DNA of 64,000 nt. It comes from Sodalis ligni (GTDB lineage: Bacteria; Pseudomonadota; Gammaproteobacteria; Enterobacterales; Enterobacteriaceae). Made by a program: the position numbers and the translations under genes. The notes beneath the pieces were generated by a model that had not been told where the DNA came from, ran no database searches, and saw nothing but the letters and a program-made list of their open reading frames with translations. The stretch's first letter is position 1. Each line of letters begins with the position of its first letter. The DNA lies in contig NZ_CP075169.1 of NCBI RefSeq assembly GCF_016865525.2, forward strand, positions 2,232,337-2,296,336, read 5' to 3'. Below are positions 1 through 64,000 of this stretch, piece by piece.

Positions 1-215
1 AGGGTCGTGGCGTGAATGGCCACTTCAACGGATGCGCCGTCGAGGCCGCTTTTCCTGAACAGCCAATCAAGACCCTTGTTGACGCCCCGCGCCGGGTCGT
101 CCGGGGTGGTCAGGCACTTCTCCAGTAACATTTCTCCGGTGGTTTCGTTGGTCAGGACGAAATCGGTAAAGGTGCCGCCGATATCAAAACCGAGGCGATA
201 TTTGGCTGTCATCAT
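1..215 (-). CDS. Hydantoinase/oxoprolinase subunit A, N-terminal part (cut by window edge)
   Basis: Only the first ~71 codons are present, read leftward from ATG at 215; a second in-frame ATG at 212 is equally possible. The protein begins M-M-T-A-K-Y-R-L-G-F-D-I-G-G-T-F-T-D. The FDIGGTFTDF block is the ATP-binding phosphate-1 motif that opens the HyuA/5-oxoprolinase family, whose members hydrolyse hydantoin or 5-oxoproline rings using ATP. It follows hyuB on the same strand, separated by 157 bp that hold a palindromic repeat, and would form the A/B pair. Substrate cannot be told from this fragment. Confidence 0.85.
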   Translation of the reverse strand, partial: MMTAKYRLGFDIGGTFTDFVLTNETTGEMLLEKCLTTPDDPARGVNKGLDWLFRKSGLDGASVEVAIHATT

Positions 216-243
216 GTTGTCCCATATTATCTAATACGAATGG

Positions 244-345
244 TATACCCGTCATACTTCAAGTTGCAGTCGCTGTTCAAATCTGTTCCAGACAGATTTA
301 TCGCTGCGTCGCCGCCTTCCTGCAACTCGAATTATTTAGGGTATA
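244..345. repeat. Intergenic palindromic repeat with TATACCC...GGGTATA ends
   Basis: The left arm starts TATACCC at 244 and includes CTTCAAGTTGCA. The right arm (321-345) contains TGCAACTCGAATTA and ends GGGTATA. The arms are imperfect reverse complements around a ~50 bp centre. A second copy with the same arms and a shorter centre lies at 56877-56942. It sits between hyuB and hyuA and carries no ORF. A dispersed non-coding enterobacterial repeat is the likely identity (inference). Confidence 0.7.
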
Positions 346-372
346 TCCTCATAACCATTAACGGAGACCGGA

Positions 373-2037
373 TTATTTTCCGGCGTAACCATATATGTCG
401 CCGGCGGCCCGACGGCTCACCAGACCCAGCTCGATGTCGGTTTCCACCAGGGCGCGGTCGCGCTCAAGAGGATTGCCGATGCCGCCGCCGCCGGGCAGGT
501 GCAGGGTCAGCATCTGGCCGGGCTGCAGGGCGAAGGGGTCCGGCTCGATAGGCCGGCCGTCAAGGAGCACCGCGCCTAATCCCCCCGGATGTCCTTGCAG
601 CAATCCGTCCGAGGGATAGCGGGTATGGTCGGGCCGCACGGCGACATGCACCGGCTTATCGGATTTGGTTTCGATGCGCATAATGGAGCCCAGGCCGCCG
701 CGATATTTGCCGGGACCGCCGGAATCCGGATGGTAAGCGCGCTCGCGGATCAATACCGGGCCGTTGGCTTCGATGATTTCCATCGGCGTTACCATCGAGC
801 AGCCGGGAAAGGCGATGGTGGAATGCCCGTCCATGCCAATGGACGCGCCTTCGCCGCCGTTGGGCAGCATATGCACCACGAACGGCGCCCCTTCATCGTC
901 CTGGCACATAAAGCGGATAAACCAGAAAGAACCGCTGGTGGCCTGCACGGCGTTCGGGATGACCTTGGCCAGGGCGTTGTAAATGGCGGTATGGGTATGG
1001 AAACTGGTGCGCGACCGGGCCTGCACCGCGGCGGGACGCTGGGCATTAAGAATAGAGCCCGGCGGCGCATAGCTGGTGATGGGGACGAACAGGCCCTCGT
1101 TATTGGGCAATTCCGGACAGAGGCTGCATTTCAGCGCCAGCAGCGAGTGGGCATGGGTGGCATTCATCACCACGTTGACGGCGGTGTCCGGGTTCTGCGG
1201 ACTGGTGCCGGTATAATCCAGATGCAGGGTATCGCCGGCGACGGTAATCTTGAGCACAATGTTCGTCGGGCTGGTGACCCCGTCGCACAGCGCCTTGCCG
1301 AGGTATTCGCCGTCGGGGATGGCGGCGATGGCATCGCGCATCGCGTTGGCGGAGCGGCGCAAAATGAAATCCGCCACCGCATCCATTTTCTCCCTGCCGT
1401 ACTCCTCCAGCATGGCGTTATAGCGTTCGGCGCCGATGCGCGCCGCGCCGACAATGGCCCCGACGTCCCCCAGCACCAGCTTGGGATAGCGCACGTTCGC
1501 TTCAATGATGCGAATCAGCTGCACGTTGGGCGCGCCGGCTTCATAGAGTTTACTGGGGGGGATTTGCAGCCCCTCTTCATACAGATCCCGCGCTTTTAAT
1601 TCGTCATGGCTGCCGCCGATATCGGAAATATGCGCGGCGGAAGCGATAAAGCCGACGATGCCGCCCCGATGGAAAATCGGCATGACAATATAAAAATCCG
1701 GCAGATGGCCATGGCAAAGCCAGGGATCGTTGGTGATGAGGATATCCCCTTCCTGCAAGGTCTCCGGCGGAAAGATGTCCAGCATCGAACGGGTGGCCGA
1801 CGGCAACGAGCAGGTGAACGCGGGCACGCATATCTGGGATTGGGCGATGGAGCGCGCCTGACTGTCCAATAAAATCACCGCGTAATCACGGGATTCACTG
1901 ACAATGGTGGAAAAGGCGGTCCGCAGCAAAATGGCGTCCACCTCGTCCATCATGGCAATCAGGCGGTCCCATTGGATTTGCAGGCCGAAGGCATCTTCTT
2001 CAGGCGCGGTGGAGACCACATCGATTTCAATATTCAT
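373..2037 (-). CDS. Hydantoinase B / oxoprolinase family protein
   Basis: A 554-residue protein close to the usual 520-590 of HyuB. Family features are visible: an early stretch reading VSESRDYAVILLD (about residues 46-58), then GDILITNDPWLCHGHLPD, a SAAHISDIGG block (about 130-140) and a C-terminal glycine-rich HLPGGGGIGNP (about 515-525). With subunit A it hydrolyses a cyclic amide (hydantoin, N-methylhydantoin or 5-oxoproline type) with ATP. It is last but one in a minus-strand run behind an oligopeptide-type ABC importer and a dipeptidase, which suggests import and cleavage of N-modified or cyclic peptides or hydantoins. The start is an ATG just before NIEIDVVSTAPEED. Confidence 0.88.
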   Translation of the reverse strand: MNIEIDVVSTAPEEDAFGLQIQWDRLIAMMDEVDAILLRTAFSTIVSESRDYAVILLDSQARSIAQSQICVPAFTCSLPSATRSMLDIFPPETLQEGDILITNDPWLCHGHLPDFYIVMPIFHRGGIVGFIASAAHISDIGGSHDELKARDLYEEGLQIPPSKLYEAGAPNVQLIRIIEANVRYPKLVLGDVGAIVGAARIGAERYNAMLEEYGREKMDAVADFILRRSANAMRDAIAAIPDGEYLGKALCDGVTSPTNIVLKITVAGDTLHLDYTGTSPQNPDTAVNVVMNATHAHSLLALKCSLCPELPNNEGLFVPITSYAPPGSILNAQRPAAVQARSRTSFHTHTAIYNALAKVIPNAVQATSGSFWFIRFMCQDDEGAPFVVHMLPNGGEGASIGMDGHSTIAFPGCSMVTPMEIIEANGPVLIRERAYHPDSGGPGKYRGGLGSIMRIETKSDKPVHVAVRPDHTRYPSDGLLQGHPGGLGAVLLDGRPIEPDPFALQPGQMLTLHLPGGGGIGNPLERDRALVETDIELGLVSRRAAGDIYGYAGK

Positions 2038-2191
2038 TTTAGTTTGCGATCCTTATCATTCTCCAGGCAAAACGGTTGCCGCGGCGATGGCGAATTCGAT
2101 TCCGCCCCCGTGATGCATGGTGGGAATGTCATAATGGGACAGGCATGTCTTTTGCCGCGGAACAGGCGGCCGGACACTGGGGAAACGCGCG

Positions 2192-3199
2192 TTACCAGAC
2201 CTCTTTGAGTACCCGCAGCCAGTTGCCGGACATGATTTTTTCGATTTCCCCTTCATGGAAACCCTGTTTGCTCATGGCATCCCAAACCGCCGGGGTTTTC
2301 GCCATGGACTCGTATCCCTCCGTCACATGGGTGCCGAACCGATACCAGGGTCCCAGAGAGCCGGTAATATTGGGATACAGGCCGTTTTTACCCCAGCGGG
2401 CTTCCCACTCTTCCTCGGTTTCCCCATTGGCTTCCGGCAGATCGCTGGCGAACGCCACATGGACGATACCGCCTATCTTCACCATCTACGCGATGTGGGC
2501 CACCAGATCGTTCAGGGGAGGGCGCTTATCCCAACGGACAATGGGGGACCATGACACGGCGCCCACCAGGCCGCCGTTTTCGGCCACCGCCCGGATCAAG
2601 CTATCAGGTTTGTTGCGCGGGCTGGGACATAGGGCGTAAGCATTGCCGTGGCTTATCACCAGAGGGCGTTTTGCCGCCTTGACGAAATCGGCGCTGGTGC
2701 GGTGCCCGCAATGGGAAAGATCCACCAGCAGGCGTAGTTCTTCCATCTCCCCCAGCCAGTCATAGGCATCGTCCGTCATGCCTTGGTCGCTATCCCCCAC
2801 AAAGGGCGCGCCGTAGCCGAACCGGTTTTTTTCGTTGTAGGTGGGCTGGATGATCCGCATGCCCAACTGTTTGAACGAGGCCAGGATGCGCACGTCCGGC
2901 TCGGCCATCAGCGTATTCTGCGCGCCGATTATCACGCCCACCCGATGCTCGTCGTGGGCCTGTTGTATCTCGGCGACGCTGGTCACCACCGTGGCGACAT
3001 CGGGCATGGCCTCGATAATGCCGCGGGCTTCCTCCAGCTGGACCAGCGCATCGGCAAGCGTTGCATCGGGATGGATGGCGGTCAGGTTGATGGCGGATAC
3101 GCCCCCCTCGCGGGTACGAATAAGCTGTTCGCGGGTCAGGCCGGCGCAATTCAGGCCGTCGATAACCAGCGGGCGCGAGGATGTTGTGTGAGAAGACAT
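2192..3199 (-). pseudogene. M19-type (membrane dipeptidase family) protein interrupted by an in-frame TAG
   Basis: Two ORFs in the same frame (3199-2486 and 2485-2192) together give a full-length ~335-residue M19 protein. They are split by one TAG at 2488-2486, reading ...NDLVAHIA-stop-MVKIGGIVHVAFASDL. The frame is kept on both sides, so this is a nonsense change and not an indel. DLSHCGH and ISHGNAYA match the histidine region of the family. The usual N-terminal HxD metal motif is replaced by DGLNCAG, as I recall for a divergent subfamily, and the usual IDHV is IVHV. The gene lies 12 nt downstream of the importer's second ATPase. Read-through or suppression is possible but unproven; an inactive gene is the simpler reading. 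Confidence 0.8.
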
Positions 3200-3211
3200 G
3201 GATAACCTCTT

Positions 3212-4294
3212 TTATAGATTTACTACGTTAAGTCTTTCCCGGCGGCGGTCGGCATAAAGCCGCAGCCGTGCTTGCGCGATGGGAGAGAGCTTACTGGGGT
3301 CCTGGAACACCTCCTGCCATAGAGGCAATTCCAGGCGTCGATGGCAGGCGACGGCCGAGCCGTCTCCCGCCGGTTTCAATAGGGGCTCATCATGGCGGCA
3401 CTTATCCACGGCGTAGGGACAGCGGGGATGGAAACGGCATCCCTCCGGCAGGTTGACCGTGGTGGAGACATCGCCGGACAGCGCCTGCCGAGCGGGACGA
3501 TTGCCGGGATCAGGGCGGGGAATGGCCGAGATGAGCGCCCGGGAGTAGGGGTGGGCGGGGGCGTTGAAAAAGACCTCTTTCGGGGCGATTTCGATGATTT
3601 TGCCCAGGTACATCACCGCTACGCGATCGGAGATATGTTTCACCACCGACAGGTCGTGGGAAATAAAGAGGTAAGACAGGTTCAGGTCCCGCTGCAGATC
3701 CGACAGCAGATTGATTATCTGCGCCTGGATGGAAACGTCCAGGGCCGATACCGGTTCATCGCAGACAATCAGCGACGGCTTTAGCATCAGCGCCCGGGCG
3801 ATGCCCACCCGCTGCCGCTGGCCGCCGGAAAACTCATGGGGATAACGGCGGGCATGGGTGGGGGAAAGCCCCACCTGTTGAAGCACGTCGGCGACGCGCC
3901 GCTGCCGTTCGGCTGCCCCGATGCGGTTGATGATAAGCGGCTCTTCGAGGATGTCATGGACTATCATGCGCGGGTTTAACGAGGCAAACGGATCTTGGAA
4001 GATTATCTGGAACTGTTTGCGAAAATCCCGCAGCGCGCCGCCGCGAAGTCCATTGAGCTCGGTATCCGCCAGCCGGATGGTTCCCGCGGTGGGGTCAAGC
4101 AGCTTCATCACCAGGCGTGCGGTGGTGGACTTGCCGCAGCCGCTTTCCCCCACCAGCGCCAGGGTTTCACCGTAGGCCATCTCGAACGAGACGCCGTCCA
4201 CGGCCCTGACCACGGTATCCTCCTTGCCGAAACGGCCCTTCGCCAGGGTGAAATGCTTTTTGAGATTGTCGACCTGCAAAATGGCGCGGCTCAT
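3212..4294 (-). CDS. Oligopeptide/dipeptide ABC transporter ATP-binding protein (DppF/OppF type)
   Basis: A 360-residue ATPase: Walker [10 protein letters not shown] (residues 49-57), signature FSGGQRQRVGIARAL (from 155), Walker B LIVCDEP (175-181), H-loop LFISHDLSVV. The C-terminal oligopeptide-type extension is present, with the cysteine-bearing [17 protein letters not shown] typical of this subfamily. It overlaps the start of the upstream ATPase gene's 3' end by 4 nt (ATGA), so the two are translationally coupled. It energises import through the two permeases encoded just upstream. The substrate is unknown; hydantoinase genes next door suggest modified peptides or cyclic amides. Confidence 0.93.
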   Translation of the reverse strand: MSRAILQVDNLKKHFTLAKGRFGKEDTVVRAVDGVSFEMAYGETLALVGESGCGKSTTARLVMKLLDPTAGTIRLADTELNGLRGGALRDFRKQFQIIFQDPFASLNPRMIVHDILEEPLIINRIGAAERQRRVADVLQQVGLSPTHARRYPHEFSGGQRQRVGIARALMLKPSLIVCDEPVSALDVSIQAQIINLLSDLQRDLNLSYLFISHDLSVVKHISDRVAVMYLGKIIEIAPKEVFFNAPAHPYSRALISAIPRPDPGNRPARQALSGDVSTTVNLPEGCRFHPRCPYAVDKCRHDEPLLKPAGDGSAVACHRRLELPLWQEVFQDPSKLSPIAQARLRLYADRRRERLNVVNL

Positions 4295-5313
4295 GGCTGT
4301 TCTCCTGCGAGGGGAATGTGAAAACAGGCCGTCAAATGATCATCCTGCCGGGATACCGGCAAGGGGCGGCGGTGGACGCAGTCCTGTTCCATAAAGACGC
4401 AGCGGGGGTGAAAACGGCAGCCGGCGGGCATTTGCGCCGCCGGGGGGACGGAACCCTCGATGGCCAGCAGCCGGGTCTCTTTCTCTTCCATGCGGGGAAT
4501 ACTGCCCAGCAGGCCCAGGGTATAGGGATGGCGGGGATCGTCGAACAGCGCCCGGCATGAGGCGTATTCAATCAGCTGGCCGGCATATATCACCGCAACG
4601 TTATCCGCCATCTGGGCCACCACGCCGAGATCGTGGGTGATAAGGATAATAGCCATATGGTTTTTTCGCTGCAGTTCACGCAGCAGCTGAAGAATCTCCG
4701 CCTGCACCGTGACATCCAGGGCGGTGGTGGGTTCATCGGCAATAAGAATATCCGGTTCACAGGCAATCACCATGGCAATGGCGATACGCTGGCGCATGCC
4801 GCCGGATAGCTGATGGGGATATTCGTTGAAACGCTGCCCCGCCCCCGGGATCCTCACCTGCTCCATGGCCGCGATGGCGCGTTCTTTCAGTGTGCGGTTC
4901 GAGGATACCCGGTCGTGAACCCGCATGGCCTCCACTATCTGGAACCCGACGCGCAGCAGAGGATTGAGGCTGGTCATCGGTTCCTGGAACACCATGCCTA
5001 TCTTGCCGCCGCGAATGCCGCGCATCCGGGCGGGCCGAAGGGCCAGCAGGTTTGCGCCTTCATACTCGATCGTGCCCGTCGTCACCCCCGGCGGCGGCAC
5101 CAATCCCATGATGGCCAGCGACAGCATCGACTTGCCGCAGCCGCTCTCCCCAACGATGCTTAAGGTTTCAGCCCGCCGGACCGAGAGGTTGATATCATCG
5201 AGAATAACCGCCGGGTTTTCCCGTCCGCCGAACGACACCCGCAGATTCTTGATGTCCAGTATGACCTCGTCGCCCGGTTGCCCCGGCGCGGGTAATGGGG
5301 TTAAAGCATGCAT
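4291..5313 (-). CDS. Oligopeptide/dipeptide ABC transporter ATP-binding protein (DppD/OppD type)
   Basis: 340 residues: Walker A GESGCGKS (55-62), signature [13 protein letters not shown] (from 169), Walker B ILIADEP (189-195), H-loop LITHDLGVV, and the C-terminal [15 protein letters not shown] cysteine cluster of the oligopeptide-transporter ATPase extension. It pairs with the DppF-type ATPase downstream; the stop/start overlap is 4 nt. The preceding permease gene ends only 2 nt away, so the importer genes form one tight operon. Confidence 0.93.
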
Positions 5314-5315
5314 GG

Positions 5316-6218
5316 TTATCTCCTCCCTTCGCCGGACAAGCGCGGGTCGAGGGCATCGCGGATAAAATCCCCCAGGATATTGATGGCCAGGATCACGGCG
5401 GCAATGGCGATGCCGGGAAATACCGAAGCACCCCAGGAAACGCTGAGATAATTCTGGGCTTCGCTTACCATGCCACCCCAGGTGGGGGTGGGCGGCTGTA
5501 CGCCCAGTCCCAGGAAACTCAGGGTGGCTTCGGTGAGAATCATGTCCGAAAGCTGAAAAGTGGCCATCACGATGCTGGCCGACAGGACGTTCGGCCCGAT
5601 ATGGCGAAAAATCACCCGCAGCGGACTGGCGCCGATGGACACCGCGGCGTCCACATACTCAAGGTTGCGTACCGACATCACCGATGACCGCACGATACGG
5701 GCAAATTGGGGCCAGCCCGAGATGCCCATGATAAGAATGAGGGCCGGCAGGGAGGCGCCGATGACGGCGACAATGGCAATCACCAGCAGGATGATGGGGA
5801 AGGCCAACTGCATATCGATAAGGCGCAATACCAGCGCGTCGGTAAAGCCGCCGTTGTAGCCGGCGATAAGCCCCACGAAAGTGCCGATAACGCAGGAAAT
5901 CACCACCGCCGACACGCTGACGAATAACGTGGCTCTCGCACCATAGACAATGCGGCTGAAGACATCGCGCCCCAACTGATCGGTACCGAGCCACCAGGCC
6001 TCCTTGCCGCCCAGAAATACCGGCGGCAGCAGCCGGCGCAGCAGGCTTTGCTGGAAAGGGTCCTGCGGGGCGAAAAGCCCCGGCGCGATGGCCCATATCA
6101 CGGCGATAAGGAGGATAATCACGCTGATGAGGTTAAGGGGCGAACAAAGCCGGGTGCCGGTAAACCTTGCCGGTTTCGGGGATGGCGCGATGGCGTTGAC
6201 CATGGGTTCAGTGCTCAT
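5316..6218 (-). CDS. ABC transporter permease, DppC/OppC type
   Basis: A 300-residue inner-membrane permease. An N-terminal membrane segment (LISVIILLIAVIWAIAPGLF) is followed by the DppC-type linker with WWLGTDQLGRDVFSRIVYGAR, then five further hydrophobic segments. The EAA coupling loop is recognisable in DAAVSIGASPLRVIFRHIGPN (about 190-212), with the family-typical LSFLGLGVQPPTPTWG near the C-terminus. The start overlaps the end of the DppB-type gene by 4 nt. Confidence 0.92.
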   Translation of the reverse strand: MSTEPMVNAIAPSPKPARFTGTRLCSPLNLISVIILLIAVIWAIAPGLFAPQDPFQQSLLRRLLPPVFLGGKEAWWLGTDQLGRDVFSRIVYGARATLFVSVSAVVISCVIGTFVGLIAGYNGGFTDALVLRLIDMQLAFPIILLVIAIVAVIGASLPALILIMGISGWPQFARIVRSSVMSVRNLEYVDAAVSIGASPLRVIFRHIGPNVLSASIVMATFQLSDMILTEATLSFLGLGVQPPTPTWGGMVSEAQNYLSVSWGASVFPGIAIAAVILAINILGDFIRDALDPRLSGEGRR

Positions 6219-7132
6219 TTCAGGCGGATCCTCGGGTCAAGCAGGGCGGACAGCACATCGGCGGCAAAATTCGCCAGGATAAAAATCACCGCAAAGAAGA
6301 ACACCACCACCTGCACCACCGGATAATCCCGCGCATAAATCGCCTGGATAGCCAGGCGGCCGATACCGGGCCAGGAGAACACGGTTTCGGTGATGATGAC
6401 GCCCCCCATCAGGACGCCGAACTGCAGGGCGATAACCACCATCACCGGGATAAACGCATTGCGCACCACGTGGCGCGTGACCACCAGGAATTCGCTCAAT
6501 CCCTTGGCGCGGGCGGTGCGGACAAAATCCTGGCGTAAAACATCCAGCGTGGTGGAGCGCATCACGCGCGCCATCAGGGCTATAAGCTTAGCGGACAGCG
6601 TAACCGCCGGCATGATCAAATGAAGGACCCCGCCCATGCCGCCGGTGGGCAGCCAATGCAGGGTGACGGAGAAGATAAGGATTGCCACCACATCAAGAAA
6701 AAAGGTCGGCACCGCCTGTGACAGCGCGGCAATGCCGCGGATAAGATAATCTATCCAGCTGTTGCGATAATAGGCAGAGCCGATCCCCGCCGGGATACCC
6801 ACCGCCAGGGCAATGGCCAGGGTGGTAACCGCCAGCTCCAGGGTGGCCCCCAGCCGTTCGAACAGCAGGCTGACGGCCGGCTCGCCAAAGCGCAGCGAGT
6901 TGCCGAAATCGCCGTGGAACGCCTTGAAAACAAAGGTGATGAACTGCTCTAACAGCGAGCGGTCCAGGCCGTTTTTGATGCGAAACGCCTGTTTGGCCTG
7001 CTCCGTTGCGTCCACAGGCAGGAAGAGTGTCGTCGGATCGCCGCTTAACCGGGTAATAAAAAAGCAGGCTACAATTATGCCCAGCAATGAGGGTATAATA
7101 TAAAGGATCCGACGCAGGATATAATTTGCCAT
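6215..7132 (-). CDS. ABC transporter permease, DppB/OppB type
   Basis: A 305-residue permease beginning MANYILRRILYIIPSLLGIIVACFFITRLSGDP. This is the DppB-family opening: a first membrane helix followed by the RLxGDP periplasmic motif. The EAA loop is in RTARAKGLSEFLVVTRHVVRNAF, followed by ITETVFSWPGIGRLAIQAIYARDYPVVQ, the usual DppB C-terminal signature. The gene follows the substrate-binding protein gene after a 70 nt gap containing a strong hairpin. Confidence 0.92.
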   Translation of the reverse strand: MANYILRRILYIIPSLLGIIVACFFITRLSGDPTTLFLPVDATEQAKQAFRIKNGLDRSLLEQFITFVFKAFHGDFGNSLRFGEPAVSLLFERLGATLELAVTTLAIALAVGIPAGIGSAYYRNSWIDYLIRGIAALSQAVPTFFLDVVAILIFSVTLHWLPTGGMGGVLHLIMPAVTLSAKLIALMARVMRSTTLDVLRQDFVRTARAKGLSEFLVVTRHVVRNAFIPVMVVIALQFGVLMGGVIITETVFSWPGIGRLAIQAIYARDYPVVQVVVFFFAVIFILANFAADVLSALLDPRIRLK

Positions 7133-7169
7133 GATTAACCTGCGTAAAGTCAGTGAGAAGACGCGGATG

Positions 7170-7204
7170 GTGCTCTTGCCCTCAACGGCAAGAGCACTTT
7201 TTTT
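7170..7204. other. Strong hairpin between binding-protein and permease genes
   Basis: Arms GTGCTCTTGCC (7170-7180) and GGCAAGAGCAC (7187-7197) pair perfectly over 11 bp around a 6 nt loop. A run of seven T follows on the plus strand and overlaps the TAA of the binding-protein gene. On the minus-strand transcript the A-run precedes the stem and no U-run follows. There it more likely stabilises the upstream mRNA or lowers downstream expression than terminates. Hairpins between binding-protein and permease genes are common in ABC operons. Confidence 0.65.
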
Positions 7205-8741
7205 AGCCTATGGACATGCCGGTGATGACCCAGCGCTGATCGCCCCGTGGCGTGAAGCCTTTGATCCTGCCGGCCACGCCATACAGGTCCGTGGCCTGGT
7301 ACAGATAGAGTACCGACGCGTCGTCGAACATCACCTGCGAGGCCTGCTGATAGATTTCAGCCCTCTTGCCGCGATCGGTTTCATGGGCCCCCGCATTGAT
7401 AAGCTTATCGAGCTGCGGATTATCCACGTAGGAATAACGCCAGTCCGAACGGTACTGCGCCATCTGCAGGTCGGGATCGTCGCCCGGCGCCAGTCCCACC
7501 AGGCCGATTGGCTCCAGCTCGCGGTTACTCAACTGACGCAGAAATTCTCCCGGTTCCAGTGAAATCATATTGGTCTTCACGCCGACATCGGCGAACATCC
7601 CGGCGATGGCTTCCGCCACTTCCTTGTCCTGGGCGTAACGCCCGGTGGGGAACTTGAAGTCAATTTGGAATCCGTTGGGATAACCGGCTTCGGCGAGCAG
7701 TTGCCTGGCCTTTTTCGGATCAAAGGGATAGTCGTCAAGATGGGGGTTGTAGCCCAATTCGTTGGCCCGCAGCAACTGACCGTGCAGCAAGCGCGCGTTG
7801 CCCTGGAACAGGCCGTCGATAATGCCCTTCTTATCCACGGCATAGTTGAGGGCCTGCCTAACCCGGCGATCCTGCACCGGACTTTTTTGATTGGGCAAAC
7901 TGGACAGATCCAGGGTAAAAATGCGGTAGCTCGGCACTTCCTGTAGGCTCAAACCGTTTTGATTCTTGATCTGCGCGGCAGCCATAATGGGCACATTGGT
8001 GGCGATATCGCATTCGCCGTTCAGCAGACTGGATGCACGGGACATATCATCCGGCACGGTGCGCAGCACAACGCTGTTTATTCCTTTCGGCGCCTCGCCC
8101 CAATAGTGCGGGTTGGCGGCAAAGGTAATCCGGCTGTCGCGAACCCACTCTTTGAGCAGGAAAGGACCGGTGCCGATGGGTTTTGCGCCAAAACCATCCG
8201 CGCCCCCCACCTGCGCCCAGTATTTTGGCGGCAGGATAAAGACCTGGCTCAGCGCCAGCTCCAGGGCCGGGTAGGGGAATTTCATATGCAGGATAAGGGT
8301 CAGGTCGTCAACTTTTTCCACCTTGTCCATCAGTTGCGAATACTGGCCATAGGCGGGGGTGACAGTCACGTTCATAAAGGTTTGAAAAGAGAACATCACC
8401 GCATCCGCATCACATTTTTCCCCATTGGAAAACAAAATATTTTTACGCAGGGTGATTTTTACCTTCAGGGGATCCATCTGCTCATATTTTTCCGCCAGCA
8501 CCGGCACGCAGCGGCTGGCGGTAGGTTCAATCCAAAACAGGGGTTCGACGACCAGATTCCCGGCATTGATCTGTTCCTGGGTAGTGGAGAAATTGGGCCA
8601 CAGCGAAACCGGATCGAAACCCTGGGCGATGGCCAATACTCCCGGCTCGGCGGCAAACGCCAACTTCATGGATGCCAGCGGCGTTGTTAAAAACATCGAC
8701 CCGGCCAATAACTTACTGAACGATCGTCTGGTCATTCCCAT
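7203..8741 (-). CDS. ABC transporter substrate-binding protein, family 5 (peptide type)
   Basis: 512 residues with an N-terminal export signal: MGMTRRSFSKLLAGSMFLTTPLASMKLAFA. The RRSFSK stretch resembles a twin-arginine signal (inference), with AFA-AEPG as the likely cleavage point. The mature part has the family-5 layout, with YEQMDPLKVKITLRKNILFSNGEKCDADAV near the start and YNPHLDDYPFDPKKARQLLAEAGYPNGF late. It captures the substrate in the periplasm for the DppB/C/D/F genes that follow. The IclR gene ends 35 nt upstream, so regulator and importer may be co-transcribed. Confidence 0.92.
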   Translation of the reverse strand: MGMTRRSFSKLLAGSMFLTTPLASMKLAFAAEPGVLAIAQGFDPVSLWPNFSTTQEQINAGNLVVEPLFWIEPTASRCVPVLAEKYEQMDPLKVKITLRKNILFSNGEKCDADAVMFSFQTFMNVTVTPAYGQYSQLMDKVEKVDDLTLILHMKFPYPALELALSQVFILPPKYWAQVGGADGFGAKPIGTGPFLLKEWVRDSRITFAANPHYWGEAPKGINSVVLRTVPDDMSRASSLLNGECDIATNVPIMAAAQIKNQNGLSLQEVPSYRIFTLDLSSLPNQKSPVQDRRVRQALNYAVDKKGIIDGLFQGNARLLHGQLLRANELGYNPHLDDYPFDPKKARQLLAEAGYPNGFQIDFKFPTGRYAQDKEVAEAIAGMFADVGVKTNMISLEPGEFLRQLSNRELEPIGLVGLAPGDDPDLQMAQYRSDWRYSYVDNPQLDKLINAGAHETDRGKRAEIYQQASQVMFDDASVLYLYQATDLYGVAGRIKGFTPRGDQRWVITGMSIG

Positions 8742-8776
8742 CGCTAATTCCCCCCTGGTGAGTGTGATTAAATAAA

Positions 8777-9577
8777 TTAAATAAGATACGCAGAGTCCAT
8801 GGAAATCGACGTTGCGCCAATGTCCGGGAACACCGTCTGTCTTGACCAGAACGGATCCCCCACCCGATTACCGATGGCGCACGCTTCTTGCCAAAGACTT
8901 CTTTGCATGCTTTTGATTAAATCCGCGTCCGCAGCGGCAACCGGGTACGAAATGGACATGGCGATCTTTTCGTTATGCCAGATGTCATGTATGGCGAGCC
9001 CCATCGCCGAGATACTCGGATTTAAACCGTTTACCAGGCTGACCAGCCCCTTTTCCCGGATGCTGCTGAGCACATTGAGAAACTTTTTTTGCTCGGCGCC
9101 TTTGGTCAAGGTTGATCCCAATTTAGTCAACACCTCTTCATCGGGTTCACAGGCAAACAAGGCCAATCCCAGCGCGGTGGGCATCGCGGCCATTTTGGCG
9201 CCCACTTCATGTACTAAACGCAGGGGATGGGATCCAATTTTGACTCTCAGCAAGACGATATCGATATCCGACAGCGCCGCCGCGTAACCGACGAAATGGT
9301 ACTGTTCGGACAGCCTTTCGAGGGCGGCGTCGAGTTCATCAATCAATGAACTACCTTCCAGATAGAGCTCCGCCAGGGCGAGAACCCCGTGCCCCACGAC
9401 ATAGCCGTTTTCGTTGTGGCGGCGTTCCACGAAGCCGGCGTCACACAGGGTTTTCATCAGACGGGATACGGTGCTTTTCGGCACATCCAATTCACGGCAG
9501 ACCTCACCGACCCGCAGTACCGGCCGTTCTTTATTAAACAGGGATAAAATTCGCAGGCCGGTATCGAGAGAACTCAT
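8777..9577 (-). CDS. IclR-family transcriptional regulator
   Basis: About 266 residues from the ATG at 9577 (MSSLDTGLRILSLFNKERPVLRV); an upstream in-frame ATG at 9622 would add 15 unconvincing residues. An N-terminal winged helix (VGEVCRELDVPKSTVSRLMKTLCDAGFVE, about 22-50) is followed by an IclR effector domain. It is first in the minus-strand run that carries the importer, dipeptidase and hydantoinase genes, so it is the natural candidate to control them. Upstream is an inverted repeat (9581-9619) that could be its operator. Confidence 0.87.
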   Translation of the reverse strand: MSSLDTGLRILSLFNKERPVLRVGEVCRELDVPKSTVSRLMKTLCDAGFVERRHNENGYVVGHGVLALAELYLEGSSLIDELDAALERLSEQYHFVGYAAALSDIDIVLLRVKIGSHPLRLVHEVGAKMAAMPTALGLALFACEPDEEVLTKLGSTLTKGAEQKKFLNVLSSIREKGLVSLVNGLNPSISAMGLAIHDIWHNEKIAMSISYPVAAADADLIKSMQRSLWQEACAIGNRVGDPFWSRQTVFPDIGATSISMDSAYLI

Positions 9578-9580
9578 AAG

Positions 9581-9619
9581 TGTTCCATATATAGCAACAG
9601 TGATGTTACATATGGTACA
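9581..9619. promoter_or_regulatory. Candidate operator upstream of the IclR gene
   Basis: TGTTCCATAT (9581-9590) and ATATGGTACA (9610-9619) are inverted copies matching at 9 of 10 positions, centred about 23 bp upstream of the chosen start. The spacing suits a dimer of dimers. Autoregulation is inference; no binding data exist. Confidence 0.4.
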
Positions 9620-9844
9620 CATGTACTTTTTTTGGTCAAGAATTCTTTCTTGACTTTTATTAATTATAAGAAAATGCGATAGATGCAGATTAATCTGCTA
9701 ACAGAAGGTGCGCCTGGGTTTGAGGTCAATTTTTAACGCCCATGGCTCTGGCGGCGATATTTGTTTATATTATGACCCTCTGCCAATGGGCCGGACGGAT
9801 TTTCCCCGCCATGACAATGCCGACATGCCCTAAGGAACCTGTTT

Positions 9845-10480
9845 ATGACCAAAACGACTCAAGCGCGTTTATCGCATATTGCCCTCACCGGGCGCGTGCT
9901 GGGAACGTGGCTGTCCCTATCCCCTGATGGCGCGGAAAACCGTCCGCTGTTCGCCGCCATGGCGGCGCCGGGCTGGATCGATGAATGGCCTTATGGGGAG
10001 CATAGGGAACTGCAGGCTATTGCCGCCCTGGTGGCCGCGGGCCTGGCGCAAGGCGTGGGCGAATCCCCGGCCGAGGCCTACCAGCGCCTGTTTATCGGTC
10101 CTTATGCACTGCCGGCCCCCCCCTGGGGCTCGGTTTATCTGGATAAAGAAAATGTGCTGTTCGGTGAATCCACGCTCAACCTGCGGCGCTGGCTGCGGGA
10201 AAACGGCATAACCATGCAGCAATCCGGCAATGAGCCGGAAGACCATATCGGCATGTTGCTTTTATTAAGCGCCTGGCTGGCGGAACAGCATCAGGACGAA
10301 TCGCTGGATATTTTGCTGGCGCAGCATCTTTTCCCCTGGTGCTTTCGTTTTCTTGAACTGCTGGAAATCCACGCCGGCCATTCGCTGTACCTGGGGGTGG
10401 CGAAGCTCGCGCGGTTAACCCTGGATGCCTGGAAAACTTCTTGTACGGCTGAGCCGCCAGCCCCGGATCTGTATTTTTAA
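9845..10480 (+). CDS. dmsD: Tat proofreading chaperone DmsD (TorD/DmsD family)
   Basis: 211 residues, against ~204 for E. coli DmsD, and recognisable along its length. The block AYQRLFIGPYALPAPPWGSVYLDKENVLFGESTLNLRRW (about 80-117) corresponds to the E. coli family core, and EPEDHIGMLLLLSAWLAE carries the conserved EPEDH. HLFPWCFRFLELLE follows. DmsD binds the twin-arginine leader of DMSO-reductase-type molybdoenzymes and holds them for cofactor loading before export. No dmsABC or other molybdoenzyme gene is in this window, so it is isolated here. Start: ATG after a purine-rich AAGGAA. Confidence 0.9.
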   Translation: MTKTTQARLSHIALTGRVLGTWLSLSPDGAENRPLFAAMAAPGWIDEWPYGEHRELQAIAALVAAGLAQGVGESPAEAYQRLFIGPYALPAPPWGSVYLDKENVLFGESTLNLRRWLRENGITMQQSGNEPEDHIGMLLLLSAWLAEQHQDESLDILLAQHLFPWCFRFLELLEIHAGHSLYLGVAKLARLTLDAWKTSCTAEPPAPDLYF

Positions 10481-10839
10481 ACAGATAATCTAAGCCTCCC
10501 GGCTTGGCCCTACCGGCGTATTCTCCTGCGGATCGCTCCGCCGATGCACGCCTGCGCCTACCGTCCTTGCCCTCTCGATGCCGTCCGCACAATGGCATAA
10601 TGCGTGCCGCCCTGGATGTTCAAATGAACAAATGTAAATCATATGATTTGTTTTTTACCGCTCGTTACATGGGGCTATGAAACGTTTTTTAAAAAAATGA
10701 TGCGATGATCGTGCTATTTTTGCCTTTATTTATTTTTTATTTGACTCATGTAACGAATTCTATGCGTAGTTGTAGACGATATGAGACGTAGCCCGTAGTG
10801 TACATTTGTTTCATTGATGTTCATGTGGAGTGTGCGGAT
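10481..10839 (+). promoter_or_regulatory. Intergenic region with long-arm inverted repeat upstream of sugar ABC genes
   Basis: No gene is seen here. The second half (about 10620-10780) is AT-rich and promoter-like. TCGTTACATG (10662-10671) and CATGTAACGA (10747-10756) are perfect reverse complements 75 bp apart. They are candidate half-sites for a regulator of the downstream sugar transporter, possibly acting through a DNA loop (inference). Confidence 0.35.
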
Positions 10840-12345
10840 ATGAGTCAACGTGCGTCGTTAGCCAAAGAGCCGGCTTATCTGTTAGAGGTGACCGGCCTGA
10901 AAAAAACGTTTGGTGATGTTGTCGCGCTGAAAAATGCGGAATTTTGCCTGAAGCGCGGTTCCATCCATGCGCTTTGCGGCTGTAACGGTGCCGGGAAGTC
11001 AACGTTTCTCAGTCTGTTGATGGGGTTTATCCGACCGGATGCGGGGGATATTTTCATTAACGGCGAGCGCTGTGATTTTTATTCACCGCGCCAGGCCTTG
11101 GCCGCCGGCATTACCATCGTGCAGCAGGAACTGAGCGGCGTGCAGGATTTGTCGGTGGCGGAAAATATTTATCTGGGCGCCGAGCCGAGGCGTTTCGGGG
11201 TGGTGGATTTCAAGCAGCTGAATCAACGGGCGCAGGCGCTGCTTGATGAGCTGGGTTTTGCCATTTCACCCAAAGCGAAGATGCGTAATCTCAGCGTGGC
11301 CGAACAGCAATTGGTGGAAATCGCCAAGGCGCTTTCCCATACCAACGCCGATATCATTATCATGGATGAGCCGACGTCCGCGCTGGGGGAAGAGGATGTG
11401 CAGAAACTTTTTCAGGCAATCCATCGGCTGGCTTCCCTGGGCAAAGGGATCATTTATGTTTCCCACCGGCTCTCTGAAATATTTCAGATTGCCGATAGCT
11501 ATACGGTATTTCGCGACGGTAGCTATATTTGCGAAGGCCCCACGGATTCTATCAGCCGCGAGCATCTGATTGAACAAATTATCGGCGGGGAAATTGACGG
11601 CGAATTCGCCAAATACAATGAGCCCACCGATGAAGTGATATTTAAGGTCACCGACCTGAACTGGAAGGGGCGGGTTAATAATGTCAGCATGTCGTTAAGG
11701 CGTGGGGAAATCTTAGGTATCTATGGCTTGGTGGGTTCAGGGCGAAGTGAGCTGCTGAATTTGATTTTGGCATTGAGCACGCCGAAAGCGGCAGTATACA
11801 AATCGGCGACAAGGTTCTTTTGCGCCATAATCCGGGGAAATCCATCCGCGCCGGCATGGCGTATGTCACTGAAGATCGCAAGGATACCGGGCTGGTGTTA
11901 AGCAGCTCGGTTTCCGAGAATATCAATATCTCTTCCCTGCGGGCCATCAGCCGACTGCGGTTTATTGACGAGGGCAAGCTGCGGCGCCGTGCCGATGCGA
12001 TGATTCGCGCCTTTAATATCCGCACGCCGGGACAGCAGCAAAAGGTCATGAATCTCAGCGGCGGTAATCAGCAGAAAGTGGTATTAGGGCGCTGGGCATT
12101 ATTGGACCCAGAGATATTGTTGCTGGATGAGCCCACCCGCGGCATTGATGTCGGCGCAAAAAGAGATTTATCGTTATATGTCTGAATTTGCGCTCAAGGG
12201 AAAAGGCATAGTGATGGTGTCCTCTGAACTTTCTGAAATTATCGGCATGAGCGATAGAATACTTGTTTTCAATAAAGGAAAGGTTGTGGGCGAGCTGGCA
12301 AGGAGCGAAGCGACCCAGGCGAAATTAATGTCATTGGCAGTGTAA
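10840..12345 (+). pseudogene. Sugar ABC transporter ATP-binding protein (RbsA/XylG type), two frameshifts
   Basis: A two-domain sugar importer ATPase. Domain 1 has Walker A CGCNGAGKST (Cys where Glu is usual), signature LSVAEQQLVEIAKAL and Walker B IIIMDEPTSAL. Domain 2 has GLVGSGRSELL, then LSGGNQQKVVLGRWALLDPEILLLDEPTRGIDVGAK. The frame is lost near 11774 (one base missing before GAG CAC GCC; homology continues EHAESGSIQIGDKVLL). It shifts again near 12160 in GCAAAAAGAG (two bases missing, or one extra), after which EIYRYMSEFALKGKGIVMVSSEL resumes. Both domains survive as sequence but no single ORF spans them. Start at ATG 10840, behind GGAG. The matching permease is broken too; the binding protein is intact. 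Confidence 0.82.
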
Positions 12346-12391
12346 TTTAATTCCTGATTCATATTTTTATAATTTTCTGAGAGAAAACAAT

Positions 12392-13425
12392 ATGAGCAGT
12401 TATTCATCCTCTACGCTACACCAGGCCCGTGGCGGAAAATTTAAAAAAGCAATGGTTCAATACGGGATTATTTTAGCCTTTATTGCCCTATGCGTTGTTA
12501 TTGCCGTCGCCGGAGAATGGGCGGTGGCCACCGGACTCTGGACCGAGAACTATTTTCTGTCCCAAGAGAATACGCTGATTGTGTTACGTCAAATCTCCAT
12601 TAACGGTATTTTAGCCATCGGCATGACGTTTGTCATCATTACCGCCGGCGTCGATCTTTCCGTCGGTTCGGTTCTGGGGCTGGCGGGTATCGTGGCGGCG
12701 CGTTTCGCCACCACCAGCAATTCAATGGCCATCGGCGGCAATGATTGGCCGCTGCTGATGCCCATTGCCGTTGCGGTGGGCATCGGCCTGGTCTGCGGCT
12801 TTCTCAACGGAATCGTGCTGAGCAAATACCGCCTGCAGCCCTTTATCGTCACCATGGGCATGCTCTCCGCCGCGCGGGGACTTACCCTTCTGACCACCGA
12901 CGGCAACCCGGTTTCACAACTGCGTGACAATTTCCGCTGGCTGGGCAACGGCTACGTACTGGGTATCCCGGTACCGGTGCTGATCTTTGTCGTGCTGTTC
13001 GCCATCGCCTGGTTTGTCCTGAACAAAATGACGTTCGGCCGTTATGTCTACGCCGTGGGCGGCAACGAAAAAAGCGCGCGCACCTCCGGTATCAACGTGC
13101 TGCGGGTCAAAGTCATCGTATATACCCTGTGCGGCGTTCTGGCGGCCATGGCGGGTATTATCCTGACGGCCCGCACCGGTTCCACGCAGACCAGCGCGGG
13201 CGCCTCTTATGAACTGGACGCCATTGCGGCGGTGGTTATCGGCGGCACCAGCATGGTGGGGATAGGCACCTGCGGGGCACCCTGTTCGGCGTGCTGATCA
13301 TCGGCGTGATGAACAACGGACTTGATTTACTCGGGGTGCAATCCTATTACCAGCAAATTATCAAAGGCGCCCTGATTGTATTTGCCGTAATGCTCGATCC
13401 ATCCCGTAAACAACAGCGTGACTAA
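12392..13425 (+). pseudogene. Sugar ABC transporter permease (RbsC type), C-terminal frameshift
   Basis: The ORF to 13297 gives 301 residues with RbsC-type features: ISINGILAIGMTFVIITAGVDLSVGSVLGLAGI, and GLVCGFLNGIVLSKYRLQPFIVTMGMLSAARGLTLL. A base appears lost near 13270 (ACC-TGCGGGG). In the next frame the family C-terminus resumes as LRGTLFGVLIIGVMNNGLDLLGVQSYYQQIIKGALIVFAVMLDP and stops at 13425. The break removes the last membrane helices, so function is doubtful unless it is a sequencing error. It lies 46 nt after the ATPase and 66 nt before the binding-protein gene. Confidence 0.82.
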
Positions 13426-13491
13426 CGCAGGAATGACTTCCCCTGCAATTTAATACTAATCATAAGACAGCTGCCCTACAAAGGAGATAAC

Positions 13492-14487
13492 ATGAAAAAA
13501 TTCAAAATAGGCTTGCTCGCGGCGACGCTGGCGTTGTCCTTTTCAGCCGCCGTCCAGGCCGCCCCTGTCAGAATTGCCGTGTTGATGTACGGCATGAAAG
13601 CCGAATTCGTACAATTAATGGAGAAATCCGGGCGGGAGCATCCCGCGGTTAAGCAGGGCGTGGCCACGCTGACGGTCTTTGACGGCGGCTATGATGCGCT
13701 GGTACAGAATAACCAGGCTGAAACGGCGATCCGGACCCGCTACGACGCCATCATCATCGACCCGGTGGATTTCGAGGCCAATGTCGATGTGGTGACCATG
13801 GCGAAAAAAGCCGGCATCCCGGTCATCGTTTCCAACTCCCGCCTGAATACCGATTTGGCGCCCGAAGTGGTTTCCGACGACGTCAAGGGCGGTTATCTGG
13901 AAGCGAAAGCGGTTTTGAATAAAATGCACTGCCAGGGCAATGTGGTCATTATCGAAGGCCCCATCGGCATATCCGGTCAGATACAGCGCGGTCAGGGTAA
14001 CGACCAGGCCATTAAGGAGTGCGGCCCGGGCAAAATCACCGTCTTGGAAAGAAAGACCGCCAACTGGTCCCGTGCCGAAGCAATGCCGCTTATGGAAAAC
14101 TGGCTGCAGAAACACCGCGGCAAAATCAACGGCGTTATTGGCCAGAACGACGAAATGGCGCTGGGAGCCATTGAGGCTATCAAGGGCGCGGGCCTGAATG
14201 TGAAGGACTTCGCCATTGCCGGGGTGGACGGCGTTTCCGATGCGCTGCGTCTGGTCAAAACCGGTGATATGATGTCCATCCTCCAGGACGGCAACGCGCA
14301 GATGCAGGGCGCCATCGATGTTGCCTTGCGCGCGGTCAAGGGCAAGGATTACAAACCCATGTCCGCCATCTGGGATCAATATAAAGACCAGGTAGCGTGG
14401 CAGGACGGCCAGGCAAAAATGTATGAAATCCCTTGGACCGTCGTGACGCCGCAAAACGCGGATAGCCTGCTGAAAATGCGTCAATAG
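13492..14487 (+). CDS. Sugar ABC transporter substrate-binding protein (RbsB type)
   Basis: 331 residues with a clear signal peptide (MKKFKIGLLAATLALSFSAAVQA, cleavage before APVRIAVL). The mature protein has the type-I periplasmic-binding fold signature: RYDAIIIDPVDFEANVDVV, VIVSNSRLN, and VIGQNDEMALGAIEAIKGAGL followed by IAGVDGVSDALRLVKTGDMMSILQDGNAQ. A good AAGGAG ribosome site precedes the ATG. It is the only intact member of its three-gene importer, so it may be orphaned or may serve another ATPase/permease. Sugar specificity cannot be read from the sequence. Confidence 0.9.
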   Translation: MKKFKIGLLAATLALSFSAAVQAAPVRIAVLMYGMKAEFVQLMEKSGREHPAVKQGVATLTVFDGGYDALVQNNQAETAIRTRYDAIIIDPVDFEANVDVVTMAKKAGIPVIVSNSRLNTDLAPEVVSDDVKGGYLEAKAVLNKMHCQGNVVIIEGPIGISGQIQRGQGNDQAIKECGPGKITVLERKTANWSRAEAMPLMENWLQKHRGKINGVIGQNDEMALGAIEAIKGAGLNVKDFAIAGVDGVSDALRLVKTGDMMSILQDGNAQMQGAIDVALRAVKGKDYKPMSAIWDQYKDQVAWQDGQAKMYEIPWTVVTPQNADSLLKMRQ

Positions 14488-14575
14488 CCGGCAGTCTGAT
14501 TTTCGCACCGCAAACCGTGGGAAACCGGCAATGACGGGATGGAGATGTCATGCCGGTTTTCTGTTGGCGGCGGGT

Positions 14576-16249
14576 TTATTTTGTTTCGTTCAACAGCCAC
14601 CAGACCGCTTCATAAGGACGCAGCGCACCGGAGTCCGGCGTCCGGTCAACGTCGCCGTAGTTGCTCAGCAGCAGCGACCATTTCGTCTTGCCGGCGAAGT
14701 AGTCCTCTTCCAGCCGCAGATCGTCCGCACCCAGATTGGCCATCACCAGCAGCGTCTGTTCCCCGCTGTGCCGCCGATAGCACCACAAGGCGGGGTGTTC
14801 CGGCGCCAGGTCCAGATAATCCCCCCAGGTGATAACCGGGTACCGCTTACGCAGGGCAATCAGCCGCTGATAGGTATGCAAGACCGAATTCCCGTCATTT
14901 AACGCACGTTCCACGTTGATTTCTCGGTAGTTCGCCGCCAGATCTATCCAGCTGTCGCCCTCGGTGAAGCCCGCGTTGCGTGAAGCGTCCCACTGCATCG
15001 GCGTACGGCCGTTGTCTCGCGATTTTTGCGCCAGGATTGCCAGCAGTTCTCCATCGGTCCTCCCCTGGACGCGCAGCTCAGAGAACATATTCAGACTTTC
15101 CAGGTCGCGATATTGCCCGATATCCTCAAAACAGGGGTTGGTCATGGCGATTTCTTCGCCCTGATAAATAAAGGGAGTGCCCTGCATGCCGTGCAGCACC
15201 ATCGCCAGCATTTTGGCCGAGACCTCCCGCCGTTCGCCGTCGTTCCCCAGCCGCGAAACAATGCGCGGCTGATCGTGGTTACACCAGAACAGCGCATTCC
15301 AGGCCTGGCCATGCATGCCCTGTTGCCACTCTCTGAAAAGGCGTTTGAGCAGGATCAGATCGGGCTTTGCCCGGGTCCATTTGGCGCCCGCGGGATAATC
15401 CACCTTCAGGTGATGGAAATTGAAGGTCATGGACAGCTCTTTTCCGTCCAGACCGGCGTAGCGCCGGCAATGCTCAAGAGTGGTGGAGGACATTTCCCCC
15501 ACGGTCATCAGTCCGCCGGGCGTAAACACCTCTTCGCTCAATTCCTGCAATAGCTGATGGATATTCGGACCGTCGGTATAAAAACGCCGGCCGTCCCCTT
15601 CATCGTCGTCCGGGAAGCCGGGGTGTTTGGAGACCAGATTAATCACATCCAGCCGCAGCCCCTCGACGCCTTTGTCCGCCCAAAACCGGCACACTTTTTT
15701 CAGTTCGGCCCGCAGGCGGGGGTTCTCCCAATTGAGATCCGCCTGTTCCACGGCAAAGGAGTGCAAATAGTATTGCCCGCTGGCGTCATGCAGCTGCCAG
15801 GCCGAACCGCCGAATTTCGAGCGCCAGTTATTGGGCGGCCCGCCGTTGACGCCGTCGCGCCAGATATAAAAATCGCGATAGGGACTCGCCGGATCTTCCG
15901 CCGCCTTGAACCAGACATGCTCGGTGGATGTATGGTTGAATACCATGTCCATCACGATATGGATATGGCGCCGGCGCGCCTCGGCCACCAGCCGCTCGAA
16001 GTCGCCCAGGGTGCCGAACAGCGGATCGATGGCGCAGTAATCGGCAATATCATAGCCGTTGTCTACCTGGGGCGAGACATAGACCGGCGTCAGCCAGACA
16101 GCGTCGACCCCCAGCCACTGCAGATAATCCAGCCGCCTGATAATGCCCGGCAAATCGCCGATGCCGTTGCCGGTGCTGTCCTGGAAGCTCTTGGGATAGA
16201 TTTGATAGATGACGCCGTTTTGCCACCAGGGAGTGTCGATATTGTTCAT
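14576..16249 (-). CDS. treC: Trehalose-6-phosphate hydrolase (alpha,alpha-phosphotrehalase)
   Basis: A 557-residue GH13 enzyme from ATG 16249 (MNNIDTPWWQNGVIYQIYPKSFQDSTGNGIGDL), close to E. coli TreC from end to end. The catalytic triad is recognisable: nucleophile Asp201 in GLRLDVINL, acid/base Glu252 in TVGEMSST, and Asp326 in CNHDQPR. It hydrolyses trehalose-6-phosphate made by TreB to glucose and glucose-6-phosphate in the cytoplasm. It lies 76 nt downstream of treB on the same strand. An upstream in-frame ATG (16276) would add 9 residues not seen in the family. Confidence 0.95.
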   Translation of the reverse strand: MNNIDTPWWQNGVIYQIYPKSFQDSTGNGIGDLPGIIRRLDYLQWLGVDAVWLTPVYVSPQVDNGYDIADYCAIDPLFGTLGDFERLVAEARRRHIHIVMDMVFNHTSTEHVWFKAAEDPASPYRDFYIWRDGVNGGPPNNWRSKFGGSAWQLHDASGQYYLHSFAVEQADLNWENPRLRAELKKVCRFWADKGVEGLRLDVINLVSKHPGFPDDDEGDGRRFYTDGPNIHQLLQELSEEVFTPGGLMTVGEMSSTTLEHCRRYAGLDGKELSMTFNFHHLKVDYPAGAKWTRAKPDLILLKRLFREWQQGMHGQAWNALFWCNHDQPRIVSRLGNDGERREVSAKMLAMVLHGMQGTPFIYQGEEIAMTNPCFEDIGQYRDLESLNMFSELRVQGRTDGELLAILAQKSRDNGRTPMQWDASRNAGFTEGDSWIDLAANYREINVERALNDGNSVLHTYQRLIALRKRYPVITWGDYLDLAPEHPALWCYRRHSGEQTLLVMANLGADDLRLEEDYFAGKTKWSLLLSNYGDVDRTPDSGALRPYEAVWWLLNETK

Positions 16250-16325
16250 GCCTATTATCCTTAATCCACGGGACAATGGCGGACCCCGTTGCCGTGAGGT
16301 CCGTCAGGCCCGTGCGAAATCAGTC

Positions 16326-17744
16326 CTATACCACCGGCAGGGTATTCACATGGGTCTTGTGCCGATAAATGGCCATGGTGAGCGCCAGCGGCACCACAAT
16401 CACCACCATCATGGCGATGGAGTATATTTGCCAGTACTGCGGCTGGATTGACAGGATACCCGGCAGTCCGCCGACGCCGATGCCGTTGGCCATCACGCCG
16501 AACAGTCCGCAGATAAGCCCCCCGCAAGCCGATCCGATCATGGCGCACAGCATGGGGTAGCGATATTTCAGGTTGATACCGTACATGGCCGGTTCCGTCA
16601 CCCCGAGGAAGGCGGAGATGGCGGCCGGTACCGATATTTCCCGTTCATTGGTCTTGCGGCTGATAAGGATGATGCCGAGCACCGACGATCCCTGGGCGAT
16701 ATTGGACAGGGCGATAAGCGGCCAAACCGGCGTACCGCCGAGAGTCTGGATCATCTGCAGATCGATGGCCAGGGTGGTCTGATGGATGCCGGTAATCACC
16801 AGCGGCGCGTAGAGGAAACCGAACAGCGCCGCGCCGATGGGGGCAAAGCCGCCGGTCATGAGTCCCTTCACCGCCCAGGCGACGCCGTCGCCAATCATCC
16901 GGCCGAACGGGCCGATAATCGCATGGGCCAGGAAAACCGCCAGTAAAAGCGACACCACCGGCACCACCACCAGATAGAGATAATCCGGCACCAGCCGTTT
17001 CAACCGGGTTTCGATAAACGCCAACGCCATGCCCGCCAACAGCGACGGCACCACCTGCGCCTGATAACCCACCTTCGCGATGCTGAACAGCCCGAAATTC
17101 CACACATCCGGCGTTTGCTGACCGAGCAGATAGGCATTCATCAGCTGCGGCGATACCAGGGTAACCCCCAGCACTATGCCCAGGGCGGGCGTTCCGCCCA
17201 TTTTTTTAACCGTCGACCAGCAGATGCCCACCGGCAGATAAAAGAAAATCGCTTCGCCAATCAGCCAGAGAAAATCGTATATGGCTTGCCAGACCTGCGA
17301 GTTTTTAATCAGCGGCTGATGGCCGAACAGCGGTACGTCGCCGATAACGTTACGAAACCCCAGTATCAAACCGCCGCTTATCAGTACCGGCAGCAGAGGA
17401 AAGAATATTTCGGCAAAATGGGAAATGGCCAGCTCATGCCAGCTCATGTTCTGGCGCGCGGCGCGTTTGGCGCTCTCCTTGTCGCTGGCGTTAAGCTGCG
17501 CCGCGCTGATGAGCGCCTGGTACCAGTCGCCGACGTCGGTGCCGATCACTACCTGAAACTGACCGGCATTGGTAAAACAGCCTTTTACCATGGGCAGCAG
17601 CTCAATTTCTTTCGGTTGCGCCGCCTGCGGATTGTTTAATACGAAACGCAGGCGGGTAATACAGTGGCTGACGGCGGCAATGTTCTCTTTGCCGCCAACC
17701 AGCGTTATCAAACGGTCGATATCCTGTGGGTTTATTTTCTTCAT
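16326..17744 (-). CDS. treB: PTS trehalose-specific EIIBC component
   Basis: 472 residues from ATG 17744 (MKKINPQDIDRLITLVGGKEN); the longer ORF start at 17894 lies upstream of the operator. EIIB is N-terminal with phospho-accepting Cys28 in AAVSHCITRLRF. EIIC follows with about ten membrane segments and the GITEPA-like motif FLGVTEPAMYGINLKYRYPM. There is no EIIA domain, so it would use the glucose EIIA (Crr), as E. coli TreB does. It imports and phosphorylates trehalose to trehalose-6-phosphate. A perfect palindrome about 80 bp upstream of the start is the likely TreR site. Confidence 0.95.
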   Translation of the reverse strand: MKKINPQDIDRLITLVGGKENIAAVSHCITRLRFVLNNPQAAQPKEIELLPMVKGCFTNAGQFQVVIGTDVGDWYQALISAAQLNASDKESAKRAARQNMSWHELAISHFAEIFFPLLPVLISGGLILGFRNVIGDVPLFGHQPLIKNSQVWQAIYDFLWLIGEAIFFYLPVGICWSTVKKMGGTPALGIVLGVTLVSPQLMNAYLLGQQTPDVWNFGLFSIAKVGYQAQVVPSLLAGMALAFIETRLKRLVPDYLYLVVVPVVSLLLAVFLAHAIIGPFGRMIGDGVAWAVKGLMTGGFAPIGAALFGFLYAPLVITGIHQTTLAIDLQMIQTLGGTPVWPLIALSNIAQGSSVLGIILISRKTNEREISVPAAISAFLGVTEPAMYGINLKYRYPMLCAMIGSACGGLICGLFGVMANGIGVGGLPGILSIQPQYWQIYSIAMMVVIVVPLALTMAIYRHKTHVNTLPVV

Positions 17745-17824
17745 TTCGGCGACCTTTATTGTTATGGAATCCCGAGGTATTGGTGAGCAACGGGAAAATA
17801 ACGCTAATAGCCTTATTGATAAAG

Positions 17825-17838
17825 TGGGAACGTTCCCA
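17825..17838. promoter_or_regulatory. TreR operator (perfect 14-bp palindrome)
   Basis: TGGGAACGTTCCCA is fully self-complementary and lies between the divergent treB and treR genes. Its GGGAACGTTCCC core agrees with the TreR operator as I recall it from enterobacteria. It could repress treBC and also control treR. Confidence 0.8.
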
Positions 17839-17975
17839 TTTTCGACTATGATCACATTAAATCTGCAGGCAGGGGCCAAAGCATGCCGAAACACGCCGGG
17901 AAGGCACCGGCGGGCAGCTATGGTGTTACACTAGGGTAAGCAGCCCATTTTCGGATGATACTTGGCAGTTAATGA

Positions 17976-18932
17976 ATGGAACCTCTACAGAATCGTCTCA
18001 CCATCAAGGATATCGCCCGCCTGAGCGGCGTCGGTAAATCCACCGTTTCACGGGTGCTGAATAATGAAAGCAAGGTCAGCCGGCAAACCCGCGAGCGCGT
18101 GGAGGCGGTAATACGCGAATACGGTTTTGTGCCGTCAAAATCGGCGCAGGTGATGCGGGGACAAAGCGACAAAATTATCGGCATTATCGTCACCCGCCTC
18201 GACTCCCCCTCGGAGAACCAGGCGGTGCGGGCCATTTTGCCGCTGCTGTACGAACAGGGCTATGACTCCATTCTGATGGAAAGCCTGCTCAATCTCGACC
18301 GTTTGAAAGAACATTTGCGGGTACTCTTCCAGCGCAACGTCGACGGCGTGATCCTGTTTGGCTTCACCGGGTTGCAAAACGATATGCTCGCACAGTGGCA
18401 GGATAAAATGGTGGTGATGGTGCGGGAGTACGCCGGGCTTTCCTCGGTCCGCTATGACGATGCCGGCGCGGTCACCCTGTTGATGCAGCGCCTGCGGCGG
18501 CAGGGGCATCGCCATATTGGTTACATCGGCGTGAACGTCAGCGATGAGACCACCGGACGACTGCGCTACGAGGCCTATCTGCGGGCCTGCGGCGACATGC
18601 AAATCTCCCCGGCGGCGGCGCTGGGAGACCTGGGCTATCAAAGCGGCTTTCATTTGGCCGGCGAGGTTATCACCGCCGACACCACCGCGCTGATTTGCGC
18701 CACCGACACCATCGCCCTTGGGGCGATCAAATATCTGCAACAGCACCGCATCGCGCTGATGCAGATGTGCAGTATCGGCCATACGCCGCTGCTGAGCTTT
18801 TTATTCCCCGACACCCTGTCGGTGGATCTCGGCTATTCCAACGCCGGTAAAGCGGCGGCGCGCCAGTTGGTGAGCCTGCTCAACGGCGAGCCGGCGCAGG
18901 GCAATATCATCGTGCCCTGCATCCTGGATTGA
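17976..18932 (+). CDS. treR: Trehalose operon repressor, LacI family
   Basis: 318 residues. The N-terminus MEPLQNRLTIKDIARLSGVGKSTVSRVLNNESKVSRQTRERVEAV is nearly that of E. coli TreR, with the LacI-type helix-turn-helix at about residues 9-30. It has a periplasmic-binding-like effector domain with ICATDTIALGAIKYLQ; the E. coli protein responds to trehalose-6-phosphate. In E. coli treR and treBC point the same way; here treR is divergent from treBC, with the operator between them. Confidence 0.94.
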   Translation: MEPLQNRLTIKDIARLSGVGKSTVSRVLNNESKVSRQTRERVEAVIREYGFVPSKSAQVMRGQSDKIIGIIVTRLDSPSENQAVRAILPLLYEQGYDSILMESLLNLDRLKEHLRVLFQRNVDGVILFGFTGLQNDMLAQWQDKMVVMVREYAGLSSVRYDDAGAVTLLMQRLRRQGHRHIGYIGVNVSDETTGRLRYEAYLRACGDMQISPAAALGDLGYQSGFHLAGEVITADTTALICATDTIALGAIKYLQQHRIALMQMCSIGHTPLLSFLFPDTLSVDLGYSNAGKAAARQLVSLLNGEPAQGNIIVPCILD

Positions 18933-19056
18933 CCGTTAACTCAATTAACCGGGTCAACGGATCAACCGCCTAAACCAGGTTAATCGAGCTTTTATAAAAT
19001 AAAGGCTTCCCGGGATCCCCCAATTCAATTTCCCTTTCTTCCCCCGCCCCTTCTTT

Positions 19057-19911
19057 TTAGGGCGGGCCGTTATCGCGCTGCCTACTCCCGCCGTCACCGA
19101 CAGGGCAATAGCCAGGATTTGGATAAGCGTCAAATTTTCCCGCCAGCAGTAAATAGGCCACCACCGCCGCCACCGCCGGCTCCATGCTCACCAGGATGCC
19201 GAAGGTCTTGTGGGGTAATCTTTTCAAGGCGGCCATTTCCAGCGTCATGGGCAGTGAGCTTGAAATCACCGCCACCAGCAGTCCCACCAGCAGCAGGTAA
19301 GGGTGGGAGATAATGGCGCCGGCATCCGTCATACCCACCGGGATCGTTACGGCGGAAGCAAATACCAGTCCGATGGCCACGGTTTGCCCGGAGTGGCGAT
19401 GGCTTACTTTTTTACCGAAGACAATATAAAGCCCCCAACCAAAGGCGGCGACCAGGGAATATATCACGCCGGTCAAATCCAGGCCGCTCTGGTTGCCCCG
19501 CAGGGGCAATATCATCAACATGCCGCCAACCGCCAGCACGATCCAGACAAAATCGGTTAATTTGCGCGAATAAAGCACCGTTACCGTCAGCGGACCGATA
19601 AATTCAATCGCCACCGCCAGGCCGAAGGGAATGGTCTTCAACGCGAGATAAAAGCACAGGTTCATCACTCCCAGCGTCATGCCGTACAGGGCGGTAAATG
19701 CCAGCTCCCGGCGGGTCATGGCCGCCTGCCAGGGCCGCCACAACACCAACAGGATAATGGCGGAAAAGCCCGTCCGCAGCGCCGAAGTGCCGGCTGCGCC
19801 TATCAAGGGAAACAGAAACTCTTTCGCCAGCGACGTCCCGATACCCAATGAAACGATGGAGCCCAGCACCAGCAGAAAGGGGACAAGCCGGTGGGCGAGA
19901 GACGATGGCAT
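19057..19911 (-). CDS. RhtA-like EamA-family amino-acid exporter, C-terminus frameshifted
   Basis: An inner-membrane protein of the drug/metabolite transporter superfamily with nine clear membrane segments, similar to the threonine/homoserine exporter RhtA (for example FGLAVAIEFIGPLTVTVLYSRKLTDFVWIVLA and KRLPHKTFGILVSMEPAVAAVVAYLLLAG). After LLLAGK the frame ends in an un-family-like tail. Shifting by one base near 19131 (GGGAAAATTTGACG) restores LTLIQILAIALSVTAGVGSAITA, the expected tenth helix, running to a stop near 18954. So there is an insertion of one base or loss of two. The last helix is lost; activity is uncertain. Confidence 0.75.
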   Translation of the reverse strand: MPSSLAHRLVPFLLVLGSIVSLGIGTSLAKEFLFPLIGAAGTSALRTGFSAIILLVLWRPWQAAMTRRELAFTALYGMTLGVMNLCFYLALKTIPFGLAVAIEFIGPLTVTVLYSRKLTDFVWIVLAVGGMLMILPLRGNQSGLDLTGVIYSLVAAFGWGLYIVFGKKVSHRHSGQTVAIGLVFASAVTIPVGMTDAGAIISHPYLLLVGLLVAVISSSLPMTLEMAALKRLPHKTFGILVSMEPAVAAVVAYLLLAGKFDAYPNPGYCPVGDGGSRQRDNGPP

Positions 19912-20060
19912 GGGGCTGTTCCGGTAAGCATGGGGTAGGGGTGACTTTTTAGCATAAAAAGAGGGGATAATGGAAAGGAAAAAGCAGGGGGCAGTGGTTA
20001 TAGGGGGTCAGCCCGGCAGAGAATGATGGACCAGAGCTGGTGGCGTCGCAGGTGAATAGG

Positions 20061-20211
20061 TTGTTACCCTGGGTCAACAGGATAAACCGGTGCCCGGATT
20101 TGTGGCGGCCCAGCAGATCAGCTGTTCCCCGTGAACTCGGGGATAAACCGTTTTCGGCTCGTAGCCGACATAGATTTTGCCCCTGTTCCCCGCGAATGCG
20201 GGGATAAACTT
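20061..20211 (+). CRISPR. Relict type I-E CRISPR array: three repeats, two 32-nt spacers
   Basis: Repeats of 29 nt start at 20061, 20122 and 20183, an exact 61-nt period (29+32), which is type I-E geometry. The third repeat (CTGTTCCCCGCGAATGCGGGGATAA...) is near the enterobacterial I-E consensus with the CCCCGC/GCGGGG stem. The second keeps the GGGGATAAACCG end with stem changes. The first matches the second at only about 20 of 29 positions but ends GGATAAACCG in register. Spacers are 20090-20121 and 20151-20182. No further repeats are found 61 bp either side. The only cas sequence seen is a cas3 stump 1.1 kb away, so the array should be inert here. Confidence 0.85.
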
Positions 20212-20246
20212 ATCCAAGGGCCAGAGGGGGTACAAAAGGTAGGCGA

Positions 20247-20561
20247 TTACAACGCTGCCAATGTATGCAAATTCTCTGGATTATGCGCAATCATTTTAAT
20301 AAGCAAGACAGCTTGGGCATTTGGTTTTGCTCTGCCTTGTTCCCAATTCTGATAGGTCGTGGTACCGGTGCGTAGATATTGAGCGAAAACTGACTGGGAC
20401 AAATGAAGCTTATCGCGGATTGCCTTCAGCTCATCGGGGCTCATCGAAGTATGTTTATTGATCGCGACACGATGGGATTTGAGGGTTATTTTGCCGGCGT
20501 TCATATCGCTCCACGCCTGCATCCCCTCGATAAGCTCATTAAAAATATCGCGCTTACTCAT
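20247..20561 (-). CDS. HTH antitoxin / regulator of a RelE-HigB type pair (NadS-like)
   Basis: 104 residues: an N-terminal stretch (RDIFNELIEGMQAWSDMNAGK) then a Cro/C1-type helix-turn-helix, LKAIRDKLHLSQSVFAQYLRTGTTTYQNWEQGRAKPNAQAVLLIKMI (about 45-91). Such proteins are encoded downstream of RelE/HigB toxins, neutralise them and repress the operon. The ATG overlaps the toxin gene's TGA by 4 nt, so toxin comes first. The antitoxin is intact while the toxin is broken in three places, so it is now free of its partner. Confidence 0.85.
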   Translation of the reverse strand: MSKRDIFNELIEGMQAWSDMNAGKITLKSHRVAINKHTSMSPDELKAIRDKLHLSQSVFAQYLRTGTTTYQNWEQGRAKPNAQAVLLIKMIAHNPENLHTLAAL

Positions 20562-20895
20562 AGTGTTGCCTCTCGTTTCAGTTTTTCCAGCATCTCCCGC
20601 AAGGTTTCTCGCTGCGGCTTGCTAAGATCATCCAATTCATCCTTGTCATAAAGTGTGAAAAGTAAAAATGGCTTTTCTCTATCCACCAATAATATATCAT
20701 CCTGATGCCGCCACGTTTTCCCTTCCCGCGCCGAACATCGCCAAAACGCACCTTTCGCAACCCCTGTGTGCTGAATAACCACGCCGCATTGTGGATTATT
20801 GAGCAGCATTTGCTGAAAAGACCGATACTCATCATCCGCAAGATAAGTTTTGCGCAGCCGTTCGAATGGCGGTAGCTCAATAAAACAGCATCCAT
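20558..20895 (-). pseudogene. RelE/HigB-type toxin with three frameshifts
   Basis: Homology to ~110-residue RelE/ParE toxins is spread over two frames: MDAVLL, then ELPPFERLRKTYLADDEYRS and MLLNNPQCGVVIQHTG, then LRKVRFGDVRRGKGKRGGIRMIYYWW, then LLFTLYDKDELDDLSKPQRETLREMLEKLKR. Indels are needed near the TTATTGAG after the start, at GGGGTTG after HTG, and in the T-run of CATTTTTACTT. Three independent breaks in 340 bp make a dead gene far likelier than sequencing error. The mRNA-cleaving toxin would have been ribosome-associated if intact (family knowledge). Confidence 0.85.
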
Positions 20896-21337
20896 GTGAA
20901 AGTTGCTCCTAAGTTGAAGATAGAATATCCCTAACTTGGGGATAGATCAATGTCAACGATATCATAATCTGAAAAAGCCTTACCCTAACATGGTCGAGGC
21001 AGCTCAAACTTTGCTCAGGTGGCATCGTGACGAAATCCCTGGCGCTGAAAATATTTTTATCACCAATTATTTATTTGTTAATCAAGTAGCGTATATTGAT
21101 TTTTAGTCGCCCGACAATATTTTCAATGTCTAGTATATGCTATTCTTTATAGTATTCACTAGCGACATGACAGCGCTAAGCGTTATTGAAAATACAAAGA
21201 CAAAACCAGCTTAAATGATATACTCAACAATAAAAATTAAGTAGTGTTCAATATACTATTGATTACTTACTATTATGACAATTGTTAAGTATTAGTTATT
21301 TTCTTTTCAGTGATATTCGTTATCAGGTGTAAATAAA
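20896..21337. other. AT-rich intergenic region ahead of the cas3 stump
   Basis: About 440 bp without a gene, strongly AT-rich from about 21050, unlike the GC-rich genes around it. In enterobacterial type I-E loci the region before cas3 is typically long and AT-rich (H-NS-bound in E. coli), so this is probably the surviving upstream control region of a lost cas operon (inference). No other structure was recognised. Confidence 0.45.
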
Positions 21338-21500
21338 ATGATTAACAATTCAACACCAGATTATCTTTGTTATTGGGGAAAAGCGCGCAAAAGGATCAAA
21401 TCGGGGATGAACCGTATCATCTGCTTGCTTATCATTGCCTGGATGTAGCGGCCTGTAGCTATCTCATGGTGCAAAACAACCTTTTGGGAGTAAGGCCATG
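21338..21500 (+). pseudogene. cas3: cas3 5' stump (type I-E CRISPR nuclease-helicase, HD-domain start)
   Basis: ATG at 21338 behind AGGTG opens MINNSTPDYLCYWGKARKRIKSG. After one lost G in the GGGG at 21403-21406 the next frame reads DEPYHLLAYHCLDVAACSYLMVQNN. E. coli Cas3 begins with CHYWGKSSKSL and then has HLLIYHCLDVAAV, so both blocks match in order and spacing at the start of the HD nuclease domain. Homology fades near 21490; the remaining ~830 residues and all other cas genes are absent. An orphan CRISPR repeat starts at 21509, so a deletion probably joined cas3 to an array. Confidence 0.8.
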
Positions 21501-21508
21501 TTGGCGTC

Positions 21509-21537
21509 ATGTTCCTCGCGAATGCGGGGATATTTGA
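21509..21537 (+). repeat. Orphan type I-E CRISPR repeat
   Basis: ATGTTCCTCGCGAATGCGGGGATA and five more bases match the third repeat of the relict array (20183) at about 23 of 29 positions, including CGCGAATGCGGGGATA. There is no second copy 61 bp away on either side. It lies in the same orientation as the array and as the cas3 stump, which is where a cas-distal array would sit if the intervening cas operon were deleted. Confidence 0.78.
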
Positions 21538-21714
21538 TTAGAAGACTATTGGTATCGACAGCATTGGTTGGTATGGTAGCAATACCGGTATGTATGATAA
21601 GTTGCTGTTAAGAATTTGTGAAAAGTACCGGTGAAAAAGGGTAAATTGCTAACCGGCAGAATGCACAGCGCCGCGTGTCAGGCAAGCCCGTAAAAATAGA
21701 TATCAGGATTGGTT

Positions 21715-22977
21715 ATGTCTTCTTCTGCTTCCGCCAGCGCGGATTCGCTGTTTCACCATCGCTCTTTTGTCGCTTTCTGGCTGGCCCGTACCGGTTCCAG
21801 CTTTGGTTTTCAGATGCTGTCTATCGTGGTGAGCTGGCAAATATACGCCACCACCGGCCGCGCATTGGATCTGGGGCTGATAGGTATGGCGCAGTTCCTG
21901 CCTTCGGTGGCCCTGGCATTGCCCGCCGGCCATATGGCGGACCAGTACGATCGCCGCCGTATCGTGTTGTTCGGCCAAGTCGTTGAGTGGCTCGCCGTGA
22001 TCATGCTGGCGGCGTTCACCCTGCTGCACTTTGTGGATGAAATCATTATCCTGGGGCTGGTGTTTCTTATGTCGGTGGCCAAGGCCATCGAGGCGCCGGC
22101 CCTTCAGTCAATGGTGCCGGCGCTGGTGCCGCCGTCCATGTTGGCGCGCGCCACCGCCGCGACCTCTGTCTCCAGCGAGGCCGCGATGATAGCCGGTCCC
22201 GCGCTGGGCGGCCTGCTGTATGTGGCGGGGGCCGGTATGGTCTATCTGGTAACCGGTCTGCTTTATCTGGTGTCGATGGTGATGGTGGGCCTGCTGCGCT
22301 ATGAACAGTCGCCGCCGCGCCGCGAGCCGGCCAGCTTTTCTACCCTGTTCGCCGGCGTGCGTTTTATCCGCGCCCGCCCCGATGTGCTGGGGGTGATTTC
22401 GCTGGATCTGTTTGCCGTGCTGCTGGGGGGCGCCACGGCGCTGATGCCGATCTTCGCCAAGGACATATTGCATACCGGCCCCTGGGGCCTGGGTTTGCTG
22501 CGGGGCGCGCCGGCGGTAGGGGCGCTGCTGATGGGTTTCTGGCTGAGCCGCCGTGCCCTGGAGCATCGCGTGGGCATGATTATGTTCGGCGCGGTGGCGG
22601 GTTTCGGCATTGCCACCCTGGTGTTTGCGTTATCCACGGTGCTTTGGCTGTCGCTGGTGGCATTGTTCGCCCTCGGCGCGTTTGACATGATAAGCATGGT
22701 GATTCGCGGCGCGCTGGTACAGCTGGATACTCCCGACGAGATGCGCGGGCGCGTTAACGCCGTTAATTCAATATTTGTCAATACCTCCAACCAGCTCGGC
22801 GAATTCGAATCGGGCATGCTGGCGGCGTGGCTGGGGGCGGTGCCGGCGGCGGCGCTGGGGGGGATCGGCACCCTGCTGGTGGTGGGACTGTGGATGGCCT
22901 GGTTCCCCAATCTGCGTCGCCGCCAGCGGCTGGATAACGAGGCGGGCTTTAAAGAGGGGGCGGCGGATACGCTCTAA
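21715..22977 (+). CDS. MFS transporter, enterobactin-exporter-like (MFS_3) family
   Basis: About 420 residues with 10-12 membrane segments, starting at ATG 21715 (MSSSASASADSLFHHRSFVAFWLARTGSSFG) behind an AGGA. A TTG six bases upstream is in frame but less likely. The MFS loop signature appears as GHMADQYDRRRIVLFGQ (about 73-89), and AKAIEAPALQSMVPALVP is typical of the EntS-like branch. Expected role: proton-driven efflux across the inner membrane; substrate unknown. No siderophore genes are nearby, so the EntS-like label describes the fold only. Confidence 0.85.
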   Translation: MSSSASASADSLFHHRSFVAFWLARTGSSFGFQMLSIVVSWQIYATTGRALDLGLIGMAQFLPSVALALPAGHMADQYDRRRIVLFGQVVEWLAVIMLAAFTLLHFVDEIIILGLVFLMSVAKAIEAPALQSMVPALVPPSMLARATAATSVSSEAAMIAGPALGGLLYVAGAGMVYLVTGLLYLVSMVMVGLLRYEQSPPRREPASFSTLFAGVRFIRARPDVLGVISLDLFAVLLGGATALMPIFAKDILHTGPWGLGLLRGAPAVGALLMGFWLSRRALEHRVGMIMFGAVAGFGIATLVFALSTVLWLSLVALFALGAFDMISMVIRGALVQLDTPDEMRGRVNAVNSIFVNTSNQLGEFESGMLAAWLGAVPAAALGGIGTLLVVGLWMAWFPNLRRRQRLDNEAGFKEGAADTL

Positions 22978-23201
22978 TCCATTGATTCTGAAATTGCCGG
23001 CGGCGGTAGCGGGACGCAACCCGCTATCGCCGCGTTTCTCTCCGTTGATTGTTGTCCGTTAAGAAGTTAATCGCTGGGTCTCCACAGAATATTTAACAGT
23101 AAAAGATTGTGATATAAATTAAACGGGAGAAAAGTAACCAATCCTTATAATTATTCTTTTCAATTAACGAATGGGTTTTAATTTATTTTCATAAATCAAT
23201 T

Positions 23202-23490
23202 GTGGGTGCCAATAAAAAGAAACAAAAGGTCGTATTTCATAGAATTGTGAAGCTCCATGAAAATTTATTCTATATGCTGTTCGCTCCAGATGGCATTTAT
23301 ATTCTGGCTCGCTGTCCATTTCCTCCGGCTCTTTTGTCGAGGACGATCACCCATTACTCAGATATGCTCTACAGTATGAAAACCTCGGAAGGAGAGGGAT
23401 ACGTCTATTGCCGCATCGAGCACAAGTCCAGCGCGGACGAGATGATGGCGTTTCGCCTGCTGCGCTACAGCATGGCAGCCAGGGGCCTGA
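23202..23490 (+). pseudogene. Rpn-family (PD-(D/E)XK recombination-promoting nuclease, YhgA-like) remnant
   Basis: [43 protein letters not shown] (from about 23352) is the diagnostic core of Rpn proteins, including the IEHKS active-site region. Upstream, HENLF and, in another frame, SGSFVEDDH fit the family's N-terminal part but need frameshifts and a deletion. After YSMAA the reading leaves the family. What remains is under a third of the ~300-residue protein. Confidence 0.7.
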
Positions 23491-23570
23491 TAAATATTTT
23501 ATGTACTTTTTTTACACTTTTGCGAGTATTTTAAGGACAAATAATTCGCAAGATTGAAAAAGGCACAGGT

Positions 23571-24055
23571 ATGTTAGTCCCTATAAAAGGTCACGGAAAA
23601 GAATTTGAGGCTTATCGGACCCTATTTATTCATGAATATGAAATGGATTTGGTACGGAATCACAAGCTCAACGACTATGACGCCCATGAAAAAGCAGTCA
23701 ATATCATCGATTCTTCATTTTTGGCTGAGGCCGGGAAAAATAACAATGTCTTATACCGTATCGTAAAAAGCCTTGAGGGTGCCCAGCATAACGTGGGATA
23801 TATCTGGATTTTGTCTTCTGCGAAGGATAATACCGCATTCATCATGGATTTCTATATCTTGCCAGAGTATCGAAAGCAAAGGCTGGGGACCGAGGCCTTG
23901 ACGGAACTCTTCTATCAGCTGGCGCAAAACGGTAATACCGCCATTACGTTACGCGTAGATCCGGATAATCTGGCGGCGCATAATCTCTATAAAAAGTGGG
24001 TTTTGCCGTTACCGGTATCAATATGGCGAGAAAACTAAACAGCGCTGCCTTCTAG
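23571..24055 (+). pseudogene. GNAT N-acetyltransferase with C-terminal frameshift
   Basis: The ORF gives 155 residues. GNAT motif A is visible (FIMDFYILPEYRKQRLGTEALTELF, about 100-125), as is motif B (ITLRVDPDNLAAHNLYKK). After LYKK the frame ends in WVLPLPVSIWREN. Restoring one lost G near 23996 (AAAAAG-TGGG) gives VGFAVTGINMARKLNSAAF with a stop at 24055, the usual GNAT ending. Substrate unknown. The break touches only the last strand, so either a real lesion or a homopolymer error is possible. Confidence 0.65.
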
Positions 24056-24696
24056 TTCGTTTTTCACGTTCTGAATTTTGCTACCTGCGGCATTCGCCCT
24101 GGCCCGCCCCCTTTTCCTCCGACGTTGGAACGGTACGGACGTGCCCCGCATGCCGTCAAACTCGCTTTCCCCGCTGCCAAAGACCGGCGCCCGCCGGCAC
24201 AGCCACCTGGGCAAAATCGGTCCCGAGTCCTTTGAACGAGCCTCATCGTGAGGACAGGATCTGTCCATGATTTCGGGGGCAGTCCAGTTGCGATCGGGAA
24301 AAGCGTCGCCGCGTGATATAAGGCCGCTTTTTATCGGCAAAAATCGGCTACATTCTCTGAGTATAACCATATAAGAAGAAGGGTTTTTACGCTCTGCCGC
24401 CGTATCTGAAAAGCCGTTGCCCGGATGCCCTGTCCCGGCGGCGCTGTCTCTTTCAGCGGCGGGGAGAGGGACATGAAAGCGTCTGCCGGTCTTCCCTTGG
24501 GGTTATAACCCGCAGGGGATAGAGGGGAAACGGGACATTAGTTTCGTATGATGTATTAAGGTCTTGTGAGTGTAGCCGGTAGCCTAAACGTATTTAATGT
24601 AACGCAGAGATACGATATCAAAACGTGATGTTTTATAAAGGCGCCGCCGCAGGTTAGCACGGCTTAATATATTACCCACCCTACAGACAAGTCATT
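24056..24696. other. 641-bp intergenic region upstream of the oxidoreductase operon
   Basis: No gene that I can support. A 111-codon minus-strand ORF (24370-24035) has no recognisable domain and a composition like translated intergenic DNA. The last ~150 bp (about 24540-24690) is AT-richer and holds the expected promoter of the large oxidoreductase gene. I did not find a convincing FNR or ArcA site by eye. Confidence 0.4.
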
Positions 24697-27600
24697 ATGA
24701 AAAACAATAAAGTGAAATATCCAGGCATTCCCAGTGTGATTCATGGCAATGGTGCTGTTGCCTATATCATGAATCACGTTTGTGGCGGCGTTATCGGTTA
24801 TCCCATAACCCCGTCGACGGAAATTGCAGAGATTTTCGAAGCCGCCCGCGCAGAGGGCGGCGTCAACGTCTGGGGCAAGCATCCGTTTTTCTTCAGCCCG
24901 GAAGGGGAGCATTCGGCCCAGAGCGGTGCGCTCGGGGCGGCATTGACCGGCGGGCAATACATCTCGAACGCCTCGTCAAGCCAAGGCATTCTTTATGCGA
25001 TGGAATCCCACTACGTCACGGTGGGCAAGAAGGTGGGAGGTTTTGTACTGCAGGTGGCGGCGCGGGTGGTGTCAAAACATTCGTTAAACGTGATGGCCGG
25101 CCATGATGATGTCTACGCGCTGCTCCCGTCCGGATACACTATCCTTTTCGGCGCGAATCCCCAGGAAGCGGCGGATCTGGCGGCCATAGCCTACCGGGTC
25201 TCTTCACTGTCCCTCATTCCGGTCGCCAACGCCATGGACGGATTTTCCACCAGCCATATGCTGTGCGAAGCGCTGCTGCCGGAGCCGGCGCTGTTGGCGG
25301 AATATCTGGGGGACCCGGCCGGGCGCATCAAGGCGCCGACCGCGGCGCAGGAGATGCTCTATGGCGCCAAAGGCCGCGTATTTCAGCTTAAAGCGTACCT
25401 CTCCCGTCACCAGGCGGACATTGCCGCCGATGAGCGGACTATGCTGCAAAGCTATCTGGAGCTTCACGCGGAATCCATCGAACAGGATTTGCAAGGCTTC
25501 CTGATGGCGCCGACCCTGGACTGGCTGCCCGCTGAACTGCATGCTCCCTGGCGGCGGCAGTGGCTGAACGCCTTTGAACGGGGTACCCGGCAGCGAGTGC
25601 CGGCGTTAATCGACGTCAATAATCCGGGTCTGACAGGCGGGGTGCAGAACCAGCCGGATTTCCAGGCCGGGTCGGCGGATCACCGCACTCATTTCGCCAG
25701 CGACGTGCCGGCGCTGGTGCGTCAGGCGATGGCGGAATACGGCGAGTTGACCGGACGCCGCTACCAGCCGGTGCAGACCTTTATGTGTGAAGACGCCGAG
25801 GACGTCATGGTGGCGCTGGGATCCGTTACCGATGACATCGAAGCCGTGGTGGCGTATCTGCGCCGCCAGGGACAAAAAGTGGGGCTGGTGGCCGTTAAGC
25901 TGCTGCAGCCATTCCCGGAAGCGGAAGTGGTGGCGGCCCTGCGGGGCAAGCGGGCCGTGACGGTGCTGGAACGTTCCGATCAGACGGAACTCACCGTCCG
26001 GGTGACCCGTGCCCTGTTCCAGGCACGGGAAAATGCCGATGGGGTGCGCCACGCGGGAATTCCCGCTCTCCAGTCCATGCCGACGCTTACCACCGCCATT
26101 TTCGGCCTCGGCGGGCACGATTTGCAGCCGCGGCATTTGATTGCCGCCTTCAAAAATATGTCGGACGGGCAGGGTGCGCCTTTGATCTATCTGGGTTCAC
26201 AGTTCTTCTCCCCGACGCCGTCCCCCTATTTGGATAAACTCCAGGCGCGCCTGAAAGGGGCATATCCTGAAACCGAACGGATGGCGCTTAATACCGGGCC
26301 GAACCCGAATTTGTTGCCGGAGGGCGCTTTCCGTATCCGTTTCCACTCGGTGGGGGGCTATGGCACCATCGCCACCGGTAAACTGTTAACCGACATTCTG
26401 GCGGGCGCTTTGGACATGCACTCCAAATCGGCGCCGAAATACGGTTCGGAAAAGAGCGGCGCGCCCACCAATTATTACATCACCCTCAGTCCGGAGCCGG
26501 TAAAAATCACCAATGCTGAATTGGAAGATGTGGAAATCGTTATTTCGCCGGATCATAAGGTCTTTAGTCATACCAACCCCCTGCGCGGTCTGACGTCCGG
26601 GGGCACGTTTATCATGCAATCCAATCTTGCTCCCGAAGAGGTTTGGCGGGAATTGCCGGCTTCGGCCCGCAAGACCCTGCGGGACAAGGCTATCCGTTTT
26701 CTGATAATCGATGCGTTTGCCGTCGCAAAAAAACACGCGCCGACGCCGGAACTGGAAACCCGCATGATGGGCATCGCCTTTATCGGCGCGGTGGTGGGGC
26801 ATGTGGAGCGGGTCTCGGCGGGATCATCCGCCGCCGCCATCCTGGCGAAAATCCGCCAGCAAATCGGCAAGAAGTTCGGCGCGAAGGGCGGCGCGGTGGT
26901 TGAAGGCAATATGGCGGTAATCCACGACGGCATTGCAGCTACCCAAAGCGTCGATTACGCCTCGGCAGAATTTGCCGATGCCGACGGCCAACGGCTGTCG
27001 GCGAATCCGTATGGGCTGTCGTTGTCCGCCGATGGGGAACACTCGGCACAAACATCGGTGCTGAACGGTCTTTTCGACCATGACTATTATGAAGAAACCG
27101 TCGCGCGTCCCTTCCGGGAAGGCACTATCGGCGAAGCGCCGGTATTGCCCGGCGCCGGGCTGTTTATGCCCGCCGGCACCGCGAGCGCGAAGGATAAAGG
27201 ACTGTTCCGCCGTTCCGTGCCCGAGTTTCACGCCGAGGCATGCACCGGCTGTATGGAGTGTGCGCTGGTTTGTCCGGATGCGGCGATTCCGAATTCGGTA
27301 CATGATATCCATGAACTGCTGCTGGAGGGTATCCGCCGCCTCGGCCTGGCCGAAAGCCGGCGCGAGGCCATGGCGGCACATCTTTATCCGCTGGCGGATG
27401 CGGTGCGGGAAACCTATCGTCAAAGCAAAACGCCGCGGCCTTTTCATGAAGTCGTCGCCGATGCGGCGGCGGGTCTGGTCATCGACGCGGCGGCCCTGCG
27501 AACCGACTTTGCCAAACTGGCCGACGTACTGGCGGCCTATCCCGTCGCGCGGACCCGTCCGTTCTTTGATGCGGCGGAAAAAAACGGTACCGGCGGCGGC

Positions 27601-29685
27601 CTGTATGCCGCCGTTATCGATCCGTGGAAATGCACCGGTTGCCTTGAATGCATCAGCGTCTGCGGGCCCGGCGCGCTGAGTGAGCGTTCCCAGGATGCGC
27701 CGTTGCAGCAGACTCTGCAGGCCCGTTTCGAATTTATGACCACGCTGCCGAAAACGCCGGCGCGTTTTTATGCCGACGCGCTCAAGCCCGATGGCGACAT
27801 CAAGCGGCTGCTGCTTGATCCCGGTAATTATTACGCCACCACCGGCGGCCACGGCGGGTGCCGCGGCTGCGGCGAGGTAACGGCCATCCGTTTGGTGGTA
27901 TCCGCCAACCATGCCGTCACCCATAAGCGTCAGCAGGATCACCGGCGGGAGCTGGAAGACCTTATTTCCCGTCTGAACGAAAAACGGAGCGCGCTGCCCG
28001 CTATCGAAGAAATCCGGCGCGAGCGCCTGGACGGTCTTATCGGCACGCTGGAAAAAAGGCTGTATCTCTACGAAGGCGGCCCCGGCGGCAATGGCCCGGC
28101 GGGGGCCGGTATCGCCAATTCCACCGGCCTGCGCAGCGGTTACGCCTCGACCTTCCCGTACACCTGCTATAACGATCCTTGGGTCAACAGCCTGTTCCAG
28201 GATGCCCAGCCCCTGGCCAAAGGGATGTTCGAAGGGCTTGCCGCGCAGTCGGTGAACGATATCCGCGCGCTGCGCCTGGCCCGTCTTGAACTGGCGGATC
28301 AATACCTGCCGGAGCAGCACGATGCGGCGCTCCGCTACCTGGACTGGACCGGCTTCACCGCTGACGAACTGGCCCTGCTGCCGACGGTCATGACCATCGG
28401 CGGAGACGGCGCCACCTACGATATCGGTTTTGGCGCGCTATCGCGCATTTTAACCAGCGGCACGCCGCTCAAGGTAGTAGTGCTCAATACCGGCGTATAT
28501 TCCAATACCGGCGGCCAGGCCTCCACGTCCAGCTTTATCGGCCAGGACGCCGACCTGGCCCGTATCGGCAAGGCCCAGGGCGGCAAGCATGAAGCGCGCA
28601 AGGAACTGGGATTGATTGCCTCCTTCCATCCGGATGTGTTTGTCTGTTCCAGCACCACCGCGCTGCCGGGGCACTTCCTCAAAAATACGCTGGAGTTCCT
28701 CCGCTATAGCGGGGGACCGGCGGTGATGGATATCTATACCCCTTGCCAGAGCGAACACGGCATTACCGACGCCGCCGCCGCCCGGCATGGCCGGCTGGCG
28801 GTGGAAAGCCGGATGAACCCGGTGTTTGTGCACGATACGCGCCGCGGCGCTTCACTGCACGAGTGGTTCTCCCTGGAGGGTAATCCCGATACGGACAAGG
28901 ATTGGGCCGGCACCACCCTGGAATACCTTGATGAAAACGGCGGATTGCAACTGCTCAACATGGCGCTGACGCCGGCGGTCTTCGCCCTGGGGGAAAACCG
29001 CTTCAGGAAGCAATTCCATGCTATCGATAATACCGATGGCCGGTCTACGGTGGCGGTGGAGGACTATATCGATCTACCGCCGGATGAACGGGCGCAAAGC
29101 ATTGCCTTTGTCTATTCCGTTGACGCCAATCGGCATCTGATCAAGCTGGGTGTCTCGCCGTCCCTCATCGAACTGGTGGAAGAGCGGCGTAAGTACTGGC
29201 GGATGCTGCAATATCTTGCCGGCCAGCATGCCGGGAAAATGGCGGCTGAACATGATGCCGCCATCAGTGCGCTACAGTCGCAATATGAGGCTTCCCTGCG
29301 GCAACAGGACACGGCCATGGACGTCATTGCCCGCGCCATGTCCCGGCTGGCGACATCCAGCAAGGCGCCGGCGGCGGGCGCCGGTACCATTCCCATCAGT
29401 ATGGTGGACGATGCTTCATCCCCCGGCGCGTCTCCCGCGGCCGCGGCCGGCGGCGAAGTGCCGGTAACGCTCTCCCCGGAAGATCAGGAGAAATGCACCA
29501 ATTGCAAAACCTGCTATCAGGATTTGCCCGAGATCTTCGAAAGAACCCTGGTGGCTTTCAACGGTGAAAGCCGGGAAGTCGCCCATATGATCCCCGGCGT
29601 GCTGGAACGCATAACCATCACGCCGGAGCTGAAACGCCGTATTGAACGGGTGGCGGCCAACTGCGATGCGGAGATCATACAATGA
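24697..29685 (+). CDS. Giant pyruvate:ferredoxin oxidoreductase-like protein with extra C-terminal ferredoxin domain
   Basis: 1662 residues, against ~1170-1200 for NifJ. PFOR-type domain order is visible. The N-terminal domain has YPITPSTEI from Tyr35. A gamma-type domain starts near 545 (FHSVGGYGT). Two [4Fe-4S] motifs follow: Cys849/852/855/859 (CTGCMECALVC) and Cys979/982/985/989. The TPP domain has CRGC at Cys1055/1058, GDG at 1236-1238 and NTGVYSNTGGQ from Asn1264. Unusual parts are a ~90-residue insert between the two cluster motifs, a long helical stretch after the TPP domain, a low-complexity Ala/Pro linker (about 1560-1590), and a terminal ferredoxin-like domain with Cys1600/1603/1606 and Cys1656. 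Expected reaction: 2-oxoacid + CoA to acyl-CoA + CO2, with electrons passed to the C-terminal cluster. Its stop overlaps the next start (ATGA), so partnership with the flavoprotein is strongly implied. Substrate may not be pyruvate. Confidence 0.88.
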   Translation: MKNNKVKYPGIPSVIHGNGAVAYIMNHVCGGVIGYPITPSTEIAEIFEAARAEGGVNVWGKHPFFFSPEGEHSAQSGALGAALTGGQYISNASSSQGILYAMESHYVTVGKKVGGFVLQVAARVVSKHSLNVMAGHDDVYALLPSGYTILFGANPQEAADLAAIAYRVSSLSLIPVANAMDGFSTSHMLCEALLPEPALLAEYLGDPAGRIKAPTAAQEMLYGAKGRVFQLKAYLSRHQADIAADERTMLQSYLELHAESIEQDLQGFLMAPTLDWLPAELHAPWRRQWLNAFERGTRQRVPALIDVNNPGLTGGVQNQPDFQAGSADHRTHFASDVPALVRQAMAEYGELTGRRYQPVQTFMCEDAEDVMVALGSVTDDIEAVVAYLRRQGQKVGLVAVKLLQPFPEAEVVAALRGKRAVTVLERSDQTELTVRVTRALFQARENADGVRHAGIPALQSMPTLTTAIFGLGGHDLQPRHLIAAFKNMSDGQGAPLIYLGSQFFSPTPSPYLDKLQARLKGAYPETERMALNTGPNPNLLPEGAFRIRFHSVGGYGTIATGKLLTDILAGALDMHSKSAPKYGSEKSGAPTNYYITLSPEPVKITNAELEDVEIVISPDHKVFSHTNPLRGLTSGGTFIMQSNLAPEEVWRELPASARKTLRDKAIRFLIIDAFAVAKKHAPTPELETRMMGIAFIGAVVGHVERVSAGSSAAAILAKIRQQIGKKFGAKGGAVVEGNMAVIHDGIAATQSVDYASAEFADADGQRLSANPYGLSLSADGEHSAQTSVLNGLFDHDYYEETVARPFREGTIGEAPVLPGAGLFMPAGTASAKDKGLFRRSVPEFHAEACTGCMECALVCPDAAIPNSVHDIHELLLEGIRRLGLAESRREAMAAHLYPLADAVRETYRQSKTPRPFHEVVADAAAGLVIDAAALRTDFAKLADVLAAYPVARTRPFFDAAEKNGTGGGLYAAVIDPWKCTGCLECISVCGPGALSERSQDAPLQQTLQARFEFMTTLPKTPARFYADALKPDGDIKRLLLDPGNYYATTGGHGGCRGCGEVTAIRLVVSANHAVTHKRQQDHRRELEDLISRLNEKRSALPAIEEIRRERLDGLIGTLEKRLYLYEGGPGGNGPAGAGIANSTGLRSGYASTFPYTCYNDPWVNSLFQDAQPLAKGMFEGLAAQSVNDIRALRLARLELADQYLPEQHDAALRYLDWTGFTADELALLPTVMTIGGDGATYDIGFGALSRILTSGTPLKVVVLNTGVYSNTGGQASTSSFIGQDADLARIGKAQGGKHEARKELGLIASFHPDVFVCSSTTALPGHFLKNTLEFLRYSGGPAVMDIYTPCQSEHGITDAAAARHGRLAVESRMNPVFVHDTRRGASLHEWFSLEGNPDTDKDWAGTTLEYLDENGGLQLLNMALTPAVFALGENRFRKQFHAIDNTDGRSTVAVEDYIDLPPDERAQSIAFVYSVDANRHLIKLGVSPSLIELVEERRKYWRMLQYLAGQHAGKMAAEHDAAISALQSQYEASLRQQDTAMDVIARAMSRLATSSKAPAAGAGTIPISMVDDASSPGASPAAAAGGEVPVTLSPEDQEKCTNCKTCYQDLPEIFERTLVAFNGESREVAHMIPGVLERITITPELKRRIERVAANCDAEIIQ

Positions 29686-32534
29686 GCAGCGAAAACACGA
29701 TTTCATCAACGCAGGAAGGTTCGCCGCAGAGCGTATTGCACCGCTATCTCAAGGCCGGCAGCGCGCTGGAAAATACGCGCGCACAGCTGGAGGCGCTGGA
29801 ACAGACGGAGCCGGTGGAGACCTACCACCGGCAAATGGAGCTCCTGGGCCGACGGCTGCAAAACGATCCGCGGGTTTTTCGCGACATGTTCATCGCCGAC
29901 GGGACCGAGGCGGTGGCCTGGGAGTTCCGGCAGGAGGAACTGGGCGCTGAATTTACCCATGTCTTATGGGAACTGCTATTGCGGGACGATGACGCCAGCA
30001 AGGTGCTGATGCGTTTTATCTGGGATGTTCCCCTGAAGCTCAAACGTAAATTCATTCGCGCCCTTGACCGGCATCTGTCGCAGAGATATCCGGTGTTCCT
30101 GGGATTGTCGGATAACTGGCCGGCGGAAAACGCCATTCCGCCCTATATTCGTGACCCGCAGCTGCGCGCGCGGGATTTTGAACTGGTGAATCAGGGTTAC
30201 CTCGGGTATATGAATGTGGGCTACAGCGCACGGGAAGTGGAACTGCTGGTCTGGCTCGAAGCGCTGCGCGACAAGCAGTGCGAGGAAAAACCCTGTGAAG
30301 TCGGTCTCGCGGAGCCCGGCCGGCCGGAGCCCAAAGGCGGATGCCCGGTAAAAATCCATATTCCGCAAATGCTCAGCCTGCTGGGTACCGGCCGCTTTCG
30401 CCAGGCCATGGAGTTGATACAAAGCTGCAATCCCCTGCCCAACGTCACGGGACGGGTCTGCCCGCAGGAGTTGCAGTGCCAGGGGGTATGCACCCACCAA
30501 AAGCGGCCGATTGAAATCGGCCAGCTTGAATGGTATCTGCCCCAGCGGGATAAGCTGTTCGCCGGCGGCGGCGAGGATTCCCTCCCGCCTTCCGATCCCT
30601 GGCTGCAGGCGGTGAAGCCCCCTATCGCGGTGGTGGGTTCCGGGCCCGCCGGACTGATAAATGCCTATCTGCTGGCGGCGGAGGGATTTCCGGTGACGGT
30701 GTTCGAAGCGTTCCACGCCCTGGGCGGGGTGTTGCGGTATGGCATTCCGGAGTTCCGGCTGCCCAATGAACTGATTAACGATGTGGTGGACAAGATAACG
30801 CTGCTGGGGGGCAGATTTGTCACCAATTTTGTGGTGGGTAAAACCGCCACCCTCGAAGATCTGAAGAACGCCGGATTCTGGAAGATTTTCGTCGGCACCG
30901 GCGCCGGGCTGCCGCGCTTTATGAACGTGCCCGGCGAGCATCTGCTTAACGTGATGTCGGCCAACGAGTTTCTCACCCGCGTCAACCTGATGCAGGGGGC
31001 CCGTGAAGGCTATGAAACGCCGCTGCCGGAAATACGCGGCAAGCGGGTGATGGTTATCGGCGGCGGCAATACCGCTATGGATGCGGCCCGTACCGCTCTG
31101 CGCCTGGGGGGCGACGTTACCATCGTCTATCGCCGCACCGAGAGTGAAATGCCGGCGCGGGTGGAAGAGCTGCGGCATGCGCAGGAGGAGGGCATTGTGC
31201 TCAAGGTCCTGCGCGCTCCCTGCGAGTTTATCGGCGACGATAAGACCCATTTCGTCCGGCAGGCCATGCTCGATGTCATGGCCCTGGGGGATCCGGATGC
31301 CTCCGGCCGCCGCAGCCCGGCGGCCACCGGTGAGAAAGAGCCTATGGCGGTGGATCTGGTGATTATGGCCCTGGGCAACTCCCCCAATCCCATTATCAAA
31401 GACGCGGAGCCGGATCTGCATACCACCCGCTGGGGCACCGTCGAGCTTGGCCGGGGCTCGCAGCAAACCTCCCTCGACGGCGTATATTCCGGGGGCGATG
31501 CGTCGCGGGGAGGTTCCACCGCCATCAATGCCGCCGGCGACGGCCAGGCGGCGGCCCGTGAAATTCTCGGCGACATGAACCTGTCCGCCGGGGATATCCG
31601 GTCCAGGGTAAGCCTGGCCGGGAGCTACTCCAAGCTGGGCGCCGCCCCGAAAACCATTCTGGAGAAAATTGAACTGGCGGAGGGTATCGTCGAGTTTATC
31701 GTCCATGCGCCGCATATCGCCCGCGCCGCCCGCGCCGGACAATTTGTCCGCGTACTGCCGTGGGCCAACGGCGAACTGATCCCCCTGACCCTGGCCGACT
31801 GGGATGCGGAGAAAGGCACCCTCTGCCTGGTGGTGCAGGGGCTGGGCAGCAGCAGTATGGCGATTAACCGGATGCAGGTAGGGGATGCCTTCGCCGGCAT
31901 CGCCGGTCCTCTTGGCCGGCCCAGCGTCCTGCACGCCTATGGGACCGGCGAAACCGTGGTGTTCCCCGCCGGCGGCGTCGGCCTGCCGCCGGTCTATCCC
32001 ATTATGCGGGAGCATTTACGCGCCGGTAACCATGTCACGCTTATTGCCGGTTTCCGCAATGATTCCCTGCTGTTCTGGACCCGCGGCGACGAACGCATCG
32101 GCAAGCTGCAGCAGCGTTATCCGGGATTGCTGGACGTCATCTATACCAGTAACGACGGCAGTTACGGCGTCAAAGGCTTCGTCACCGGCCCCTTGGAAGA
32201 GCTGCTTAAAGCCAATCGGCAAGGGAGCGGCAGGGAAATAGCCGAAGTCGTCACCATCGGCCCGCCGCTGATGATGCGTGCTGTGTGCGACTTGACGCGC
32301 ACGTACGGCGTCAAGACCGTTGCCAGTCTGAACTCCATCATGGTGGATGCCACCGGCATGTGCGGCGCCTGTATGGTGCCGGTAAACATCGACGGCCGGC
32401 TGGTGCGCAAACACGCCTGTATCGATGGCCCGGAAATCGACGGACATCTTATCGACTGGGACAAGTTCCTGCCGCGTTTTAATCAATTCAGCGCGCAGGA
32501 GCTGGCCAGCAAACGGCGGCACGGCTTCGCGTAA
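29682..32534 (+). CDS. NfnB/GltD-like and NfnA/SudB-like fused NAD(P)H:ferredoxin oxidoreductase with novel N-terminal region
   Basis: 950 residues. About 1-205 is helical and not recognised. From about 205 comes the GltD-type iron-sulphur segment (GGCPVKIHIPQML with Cys221, then NPLPNVTGRVCPQELQCQGVC). It is followed by FAD-binding VVGSGPAGL (about 319) and NAD(P)-binding VIGGGNTAMDAARTAL (about 456). From about 645 it reads like NfnA/SudB: FAD-binding AGQFVRVLPW, NAD(P)-site AGGVGLPPVYPIMREH, and a C-terminal [2Fe-2S] segment, MVDATGMCGACM with Cys894/897 and Cys913 in HACIDGPEIDGH. In Nfn, separate A and B subunits bifurcate electrons between NADPH, NADH and ferredoxin; here they are one chain. 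It is translationally coupled to the giant PFOR, so it probably moves electrons between that enzyme and NAD(P). Which pyridine nucleotide, and whether it bifurcates, is not readable. Confidence 0.87.
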   Translation: MSSENTISSTQEGSPQSVLHRYLKAGSALENTRAQLEALEQTEPVETYHRQMELLGRRLQNDPRVFRDMFIADGTEAVAWEFRQEELGAEFTHVLWELLLRDDDASKVLMRFIWDVPLKLKRKFIRALDRHLSQRYPVFLGLSDNWPAENAIPPYIRDPQLRARDFELVNQGYLGYMNVGYSAREVELLVWLEALRDKQCEEKPCEVGLAEPGRPEPKGGCPVKIHIPQMLSLLGTGRFRQAMELIQSCNPLPNVTGRVCPQELQCQGVCTHQKRPIEIGQLEWYLPQRDKLFAGGGEDSLPPSDPWLQAVKPPIAVVGSGPAGLINAYLLAAEGFPVTVFEAFHALGGVLRYGIPEFRLPNELINDVVDKITLLGGRFVTNFVVGKTATLEDLKNAGFWKIFVGTGAGLPRFMNVPGEHLLNVMSANEFLTRVNLMQGAREGYETPLPEIRGKRVMVIGGGNTAMDAARTALRLGGDVTIVYRRTESEMPARVEELRHAQEEGIVLKVLRAPCEFIGDDKTHFVRQAMLDVMALGDPDASGRRSPAATGEKEPMAVDLVIMALGNSPNPIIKDAEPDLHTTRWGTVELGRGSQQTSLDGVYSGGDASRGGSTAINAAGDGQAAAREILGDMNLSAGDIRSRVSLAGSYSKLGAAPKTILEKIELAEGIVEFIVHAPHIARAARAGQFVRVLPWANGELIPLTLADWDAEKGTLCLVVQGLGSSSMAINRMQVGDAFAGIAGPLGRPSVLHAYGTGETVVFPAGGVGLPPVYPIMREHLRAGNHVTLIAGFRNDSLLFWTRGDERIGKLQQRYPGLLDVIYTSNDGSYGVKGFVTGPLEELLKANRQGSGREIAEVVTIGPPLMMRAVCDLTRTYGVKTVASLNSIMVDATGMCGACMVPVNIDGRLVRKHACIDGPEIDGHLIDWDKFLPRFNQFSAQELASKRRHGFA

Positions 32535-32748
32535 TACCAGGGTCCCCGGACGGTGTCAAAGCGATGCACGGGGACCACTATCCACAAGATTTTGTGCCAA
32601 CATCTATCCGATATGCCAGTTGTTTTCAGCATTCCAGCCAAATTAACCGCTATTTTGTGTCGAAATATTAACGATGCTGTAAAATAAAGTTGCGAGGAGT
32701 ATTATTAAATGCTTCTGCGATGTAGATCAAATGTGAAGGAATACAGTA

Positions 32749-34140
32749 ATGGCTTATGCAACCAAGAATCCTTTTACCGGCCAGGTAGTGAAAACCTTTC
32801 CCGACGCAACCGATGAAGAAGTGTTGACTGCTATAGAGCATGCGCACAAAGCTTTTCTCTCCTGGAAAGACCAGTCTTTCCAGGCGCGTAGTAAAATCAT
32901 GCAGCGCGCCGCGGATATTCTGCGCGACAACAGCGAGCGTTACGCCAAAATCTTGACCCTGGAAATGGGGAAGATACTGTCCGAGGCGAAAGCCGAAGTG
33001 GAACTGTCGGCGCAAATTTTCGAGTTTTACGCCAACAATGCCGAAACCCTGCTGGAACCGGAAAAACTCACCGTAGCGAAACCCGAAGAAGCGGAATCGG
33101 TGGTTTATCATGAGCCGCTGGGCGTGCTGCTGGCCATCGAACCCTGGAATTTCCCCTATTACCAGATAGCCCGTATCATTGCGCCGCAGCTTTCAGCCGG
33201 GAATACCCTGCTGTTGAAGCATGCCTCCAACGTCCCCCAGGCGGCGGCTATTTTTGAGCAGCTTATGCATGAAGCGGGATTGCCGGACGGCGCGTTTACC
33301 AATCTGTATGCCACCCGCTCGCAGATCGAGCTTATCCTTAACCATCCCCATGTCCAGGGCGTGGCGCTGACGGGCTCGGAAGGCGCCGGCGCGCTGGTGG
33401 CCCAGCAGGCGGCGAAGGCACTGAAAAAATCCACTCTTGAACTGGGCGGGGCGGATGCCTTTATTGTCCTGGCGGATGCCGACATGGAGCCTACGGTGAA
33501 ATGGGCGGTCTTCGGACGGCATTGGAACGGCGGCCAGGTGTGTGTTTCATCTAAACGCATGATCGTGGTTGACGACGTCTATGATGACTTCCTGACCCGC
33601 TATACCCAAGGCGTGGCGGCGCTGCGCGCCGGCGATCCCTTGCTGGAAACCACCACCCTGGCGCCCTTGTCGTCGCAGGAAGCCGCCGATGAGGTGAAAC
33701 AAAAAATCCGGCTGGCGGTGGAACATGGCGCTACCGCCACGGAAGTCGGCCCGAAGGTCCCTGCGCAGGGCGCGTTTGTTCAGCCCACCATCCTGACCAA
33801 CGTGGCGGAGGATAACCCGGCCTATTCCATGGAATATTTCGGCCCGGTCTCCATGATCTTCCGTGCCGAAGACGAGGACGATGCCCTGCGCATTGCCAAT
33901 GATTCCCCCTTCGGCCTGGGCGGCTCGATATTTACCGCTGATGCCAAGCATGGGGCGGAATTGGCGCGGAAATTCTCCACCGGCATGGTTTATATCAACC
34001 ATCCCACCCGGGTGAAAGCGGACCTGCCGTTCGGCGGCGTTCGGCGCTCCGGCTATGGACGCGAGCTTATCGGGCTCGGCATCAAGGAGTTCGTTAACCA
34101 CAAGCTGGTGTCGGTGGTGGATATCAACGCCGAGTTTTAA
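32749..34140 (+). CDS. Aldehyde dehydrogenase, succinate-semialdehyde type (Sad/YneI-like)
   Basis: 463 residues, close to E. coli Sad (YneI). Opening: MAYATKNPFTGQVVKTFPDATDEEV. Cofactor region EPWNFPYYQIARIIAPQLSAGN; catalytic Glu231 in STLELGGADAF; catalytic Cys265 in GGQVCVSSKR; C-terminal PFGGVRRSGYGRELIGLGIKEFVN. It oxidises an aldehyde, most likely succinate semialdehyde, with NAD(P)+. It lies 214 nt downstream of the PFOR/NfnAB pair on the same strand with its own leader. Whether it is functionally linked to them (for example succinyl-CoA or semialdehyde flow) is speculation. Confidence 0.88.
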   Translation: MAYATKNPFTGQVVKTFPDATDEEVLTAIEHAHKAFLSWKDQSFQARSKIMQRAADILRDNSERYAKILTLEMGKILSEAKAEVELSAQIFEFYANNAETLLEPEKLTVAKPEEAESVVYHEPLGVLLAIEPWNFPYYQIARIIAPQLSAGNTLLLKHASNVPQAAAIFEQLMHEAGLPDGAFTNLYATRSQIELILNHPHVQGVALTGSEGAGALVAQQAAKALKKSTLELGGADAFIVLADADMEPTVKWAVFGRHWNGGQVCVSSKRMIVVDDVYDDFLTRYTQGVAALRAGDPLLETTTLAPLSSQEAADEVKQKIRLAVEHGATATEVGPKVPAQGAFVQPTILTNVAEDNPAYSMEYFGPVSMIFRAEDEDDALRIANDSPFGLGGSIFTADAKHGAELARKFSTGMVYINHPTRVKADLPFGGVRRSGYGRELIGLGIKEFVNHKLVSVVDINAEF

Positions 34141-34178
34141 CCCGTCCGTTAACAGTCCCGCCACCTTCACAGCGGAGC

Positions 34179-34201
34179 CGGCCAATAGCCTCTATTGGCC
34201 G
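34179..34201 (+). terminator. Terminator-like hairpin, copy 1
   Basis: CGGCCAATAG (34179-34188) and CTATTGGCCG (34192-34201) pair perfectly over 10 bp with loop CCT, 39 nt after the aldehyde dehydrogenase stop. It is followed by GGGTTTGTTG, a weak U-tract. The same hairpin occurs again at 34365. Confidence 0.6.
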
Positions 34202-34244
34202 GGGTTTGTTGACAAAGTGTCCGGTCGGGGCAGGCTACCAGATC

Positions 34245-34309
34245 GTAAACACGCCGTGAATCCATCCCTGGAGGCTCGATCCGCGCCATCCCTGGCGCGG
34301 ACGGTTTAC
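34245..34309. repeat. Palindromic intergenic element with GTAAAC...GTTTAC ends
   Basis: GTAAAC (34245-34250) and GTTTAC (34304-34309) close a 65-bp unit. Inside it is a second hairpin, CCGCGCC/GGCGCGG with loop ATCCCT. It lies between two identical terminator hairpins. It has no coding potential; it looks like a small dispersed repeat (inference). Confidence 0.5.
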
Positions 34310-34364
34310 TCTTCTGGCAGCCTGTCCCTCCTTATTAACGCCGAGTACGTTTGTCAGCAGTCTG

Positions 34365-34392
34365 CGGCCAATAGCCTCTATTGGCCGGCTTT
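34365..34392 (+). terminator. Rho-independent terminator, copy 2
   Basis: The same 10-bp stem as at 34179 (CGGCCAATAG / CTATTGGCCG, loop CCT), here followed by GCTTTTTAA, a proper U-tract on the plus strand. It likely ends transcripts from the aldehyde dehydrogenase gene before the convergent minus-strand cluster. Confidence 0.7.
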
Positions 34393-34447
34393 TTAATCTC
34401 TCCCCTAACGCGTTAGACACCCACGTTCCTCCGCGGCGGACCCTGTT

Positions 34448-35203
34448 TCAGATCATCACATCGCCGCCGTTGGGGGAGAGGTTTTGCCCCACATAATAGG
34501 AACCGGCTTCGGAAGCCAGCAGTAGGGCGGTGGGCGCGATTTCCCGGGGAAAACCGAAACGGCCGATGGGAAGCTGCGCCTGTTTCATGGCGCGCCATGC
34601 GTCGGACAATCCCATCAGCATATCGGTTTCCACCGGCCCGGGCGCGATGGCGTTCACCGTGACGCCATGGGGCGCGCCTTCATAGGATAAGGCCCTGGTG
34701 AAACCCACTATCGCGCCCTTGGCCGCGCAATAGTGGGCCTGGCCGGGAGCGCCTTTAAACGCCAGCTGCGAGGAAAAATTAATCACCCGGCCCCAGCGCC
34801 GGTCGATCATGCCCTGGAAAAACGTGCGGGTCACCAGGAAGGTCCCGCGCATGTGAACGGCAATCATGCGGTCGAAAGCCGCGACGCTAAGCTCATGGAA
34901 CAGCAAATCACCGCCGATGCCGGCGCAGTTGACCAGAATATCCACCTCCCCCAGCGTTTCGCCGGCCCAGCGGCCCATGGCCGCGACCTGGTCTTCGTCG
35001 GCGACGTCGCAACGGGTGTGGACTACCGGCAGGCCGCGCCGCGCCATATTTTCCGCCAGGGCGAGGGCATTGTCGTCGTCGCCGTACTGGCAATACCCCA
35101 CGCTGGCGCCCTGTTCGGCGAAAAGCGCGACGATCTCGGCTCCGATGCCGCGGCTGCCGCCGGTCACCAGCGCACGGCGTCCTTCAAGACTAAAGACATT
35201 CAT
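34448..35203 (-). CDS. SDR-family oxidoreductase
   Basis: 251 residues from ATG 35203 (MNVFSLEGRRALVTGGSRGIG) with AGGAGA eight bases upstream; the longer start at 35239 overlaps the previous gene more. Cofactor motif TGGSRGIG (about 15-22), NCAGIGG (about 90), catalytic Ser in INFSSQLAFKG, and YCAAK with Tyr/Lys (about 155-159). It is a Rossmann-fold NAD(P)-dependent alcohol/ketone dehydrogenase; substrate unknown. It overlaps the epimerase gene by 4 nt (ATGA) and ends the minus-strand ureide/hydantoin cluster. Confidence 0.88.
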   Translation of the reverse strand: MNVFSLEGRRALVTGGSRGIGAEIVALFAEQGASVGYCQYGDDDNALALAENMARRGLPVVHTRCDVADEDQVAAMGRWAGETLGEVDILVNCAGIGGDLLFHELSVAAFDRMIAVHMRGTFLVTRTFFQGMIDRRWGRVINFSSQLAFKGAPGQAHYCAAKGAIVGFTRALSYEGAPHGVTVNAIAPGPVETDMLMGLSDAWRAMKQAQLPIGRFGFPREIAPTALLLASEAGSYYVGQNLSPNGGDVMI

Positions 35204-36132
35204 GGGTGTATCTCCTGTGATATCAGCGGTGCCAGCCAATCGGCATAGGCACGGATGCCCTGTGACAATGAATAATGGGGAACGAATCCCAGCCCGTCGG
35301 CGATGGCGGAAATATCAAAACGGTGCTGGACATCATCCAGGGGGTCGGGTCCGTCGGCGAACCGGATCTGCCCCTGTCCCAACACCTGCTGTACGGTTTC
35401 CGCCACCTCGGCCAGGGTCAGGTAGCTGCCTCCGGTAGCGGTATAAACCCCGTCGGGGCAGCGGGGGGCATCCAGCGCCGCCAGCAGCGCCGAAGCCGCG
35501 TCGTCCACATAAATATACTGGCGGTGGAAATTGGCGCCCCACGGCCACTCCACCGCCTGGCGCCGCAATACGGAGGTAATCAGGGAGCGGATAACGCAAT
35601 CGGTGGTACGGCCGGGGCCATAGACCCAGGACAGTCGGATGGCGACATTGTCCTGGCCGTGCTGACGGCGGTAGGCGGCCAATAGCTGCTCGCAGGCCAC
35701 CTTGCTGGCGCCGTAGACGCTGCCGGGGCGCAGCGGCGCCCGTTCGGTGATCCCCGCGCCGGTATCGTCGGTGGGGCCATAGGCGCTGGTGGAGGAACAG
35801 AACACCAGGCGGCGCAGGCCCATGACGCGGGCCATTTCCATGATATTGGCGGTGCCGTCGACATTGGCGCGGATAATGCCGTAAGGGTTGTCCAGCATTA
35901 CCATCGGACCCGAGATGGCGCCGCAATGGATAATATCGGTCAGCGAATATTGCCGGGCCAGGCCGTAAAGGCGATGGATATCGGTAATATCGCAGGCCAA
36001 CACCCGATCCGGGGCGTCACGGGCGGCCAGATCGATACCGATTGCCCGCCGGCCTTCCCGTACCAGGCGTTTGAGCAGATGCCGGCCAATCAGACCGTTG
36101 GCACCGGTGATCAGGATGGATTCGTCAGTCAT
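35200..36132 (-). CDS. NAD-dependent epimerase/dehydratase family protein
   Basis: A 310-residue extended SDR. N-terminal ILITGANGLIGRHLLKRLV (GxxGxxG, about 5-23), CDITDIHRL, catalytic Ser-Ser-Thr in VFCSSTSAYG and YGASKVACEQLL (YxxxK, about 140-146). Usually acts on sugar nucleotides or related polyols. Its place between an ABC ATPase and an SDR in a catabolic operon suggests substrate modification rather than cell-surface synthesis (inference). It overlaps both neighbours by 4 nt. Confidence 0.87.
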   Translation of the reverse strand: MTDESILITGANGLIGRHLLKRLVREGRRAIGIDLAARDAPDRVLACDITDIHRLYGLARQYSLTDIIHCGAISGPMVMLDNPYGIIRANVDGTANIMEMARVMGLRRLVFCSSTSAYGPTDDTGAGITERAPLRPGSVYGASKVACEQLLAAYRRQHGQDNVAIRLSWVYGPGRTTDCVIRSLITSVLRRQAVEWPWGANFHRQYIYVDDAASALLAALDAPRCPDGVYTATGGSYLTLAEVAETVQQVLGQGQIRFADGPDPLDDVQHRFDISAIADGLGFVPHYSLSQGIRAYADWLAPLISQEIHP

Positions 36133-37790
36133 GATAAAGTCTCGCCGGAAGACGGCAGCGGTACTGCCGCCGGTGGTTTACCCTCGATGGACAGTTCCGC
36201 CGACAGCAGCTTGAGGGTATAGGGATCCGCGGGCGCGTTGAAGATGGTGTCCACCGGACCCTGTTCCACGATGCGGCCTTTGTTCATGACCGCCACGTGG
36301 TGGGCCAGCGACCGCACCGAGTTGAGATCGTGGGTGATAAACAGCGCGGTGAGATGCATCCTGGACTGCAGTTCGCGTATAAGATCTATAATCTGCGCCC
36401 GTACCCGGATATCCAGGGCGGTGGTGGGTTCGTCAAAAATCACAAAATCGGGCCGGGAGATGAGGGCGCGGGCGATGCCCACCCGCTTTTGCTCGCCGGC
36501 GCTGAGTTCATGGGGATACCATTCGGCGTAATGGGCCGGCAGATTGACCAGGTCCAATCCCTGGGCGACCCGTTCCCGCCGCTGCCGCGCCGACAGGTTT
36601 TCCAGCATACGCAGTGGTTCATCCATCAGACGGCGTACCTGCCAACGGGGATTGAGCGCTACGTAGGGTTCCTGGAATACCATTTGGATTCGCTTGCGCA
36701 GCGGCCGGAACAGCCTGGGCTCCATGGCGCTGATATGCTGGCCGTCAAAGGTCACGATACCGCTTGTCATGGGCAGTAGCTGTATAAGGCATTGTCCGAT
36801 GGTGGTTTTGCCGGAGCCGCTTTCACCCACCAGCGCCAAGGTCTGGCCGCGCTCTATAACAAACGAGACATTGTCCACCGCGCGTACCGTTTGCCCCGGC
36901 CGTTTGCCTGGGAACAGTTTGACCAGCCCGGTGACTTCCAGCAGCGGGCGCCGATCGCCGCTGTCCCGGTGCGTGGCCGGCAACGGGCGGGCCAGGGCGG
37001 CGGCCAGCAATGCCTGGCTGTAGGGCAGGGCCGGGCCGGCCAGGAAACGGTTGACGTCGTCGATTTCCACGAAGCGTCCCCGGCGCATAATGGCCACCCG
37101 CTGGCAGTAATGGGCGATAATGCCCAGGTCGTGGGTTATCAGCACCACCGACAGGCCGCGGGCCTTGCAGCGCGATACCAGCATATCCAATACCTGCACC
37201 GATACCGTGGCATCCAGGCCCAGGGTGGCATCGTCGGCCAGCAAAATGGCCGGCTCGGCCACCAGCGCCATGGCGATAACCACCCGTTGCGCCATCCCGC
37301 CCGAGAGCTCATGGGGGTAAGCGTTGGCCCGGTTGGCGGGATCGACAATGCCCACTTCCGTCAGCAGGTTTACCATGGTTTGCCAGGCATCGGCCTTCGG
37401 CTGCGGACGGTGACGCTGCAAGACCCGCACGATCTGCCGGCCTACCGTCTGTACCGGATCCAGCAGCGCCTTGGCGTTGGTGCCTATCAGGGCGATGTTG
37501 CCGCCGCGCACTTTTTGCCGTTCCCGGGGGCTCATCTCCCCGATGGTCTTGCCGCCAAGGGCGATACGACCGGCGCGCTGTACGGCCCCCTCCGGCAGCA
37601 AGTTCATCAGGGCCCGGGCCAGCATCGATTTACCGGCGCCGGTTTCGCCGACGATGCCCAGTATTTCGTTGGGCAGCAATTCAAAGCTGACGCCGTCCAG
37701 GACGGTATCGGCGGACGGCGCTTCGCCGATGGTCACGGTCAGGTCTTCAACGGTCATGACCGCCGGGTTATCAGTTTGGCGACGAATCAT
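36129..37790 (-). CDS. Dual-domain ABC transporter ATP-binding protein (peptide/GsiA-like)
   Basis: 553 residues from ATG 37790, with GGAGG upstream. Two ATPase domains are in one chain. Domain 1: Walker A GETGAGKS (48-55), signature LSGGMAQ (162-168). Its Walker B reads ILLADDATLGLD (182-193), with Asp where the catalytic Glu is expected, and its Q-loop position reads ALIGTNAKALLDP without the usual Gln. Domain 2: Walker A GESGSGKTT (322-330), signature LSAGEQKRVGIARAL, canonical [10 protein letters not shown]. So one ATP site may be weak, as in asymmetric ABC pairs. It serves the two permeases just upstream, with a 20-nt overlap with the first. Confidence 0.88.
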   Translation of the reverse strand: MIRRQTDNPAVMTVEDLTVTIGEAPSADTVLDGVSFELLPNEILGIVGETGAGKSMLARALMNLLPEGAVQRAGRIALGGKTIGEMSPRERQKVRGGNIALIGTNAKALLDPVQTVGRQIVRVLQRHRPQPKADAWQTMVNLLTEVGIVDPANRANAYPHELSGGMAQRVVIAMALVAEPAILLADDATLGLDATVSVQVLDMLVSRCKARGLSVVLITHDLGIIAHYCQRVAIMRRGRFVEIDDVNRFLAGPALPYSQALLAAALARPLPATHRDSGDRRPLLEVTGLVKLFPGKRPGQTVRAVDNVSFVIERGQTLALVGESGSGKTTIGQCLIQLLPMTSGIVTFDGQHISAMEPRLFRPLRKRIQMVFQEPYVALNPRWQVRRLMDEPLRMLENLSARQRRERVAQGLDLVNLPAHYAEWYPHELSAGEQKRVGIARALISRPDFVIFDEPTTALDIRVRAQIIDLIRELQSRMHLTALFITHDLNSVRSLAHHVAVMNKGRIVEQGPVDTIFNAPADPYTLKLLSAELSIEGKPPAAVPLPSSGETLS

Positions 37791-38727
37791 GGAGGGCCTC
37801 CGTCGGGCGGTGCGCTTTTTGCCGGGGCGCGGCCTGCCGGGTCTCTTCCGGCAGAGGAACGGCTTTTGCAATCCCCTTGCCGCCGAGGCTGCCGCTGCGG
37901 CGTACTTTATGAGGATCAAGCCAATCGCGGATTGCGTCTCCCAGCAGGGCGAAACTCAGCACCGAAAAGACAATGGCCACGCCCGGAAACAGCGAAACCC
38001 ACCATACCCCCAGGATCATCTGCTGTGCGCCGCCGGCCACCATCAGCCCCCATTCGGGGGTGGGCATCCGCACCCCTGCGCCGACGAACGACAGTCCGGC
38101 GGTCAGCAGGATCGCCATGCCGATGGAGATGGAAACCTGGATCATGGCCGGCAGCATGGCGTTGGGCAGTAAATGGGAAAACATGATATGACGGTCGCCG
38201 GCGCCGCTGCAGCGGGCCGCCGCCACGAACGGACGAGCGCGCAGCGACAGCACTTCGGCCCGGATCAGCCGGGCGAAGACCGGAATAAACAGTACCGCCA
38301 GCACAATGGCCACGTTCCAGATTTCCTGGCCGGTGACCGATACCAGCGCCATGCCCAGCACAAAGATCGGGAAAGACTGGATAAAATCGAAAACCCGCAT
38401 GGCAAAATGGGAAAAAGGGTTGCGGTAATAACCGATAAGCAGCCCCAGGGGCACGCCGACGACAAAAGCGATAAACACCGAGACAACGCTTATCAGCAGA
38501 TTAATGCGCGTGGCATAGATAACGCGCGACAGCACGTCCATGCCGTTGATGTCGGTGCCGAACCAGTGCACGGCCGAGGGCGCCTGCAGGCTGGCCAACG
38601 GATCGGCCTGCATGGGGTCGAACGGCATCAGCAGCGGAGCAAACAGGATAAGTACGATTTGCAATACCATCAGCAGCAGGCCAAACAGGGCCGCCGGGCG
38701 ATGCAGGATGAAAAGAAGGCGTCTCAT
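37771..38727 (-). CDS. ABC transporter permease, DppC/GsiD type
   Basis: 318 residues. One N-terminal membrane helix (ALFGLLLMVLQIVLILFAPLLMPF), then HWFGTDINGMDVLSRVIYATRINLLISV, the DppC-type linker. The EAA loop is within FVAAARCSGAGDRHIMFSHLLPNA, and LSFVGAGVRMPTPEWGLMV follows. The hydrophilic C-terminal tail (about 35 residues after LDPHKVRRSG) is longer than usual and overlaps the ATPase gene start. Partner of the DppB-type permease, whose gene overlaps by 4 nt. Confidence 0.9.
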   Translation of the reverse strand: MRRLLFILHRPAALFGLLLMVLQIVLILFAPLLMPFDPMQADPLASLQAPSAVHWFGTDINGMDVLSRVIYATRINLLISVVSVFIAFVVGVPLGLLIGYYRNPFSHFAMRVFDFIQSFPIFVLGMALVSVTGQEIWNVAIVLAVLFIPVFARLIRAEVLSLRARPFVAAARCSGAGDRHIMFSHLLPNAMLPAMIQVSISIGMAILLTAGLSFVGAGVRMPTPEWGLMVAGGAQQMILGVWWVSLFPGVAIVFSVLSFALLGDAIRDWLDPHKVRRSGSLGGKGIAKAVPLPEETRQAAPRQKAHRPTEALHDSSPN

Positions 38728-39788
38728 GTGCGAATCCTCGGATCGGCCAGTTCATACAGAATATCCACCGCCAGGTAAACCAGCAGTACAAACACCGCGG
38801 CCACCAGGATAAACCCCTGCAGGGCTGGGTAGTCGCTGTTGATCACCGCTTGTACCGCATATTGTCCCAGGCCGCCCCAGGAGAAAATGGTCTCCACCAG
38901 CACCGCCGAACCGAGCAGGAAGCCGGTGATGAAACCGACAATGGTGATAATGGGCGGCAGGCTGTTGCGCAGCGCCATGCGCACCAGCTGCGCTTCCGAC
39001 AGGCCGCTGGCGCGGCCGTGCTGTACGAATTCGCTGCGCCATACGCCCGAAAACACGCTGTGGGTCATTTTCATCAGCGCGCCGGCGTTCACCACCGCCA
39101 CGGTGATAACCGGCAGGATCAGCCGGCCGACGCTGGAACGGAATGTTTCCAGTGAGCCGGCCAGCAGGCTGTCGATGGTATAAAAACCGGTCACGTAGGG
39201 CGGCGGCGAAAGGATGGCGTCCAGGCGGCCGAACGGCGGCGCGGCCCATCCCAGCACGCTGTAGAAAAAGAAGATCAGCAGCAGGCCGATCCAGAAATCC
39301 GGTATCGCCCCGGCCGCCAGACCGTATACGCGGGCAAAGAGATCGATAAAGCCGCCGCGCCACACCACTGATGCGATGGCCAGCGCGATGGCCACCACCA
39401 CCATCAGCACCAGGGCATAACCTATCAGCTCAAGGGTGGCCGGCGCCCGGTCAAGCAAATCGACGGTAACCGGGTTGGAGGTAAAAATAGAGATGCCGAG
39501 ATCGCCCTGGAAAATATGCCGCACATAGTCGGCGAACTGGACCCATATGCTGTGATTCAATCCCAGCCGGTCACGCAGCTGCGCCACCGCTTCCGGGGTC
39601 GCCATATTGCCCAGCAGCAGCACCGCCGGATCGCCGGGCAACAGCCGGATCAGGAAAAACGTCACCAGCAGCACCCCGAACATCTGCGGCACCACCAGCA
39701 CCAGTCGCCCCAGGATAATCTGCAGCCAACGCGGGAGGATATCCCACTGTTTCTGAATAGTGGCAAGCATCACCTGCACCTTCTGCAA
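38724..39788 (-). CDS. ABC transporter permease, DppB/GsiC type
   Basis: 354 residues; an alternative start is the Met seven residues in (39770). After a ~24-residue leader the DppB opening appears (ILGRLVLVVPQMFGVLLVTFFLIRLLPGDPA), then the EAA loop (VQHGRASGLSEAQLVRMALRNSLPP) and VETIFSWGGLGQYAVQAVINSDYPALQ near the C-terminus. About six membrane segments. It forms the channel with the DppC-type subunit; the binding-protein gene lies 109 nt upstream. Confidence 0.9.
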   Translation of the reverse strand: MQKVQVMLATIQKQWDILPRWLQIILGRLVLVVPQMFGVLLVTFFLIRLLPGDPAVLLLGNMATPEAVAQLRDRLGLNHSIWVQFADYVRHIFQGDLGISIFTSNPVTVDLLDRAPATLELIGYALVLMVVVAIALAIASVVWRGGFIDLFARVYGLAAGAIPDFWIGLLLIFFFYSVLGWAAPPFGRLDAILSPPPYVTGFYTIDSLLAGSLETFRSSVGRLILPVITVAVVNAGALMKMTHSVFSGVWRSEFVQHGRASGLSEAQLVRMALRNSLPPIITIVGFITGFLLGSAVLVETIFSWGGLGQYAVQAVINSDYPALQGFILVAAVFVLLVYLAVDILYELADPRIRT

Positions 39789-39897
39789 TATAAAAACATC
39801 CCGGCGCGCCAGCGCAGCGCCGGGCCCGCTTAACGCTGGTTAATCCTTGCGAAAGTCGTACCAACTATTGCTGTTGGGGTATACCAGGAGAAGCCGG

Positions 39898-41433
39898 TCA
39901 CTTTTTGCTCACCGCCAGCTGATAGCCGGGATTGAACAGGAAAACCCAGGGCGCTTCTTCAATCACGGTCCGCTGCACTTTTTTCATATCCGCATCGCGG
40001 GCGGCGTTATCGGTGGAGATCAACGCGTTATCGATCATCTGGTCCACCTGCGGGTTTTTGTAGTGCGAGTAGTTGACCATGGATTTACTATTGATAAACA
40101 AATTGGCGCCGTAGGCCGCGTCCGGCACGATTGCCATATCGCGGATGAAAAACATCGGCATCTGGCCTTTGGAATAACGTTCCACCAGGCTGGAAGAGGG
40201 CAAATTCACCAACTGGGCGTCGATATTGGCCTGGGCGAAGGTGGATTTCAGCGCCACCGCCAGTTGTTCTTCGATGGGCTCGCCGGTGCGGTAGCCGATT
40301 TGGGTCTTGAAACCGTTGGGATAGCCGGCCTTGGCCAGCAGCGCCTTGGCCTTTTGCACATCGAAGGTGTAGGGGAAATAGTCGCCGGTATAGGCCGGGT
40401 AGATCTCCGCCACCGGGCTCTTGGTGGGACGGGCGGTACCCATGTATACGCTTTGTTCCAGCTCGGGCCGCTGTACCAGGTAGTTCATGGCTTGCCGGAC
40501 TTCCACCTTATCGAATGGCGGCGTATTGTTGTTCATTTCCAGCCGGTGGGTGTAGTTGCCGTAAACCTTCCATACTTTTACCGTGGGTATTTTGTCCGCC
40601 AGACTTATCTCCCTTGGCGTCAGCCATTCCGCCACGTCGATGGAACCGGCCTGTAGCGCCGCCAGGCGGTTGGACGAGGTGGGCATTTCACGAAACACCA
40701 CGCGCTTGATGGCGGCGGGACCGCGGAAGTAGTAGGGATTAGCCTCATACACCACTTCCTGGCCCGGCGCGAAGCGGCTGATAAAGTAAGGGGCGAAGGA
40801 CGCGGAATGGGAGGAGAGGTAGCGGGCGCCCCAGGGATCCTCGGCGGTCAGGTGCTTTTTGATATCCTTGCTGTCGATGATGCCCAAATCGTTATTGACC
40901 CACAGACGATCCAGCAACAGCGACGGATGGGGGATGCTCACCTTGACGGTATAGGCGTCCACTTTCTGGAATGAACTGAAATCGGCCACCTTCAGTATCT
41001 GGGTCATATACCAATAGAAGGTGGCTTTCATATTCCAGCCCCGTTCGAAGGTCCACATCACATCGTCGGCGGTCATTTCATTGCCGGCGGCGCTTTTCAC
41101 CCCTTTACGCAGATGGAAGGTTATGGATTGATGATCCGGCGACAGCGCATAGCTTTCCGCCAGGTCCCCTTCGATTTTACTGAAATCCTCCACCCGTGCG
41201 CCGCTGGCCGGGTCGGTTTTACTGCCGTAGGCCAGCAGACGTTCAAAGATATTGCGGCGTGCTTCGTGTCCGGCCTCGGTGGGCGGGTATTCCTGATCCA
41301 GCGATTCCGGCGTGCGCGGTCCGCCCACCAGCAGCGTTTCAGCCGCCGTTTGCGCGTTTGCCGGTCCGGCGCAGGCCAGCCAGAGCAGCGCGGCGGCCGA
41401 CAGGATGGATGAATGCTTGTTCAAAATGGTCAT
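39898..41433 (-). CDS. ABC transporter substrate-binding protein, family 5
   Basis: 511 residues with a Sec signal peptide (MTILNKHSSILSAAALLWLACAGPANA, cleavage before QTAAETL). Family-5 features: ALSPDHQSITFHLRKGVKSAAGNEMTADDVMWTFERGW early and TFDVQKAKALLAKAGYPNGFKTQIGYRTGEP late. It delivers substrate to the permease/ATPase set downstream. Catabolic neighbours (cyclic amidohydrolase, PuuE-like and AllA-like enzymes) suggest a ureide, hydantoin or purine/pyrimidine breakdown product instead of peptides (inference). Confidence 0.9.
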   Translation of the reverse strand: MTILNKHSSILSAAALLWLACAGPANAQTAAETLLVGGPRTPESLDQEYPPTEAGHEARRNIFERLLAYGSKTDPASGARVEDFSKIEGDLAESYALSPDHQSITFHLRKGVKSAAGNEMTADDVMWTFERGWNMKATFYWYMTQILKVADFSSFQKVDAYTVKVSIPHPSLLLDRLWVNNDLGIIDSKDIKKHLTAEDPWGARYLSSHSASFAPYFISRFAPGQEVVYEANPYYFRGPAAIKRVVFREMPTSSNRLAALQAGSIDVAEWLTPREISLADKIPTVKVWKVYGNYTHRLEMNNNTPPFDKVEVRQAMNYLVQRPELEQSVYMGTARPTKSPVAEIYPAYTGDYFPYTFDVQKAKALLAKAGYPNGFKTQIGYRTGEPIEEQLAVALKSTFAQANIDAQLVNLPSSSLVERYSKGQMPMFFIRDMAIVPDAAYGANLFINSKSMVNYSHYKNPQVDQMIDNALISTDNAARDADMKKVQRTVIEEAPWVFLFNPGYQLAVSKK

Positions 41434-41502
41434 GTTACTTTCCCTCAGTCGTAAAACGGCTAAACAATGGGTTGAGAGACCGTTGGGCCTTGCCGTGAGC
41501 GG

Positions 41503-41961
41503 TCAGCTCGGTAACGTCACCCGAAAGGGGGGGACAGTGATAACGGTGCAATCATCCTCGCCGTGGTTTTTCTGCACCAGATTGGCAAACAGCCCCGGCC
41601 GGTCCAGGGCCGCCATATTGCAGTGCCAGGTTCCCCGGTGATATTGGAGAGCCATGCGCCCGTCCACGACGAACGCCAGGGCGCGGGCGGTATCCGGCCG
41701 ATCCCCATCGTCGCCGGGACACACCACCACCAGGTACCGGCTCACATCCAGCGGAAAGAAGGTCTGGGTGGAAAACCCGTGCCTTTCCATCCGTTGAATG
41801 TCGCAATGACCCGGTTGCGCCGGCGCCCACAGGGTTTCGATGCAGGTCTGGCTTTGTGGTGCGTTGTGCCGGTGCTCCGCCCGCAGCCCGTCCGTCGACA
41901 GCAGGATGCCGAACGGGGCGAAGAGGGTCGGGGTTATGGGCAGCGCAATGATGTTACGCAT
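41503..41961 (-). CDS. Ureidoglycolate lyase-like protein (AllA family)
   Basis: About 152 residues from ATG 41961 (MRNIIALPITPTLFAPFGILLSTDG); the longer ORF start lies inside the upstream gene. AllA/ureidoglycolate hydrolase features: LPITPTLFAPFG opening, ERHGFSTQTFFPLDVSRYLVVVCP, and the late HRGTWHCNMAALDRPGLFANL, corresponding to the family's YHRGTWHxP region. The family releases urea from ureidoglycolate to give glyoxylate, the last step of allantoin use. It overlaps the PuuE-like gene by 8 nt, which supports a ureide pathway. Confidence 0.8.
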   Translation of the reverse strand: MRNIIALPITPTLFAPFGILLSTDGLRAEHRHNAPQSQTCIETLWAPAQPGHCDIQRMERHGFSTQTFFPLDVSRYLVVVCPGDDGDRPDTARALAFVVDGRMALQYHRGTWHCNMAALDRPGLFANLVQKNHGEDDCTVITVPPFRVTLPS

Positions 41962-42880
41962 CCGCGGAGCCTTGACGGGCCAGCCAGTCCAGGGCAATGG
42001 CCTCACGGGTGGTAAACCAGACATCGCTATACTGGCCGGCATAATCGAAAAATCGCTTCAGGGCGCGGATCCGCCCGGGACGGCCCACCATCCGGGGATG
42101 CAGGCCGATTGACATCATGCGCGGACCCTGTGCCGCCTCGGCGTACAGCACCTCGAAGCTCTCTTTCATGTACTGGAAAAAATCTTCCGCCTGGATCAAT
42201 CCGGGGGAATTCCAGAAGCGGATATCATTGACATCGCAGGTATAGGGCAGTACCAGCCGCGACTGGCCTTTGACATCGACAAAAAACGGGATGTCGTCGT
42301 TATAGGCGTCGGAGTCATACAGGAAACCTCCTTCCTCGCTAATCAGTTCGCGGGTATGGATGCTGGCGCCATAACGGCAGTACCAGCCTACCGGGCGTTT
42401 ACCACAGGTTTTTTCGAACGAGGCGACGGCGAGGTCGATGTGGTGTTTTTCCTGTTCGCGGGTTAGCCGGAACACCTCTTCCCAGCGATAGCCATGGCTG
42501 CAAACCTCGTGGCCGTTGTTTACCACCGCGCGGGCCACGTCGGGATTCTGTTCAAAGGCCAGGGCGCAGGCGAAAAAAGTGCTGGGCACGGCCGCGGCAT
42601 CCAGCGCTTCCAGAATGCGCCATACCCCGACCCGGGAACCGTATTCATACATGGATTCCATAGCCATATTGCGGATATCGGCAGGAAAGGCGTAGCTGCC
42701 CCATTCGGTCATCGGTTCCTGATCGCCATCGCCCATGGCGAATGAGCGTTCGGAACCCTCTTCATAATTCACCACAACATTGATGGCGAGACGGGCGCCA
42801 TTTTGCCAGCGCCCCGAAGGCCGGCGATTGCCATAGCCGATTAAATCACGCGGCGGATAGGGTTTTGCGTCAGCGGACAT
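41954..42880 (-). CDS. Polysaccharide-deacetylase-fold amidohydrolase, PuuE/allantoinase-like
   Basis: 308 residues from ATG 42880 (MSADAKPYPPRDLIGYGNRRPSGRWQNGARLAINVVVNYEEGSE). The YPPRDLIGYG opening and NYEEGSE are characteristic of the PuuE allantoinase group within the NodB deacetylase fold. Also visible: EYGSRVGVWRILEAL, HGYRWEE, GWYCRYGASIHTRELI, and SIGLHPRMVGRPGRIRALKRFFDY. PuuE enzymes open the allantoin ring without the usual binuclear metal site. It sits between the AllA-like and cyclic amidohydrolase genes, so allantoin or a related ureide is the likely substrate. Confidence 0.85.
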   Translation of the reverse strand: MSADAKPYPPRDLIGYGNRRPSGRWQNGARLAINVVVNYEEGSERSFAMGDGDQEPMTEWGSYAFPADIRNMAMESMYEYGSRVGVWRILEALDAAAVPSTFFACALAFEQNPDVARAVVNNGHEVCSHGYRWEEVFRLTREQEKHHIDLAVASFEKTCGKRPVGWYCRYGASIHTRELISEEGGFLYDSDAYNDDIPFFVDVKGQSRLVLPYTCDVNDIRFWNSPGLIQAEDFFQYMKESFEVLYAEAAQGPRMMSIGLHPRMVGRPGRIRALKRFFDYAGQYSDVWFTTREAIALDWLARQGSADA

Positions 42881-42895
42881 GATAACCTCATTTTT

Positions 42896-42931
42896 TGTCT
42901 GCAATATTGCATGCAATTATTGGTACAATAA
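42896..42931. promoter_or_regulatory. Candidate operator region upstream of the PuuE-like gene
   Basis: Three elements lie close together: TGTCTGCA (42896-42903), a perfect palindrome TTGCATGCAA (42907-42916), and TTATTG-N3-CAATAA (42917-42931), a perfect 6+6 inverted repeat. TGTCTGCA is the reverse complement of a half-site in the palindrome at 44599. Possible sites for the GntR regulator of the cluster (inference). Confidence 0.45.
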
Positions 42932-43105
42932 TAAAGCAATTGCCGGGCCAAGAGTGCCAGCTTCCCGCAACGGTTTAAAATCAGCGGGTTACCGATTGAA
43001 ATCAGGGGGGCATACCGGTCCGGGCCGCGCGATTTCGGTGCGCGTTGCCCCATTTTGGGTATGCGCAGCGCCGGCAACCCTTTCGCCGCAACCGGCGATC
43101 CGGCC

Positions 43106-44566
43106 CTATCTGTCGAACAGCGGGGCATAATCGGTATATCCGCGATCGCTGTCATCGGCTCCGGGCAGCAGCGGACGATCGCAGCGCAAAAATTGGCCGC
43201 GTCCCGGCGTTCCCCGTGGGGAGCCGTCCCATACCACCTCGCCCCGGGATAGCGTCATGGCCGGCCATGCCGACAATTCCATGCCTTCGTACGGGGTATA
43301 ATCCACGTTGTGGTGCAGCATATCGTTGGTGACCGTGACCTTTTTGTCCTGATCCCAAATAACCAGATCCGCATCGGCGCCCACGGCGATACTGCCTTTC
43401 CGGGGATAAAGGCCATACAGCTTGGCGGCATTGGTGGCGGTCAGCTCCACAAAACGCTGCGGCGTAATGCGCCGGCGGCAGACCCCTTCGGACCATAGCA
43501 GCGCCATGCGCGTTTCCACGCCGGGTATGCCGTTCGCCACCTGATGAAAACCGGGGTTATCCCCATGGGCCCGCTTACCGTCGGCGCCCGCGAAACGAAA
43601 GGGCGCATGATCCGAAGAAAATACCGAAAAGGTGCCGTTGGCCAGGCCGCGCCACACCGCTTCCTGGCTGCCCTTATCCCGGGGCGGGGGGCTGCAGATG
43701 CATTTGGCCCCCTCGAAATCGTCGCTCAGCCCGAGGGATTCACGGGTCAGGAACAGGTACTGCGGGCAGGTTTCGCCATATACGTTCAGGCCCTTGCCCT
43801 GGGCCCAGCGGATTTGCTCGATGGTTTCCCCGGCCGAGACATGCACCAGCAGAATGGGCACGTCTACCAGCTCCGCCAGAGAGATGGCGCGGTGCGCCGC
43901 TTCACGTTCAATCAGCCGGGGACGGGATGCGGCGTGAAAGCGCGGGGCGGTAAGACCGGCCGCCAGCAATTGTTCGGTGAGCCAGCCTATGCAGTCATGA
44001 TTTTCCGCATGCAGCATGACCATGGCGTGCTCCCGGCGGGCCAGCGCCAGCACGTCCAGGATCTGCCGATCGTTGAGCATCAGGGCGGCGTAGCTCATAT
44101 AGAGTTTGAACGAGGAGTAACCCTCCTGGATAAGCCGGGGTAGCTCCTCGTTGAGCACGGCGGGCGTCGGATCGGTGATAATCATATGGAAGGCAAAATC
44201 GACAAGCGCCTTATCGGTACCGGCGCGCCGATGGTAGTCTTCCACCGCGTCCCGCAAGCTGCCGCCTTTTTGCTGGCAGGCGAACGGAATAAGGGTCGTG
44301 GTGCCGCCACAGGCGGCCGAGCGCGAGCCGCTGGCAAAGTCGTCCGCCATAACCGAACCGTCGCCGGTAGGCTGGTCCAGATGCACATGGCTGTCGATGC
44401 CGCCGGGCGTGACGAAACGTCCGGCGGCGTCGATTTCCTGCGTGCCGGCCGGCAGGCGTTGCCCCAGAGTGGTAATGCGGCCGTCGCGGATGCCGATGTC
44501 GCAGTGGAAGATATCGCTGGCCGTGACGGCCCGGGCATGACGGATTACCAGATCATGGGTTTGCAT
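43106..44566 (-). CDS. Dihydropyrimidinase / D-hydantoinase-type cyclic amidohydrolase
   Basis: 486 residues. Metal ligands: SHVHLDQP (HxH, about 59-61); carboxylated Lys154 in YSSFKLYMSY; VMLHAENHD (about 185); LVHVSAGETIEQI; and SDHAPF (Asp, about 315). It hydrolyses a six- or five-membered cyclic imide (dihydropyrimidine, hydantoin). The cluster also holds PuuE-like and AllA-like genes, so allantoin-like rings are possible too. An inverted repeat just upstream (44599-44618) and the divergent or co-directional GntR gene beyond it suggest specific regulation. Confidence 0.92.
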   Translation of the reverse strand: MQTHDLVIRHARAVTASDIFHCDIGIRDGRITTLGQRLPAGTQEIDAAGRFVTPGGIDSHVHLDQPTGDGSVMADDFASGSRSAACGGTTTLIPFACQQKGGSLRDAVEDYHRRAGTDKALVDFAFHMIITDPTPAVLNEELPRLIQEGYSSFKLYMSYAALMLNDRQILDVLALARREHAMVMLHAENHDCIGWLTEQLLAAGLTAPRFHAASRPRLIEREAAHRAISLAELVDVPILLVHVSAGETIEQIRWAQGKGLNVYGETCPQYLFLTRESLGLSDDFEGAKCICSPPPRDKGSQEAVWRGLANGTFSVFSSDHAPFRFAGADGKRAHGDNPGFHQVANGIPGVETRMALLWSEGVCRRRITPQRFVELTATNAAKLYGLYPRKGSIAVGADADLVIWDQDKKVTVTNDMLHHNVDYTPYEGMELSAWPAMTLSRGEVVWDGSPRGTPGRGQFLRCDRPLLPGADDSDRGYTDYAPLFDR

Positions 44567-44953
44567 GGATGGGGCTCCTGTGATGGATAACGAATAAATG
44601 CAGACATTAATGTGTGCAATTTTTTCGCCACTTTTTAAATGCCGACCGATTTTTAGGTAAAAACAAATAAAAACAATTAATTAAATAAAAAAGCCTGGAA
44701 TGGGGGGGCGGCGAAGCCGAACGCGATGCACTATAAAAGCGCCCGCGTTGCGCCTGAATGGCTAAAAAAGCGGCAAAGAGTAAGATGCGGATATGGCGTG
44801 GCAGGACGATGCATCAAGGCCGTGGAATGGGGATGAACCAGCCGGCGGGCAAGAGGCAAGCCAAGGAGCGAGCAAAAGGAGCACCCGGCGGCGGACGGCC
44901 CGCCGGTCGTTGCCCAGCCAGGGCCGCCGTCCCGATTGCCCGGTTAGACCCGG
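44567..44953. promoter_or_regulatory. Regulatory intergenic region with near-palindrome at 44599-44618
   Basis: TGCAGACATTAATGTGTGCA (44599-44618) is an inverted repeat with one mismatched pair (18 of 20 positions). It lies about 33 bp upstream of the amidohydrolase start. Its TGCAGACA half recurs inverted at 42896. The next ~60 bp is AT-rich and promoter-like; beyond about 44700 I see nothing recognisable. Confidence 0.5.
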
Positions 44954-45649
44954 TCAGATAAAGTCGTAGATATCGATGTCGCTGCGGCGGGCTTCGCTCA
45001 GATCGAGACTGGATATAATATGATCGAAATGATGGTGCATTTTTTCCTGGGCGCCGCCGATATCGCCCACGGCCAGGCTATCCACCAGATCCGCATGTTC
45101 ATTGGTCAGGCAGAGCACCCCCTCCTTGGTTTCATAAACCGATTGCACCAGAATGCACCGCTGGATGAGCAGCCCGACCATGCGTTCGATCACCGGATTG
45201 CGCGCAATGTGCGCCAGCAGGATATGGAACTCGGCCGCCATGCGGTTAACGTCGTTGCGATGGGCTTCAAAGGCGGACCGTTCCTGCACCAGCAGCGCCC
45301 GCAGCGATTCTATATCCTCGGCGGTGGCCCGTTCGCACACCAGGCTGATGACGACATCCTCCAGGTGGCGACGCGCTTCGAAGACATATTTGGCGTCTTC
45401 CACCGTCGGGCGGCAAACAAAAGCGCCATGATGCAGGCGGATTTCCACCACGTCCTCGTCCCGCAGCCGTTCCAGCACCCGCCGTACCCGTGAACGGGGA
45501 ATATTGTAGCTTTCCGCCAGCTTCACCTCGTTGAGATGCTGGCCGGGGCGAAGCCGTTTATCGATAATGGCATTAACCAGGCGCTGGTAAATAATTTCTT
45601 CCGTAGGGTGTTTGCCCCTAAGCTTCTCGTTACTGCTGTTGTCACCCAT
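44954..45649 (-). CDS. GntR-family regulator, FCD subfamily
   Basis: 231 residues. An N-terminal winged helix (IIYQRLVNAIIDKRLRPGQHLNEVKLAESYNIPRSRVRRVLERLRDEDVV, about 19-68) is followed by an all-helical FCD effector domain with the metal-binding pattern FEARRHLEDVV ... AEFHILLAHIARNPVI ... TNEHADLVDSLAVGD. Such proteins usually repress catabolic operons and respond to a pathway acid. It is on the same strand, upstream of the amidohydrolase cluster, and is the probable controller of the repeats at 44599 and 42896. Confidence 0.9.
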   Translation of the reverse strand: MGDNSSNEKLRGKHPTEEIIYQRLVNAIIDKRLRPGQHLNEVKLAESYNIPRSRVRRVLERLRDEDVVEIRLHHGAFVCRPTVEDAKYVFEARRHLEDVVISLVCERATAEDIESLRALLVQERSAFEAHRNDVNRMAAEFHILLAHIARNPVIERMVGLLIQRCILVQSVYETKEGVLCLTNEHADLVDSLAVGDIGGAQEKMHHHFDHIISSLDLSEARRSDIDIYDFI

Positions 45650-45970
45650 TTATACCTTCAGTCGCGCTTGTGAGAACGGTAAACCGAAAAACGCATCCAT
45701 GATTTCTTCGATGAAACGGTCCGGATGGCCATTCCCTGTATTCGAGCCTAAAAGAATCCGCGCCGCAAGTTTTTCAACGTGGCGGCCACCAGTTTAACCA
45801 TGGCCGTGATGACAAGGGAAGTTCCGGGCTGGGGAAATGTCTCCAGGATAACCATCGGATGTAAATCGCTTTTGTTAAAATAATGAACAAACAGCAGGCA
45901 TCCATACCTTTATCCTATACTCTTGTCCGGTAACCCTTGGGTCTTAACATACGATCAGGAGCCTATCGCA

Positions 45971-46279
45971 ATGCCCTTTTTTATCGTGACCATGACGCAC
46001 CCCGACGGCGATGGTTGGAAAAAACGTCTTCCCGCCCATATAGCCTATCTGCAAACGCTGGTTCGAACGGGCGTTCTCCGTGCCTCCGGCCCGGTGAAAA
46101 ATTCACCGCTGCGCACCGGGTTTCTCATATTCAAAGCTGATTCCCGTAAGGAAGTGGAGGCCCTTATTGAAAAAGATCCTTTTTCGATCCAACGGCTCAT
46201 CGTCAGTTTGACCATTTCCGAGTGGGATCCCCTGTTCGGCGAGTTTGCGTCCGAATCCAGCGGCGTGATACCCGGATAA
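45971..46279 (+). CDS. YciI-family protein
   Basis: 102 residues from ATG 45971 (MPFFIVTMTHPDGDGWKKRLPAHIAYLQTLVRTGVLRASGPVKNSPLRTGFLIF), preceded by AGGA. The ALPHA-beta ferredoxin-like YciI fold is suggested by the H-x-x-Y-L start, the GxLxxSGP strand and KDPFSIQRLIVSLTISEWDPLFG at the end. Role unknown; some relatives act as small dehydrohalogenase-like or accessory enzymes. It stands alone between the GntR gene and the next cluster. Confidence 0.8.
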   Translation: MPFFIVTMTHPDGDGWKKRLPAHIAYLQTLVRTGVLRASGPVKNSPLRTGFLIFKADSRKEVEALIEKDPFSIQRLIVSLTISEWDPLFGEFASESSGVIPG

Positions 46280-46433
46280 ACATCCCGCCGCAAACCGGGT
46301 CGCCGCCGCGTCATGGCGGCGCCTGGGCCCTCCTTTTTGAAAACCCATTTCATTTCAAATGATTAAGCGCGTTAACCGATCCATATCACATTTCTAATTC
46401 AAAGCCATTGAGCGGAAAATTTGTTTGAAATAT

Positions 46434-46455
46434 ATTGCTAATTCGAGTTAGCAAT
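46434..46455. promoter_or_regulatory. LacI-type operator ahead of the isomerase cluster
   Basis: ATTGCTAA (46434-46441) and TTAGCAAT (46448-46455) are perfect 8-bp inverted arms around TTCGAG. The core GCTAA-TTCGAG-TTAGC recurs with two changes upstream of the LacI-family gene that ends this cluster (54405-54420). That pairing makes it a likely binding site for that regulator. Confidence 0.7.
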
Positions 46456-46558
46456 GAGATTTCAGCGAACGCCATCGTTTATGCCGCCCGGCTATAGCGG
46501 GTGGTTTCACGGGCAAATATCATTTTTGTCTTCATCCAGAATAAGGAAAGAACAGAGC

Positions 46559-48205
46559 ATGTTAACGCTACATCTTCCAGCTTCTCCTGACATTATCCGT
46601 ACCCAGGACAGTGAAGTCCTGCTGGTGACCAATGCGGATCTGCGCGAACCGGCCAATGTCACCTGCTGGCCGACGCAATTGGCGTTCGAAGGGCGTTTGC
46701 AGGCTGCCCTGAAGACCTTGGGCTATCAGATGAAACGCGCTCATGAGATTAATCCCCGGCGCGGCCACGGCTTTATCAGCAGCCAGAAAGAGGGCAGCGA
46801 TCTGTTTGCCGCCATTGATCCCGATGCGCCCATTATTGTCTTGCTTACCGCCTGGCAGTATTCGCACCATATTGCGCCTTCCTGGTTCACCACCGCGGAC
46901 CGATACTGCTGCTGGCGAATTTTGACGGCACCTGGCCGGGCCTGGTGGGCATGCTATGTCTGGCCGGTTGCCTCACCAGCCTGGGGCGCGCCTATTCCCG
47001 GCTCTGGTCGGAGGATTTTGCCGATGAGTTTTTCCTGCAGGGCCTGAGCACCTGGCTGCGTGACGGCGCCGTGAGCCATAAAACTGGCTATCTGCATCCC
47101 ATTCCCCCGACGCATCCGGTGCTTGCCGGTCAGTCGGGGCAGATCGGACGCAGGACCGGCGAGTATATTCTGCGTCACAAAGGAATAGTCGGCCTGTTTG
47201 ATTCCTTTTGCATGGGCATGATCAACGGCGTGTTCCCACAGCAGGCGATGATCAACACCGGTATTCCGGTAGAGTCCCTGTCGCAATCAGCGCTGCTGGT
47301 GGAAATGGCGAAAGTGCCGCCGGCTCTGCGGGAAGCCTGCCTGCAATGGTATGAACAGCGAGGCATGCGGTTTGAATACGGTGAAGACGGCAGCAAGGAT
47401 CTCAAGCGCGAACAGGTACTGGAACAATGCGCGATGATGATCGCCATGGCGCGGTTTGTAAAACGTTTCGGCCTATCGGCGGTGGGCGTACAGTACCAGC
47501 AGGGTCTGAAAGACAGCTGCGCCGCATCCGATTTCGCCGAGGGGGCCATCGGCAACGCCGAACGTTTTCCCATCCCCGATGAAAACGGCGAGATCATCTG
47601 GCCGGACCGCGCCATTCCCTGTGTCAACGAAGTGGATATGGGCAGCGCCATTCCCCAGGTCATGCTGTCGCAACTGCTGGATGCTTTGGGCATGCCCACG
47701 GAAACCACGCTGCATGATATCCGCTGGGGCAGCGTTTATCGCGGCACGTTCTATTGGGATCTGGAAATTTCCGGCGCGGTGCCCTTCGCCCATCTGAAAG
47801 GGGGGATAGCCGGCGCCACCGGCTATCGGCAGCCCGCCATGTTTTTCCCTTATGGCGGCGCCACCCTTACCGGGCAGGGAAAAGCTGGACGTTTTATCTG
47901 GGCACGGGCGCATTACGAAGGCACTGAGGTGATTATGCATATCGGTACCGGTACGGCGGTGGGAACTGCCGACGGAGGGATTCGAGCGCCGCCGCCGGGC
48001 CACCAACTATGAATGGCCGCTGCTGAACGCGGTGCTGGATGGCGTAAGCCGTGATGACCTGATGGCCGGTCATCAAAGTAATCATCTGACGATTGCCTAC
48101 GTGGCTGAAAAGGATTTGAAAGCGGTGCTGCAGGCATTTGTGGCCCAGGCGCTGACGCAGCATATACGCGTGTACGCCGCCGGCGAGGCCGCTCATTATT
48201 TGTGA
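46559..48205 (+). pseudogene. L-fucose/L-arabinose isomerase-family protein, two frameshifts
   Basis: Start ATG 46559 behind AAGGAAAG: MLTLHLPASPDIIRTQDSEVLLVTNADLREP. The first frame runs to about 46900. One base is missing near 46901 (GCGGACCG), and the next frame continues PILLLANFDGTWPGLVGMLCLAGCL through SAVGVQYQQGLKD, PCVNEVDMGSAIPQVMLSQLL and VIMHIGTGTAV. A second indel near 47962 (GTGGGAAC) leads to LPTEGFERRRRATNYEWPLLNAVLDGVSRDDLMAGHQSNHLTIAYV, with a stop at 48205. Together they give a ~548-residue sugar isomerase-like protein. The two breaks separate the N- and C-terminal parts, so it is probably inactive. It is first in the LacI-regulated cluster. Confidence 0.8.
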
Positions 48206-48509
48206 CCCGTTATCATGAAAACCATTTTGTCCTTTGCATTGCCGGGGCGCGTTATAAACAAGATGAATATACCGATGCAAGCCGGCGGGCTTTTTACGGC
48301 TGAAATGGTTAACAACGATAAACGAAGGCGGTGATAGAGGAAGAATGAACTTAATAACCTAATACTGGCGCCGTTATTTTATTACGCCATGCGATTGCAA
48401 ACCGATTATTACCCTAACAGCAGACAGATGATGGCATAAGTGAGCATAAAAGTATTAAAAATCAAAACACAACCTCAATCCTGTAATAACGGGATGAACA
48501 GGAGCTTAT

Positions 48510-49937
48510 ATGCAAAAAGAATTAAGTACCGAAGCGCTTATTTTGCTGGCGAAAGAAAAGCTTGATTTAAAAGAGGCGCCAGGGGCAACCAAGGCGGGCT
48601 GGCTGATGATAACGGCCCTATTGATAGAGTCTTGGGATATCTATTCCATGGCCTTTATTATATATGCGCTAAAAGACGTTTATCATCCCAATAGTTGGCT
48701 GCTGGGATTTACCGCGGCGGGCACGCAATTGGGGGCGATTATCGGCGCGCTGCTGGGCGGCTGGCTTACCGACAAGCTCGGCCGGCGGAAAATATTCCTC
48801 TACTCCATGCTGCTCTTCGCTATTTTCGCCGTGCTGCAGGGGCTGGCGCCGAACATCTACTGGCTGGCAATTATCCGCTGTTTTGCCGGTATCCCGGTCG
48901 GGGCGGATGTGGCCAACGGCTTTACCTATCTGATGGAGGTGATGCCGAAAGGCCGGCGGGAGGTGATGGCGAACCGCTGGCAATTCATGTTTGCCCTGGG
49001 GATCATTACCGCCATTCTCCTTTGTACCATCCTCATGGTGCTGGGCGTCCCTAATAATCTGATCTGGCGTATTGTGCTGGCGGGTTCGGGCCCTTTCGCG
49101 TTTTTGCTGTTGTTCCTGCGCCGTGAACTGCCGGAAACCCCGGCATGGTTTGTGGACCGGGGACGGTTTATTGAAGCCAAACAGGCCGCCAAAAAGTATT
49201 ACGGCAATGTGCTGGAGGATGTACTGCCCGACCGGAATGTGAAGATTGAGGAAACCTCCACCGGTGAAGCGCTATATGATCTGTTCAGCCGCGACTTCTC
49301 GCGCAGGACGACCATTTTCGGCTGGATTTCCTGCGCGGTGCAGTCTTTCGAAAATTACGCGTTTTCTTTTTACCTGCCGTTGATCCTGACCACCATCGGC
49401 ATCAGCGGCCATATTCAAAACAATTTGGCGCTGCTGGGGGTCAACATTATCGCGGCCATCTCGGCCTTTGTCGGCCCGCTGATACTTCCCCGCCTCGGGC
49501 ATAAGAAACTGAGTCAGTTCGGCTTCCTGTTTGTTACCGTCGGCATATTGATTGCCGCCTACGGCGTATTCCAGCTGAATTTCACGCTGATTACCGGCGG
49601 CGCGGCATTAATGCTTTGGGGACATTATTGGGACGCCGAAAGCGGCATGACGGTTATTTCCCTGGTGGCCAAGCCGAAATATCGCGGCGTGGCCTCGGGC
49701 ATCGGTTATACCATCGTGAAGGTGACGGCCTTTGGCACTACCCTGGTGTTTCCGCCGTTATTCGACCGGTTAGGGGTTCCCCTGGCATCAGCCATTATCG
49801 CCATCGCGCCTTTTATCGCTTTCCTTGCGGCGACGTTTATCCTGCCGGAAGTGTTTGGGCATTCCGCCGGCGACGGCAAGAATGATGATCCTGTTCATGT
49901 GAACAGCGGCGCCGGCGTTTACCGGTCCGAAAATTAA
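48510..49937 (+). CDS. MFS sugar (or sugar-acid) transporter
   Basis: 475 residues with 12 membrane segments and an AGGAGC ribosome site. MFS sugar-porter signatures: GGWLTDKLGRRKIFLYSM (loop 2-3, about 86-103), RELPETPAWFVDRGRFIEAK (PESPRWL-like, about 209-228), and DLFSRDFSRRTTIFGW before the second half. It resembles proton symporters of the sugar-porter/ACS-like groups. It lies 304 nt after the isomerase, and a broken enolase-superfamily gene follows at 44 nt. Likely imports the cluster's carbohydrate. Confidence 0.87.
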   Translation: MQKELSTEALILLAKEKLDLKEAPGATKAGWLMITALLIESWDIYSMAFIIYALKDVYHPNSWLLGFTAAGTQLGAIIGALLGGWLTDKLGRRKIFLYSMLLFAIFAVLQGLAPNIYWLAIIRCFAGIPVGADVANGFTYLMEVMPKGRREVMANRWQFMFALGIITAILLCTILMVLGVPNNLIWRIVLAGSGPFAFLLLFLRRELPETPAWFVDRGRFIEAKQAAKKYYGNVLEDVLPDRNVKIEETSTGEALYDLFSRDFSRRTTIFGWISCAVQSFENYAFSFYLPLILTTIGISGHIQNNLALLGVNIIAAISAFVGPLILPRLGHKKLSQFGFLFVTVGILIAAYGVFQLNFTLITGGAALMLWGHYWDAESGMTVISLVAKPKYRGVASGIGYTIVKVTAFGTTLVFPPLFDRLGVPLASAIIAIAPFIAFLAATFILPEVFGHSAGDGKNDDPVHVNSGAGVYRSEN

Positions 49938-49981
49938 TCGGTTTTAATCTGGGTTATATTCATAATATAAGAGGATTCATT

Positions 49982-51084
49982 ATGACCTGCACCAAAATGC
50001 CAAATATTGAAAGTATTGAATTAATGACCTGTCGCGTACCTTTGCCGGAAGGTCCCTGGGGCGATCAAATTCATCATGTTACCGATATCGAGGTGGCCAT
50101 TGTTGATGTGCGCGGGTCAAACGGACTGGTGGGCACCGGATTCAGTCATACCTCCGGCTGGTGCGGAGCGACCATTTCGGCGCTGATCAAGGAAATTATT
50201 CCGGATGTGATCGGACAACCGCTTTCGCCCCGCGCGCTGTGGGATCGCAGCTACAAATATATCCACGATGTCGGTGGCGCGGGCGTGACCACCCATGCAT
50301 TATCGGCTCTGGATATCGCCTACTGGGATTTGCTCGGTAAAACGCTGAACGTGCCGATTGTGGATTTACTCGGCCGGGTGCGCGATCGCGTGCCGCTGTA
50401 CGGCAGCGGTATCAACCTGCATATGTCGGTGGAAGAGGTCATCGAACAGGTGCGCCGCTGGAAAGCGAAGGGTTATCTCGCGGCGAAAGTCAAAGTAGGC
50501 AAACCCGATCTGGAAGAAGACGTTGAACGGCTGATTAAAATCCGGGAAGCGGTGCCGGGATATCCCCTGGCGGTGGATGCCAATCAGGGATGGAATTTTC
50601 CTCAGGCGCTCAGGGCGTTCAAGCTGTTTGAACCGCTGAATTTATTATGGATCGAAGAGCCATTGCCTTCGGACAATATCGCCGGTCACAAACTGTTGCG
50701 CGAAAGGACCAATACGCCCATCGCCTTGGGGAAAACGTCTATAACCTCAGCCAGTTCACCCAATATATTGAAAACGGAAGCGCCGATTTTATCCAGGCCG
50801 ACCTGGGCCGCGTCGGCGGCATTACCGGCTATCTGGACGTCGCGACCGTTGCCCGCGCCCACAATTTGCCGATGACGCCTCACTTTGTGCTGGAGCTGAG
50901 CGCCAGTCTACTGGCCGCGGTGCCGAACGTTTCTTATGCGGAAGTGACCGACGGCGGGCGTTGGAAGGATCTACGCATCGTATTATCCGCCGGGGAAGAG
51001 GTGGACGGTTATTATATTCCCAGCGATAAAGCCGGCCACGGTATCGTATTAGACAGAGAATATTTAGGTTCCCATAAAATCTGA
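49982..51084 (+). pseudogene. Enolase-superfamily sugar-acid dehydratase (mandelate racemase type), one frameshift
   Basis: The first frame carries the capping domain and most of the barrel: KGYLAAKVKVGKPDLEEDVERL (Lys-x-Lys), LAVDANQGWNFPQAL (metal Asp), LLWIEEPLPSDN (metal Glu). After TPIALG one G is missing in GGGGAAAA near 50730. The next frame gives ENVYNLSQFTQYIENGSADFIQADLGRVGGITGYLDVATVARAHNLPMTPHFVLELSASL, including the third metal ligand and the catalytic His. The lesion is a single homopolymer base, so a sequencing error is possible. If intact it would dehydrate a sugar acid to a 2-keto-3-deoxy acid, matching the aldolase downstream. Confidence 0.8.
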
Positions 51085-51118
51085 ACAAAAAGTATAGCTA
51101 CCAATCAGGAGGATGGAT

Positions 51119-51946
51119 ATGGAAGATAAATTATTTTCTGTTAAAGATAAAATTATCATCATTACCGGCGGCCTTGGGCAACTGGGGGCGCAATATGTGA
51201 AGGAGTTGCATCGCCGGCAGGCGAAAGTCGCCGTCTTTGCCGTTCACGTGACGCCGGAGAGAGTGGCGGCGGTGTTTGGCGACGATAAGGATTCCGAACG
51301 CCTGGCTTTCTATGCGGTTGATATCACGGACGGCGCCAGTATTAATCAGGCCCTTGATGATATCGGGCAAAAATGGGGCATTCCCGACGGGCTGGTCAAC
51401 AACGCCGGCATCGATACCCAGCCCAGCGCGCCGCCGGAAGTCTCCGGTCCCTTTGAACATTTCCCGCTGGACGTGTTCCGCAAGGTGGTGGATGTCAACC
51501 TGGTGGGAACATTCCTGATGACTCAGCAGGTGGGGTCGCGGATGAAGGCGGCCGGCAAGGGCGGCTCCATTGTCAATGTCGGCTCTATTTATGGCGTCGT
51601 CTCGCCGGTACAGGATATTTACGGCTATAAAAAAGAAGATACCGGCGTGCCGTTTATTAAACCGGTGGCCTATTCCGCCGCAAAATCGGGAATTTATAAT
51701 TTCACCCGCTACTGCGCCACCTATTGGGGCAGAGACGGTATTCGCGTGAATACCCTGACGCTGTCCGGCGTGGCCAGGCACGATCAGGACCCGAGATTTC
51801 AGAAAAATTATATTGCCCGCATGCCCATCGGCAGAATGGCTCACGAAGATGAATATAACGGCGCCGTGGTGTTCCTCCTTTCGAACGCCTCGGTTTATAT
51901 GACCGGTTCCAACGTGGTGGTGGATGGAGGATGGACCGCATGGTAA
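51119..51946 (+). CDS. SDR-family oxidoreductase
   Basis: 275 residues. Start chosen at ATG 51119: AGGAGG (51107-51112) abuts the earlier ATG at 51113 but sits six bases from this one. TGGLGQLG cofactor motif (about 17-24), NNAGID (about 97), Ser in VNVGSIYGVV, and YSAAKSGIYNFTRY (Tyr/Lys about 185-189); ends VDGGWTAW. NAD(P)-dependent sugar or sugar-acid dehydrogenase is the likely role given a dehydratase before it and an aldolase after it, as in non-phosphorylative deoxy-sugar pathways. Confidence 0.87.
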   Translation: MEDKLFSVKDKIIIITGGLGQLGAQYVKELHRRQAKVAVFAVHVTPERVAAVFGDDKDSERLAFYAVDITDGASINQALDDIGQKWGIPDGLVNNAGIDTQPSAPPEVSGPFEHFPLDVFRKVVDVNLVGTFLMTQQVGSRMKAAGKGGSIVNVGSIYGVVSPVQDIYGYKKEDTGVPFIKPVAYSAAKSGIYNFTRYCATYWGRDGIRVNTLTLSGVARHDQDPRFQKNYIARMPIGRMAHEDEYNGAVVFLLSNASVYMTGSNVVVDGGWTAW

Positions 51947-52851
51947 ATCTCGCTGATTGGGATAAATTCCGGGGGATAATATCCGCCATCGTGACGCCAA
52001 TGCACCATGATGAGTCCGTCAACCATGATGCCTTGGCGCTGATAGTGGAAAAACAGCTGTCGCGCGGCGTTGAGGGATTTTATTGCTGCGGATCCTCCGG
52101 CGAGGGTCCCCTGCTGGGCCTGGATGAAAGGACTGCAATCCTAGGTACCATTGTCCGCAGCGTTAAAGGCAAGGTGCCGGTGATATCCCACGTGGGAACC
52201 GTCAGGACGTCGGATGCGGTTTATCTGGCCAAAAACGCGGAAAAAGAGGGCGCGGACGCGGTGTCCCTGGTTCCTCCCTATTATTACAAATTCACCAAAA
52301 AGGAGATCATCGCGTATTATCGAAAAATGATTGCCGCTGTCTCCATACCGGTCATTATCTATAACATACCCCAGTTCACCGGGGTGGAGCTCGATGCGAA
52401 AATCGCCGACGCGTTATTAAGCGAACAGCAGGTTCTGGGGGTAAAGCATACTTCCCATAACCTGTATTCCCTGGAGCGTATGGCGGCGAAATACCCCGAT
52501 AAGGTCTTTTTCAACGGCTTCGATGAAATTTTCCTGTCGGCAATGGCCGCCGGCGCAACCGCGACCATCGGCACCACCGTCAATTTGCAGCCGGAACTGT
52601 TTTTGGCCGCCCGTGCGTTTTTCCGTCGAGGCGAGTTTGCCCAAGCCAGGGAAGTGCAGTTGCAAATCAATAATGTGGTTGAATTCATGGTTGAACGCGG
52701 GGTTTTTCAATCCGCCAAATATCTGGCGGGGCTTGGCCTGGCGGATCTCGGCCCGATACGCGAGCCGTTCGCCCCGCTGACGGCGGCGCAAAAAAAGGAG
52801 CTGGATCAACTGAATAACATCATCACGGGGCTGATTGAACATGTGGGATAA
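51940..52851 (+). CDS. Dihydrodipicolinate synthase/N-acetylneuraminate lyase family aldolase
   Basis: 303 residues from ATG 51940 (MVNLADWDKFRGIISAIVTPMHHDESV), with GGAGG nine bases upstream; an ATG at 51931 is too close to it. Class I aldolase features: GSSGEGPLL (GxxGE, about 48-56), Tyr in IIYNIPQFTG (about 137), Schiff-base Lys in VLGVKHTSHN (about 165). It cleaves or dehydrates a 2-keto-3-deoxy acid. It overlaps the SDR gene end by 7 nt and the GlcG-like gene by 11 nt, giving a coupled three-gene run. Confidence 0.88.
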   Translation: MVNLADWDKFRGIISAIVTPMHHDESVNHDALALIVEKQLSRGVEGFYCCGSSGEGPLLGLDERTAILGTIVRSVKGKVPVISHVGTVRTSDAVYLAKNAEKEGADAVSLVPPYYYKFTKKEIIAYYRKMIAAVSIPVIIYNIPQFTGVELDAKIADALLSEQQVLGVKHTSHNLYSLERMAAKYPDKVFFNGFDEIFLSAMAAGATATIGTTVNLQPELFLAARAFFRRGEFAQAREVQLQINNVVEFMVERGVFQSAKYLAGLGLADLGPIREPFAPLTAAQKKELDQLNNIITGLIEHVG

Positions 52852-53275
52852 AAACGCGAGTCCGATCGCGCGTTATACGCTCAACGATAAGGCCGCGATC
52901 CATATGGTGGCTGACATCATTGAAGCCATATCTGCGGACCCGGCCACCAGCGGGCTGGCGGCGGCCATCGTGGGAGCCGGCGGCGAACTCGTGGCGTTCG
53001 GCGCCCATCATTCCTGTCCGCCGCTGCCGCGACTGCTGGCGCAACGCAAGGCCTACACCGCCTTGATGCTGCGCCGCAGCACCCGCATTGTGCAGGAGGA
53101 TGTGCGCAGCGGCTCGCTGGATATGAGCGTGCTGAACGATCCCCGGCTATTGCCGATGCCCGGCGGTGAGCCCGTTTTCATCAACGGCACGGTGGTAGGC
53201 GCCATCGGCATCAGCGGTTTAACGGCGGAAAAGGATATTGAGCTGGCGCACTACTGGGCAGCGCAGTTTTCTTGA
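52841..53275 (+). CDS. GlcG/HbpS family protein
   Basis: 144 residues from ATG 52841, inside the aldolase gene's 3' end. Fold features: AAIVGAGGELVAFGAHHSCPPLPRLLAQRKAYTALML (about 45-80), and PMPGGEPVFINGTVVGAIGISGLTAEKDIELAHY, the family's LPxxGGxPI...GAIGVSG block. Members are common as the last gene of sugar-acid and glycolate operons; biochemical role unclear, some bind haem. The gene ends the plus-strand run, 70 nt before the convergent LacI gene. Confidence 0.85.
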   Translation: MWDKNASPIARYTLNDKAAIHMVADIIEAISADPATSGLAAAIVGAGGELVAFGAHHSCPPLPRLLAQRKAYTALMLRRSTRIVQEDVRSGSLDMSVLNDPRLLPMPGGEPVFINGTVVGAIGISGLTAEKDIELAHYWAAQFS

Positions 53276-53345
53276 CGTTATTCATCGGCCGTCATCCGCC
53301 AGCCGGCGATGACGGCCAATCCATCCCCCGTCCCGGTTATGGCGA

Positions 53346-54356
53346 TTATTCGCCAACAAACGCCCGTTGGCGATGGATCATCGTCATGGGGATCATCACT
53401 TTACCCGACGGCGGCGCTTCACCGCTCAGCGCGGTTTGCATCGCGGTAAACGCGTGTTCGGCCCAGGCATCCTCATTTTGCCGCATCGACCAGACATTGT
53501 TGGATAAAAACCCCAGCATGGCATGTTCGTCAAAGGTACCGATATTGATTTCCGCCGGTATATAGCCGTATTGTTCACGCAAAACGCTGAGCGCGCCTTC
53601 CAGTATCGGCAGCGAGGAGGCGATAAAACCCTGGGGCGCCCGATGGTGCCGCTGGAAAAACTGTCGCATCATCAAGCTCCCGTCCTCCTGGCGGTTATGG
53701 CCGGCCTCCAGTATCCATTGGCCGGGGTTTTCGCCCATGACCCGCCGATAACCCTGCAAACGCATTTTAATCGCCGGCTGTTCCGTATCTCCCGCCAGAA
53801 AATAGAGCGGAGCCGACCCATTGGCAGCCATCATGACGCGGGTGAGCTGCTCGGCGCCCTGGCAATTGTCACTCACCACCAATGCGATCCCCGTCTCGCC
53901 AAAGTCGCGGTCCAGCAGCACCAATGGCCGTCTTTCCACCAGTTTGGCATGGTGATTCTGCGACTGGAGGGATGAGGGGACGACAAACAGACCGTCCACA
54001 TTGCGCTGCAGCAGCGCCTCCACCAGTTTATTTTCATGGCGGGCGTCGCTGTATGTGCAGCCGATCATCAACTGGTACCCGGCGTCACGGCAGCGTATTT
54101 CCAGCTTCTCCGCCAGGGTGGAAAAAAACAGGTTGGACAGGCGCGGCACAATCAGTCCCAGCGTATCGGTTTTATTCAGTTTCAGGCTGCGGGCCGTGTG
54201 GTTGACCTTGTAGCCGAATTCGGCCACATAGTTATGGATACGTTCCTGGGTTTTGGCGCTGATACGATACTGCTCAGCCTTACCGTTCAGCACCAGGCGA
54301 ATGGTGGTAATGGAGAGATGTAACGCCGTGGCAATCTGCTCGACCGTTTTTACCAT
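53346..54356 (-). CDS. LacI-family transcriptional regulator of the sugar-acid cluster
   Basis: 336 residues. N-terminal helix-turn-helix EQIATALHLSITTIRLVLNGKAEQYRISAKTQERI (about 6-40) and hinge HTARSLKLNKTDTLGLIVPRLSNLFFSTLAEKLE. The effector domain has the type-I periplasmic-binding fold (NVDGLFVVPSS, LVLLDRDF). It is convergent with the sugar-acid genes. Candidate operators GCTAA...TTAGC-like lie just upstream of itself (54405-54420) and of the first cluster gene (46434-46455), so it probably controls both. Confidence 0.88.
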   Translation of the reverse strand: MVKTVEQIATALHLSITTIRLVLNGKAEQYRISAKTQERIHNYVAEFGYKVNHTARSLKLNKTDTLGLIVPRLSNLFFSTLAEKLEIRCRDAGYQLMIGCTYSDARHENKLVEALLQRNVDGLFVVPSSLQSQNHHAKLVERRPLVLLDRDFGETGIALVVSDNCQGAEQLTRVMMAANGSAPLYFLAGDTEQPAIKMRLQGYRRVMGENPGQWILEAGHNRQEDGSLMMRQFFQRHHRAPQGFIASSLPILEGALSVLREQYGYIPAEINIGTFDEHAMLGFLSNNVWSMRQNEDAWAEHAFTAMQTALSGEAPPSGKVMIPMTMIHRQRAFVGE

Positions 54357-54404
54357 GAATAATGCGATCCTGAAATGTCATCGTAGAAAAAGTGTAACGT
54401 ATTC

Positions 54405-54420
54405 GCTAACTCGAGTCAGC
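54405..54420. promoter_or_regulatory. LacI-type operator (second copy), autoregulatory position
   Basis: GCTAACTCGAGTCAGC is palindromic except for one pair (14 of 16) and matches the core of 46434-46455 at 14 of 16 positions. It lies 49 bp upstream of the LacI-family start. The remaining bases to 54679 hold no gene that I recognise. Confidence 0.65.
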
Positions 54421-54679
54421 TATTTCATGCCTGACCATGTCCATGGGTCGTCTGCCGGCCCGCGTCGGCTTATCGCTGCAACGAGTCAATGCCGGCCGCC
54501 GCAGCCTTTATCTCGGCGGTAACCGCGGAGGAACGCGGATTCCGCGCCTTTATCGGGATCGGGATAATCTTGACGTGGGAACTTTGTTAAGGAGAGGCTC
54601 ATCCGGCCCCGAAAGCAGGGGGCCGTCATCTGTCTGGCAAGGGACATAATCCCGGTACCGCGGCTCGGGCAGCCGGCTT

Positions 54680-55486
54680 CTAATAGCCGCCTTTGGCCGC
54701 CGGTTCATCCGCCGCTTTCGGGCGGAACTGCGCCAGGCGCCGGTCCAGGGCCTCGGTATACAGCATGGTATCCACCCCGACCGCCACGAAATTGGCGCCC
54801 CATTCGATGCTTTTGCGCGCCATGTCCACATCCACCGCCAGGAAACCGGCGGCTTTGCCGGCCTGGCGGATGCGCCGGATGCTGTCTTCGATAATGCGCT
54901 GTACGGCGGGATGCCCGGCATTGTCCGGGTAGCCCAGGGAGGCGGACAGATCCGCCGGTCCGATGAACACGCCGTCGATACCTTCCACCGCCAGAATCTC
55001 ATCCAGATTATCCAGCGCGGCCTTGCTTTCCACCTGAATCAGCAGGCAGAGCTCATCATTTGCTCTTTTCATATAGGCATCCACCCGTCCCCAGCGGGCG
55101 GCGCGGGCCACCCCCGCCCCCACGCCGCGCGCCCCGTCCGGCGGATAGCGGGTGGCCGCCACCACATCCCGCGCCTGTTGCGCCGTATCCACCATGGGGA
55201 TCAGCAAGGTTCTGGCGCCGATATCCAGCACCTGCTTTATCAGCGCACGCTGGCCTTCCACCGGGCGTATAACCGGCTGGCTGTCATAGGCGGCGATGGC
55301 CTGCAGCTGATGATATAAATCCTGCACGGTGTTCGGCGCGTGCTCGCCGTCAATCAACAGCCAGTCGTAAGAGGACGTGGCGGCGATTTCCGCCATATAG
55401 GCGCTGGTGCTGCTTAACCAGAGTCCTATCTGGACTTCCCCGCGCCGTAATCCGGCTTTAAAGGCGTTGGCTAAAATATCTTTCAT
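54680..55486 (-). CDS. rhmA: 2-keto-3-deoxy-L-rhamnonate aldolase
   Basis: 268 residues, nearly colinear with E. coli RhmA/YfaU. The N-terminal half has [40 protein letters not shown] with Asp and His of the HpcH/HpaI family (about 42-50). Metal and catalytic segments: [60 protein letters not shown]. It splits 2-keto-3-deoxy-L-rhamnonate to pyruvate and lactaldehyde, a class II metal aldolase reaction. Last gene of the rhm operon, 19 nt after rhmT. Confidence 0.94.
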
Positions 55487-55505
55487 GGAAAATCCTTACT
55501 AGCGG

Positions 55506-56804
55506 TTATTTACTGGAGAGGTTATTGGCGGTATTGATGCCCGGTTTGGTCGTGGCCACTTTCAGCGTCAGGATGCCCAGCGCGCCCACAATGGCAATGG
55601 CCGCCAGCGTCAACAGGCCCGCCGCGCCGTTGCCGAAACCGGATTCCGCCTTCACTCGGATAAGCGGGGCCAGAAAGCCTCCCACGGCGCCGAACAGATT
55701 GACAAAACCGATGCCCGCCGCCAGCGCGGTGCCGGACAAAAGCTGGGTCGGCATGGTCCAGAACACCGGTTGTACGGCAATGCAGCCGATGGCGGCCACG
55801 CAGAGCGCAATAATGGCCGCCAGCGGGCTGACCAGCCCGGAGATGCCGATGCCCAGCCCGGCGCAGAGCAGGGTCGCTGCCGCAATCAGGCGGCGTTCGC
55901 CGGTTTTATCGGAATAACGCGGGATGTACCAGGTGCCGAACAGGGCGGCTATCCAGGGGATGGCGGTGACCAGGGATGCGACAAAACCCACTTTGGTGCC
56001 CATCAGTTGCGCCACCTGGCTGGGAAGGAAGAAAATCAGGCCGTAAACCGCAATCTGGATGGTCATATAGATCAGGGCCAGTTGCCAAACCCGGCCGTGG
56101 ATGACGGCATCGCGCAAATGGGTGGCGGTTTTGTTTTTCTCCTCGCTTTCCAATTGGGTTTGCAGCGTCTGTTTTTCCTGCGGCGTTAAAAAGCGCGCGG
56201 CGGCGGGGGTGTCGTCCAGGTAGAAGAAGGTGAATATGCCGGCGATCACCGCCAATATTCCTTCAATCATAAACATCCAGAACCAGCCTGGCCGGCCCAT
56301 GAAACCGTGCATTTCCAGCAGCGCCCCCGATAAAGGGGAGCCGAGGGTCAACGCCAAAGGCGCACCCATATAAAACAGTCCCATAATGCCCGCGCGGTTA
56401 CTTTGCGGAAACCACTGGGACGTCAGATAAATCATACCGGGGAAAAAACCGGCTTCGGCCGCCCCCAAGAGCGTGCGCACCACCAGGAACTTGGTTTCGC
56501 TATCGGCAAACCCCATGGCGGCGGATAACAATCCCCAAATAAGCGTCGTGCCGCCAATCCAGCTGCGGGCGCCGAATTTACGCATCAATAAATTGGCGGG
56601 CACGCCCAGAATTGCATAGACCACGAAGAATATGCCGGCACCCAGCGCATAGGCCTCATTACTGAGCCCCGTGTCGAGCTGATAGGTTTCTTTGGCGAAG
56701 CCGATATTCGATCTATCCAGAAAAGCCAATATATACAGCGCCAGCATAAAAGGAATTAATCTGGCGCGGTTCTTTTTTATCGCGCTTTCAAGGAGCGTAT
56801 TCAT
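55506..56804 (-). CDS. rhmT: L-rhamnonate MFS transporter (YfaV type)
   Basis: 432 residues with 12 membrane segments; ACS-family opening IPFMLALYILAFLDRSNIGFAKETYQLDTGLSNEAYALGAGIFFVVYAILGVPANLLMRKFGARSWIG. The loop between the halves carries TPQEKQTLQTQLESEEKNK. Gene order with rhmA and rhmD is that of E. coli yfaXWVU, which identifies it as the putative rhamnonate importer. It lies 146 nt after rhmD, with a palindromic repeat (56877-56942) in the gap. Confidence 0.92.
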   Translation of the reverse strand: MNTLLESAIKKNRARLIPFMLALYILAFLDRSNIGFAKETYQLDTGLSNEAYALGAGIFFVVYAILGVPANLLMRKFGARSWIGGTTLIWGLLSAAMGFADSETKFLVVRTLLGAAEAGFFPGMIYLTSQWFPQSNRAGIMGLFYMGAPLALTLGSPLSGALLEMHGFMGRPGWFWMFMIEGILAVIAGIFTFFYLDDTPAAARFLTPQEKQTLQTQLESEEKNKTATHLRDAVIHGRVWQLALIYMTIQIAVYGLIFFLPSQVAQLMGTKVGFVASLVTAIPWIAALFGTWYIPRYSDKTGERRLIAAATLLCAGLGIGISGLVSPLAAIIALCVAAIGCIAVQPVFWTMPTQLLSGTALAAGIGFVNLFGAVGGFLAPLIRVKAESGFGNGAAGLLTLAAIAIVGALGILTLKVATTKPGINTANNLSSK

Positions 56805-56876
56805 GGCCGTGTCTTCCTGTGCGGAGGGTTTTCGTTATTATCTTGGCCGGCAAATAAACATTACCGGCCAAGGTCT

Positions 56877-56942
56877 TATACCCTCAATAATTCGAGTTGC
56901 GGGAAAGCCTACGCACCTTCAACTTGAAGTATGTCGGGTATA
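56877..56942. repeat. Intergenic palindromic repeat with TATACCC...GGGTATA ends (short copy)
   Basis: TATACCC (56877-56883) and GGGTATA (56936-56942) bound a 66-bp unit. The left arm carries AATAATTCGAGTTGC and the right CAACTTGAAGTATG. The arms match those at 244-345 in the opposite orientation but the centre is ~36 bp shorter. It lies inside the rhm operon between rhmD and rhmT and could form an RNA hairpin affecting downstream expression. Confidence 0.7.
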
Positions 56943-56950
56943 TATCGCCA

Positions 56951-58156
56951 TTAATGGGTATAAGGCCGCTGCAAATTACATTCGCGGTTAAGCTCAACGC
57001 CAAAACCGGGTTTATCCAGCACTGATTTATGCATACGGCCGTTTTCAGGCACCGGTTCATTAAGCAGAATCGGATCAAATTGCGGCCGCAGCGTGGCGCA
57101 GTCCGGGCTGGTCATCAGAAATTCGCTGAAGGGCGTATTGGTAAAGGTGATAACCGCATGGTGGGAGTAGACCGATGAGCCATGGGGCACCACCAGCTGG
57201 CCGCGGGATTTGGCGATGGCGGCGATTTCAATCAGCGTCGTCAGGCCGCCGCACCAGCCCACATCGGGCTGCATGATATCGATGCCGGTTTCCGCCAGGG
57301 TCCGGAATGATTGCAACGTACCGTGGTGTTCGCCGCTGCTGACCATCATTCCCGGCGGCGCGTTGCGCTTTAACTCCCGGTAGCCTTCAAACTGCTGCGG
57401 CGGCAGGCACTCCTCGATCCATTTCAGGTTGTAAGGGGCGCAGGCGTAGGCCAGTTTGGTGGCGTAATTGACGTCCTGGCTCATCCAGCAATCCAGCATC
57501 AGCCAGAAGTCCGGACCGCATTTGTCGCGGTATTCCGCCACCATGGCCGCATCCTGGCGTATCCCGGCATCGCCGTCATGGGGCCCGCGATGGGTCGGCA
57601 TCTTACCGCCGATAAAGCCCATCTGCTGCGCCAGATCGGGCCTGGCGCCGGTGGCGTAGAACCGTATTTCATCGCGGACCGCGCCGCCCAGCAGCTTATA
57701 TACCGGCAGATCGGCCACTTTGCCGAAAAGATCCCACAGCGCCAGATCGACGCAGGAAATGGTATTCATGACCAGGCCGCCGGAACCGGCATAATAGAGG
57801 GTGGCATTGAGCATCTGGTCGTGGATAAGCTTAATGTCGCTGACGCATTTCCCCTCGATAAAACGGTTCAGATGCTTTTCCACGATAAAACAGCCCATTT
57901 CGCCGGCGGTGGAAACCGCAAAGCCGGTCTGGCCGTTATCCGCTTCCACCTCCACCACCAGCGTGCCCAGCACGTTGATGCCGAACGACTGCCTGGACTG
58001 TTCATACTCCTTATATTTGCTCATCGGCGTGGCGATATGGTCGTCAATCCAGTGCTGACCGACCTGGTCGTGGTAATCGCCGCCGCCGGCGCCTTTGGCC
58101 GCGGTTGCGCCGCCGGTAAACCAGGCGCGGACATGTTTGATTTTCGGTAGGATCAT
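56951..58156 (-). CDS. rhmD: L-rhamnonate dehydratase
   Basis: 401 residues, enolase superfamily, matching E. coli RhmD/Yfa[32 protein letters not shown] opening; metal ligands in [11 protein letters not shown] (Asp), [10 protein letters not shown] (Glu) and [10 protein letters not shown] (Glu-His); catalytic His in [13 protein letters not shown]. It dehydrates L-rhamnonate to 2-keto-3-deoxy-L-rhamnonate. 22 nt downstream of the IclR-type regulator gene. Confidence 0.95.
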
Positions 58157-58178
58157 GAGAATGTCTCCTTAAAAGGGG

Positions 58179-58958
58179 TTAGGAAGCCTTGCGTTCGAAG
58201 GGGCTTTTCCAGCCCAGCCGCCGGGAAATATCTTTGGCGCAGGCAATGGCTTTGCCGGCCAGCAGATCGCGGTTATCCGTCGTGATTTGTTGCCCGGTTC
58301 CCACCACCGAGATGGCGGCGGCCAATTCATTGCGGGCATTGAATACCGGCGCGGCCACGCAGCGCACATCGGCGTAATCCTCGCCGTTGTCAAAGCTCCA
58401 TCCCTGGCGGCGGATGCCGTCCAGCTCTTTTTTGAGGGCGGCCAGGGTAATAATCGTGCTGGGGGTTTTGCTGATGAACCGGATATTATTCATGATCTTC
58501 TGCTGCTGGCGCTCGTCCTGCCAGGCCAGCAAACATTTGCCTATTCCGGAGCGATACAGGGAGAGACTTTTGCCTTCATGGGACCGGACGCTAATGGTGG
58601 AAGTAGATTCTATTTTTAAAATATAATAGGCATTCTGATCGTCGATAATACCCAGATGGCATAATAATCCGGTATCTTCCATTAATTCCGTCAGCCGCTG
58701 TTTGGCGATATCCCGTAAATCCATTTTGCCTAGCGCCTGCTCGGACAATTCCACCAATTTAGTCCACAGGCAATAATTATCACGAACATCAAGCGCAATA
58801 AAACGCTGCCTTTTTAATTCAGCCAATATTAAATACGTGGTGCTTTTAGGCAGTCCCAGCTCGGCGATAATATCGGCGGCGGAGCAGGGGCCGCGCCGGG
58901 CAATAACATTCAGGATATCAATGGCGCGTGTCAACGCCGGGACTTTGCTGTTTTCCAT
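58179..58958 (-). CDS. rhmR: IclR-family regulator of rhamnonate genes (YfaX type)
   Basis: 259 residues: winged helix ALTRAIDILNVIARRGPCSAADIIAELGLPKSTTYLILAELKRQRFI (about 8-54), then an IclR effector domain with HLGIIDDQNAYYILKIEST and VRCVAAPVFNARNELAAAISVVGTG. First in the rhm operon, as yfaX is in E. coli. It probably senses rhamnonate or a derivative. Confidence 0.88.
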   Translation of the reverse strand: MENSKVPALTRAIDILNVIARRGPCSAADIIAELGLPKSTTYLILAELKRQRFIALDVRDNYCLWTKLVELSEQALGKMDLRDIAKQRLTELMEDTGLLCHLGIIDDQNAYYILKIESTSTISVRSHEGKSLSLYRSGIGKCLLAWQDERQQQKIMNNIRFISKTPSTIITLAALKKELDGIRRQGWSFDNGEDYADVRCVAAPVFNARNELAAAISVVGTGQQITTDNRDLLAGKAIACAKDISRRLGWKSPFERKAS

Positions 58959-59146
58959 TATGCTGGACTCCGGTCTTGTGTAATGGAATCAGTGTTGTCT
59001 TGCGGGGGGTTAAATTATGTGAGCAATATCAAAAATGGCTATTTCGGCAAAATAATGGGATGGTCACAGATCAATTCTGTGAGATTGCGCACGGTTTTTT
59101 AAGCAGCGAGTACAATGGGCTGTACTGAACCGCCGGTTCAAATCCG

Positions 59147-60216
59147 TTAATCATATAAGCCCTCCCGATCCACCGCACAGTAGTTTTTACGACCACGGAT
59201 CCGGCGTACGGAGTCCCTGATTATCAGCGTGCCGTTCAGCAATAGGCTACCCACCGGCGCGTCAGGCCGTAGCAGTCGCTGCTGGAGCATTCTGACGGCC
59301 TCTGCGCCCAGCTCGTCCCGCGGCACATGCACTGAGGTGAGGGAATATCATGGATGGCGGCGAGGTTGAAACCGTCCATGCTCATCACTGATACATCCTG
59401 GGGCACGCGTAAGCCGGCCTTCTGCAACGCATTCATCGCCCCTACCGCCATAAAGTCCCCGCCGGCAAGGATAGCGCTCGGTCGCTCCGAAGGCGGGCAG
59501 GACGACAAAAAGGCGCTCATCAGGCGCTCGGATTCCGCGGCGCCGAAACCTTGTGCTATAAGCTGATGCCGTTCTTCGCTGAAAGCGAGATTGCGCATGT
59601 TCCAGGCCTCCCGCACACCGTACATTCGCAGTTCCATGGTGTAGCGTCGCAGGCAATGCAGCGTCAGGATATTGCAATGCCCCTGCTCGAACAGATAATT
59701 TATTGAAAATTCGCCGATGAGCTGATGATGGGGCGAAACCGAGGGCAGCCTCATACGGCGGTCACGACAGTTAATCAGCACGCAGGGCTTATGCAGCTCG
59801 GCCGCTAAGGTATGTATTCTGGGGTCGTCAATGCCGATAATCAGCGCGGCCTCGGTTTCCGGCAGGCTCATTTTTTCCAGAAACAGCGCGGCGTCGCTGT
59901 CGTTTTCCTCCAGTCCGCAATAGCGCAATCGTACCTCGTGCTGCGTCAGCGCCTGGCTGATGCCCTGGATGACCTTGTAATAAAAAATATCGGTGCGCAC
60001 GTCGAAGGCGCGGGGCGGAGCAAAGACCAGCAATCCGTTCATCAGCAGCCGGCCGTTCGACAGTTCGTTCATCCCGCCTTTTTGGCGGGCGGCCGCCAAT
60101 ACCCGACTGCGCGCCGTGGCGCTGGTATTGGCCTTTCCCGCCAAAACCCGTGAAACGGTGCTGATGGAAAGCCCCGTTTCACGGGCCAGGGCGGTGATAT
60201 TTAATTTTTCTTTCAT
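59147..60216 (-). pseudogene. LacI-family regulator, C-terminal frameshift
   Basis: Start ATG 60216 (MKEKLNITALARETGLSISTVSRVLAGKANTSATARSRVLAAA): a LacI helix-turn-helix and a full effector domain through VPQDVSVMSMDGFNLAAIHDIP. Then one C is lost in CCCTC near 59343. The next frame restores SVHVPRDELGAEAVRMLQQRLLRPDAPVGSLLLNGTLIIRDSVRRI with a stop at 59147. The lesion removes the last ~60 residues needed for dimerisation. A homopolymer sequencing error is possible. It is divergent from an MFS/GH31 operon, with operator-like repeats between. Confidence 0.78.
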
Positions 60217-60242
60217 TTTGTGATCTTCATCATATTTGCCCA

Positions 60243-60334
60243 TGCAAAAATTTTCATGAGCTTATTTGCCGTTTTTTAGCAGGCTCGCGGGGAAATAGAA
60301 CGCTATATTTATTATGTCATGAAAATTTTTGCAA
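60243..60334. promoter_or_regulatory. Paired inverted operator-like repeats in the divergent LacI/MFS promoter
   Basis: TGCAAAAATTTTCATGA (from about 60243) and its reverse complement TCATGAAAATTTTTGCA (about 60318-60334) occur once each, 58 bp apart. Each is a partly palindromic AT-rich site of LacI-operator size. Two phased sites could support looping and joint control of the regulator and the MFS/GH31 genes (inference). Confidence 0.6.
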
Positions 60335-60406
60335 AAAACGGCATAGACTCGCATTTTTGGCTCTTTTACTGTCGGGATGATAGCCAACCGATACGTAGAG
60401 GAAGTC

Positions 60407-61711
60407 ATGAGTCTCGTTAATCATTCCAAAGCGGTAACCCAGGCAGGTAAACGGGCGGTAAAAAATTTACGCTGGTGGATGCTGGCCTTATTTCTGCTCG
60501 GGGTTACCGTTAATTACATCACGCGTAATGCCCTGGGGATACTTGCTCCTGAATTAAAAAATTCCCTGCATATGACCACCGAGCAATATTCGTGGATCGT
60601 TGCCGCTTTTCAATTGGCCTACACCATTTTTCAGCCGTTTTGCGGCTGGCTCATTGATGTGATCGGCCTGAAATTGGGTTTTTTAATTTGTGCTGTAATT
60701 TGGGCGTTGATGTGTTTGCTGCATGCCGGAGCCGGCAGTTGGATTCAACTGGCGGTGCTGCGCTTTTTTATGGGGGCGTCGGAGGCAGCGGCCACTCCCG
60801 CCAATGCCAAGGCCATCGGCGACTGGTTCCCGAAAAACGAGCGCCCGGTGGCGGCGGGTTGGGCCGGCGTCGGGTTTTCCATCGGGGCTATGCTGGCGCC
60901 GCCGATTATCTATGCCGCCCACGCCTCTTTCGGCTGGCACGGCGCTTTCTTCCTGTCGGGCTGTCTGGCCCTGCTGTGGGTGGGGCTTTGGTGGTGGCTG
61001 TATCAATCGCCGGCCACGCATCCAAACCTGACCGAAAGCGAGCGCGCCTTCATCCTGCAGGATAACGATCCCGTCCCCGTCAGGCAGCCGTTTTGGCGGT
61101 CGATGAAAAATATCTCAAAAGACAGACGTTTCTACGGCATCGCCATTCCCGCGTTTCTGGCGGAACCCGCCTGGGGGGTCTTGAGCTTCTGGGTGCCGCT
61201 CTACCTGGCGAACGAACGGGGCATGGATCTCAAACAAATTGCCCTGTTTGCCTGGATGCCGTTTCTCGCCGCCGATTTAGGCAGTATCGCCAGCGGTTAT
61301 CTCACCCATCTCTATATCCGTTTATTTGGCTGCACCCGCATTAATTCGGTGGTGGCCAGCTCAATTACCGGCGCGTTTCTGATGTTGTCGCTGGCGTTGA
61401 TGACGCTGGTGCAAACCCCTTGGCTGGCTATTTTGCTTATCTCGGTGGGCGGTTTCGGCCATCAGGTTATCTCCTGCATGCTCAGCGCGCTGGTGGTGGA
61501 AACGTTCGACAAGGGACAAATGGCGACGGTAAATGGCATGCGGGGTTCATGCGCCTGGGTGGCCAGTTTCGCCTTTTCCCTGATTATCGGCGTTACCGCC
61601 GATACCTTCGGTTTTAAACCGCTTTTTATTGCCATGGGCTTTTTTGACCTGATTGGCGCTATTTTTCTGGTGATGTTTATTGCGCAGCGCCGCGCCGGCG
61701 TGCCGGCCTGA
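60407..61711 (+). CDS. MFS transporter, ACS (hexuronate/sugar-acid-like) family
   Basis: 434 residues from ATG 60407 (MSLVNHSKAVTQAGKRAVKNLRWWMLALFLLGVTVNYITRNALGILAPELK), with AGAGGA five bases upstream. Twelve membrane segments. ExuT-like features: NYITRNALGILAPEL, GWLIDVIGLKLGFL, and EAAATPANAKAIGDWFPKNERPVAAGWAGVGFSIG, the WFP-x-x-ER motif of the anion:cation symporter family. The adjacent GH31 gene suggests that the imported substrate is an oligosaccharide or glycoside (inference), which is atypical for ACS carriers. Confidence 0.88.
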   Translation: MSLVNHSKAVTQAGKRAVKNLRWWMLALFLLGVTVNYITRNALGILAPELKNSLHMTTEQYSWIVAAFQLAYTIFQPFCGWLIDVIGLKLGFLICAVIWALMCLLHAGAGSWIQLAVLRFFMGASEAAATPANAKAIGDWFPKNERPVAAGWAGVGFSIGAMLAPPIIYAAHASFGWHGAFFLSGCLALLWVGLWWWLYQSPATHPNLTESERAFILQDNDPVPVRQPFWRSMKNISKDRRFYGIAIPAFLAEPAWGVLSFWVPLYLANERGMDLKQIALFAWMPFLAADLGSIASGYLTHLYIRLFGCTRINSVVASSITGAFLMLSLALMTLVQTPWLAILLISVGGFGHQVISCMLSALVVETFDKGQMATVNGMRGSCAWVASFAFSLIIGVTADTFGFKPLFIAMGFFDLIGAIFLVMFIAQRRAGVPA

Positions 61712-61731
61712 CGTAAAAGGAACAAAATGAC

Positions 61732-64000
61732 ATGAAAACATTGAAGAACTGGATACTGTCGCGGCAAACCGATGCGTTCGTTGAGCTTAAGGTGGACGAT
61801 CTGCATATTTTTCGCCTGTATGTGCTGGAAAACGGCCTGTTCCGGGTGTTGATCAAACGGCAGGGCACGCTGGCGCTGGATCGCACCTGGAGTATCGCGC
61901 CAAAGCAGGACGTCCCCTGGGAAGGACGCGAGCGCGAATATGTCGGCGATTTCTCCCGGCCGGGCTATCAGCTTGAGCAGGACGGCGATACGCTGCGCGT
62001 TTGTACCCATACCCTCAGGGTGACGGTACATCAGCCGCTATGGCTGGAATGGGAATACCGCCTGCAGGACCGGTGGATGCCGCTGGCCGCCGATCGTCCC
62101 ACCGGGGCCTATCTGCTCAATGCCCACGGCGACGGCATTGAACATTACCAGCGGCGCCATGGGCAGGAACGTTATTACGGACTGGGAGAAAAGGCCGGCG
62201 ACCTCAATCGCCTCGGCAGGCGTTATGAAATGCGCAATCTGGATGCCATGGGCTATAACGCCGCCTCAACCGATCCTCTGTACAAGCATATCCCTTTCAC
62301 CATCACCCAGCGCAGCGATGCCAGTTTCGGGGTTTTCTACGATAACCTCAGCAGCAGCTGGTTTGATTTGGGCAATGAACTGGATAATTATCATCCGGCT
62401 TACCGCCGCTATCGCGCCGAGGCGGGGGATCTTGACTATTACCTGTTCCTTGGCCCGCGCGTGCTGGACGTCACCAAGGCATTCGTGCGGCTGACCGGTA
62501 AAACCCTGTTTGGTCCGAAATGGAGCCTCGGTTACAGCGGGTCCACCATGCATTATACCGACGCGCCTGATGCCCAGCGGCAACTGATGAAATTTATCGC
62601 GCTGTGCCGGGAACACGCTATCCCCTGTGATTCGTTTCAGCTTTCCTCCGGCTATACCTCTATTAATGACAAGCGTTATGTCTTCAATTGGAACCTTGAA
62701 AAATTTCCCCGGCCCCGGGATATGACCCGTGCGTTCCATCAGGCGGGGCTGAAACTGGCGGCCAATATCAAACCCTGCCTGCTGCTGGATCATCCGCAGT
62801 ACGACGAAGCGGCGGCGCAAGGGCTGTTTATCCGCGATTCGCAGTCTGACGGTCCGGCGCGCTCGGTTTTCTGGGATGACGAGGGGGCCAGCCTGGATTT
62901 TACCAATCCCGACACGGTCGCCTGGTGGCAAAAAAATGTCCGGCAACAGCTGCTGGACATGGGCATCGATGCTACGTGGAATGACAACAACGAGTATGAA
63001 CTGTGGGACGGGGAAGCCCGCTGCCATGGATTTGGCCGGGAAATCGCCATCAAGCACATCCGGCCGGTGATGCCGCTGCTGATGATGCGGGCGTCGTTTG
63101 AGGCACAGCTGCGGTTCGCGCCGGATAAACGGCCCTATTTGATCTCCCGTTCCGGCTGTGGGGGAATGCAGCGCTATGTACAGACCTGGAGCGGAGATAA
63201 TCGCACCAGTTGGCAAACTCTGCGTTTCAATACCCGCATGGGCATCGGGATGAGCCTGTCCGGATTATATAACGTCGGTCACGACGTCGGCGGTTTTTCC
63301 GGCGAACGGCCGGATGCGGAGCTGTTCGTCCGCTGGGTGCAAAACGGCGTGATGCACCCGCGCTTTACCATTCACTCCTGGAACGATGACGGCACCGTCA
63401 ACGAACCCTGGATGTATCCGGCGGCCACCCCGGCGGTACGCGAAGCCATTCGCTTGCGCTACCGGTTGATGCCATATCTTTATACCCTGTTCTGGCTGGC
63501 CTGCAGTGAAGATGAGCCGATGCTGCGCCCGACGTTTCTCGATCATGAACAGGATGAACGTACCTTTGCGGAAACCGACGATTTCATGCTGGGGCGAGAC
63601 CTGCTGGTGGCAAGCGTTGTCGAGCCGGGGGCGCGTCGGCGCAGGGTCTACCTGCCCGACAATCAGTGCGGCTGGTACGATTGGCATAGCGGACAGTACT
63701 TCACCGGCGGGCAGGAGATTGTGCTGGATGCTCCCCTTGAACGCCTGCCGCTGCTGGTGCGGGCCGGCGCGGCGATTCCCCTTTCCGGCCATTATCACTG
63801 CCAGGACAGCGCGGCGGATGACCGGCGCCGGCTGGCGCTTTTCCCCCTGTCGGGCATCGGCTCAGGTACCGGGCTGCTGTATGAGGATGACGGAGAGAGC
63901 TTCGGCTGGCGGGACGGGCATGCCCTTTGGCTGCGCTGGGAAATGCACAGCAAGGCTGACCGGATAGATATCCGTTTCCAGCAAGAGGGAGATTACCGCC
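61732..64000 (+). CDS. Glycoside hydrolase family 31 (alpha-glucosidase/alpha-xylosidase type), truncated by window edge
   Basis: Open from ATG 61732 (MKTLKNWILSRQTDAFVELKVDDLHIF) to the window end, ~756 residues in view. An N-terminal beta domain includes QERYYGLGEKAGDLNRLGRRYEMRNLD, followed by the GH31 barrel. The nucleophile is Asp418 in MGIDATWNDNNEYELW and the acid/base Asp518 in YNVGHDVGGFSG; ISRSGCGGMQRYVQTWSGDN holds the usual arginine/tryptophan region. Bond specificity (glucose, xylose, other) cannot be fixed. It is 20 nt after the MFS gene and cytoplasmic, with no signal peptide, so it likely acts on the imported glycoside. Confidence 0.9.
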   Translation, partial: MKTLKNWILSRQTDAFVELKVDDLHIFRLYVLENGLFRVLIKRQGTLALDRTWSIAPKQDVPWEGREREYVGDFSRPGYQLEQDGDTLRVCTHTLRVTVHQPLWLEWEYRLQDRWMPLAADRPTGAYLLNAHGDGIEHYQRRHGQERYYGLGEKAGDLNRLGRRYEMRNLDAMGYNAASTDPLYKHIPFTITQRSDASFGVFYDNLSSSWFDLGNELDNYHPAYRRYRAEAGDLDYYLFLGPRVLDVTKAFVRLTGKTLFGPKWSLGYSGSTMHYTDAPDAQRQLMKFIALCREHAIPCDSFQLSSGYTSINDKRYVFNWNLEKFPRPRDMTRAFHQAGLKLAANIKPCLLLDHPQYDEAAAQGLFIRDSQSDGPARSVFWDDEGASLDFTNPDTVAWWQKNVRQQLLDMGIDATWNDNNEYELWDGEARCHGFGREIAIKHIRPVMPLLMMRASFEAQLRFAPDKRPYLISRSGCGGMQRYVQTWSGDNRTSWQTLRFNTRMGIGMSLSGLYNVGHDVGGFSGERPDAELFVRWVQNGVMHPRFTIHSWNDDGTVNEPWMYPAATPAVREAIRLRYRLMPYLYTLFWLACSEDEPMLRPTFLDHEQDERTFAETDDFMLGRDLLVASVVEPGARRRRVYLPDNQCGWYDWHSGQYFTGGQEIVLDAPLERLPLLVRAGAAIPLSGHYHCQDSAADDRRRLALFPLSGIGSGTGLLYEDDGESFGWRDGHALWLRWEMHSKADRIDIRFQQEGDYR

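Follow-up and report, generated by a model that had tools for sequence, protein, structure and literature searches.

The window, a stretch of 64,000 nucleotides from Sodalis ligni, carries two adjoining genes that, with a probability of about 0.7, encode a dedicated 2-oxoacid:NADP+ oxidoreductase, pyruvate being the most likely substrate. The first gene (24697..29685, + strand) encodes a giant PFOR of 1662 residues (P0001), identified from its open frame, Pfam and NCBIfam scans and its relatives. The second (29682..32534, +) encodes a 950-residue fused NfnB-NfnA-like protein (P0002), identified by the NCBIfam family NF009415/PRK12779. As described in the original prediction, both frames are open on the + strand and overlap by 4 nt in the sequence ATGA (29682..29685, +), which holds the PFOR stop and the Nfn start. 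A GGAG lies 8 bases 5' of the Nfn start, within the 3' end of the PFOR gene. Relatives of both proteins along their length are found in other genomes at 55-88% identity, and this conservation excludes chance open reading frames; the closest named relative cluster is 'Sodalis sp. RH15', at 99%. The pair is real, conserved and functionally suggestive, its parts being of known types and the coupling of PFOR to Nfn hardly studied. The GC content of the two genes is 61-62%, compared with 57.3% for the whole window, and their GC3 values (70.9 and 75.1) fall inside the range of the measured neighbours (66.7-75.9), so there is no case for recent transfer. An origin as a plasmid gene was rejected for the Nfn protein, the one searched, which has no match at 1e-100 in 72,556 plasmid records.

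The domain search proposed in the original prediction gave a clear picture of the first protein. Pfam finds POR_N, PFOR_II, POR, 4Fe-4S and TPP_enzyme_C domains on a single chain, as in the OFOR superfamily, followed by a C-terminal Fer4_15. The thiamine-binding POR_N domain (residues 32-208; 24790..25320, +), placed by Pfam and by comparison with the Desulfovibrio africanus PFOR, contains YPITPS and R123. Pfam also delimits the POR (gamma) domain (residues 553-746; 26353..26934, +) and TPP_enzyme_C (residues 1230-1279, with GDGATYDIG; 28384..28533, +). Between them lie the ligands of two 4Fe-4S clusters, one of Cys 849/852/855/859 and the other of Cys 979/982/985/989, separated by an insert (27241..27663, +). 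The protein shares OFOR-core domain order and cluster ligands with NifJ/PFOR (TIGR02176; D. africanus 1b0p, Moorella 6cin), but it is only about 26% identical, some 490 residues longer than the Sodalis NifJ (1175 aa) and has an extra ferredoxin. It scores 367.8 bits with the NifJ equivalog TIGR02176, against a cut-off of 911.35. Relative to NifJ it carries inserts of 72, 59 and 58 residues, plus smaller ones. An ordinary NifJ is also encoded in the same genome, in an open frame of 1214 aa.

In a PFOR tree, calculated without the wrong-strand open reading frame canon_L109, the giant PFORs form two clades, A, which includes the window copy, and B. Clades A, B and the canonical PFORs each occupy one side of a branch with support of 99-100. 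Clades A and B lie together beyond a long canonical branch (quick method, midpoint root), and to call them sisters would assume a root on that branch. Clade B proteins are about 36% identical to clade A, compared with about 26% for canonical PFORs. The eight Cys of the two clusters named above are conserved in 134/134 clade A rows and 12/12 clade B rows, the former comprising 120 search matches, 13 loci and the window, with some genes present twice. All twelve Cys that, by comparison with the Sodalis NifJ, we take to bind the three OFOR 4Fe-4S clusters are kept in 133 of the 134 clade A rows and in all 12 of clade B. Equivalents of D. africanus Thr31 (in YPITPS), Arg114 (R123) and Asn996 are present, as in pyruvate-using OFORs; this assignment rests on those three residues, without Ala219 and Met1202, and the Asn996 equivalent was placed by a motif common to NifJ. 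A passage of PMC5020499 gives Thr31 and Arg114 as contacts of the pyruvate carboxylate and Asn996 as a pocket residue. The position of D. africanus Ile843 is Val in the giant PFOR family and Gly in the window copy.

The trait that sets the giant PFORs apart is their C-terminus. The tethered ferredoxin (residues 1596-1662; 29482..29682, +) has Cys 1600, 1603, 1606 and 1656 within its Fer4_15 match, four residues that every clade A row (134/134) and every clade B row (12/12) contains and NifJ lacks. Its length is the same throughout each clade, 67 aa in A and 53 aa in B. It is preceded by a linker rich in Ala/Pro/Gly/Ser/Thr (residues 1555-1595; 29359..29481, +), whose length varies in the family, from 36 to 52 aa in clade A and from 28 to 44 in clade B. 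These five residues make up 60-63% of the linker, 63% in clade A, and a long helix stands before it. Such a composition is that expected of a flexible tether. The ferredoxin arm is deduced from this composition and not from the structure models, whose confidence is medium to low: the mean pLDDT is 65, and residues 1543-1662, linker and ferredoxin, fall below 50. New in the giant PFOR family is that the OFOR cluster ligands are retained while a ferredoxin of 67 aa with one cluster is added, on a linker rich in Ala and Pro and of variable length.

The one clade A row lacking a cluster ligand is the window copy itself, which keeps 11 of the 12 Cys expected of a catalytically complete PFOR. Codon 1145 (28129..28131, +), which we assume to specify a ligand of the proximal cluster, encodes Leu; the residue is Cys in the other 133 rows, including both other Sodalis loci. 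Leu1145 belongs to a knot of changes: 5 of the 16 differences from the 99% identical relative (residues 1138, 1145, 1146, 1148 and 1156) sit in residues 1138-1156 (28108-28164). Either the sequence is locally wrong, through sequencing or assembly, or the loss of Cys1145 is genuine. In the second case the PFOR of this genome could be a decaying pseudoenzyme devoid of its proximal cluster, a reading compatible with the explanation preferred here for the family. Leu1145 and the concentration of changes around it speak for decay, whereas both genes are full-length open frames and such a tight cluster of changes fits a local error equally well. We regard decay as a serious possibility, if one with the odds against it. 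The conclusions drawn at family level are independent of Leu1145.

The second protein contains Fer4_20, Pyr_redox_2 (GltD/NfnB-like), NAD_binding_1 and DHODB_Fe-S_bind (the latter two NfnA-like), in line with the fusion that had been proposed. It scores 1731.6 bits with NF009415/PRK12779 over residues 16-950, above the cut-off of 1519. Its N-terminal domain (residues ~15-195; 29724..30266, +) has no Pfam match at E 0.001 and is all-helical in the structure model. A fold search with the Nfn model left this domain unplaced, the top 50 rows being Nfn, glutamate synthase and DPD relatives; these roughly 195 residues are a candidate for the PFOR-binding part. The Fer4_20 region follows (30270..30530, +), and then the NfnB/GltD-like FAD/NADP domain (residues 315-621; 30624..31544, +) and the NfnA-like FAD/NAD domain (residues 658-945; 31653..32516, +). 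All 34 rows compared share the motif YRR..EMP.R, presumably part of the NADP site. The 2Fe-2S ligands D889, C894, C897 and C913 are those of canonical Nfn (Asp and three Cys) and occur in 132/132 rows, as do the 3 Cys and Glu (C221, C260, C266 and E283) of the proximal 4Fe-4S cluster. The distal cluster departs from the four Cys of canonical Nfn: D197 takes the place of the first Cys in all 132 rows, beside C200, C205 and C270. We assign these residues to distal and proximal clusters by analogy with Nfn and DPD, and assume on the same grounds that the distal cluster is the ferredoxin docking site. Two more distant proteins (L032 and L033), both below the NF009415 cut-off, have Cys at the D197 position. 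The invariant D197 makes the protein an Nfn-like variant and not a canonical Nfn, and an invariant Asp for one Cys in the probable distal cluster of a fused Nfn is new here.

Among solved structures, P. furiosus NfnI matches both halves best. The fused Nfn resembles the NfnSL enzymes of P. furiosus and T. maritima, from which it differs in being one chain with the NfnB part first, in its N-terminal helical domain and in D197. We hypothesize that the giant PFOR oxidises pyruvate with CoA on thiamine diphosphate, and that single electrons would pass along its three 4Fe-4S clusters and on to a fourth, in the tethered ferredoxin. This arm would swing on its flexible linker to the fused Nfn and deliver them to the distal cluster with its Asp, after which NADP+ would be reduced by the FAD of the NfnB half. 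The NfnA half, with FAD and 2Fe-2S, may feed in electrons from NADH (confurcation); the net reaction would then perhaps be pyruvate + CoA + NADH + 2 NADP+ -> acetyl-CoA + CO2 + NAD+ + 2 NADPH. Against this explanation count the Asp of the distal cluster, the ligand Cys lost in this genome, the nearness of the NfnB half to Xfn and the rarity of the pair.

Some of these points bear on whether NADH takes part at all. Plain NADP+ reduction would do without confurcation if the NfnA half were structural only or docked another carrier, as in Xfn. PfNfnII (Xfn, 5vj7) is the precedent, since Nfn-like pairs reportedly need not use NAD(H). The NfnB half hardly separates the two models (353 bits to NfnI, 343 to Xfn), and the distal-cluster Asp is unusual. 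The NfnA half, by contrast, favours NfnI, with 228 bits against 131 for Xfn, and its 2Fe-2S ligands are invariant. We consider plain NADP+ reduction rather unlikely, while confurcation stays a conditional part of the preferred scheme.

The neighbourhood survey that had been suggested shows that the two genes belong together. PFOR and Nfn are adjacent and co-directional at 15/15 loci, and at 17/17 distinct loci once L121 and the window are included; L122 repeats L005 and is counted once, eight of the 17 come from one genus and two from Tropicimonas. G582, where both genes are broken at contig ends, was left out of this count. The ATGA overlap recurs in Sodalis (L005), Tropicimonas (L006 and L007), a Propionibacteriaceae MAG (L008) and Cohaesibacter (L009), and at most other loci the chosen starts leave up to about 50 nt between the two genes. 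In 398 genomes of the phylum, the nine with a full-length PFOR (E<=1e-100) are the same nine with NF009415 above cut-off, eight of them from one genus; two further genomes have a distant giant PFOR only and two others a distant Nfn-like match only. NF009415 occurs in 3 of 197 genomes of the order, with PFOR adjoining in all three, and PFOR in 3 of 6 genomes of the genus, again with Nfn adjoining in each. Moreover, PFOR and Nfn distances co-vary (Mantel r = 0.971 over 14 selected pairs, a value reached in 0/2000 permutations); two of these pairs were matched by name and contig size, and the shared ancestry of the genomes adds to r. As a hint only, at least 29 of 120 listed PFOR clusters have a longest contig equal in size to that of one of 120 listed Nfn clusters.

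These data weigh against the idea that the two are mere neighbours, the PFOR working with free ferredoxin or flavodoxin and the Nfn on the common pool. NifJ-type PFORs behave in this way, and the genome has a NifJ besides. Linkage at all 17 loci, the co-varying distances, the ferredoxin built into the PFOR and the presence of PFOR wherever NF009415 scores above cut-off in the samples of 398 and 197 genomes make it very improbable. The proposal of a dedicated NAD(P)-coupled pair is to this extent borne out, by the linkage, the conserved cofactor residues of the NAD(P) flavoprotein and the built-in ferredoxin, while complex formation is still put forward as likely. The supposed enterobacterial character of the system did not hold, and an enterobacteria-specific system was rejected: only those 3 of 197 genomes of the order have NF009415, and relatives occur in other classes. 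Full-length relatives of PFOR, Nfn or both come from Sodalis, Brenneria, Paludibacterium, Rhodocyclales, Sulfuritalea, Rhodoferax, Tropicimonas, Cohaesibacter and the Propionibacteriaceae MAG. The spread takes in Alphaproteobacteria and an actinobacterial MAG; Rhodocyclales and other Betaproteobacteria are included on the strength of protein names only.

Clade B provides a second view of the tethered ferredoxin. At E<=1e-60 the giant PFOR has matches in 26 of 369 genomes of the class, namely the genome studied and G582, the only two clade A cases, and 24 others. Four of the 24 (G500, G594, G612 and G693) have open frames of about 660-690 aa and could represent enzymes of two subunits. They lie outside the 12 clade B neighbourhoods analysed, of which 10 come from the 24 and two from the phylum sample. 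Rnf genes, located with L071 proteins that NCBIfam confirmed as RnfB, C, D, G, E and A, stand beside the PFOR at 12/12 loci. The order is rnfB-PFOR-rnfC-D-G-E-A at nine; L082 keeps it as far as its contig reaches, to rnfE, in L063 rnfB is shifted to the far end of the cluster, and in L081 the contig ends after rnfB-PFOR. No Rnf match at 1e-8 was found at the 15 clade A loci or the NifJ locus (9-21 kb each). With rnf beside all 12 clade B PFORs examined, each clade of giant PFORs is paired with an NAD(P)-linked partner of its own, which is likewise new here. Two related PFOR clades with a common arm, each with its own ferredoxin:NAD(P) module, are the strongest argument, a comparative one, for dedicated coupling. 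It is tempting to propose, at slightly less than even odds, that giant 2-oxoacid dehydrogenases with their own swinging ferredoxin, the principle of the lipoyl arm carried out with an iron-sulfur cluster, form a modular class whose members plug either into a confurcating Asp-cluster fused Nfn, yielding 2 NADPH, or into the ion pump Rnf. If coupling to Rnf is true, pyruvate oxidation would be directly ion-motive. As a separate observation, an FNR/PetH-like ferredoxin-NADP reductase, below family cut-offs, ends one clade B rnf-PFOR cluster (L070:1518-2372), and proteins of similar start are present in L063 and L065.

The Rnf arrangement has a precedent in the Solemya velum symbiont, where a PFOR between rnfB2 and rnfC2 was noted in 2014, in the passage of PMC4287430 concerned. 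The position, which is what was compared, is that of clade B here; the partner in both is the membrane pump Rnf, while that of clade A is Nfn. In the parts of an Rnf review consulted (PMC12174285) the term 'PFOR' is absent. The layout of the fused Nfn had been thought unusual; forms of this layout are in fact already described, and it is their detailed properties that are uncharacterised according to the abstract of a 2019 review (PMC6405883). Our protein is like Pattern C of that review (Mobiluncus curtisii type), with the NfnB-like part first, the NfnA-like part last and about 200 extra residues; we equate Pattern C with NF009415/PRK12779 by layout and not by the M. curtisii sequence. Pattern C is given there for Actinobacteria and Alpha- and Gammaproteobacteria. 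In the passages on Pattern C neither a PFOR neighbour nor the distal-cluster Asp is discussed; PFOR is named once in the review, in a gene-order figure legend, and such a neighbour may be drawn there. In the open-licence PMC literature, a scope outside which most subscription journals fall, we found no study of a PFOR-Nfn pair.

A two-gene counterpart of the pyruvate:NADP+ oxidoreductase (PNO) had also been proposed. In the Euglena and Cryptosporidium enzymes a CPR-type reductase is fused to PFOR. The pair would likewise wire pyruvate oxidation to NADP+, but its reductase is a separate chain of the Nfn type. Homology to PNO was rejected: neither protein has Flavodoxin_1 or FAD_binding_1 (Pfam, E 0.001), and NAD_binding_1 is present only in the separate Nfn chain.

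The direction of the reaction has to be considered too. In an NADPH-driven pyruvate synthase, the Nfn would split 2 NADPH into NADH and low-potential electrons, which would reach the PFOR through the tethered ferredoxin and there drive the reductive carboxylation of acetyl-CoA. The Nfn cofactor residues are retained, and OFORs are reversible enzymes. The neighbourhood says little either way: the only downstream neighbour traced, an aldehyde dehydrogenase (32749..34140, +; identified by NCBIfam, terminator scan and neighbourhood comparison), recurs solely in Sodalis dw_96 (L005/L122; 95% identity) and was not found in 15 further stretches, of which a few break off shortly after Nfn. We judge synthesis improbable and keep oxidation as the preferred direction. 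The dehydrogenase, whose best NCBIfam match is NADP-dependent succinic semialdehyde DH, below cut-off, is possibly co-transcribed with the pair here, being on the same strand with no + terminator-like site listed before it.

If the preferred reading is true, the low-potential electrons of pyruvate bypass the free ferredoxin pool and reach a chosen acceptor through a covalent arm. This could explain PFOR chemistry in facultative or aerobic proteobacteria. A likely substrate and partner would then also be at hand for the fused Nfn that is known, but uncharacterised, from proteobacteria and actinobacteria. It could also provide engineering with a ferredoxin-free route from pyruvate to NADPH.

Scans of the window found 32 FNR boxes (<=2 mismatches) against a mean of 23.2, a count reached in 4 of 100 shuffles, and none of them in 24039-24696. 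Promoter-like sites number 6 (4.5 expected) and terminator-like sites 16 (12.2 expected). A terminator-like palindrome lies 3' of the aldehyde dehydrogenase gene (34178..34202, +). Two identical 23-bp palindromes stand behind this gene, 186 bp apart (34179-34201 and 34365-34387), with no further copy in the window at <=3 mismatches. Upstream of the pair, a short ORF with a partial Transposase_31/YhgA-like match (23202-23534) is probably a remnant, and an MqsA-like HTH antitoxin (20247-20561) is adjoined by a small ORF that has no Pfam match.
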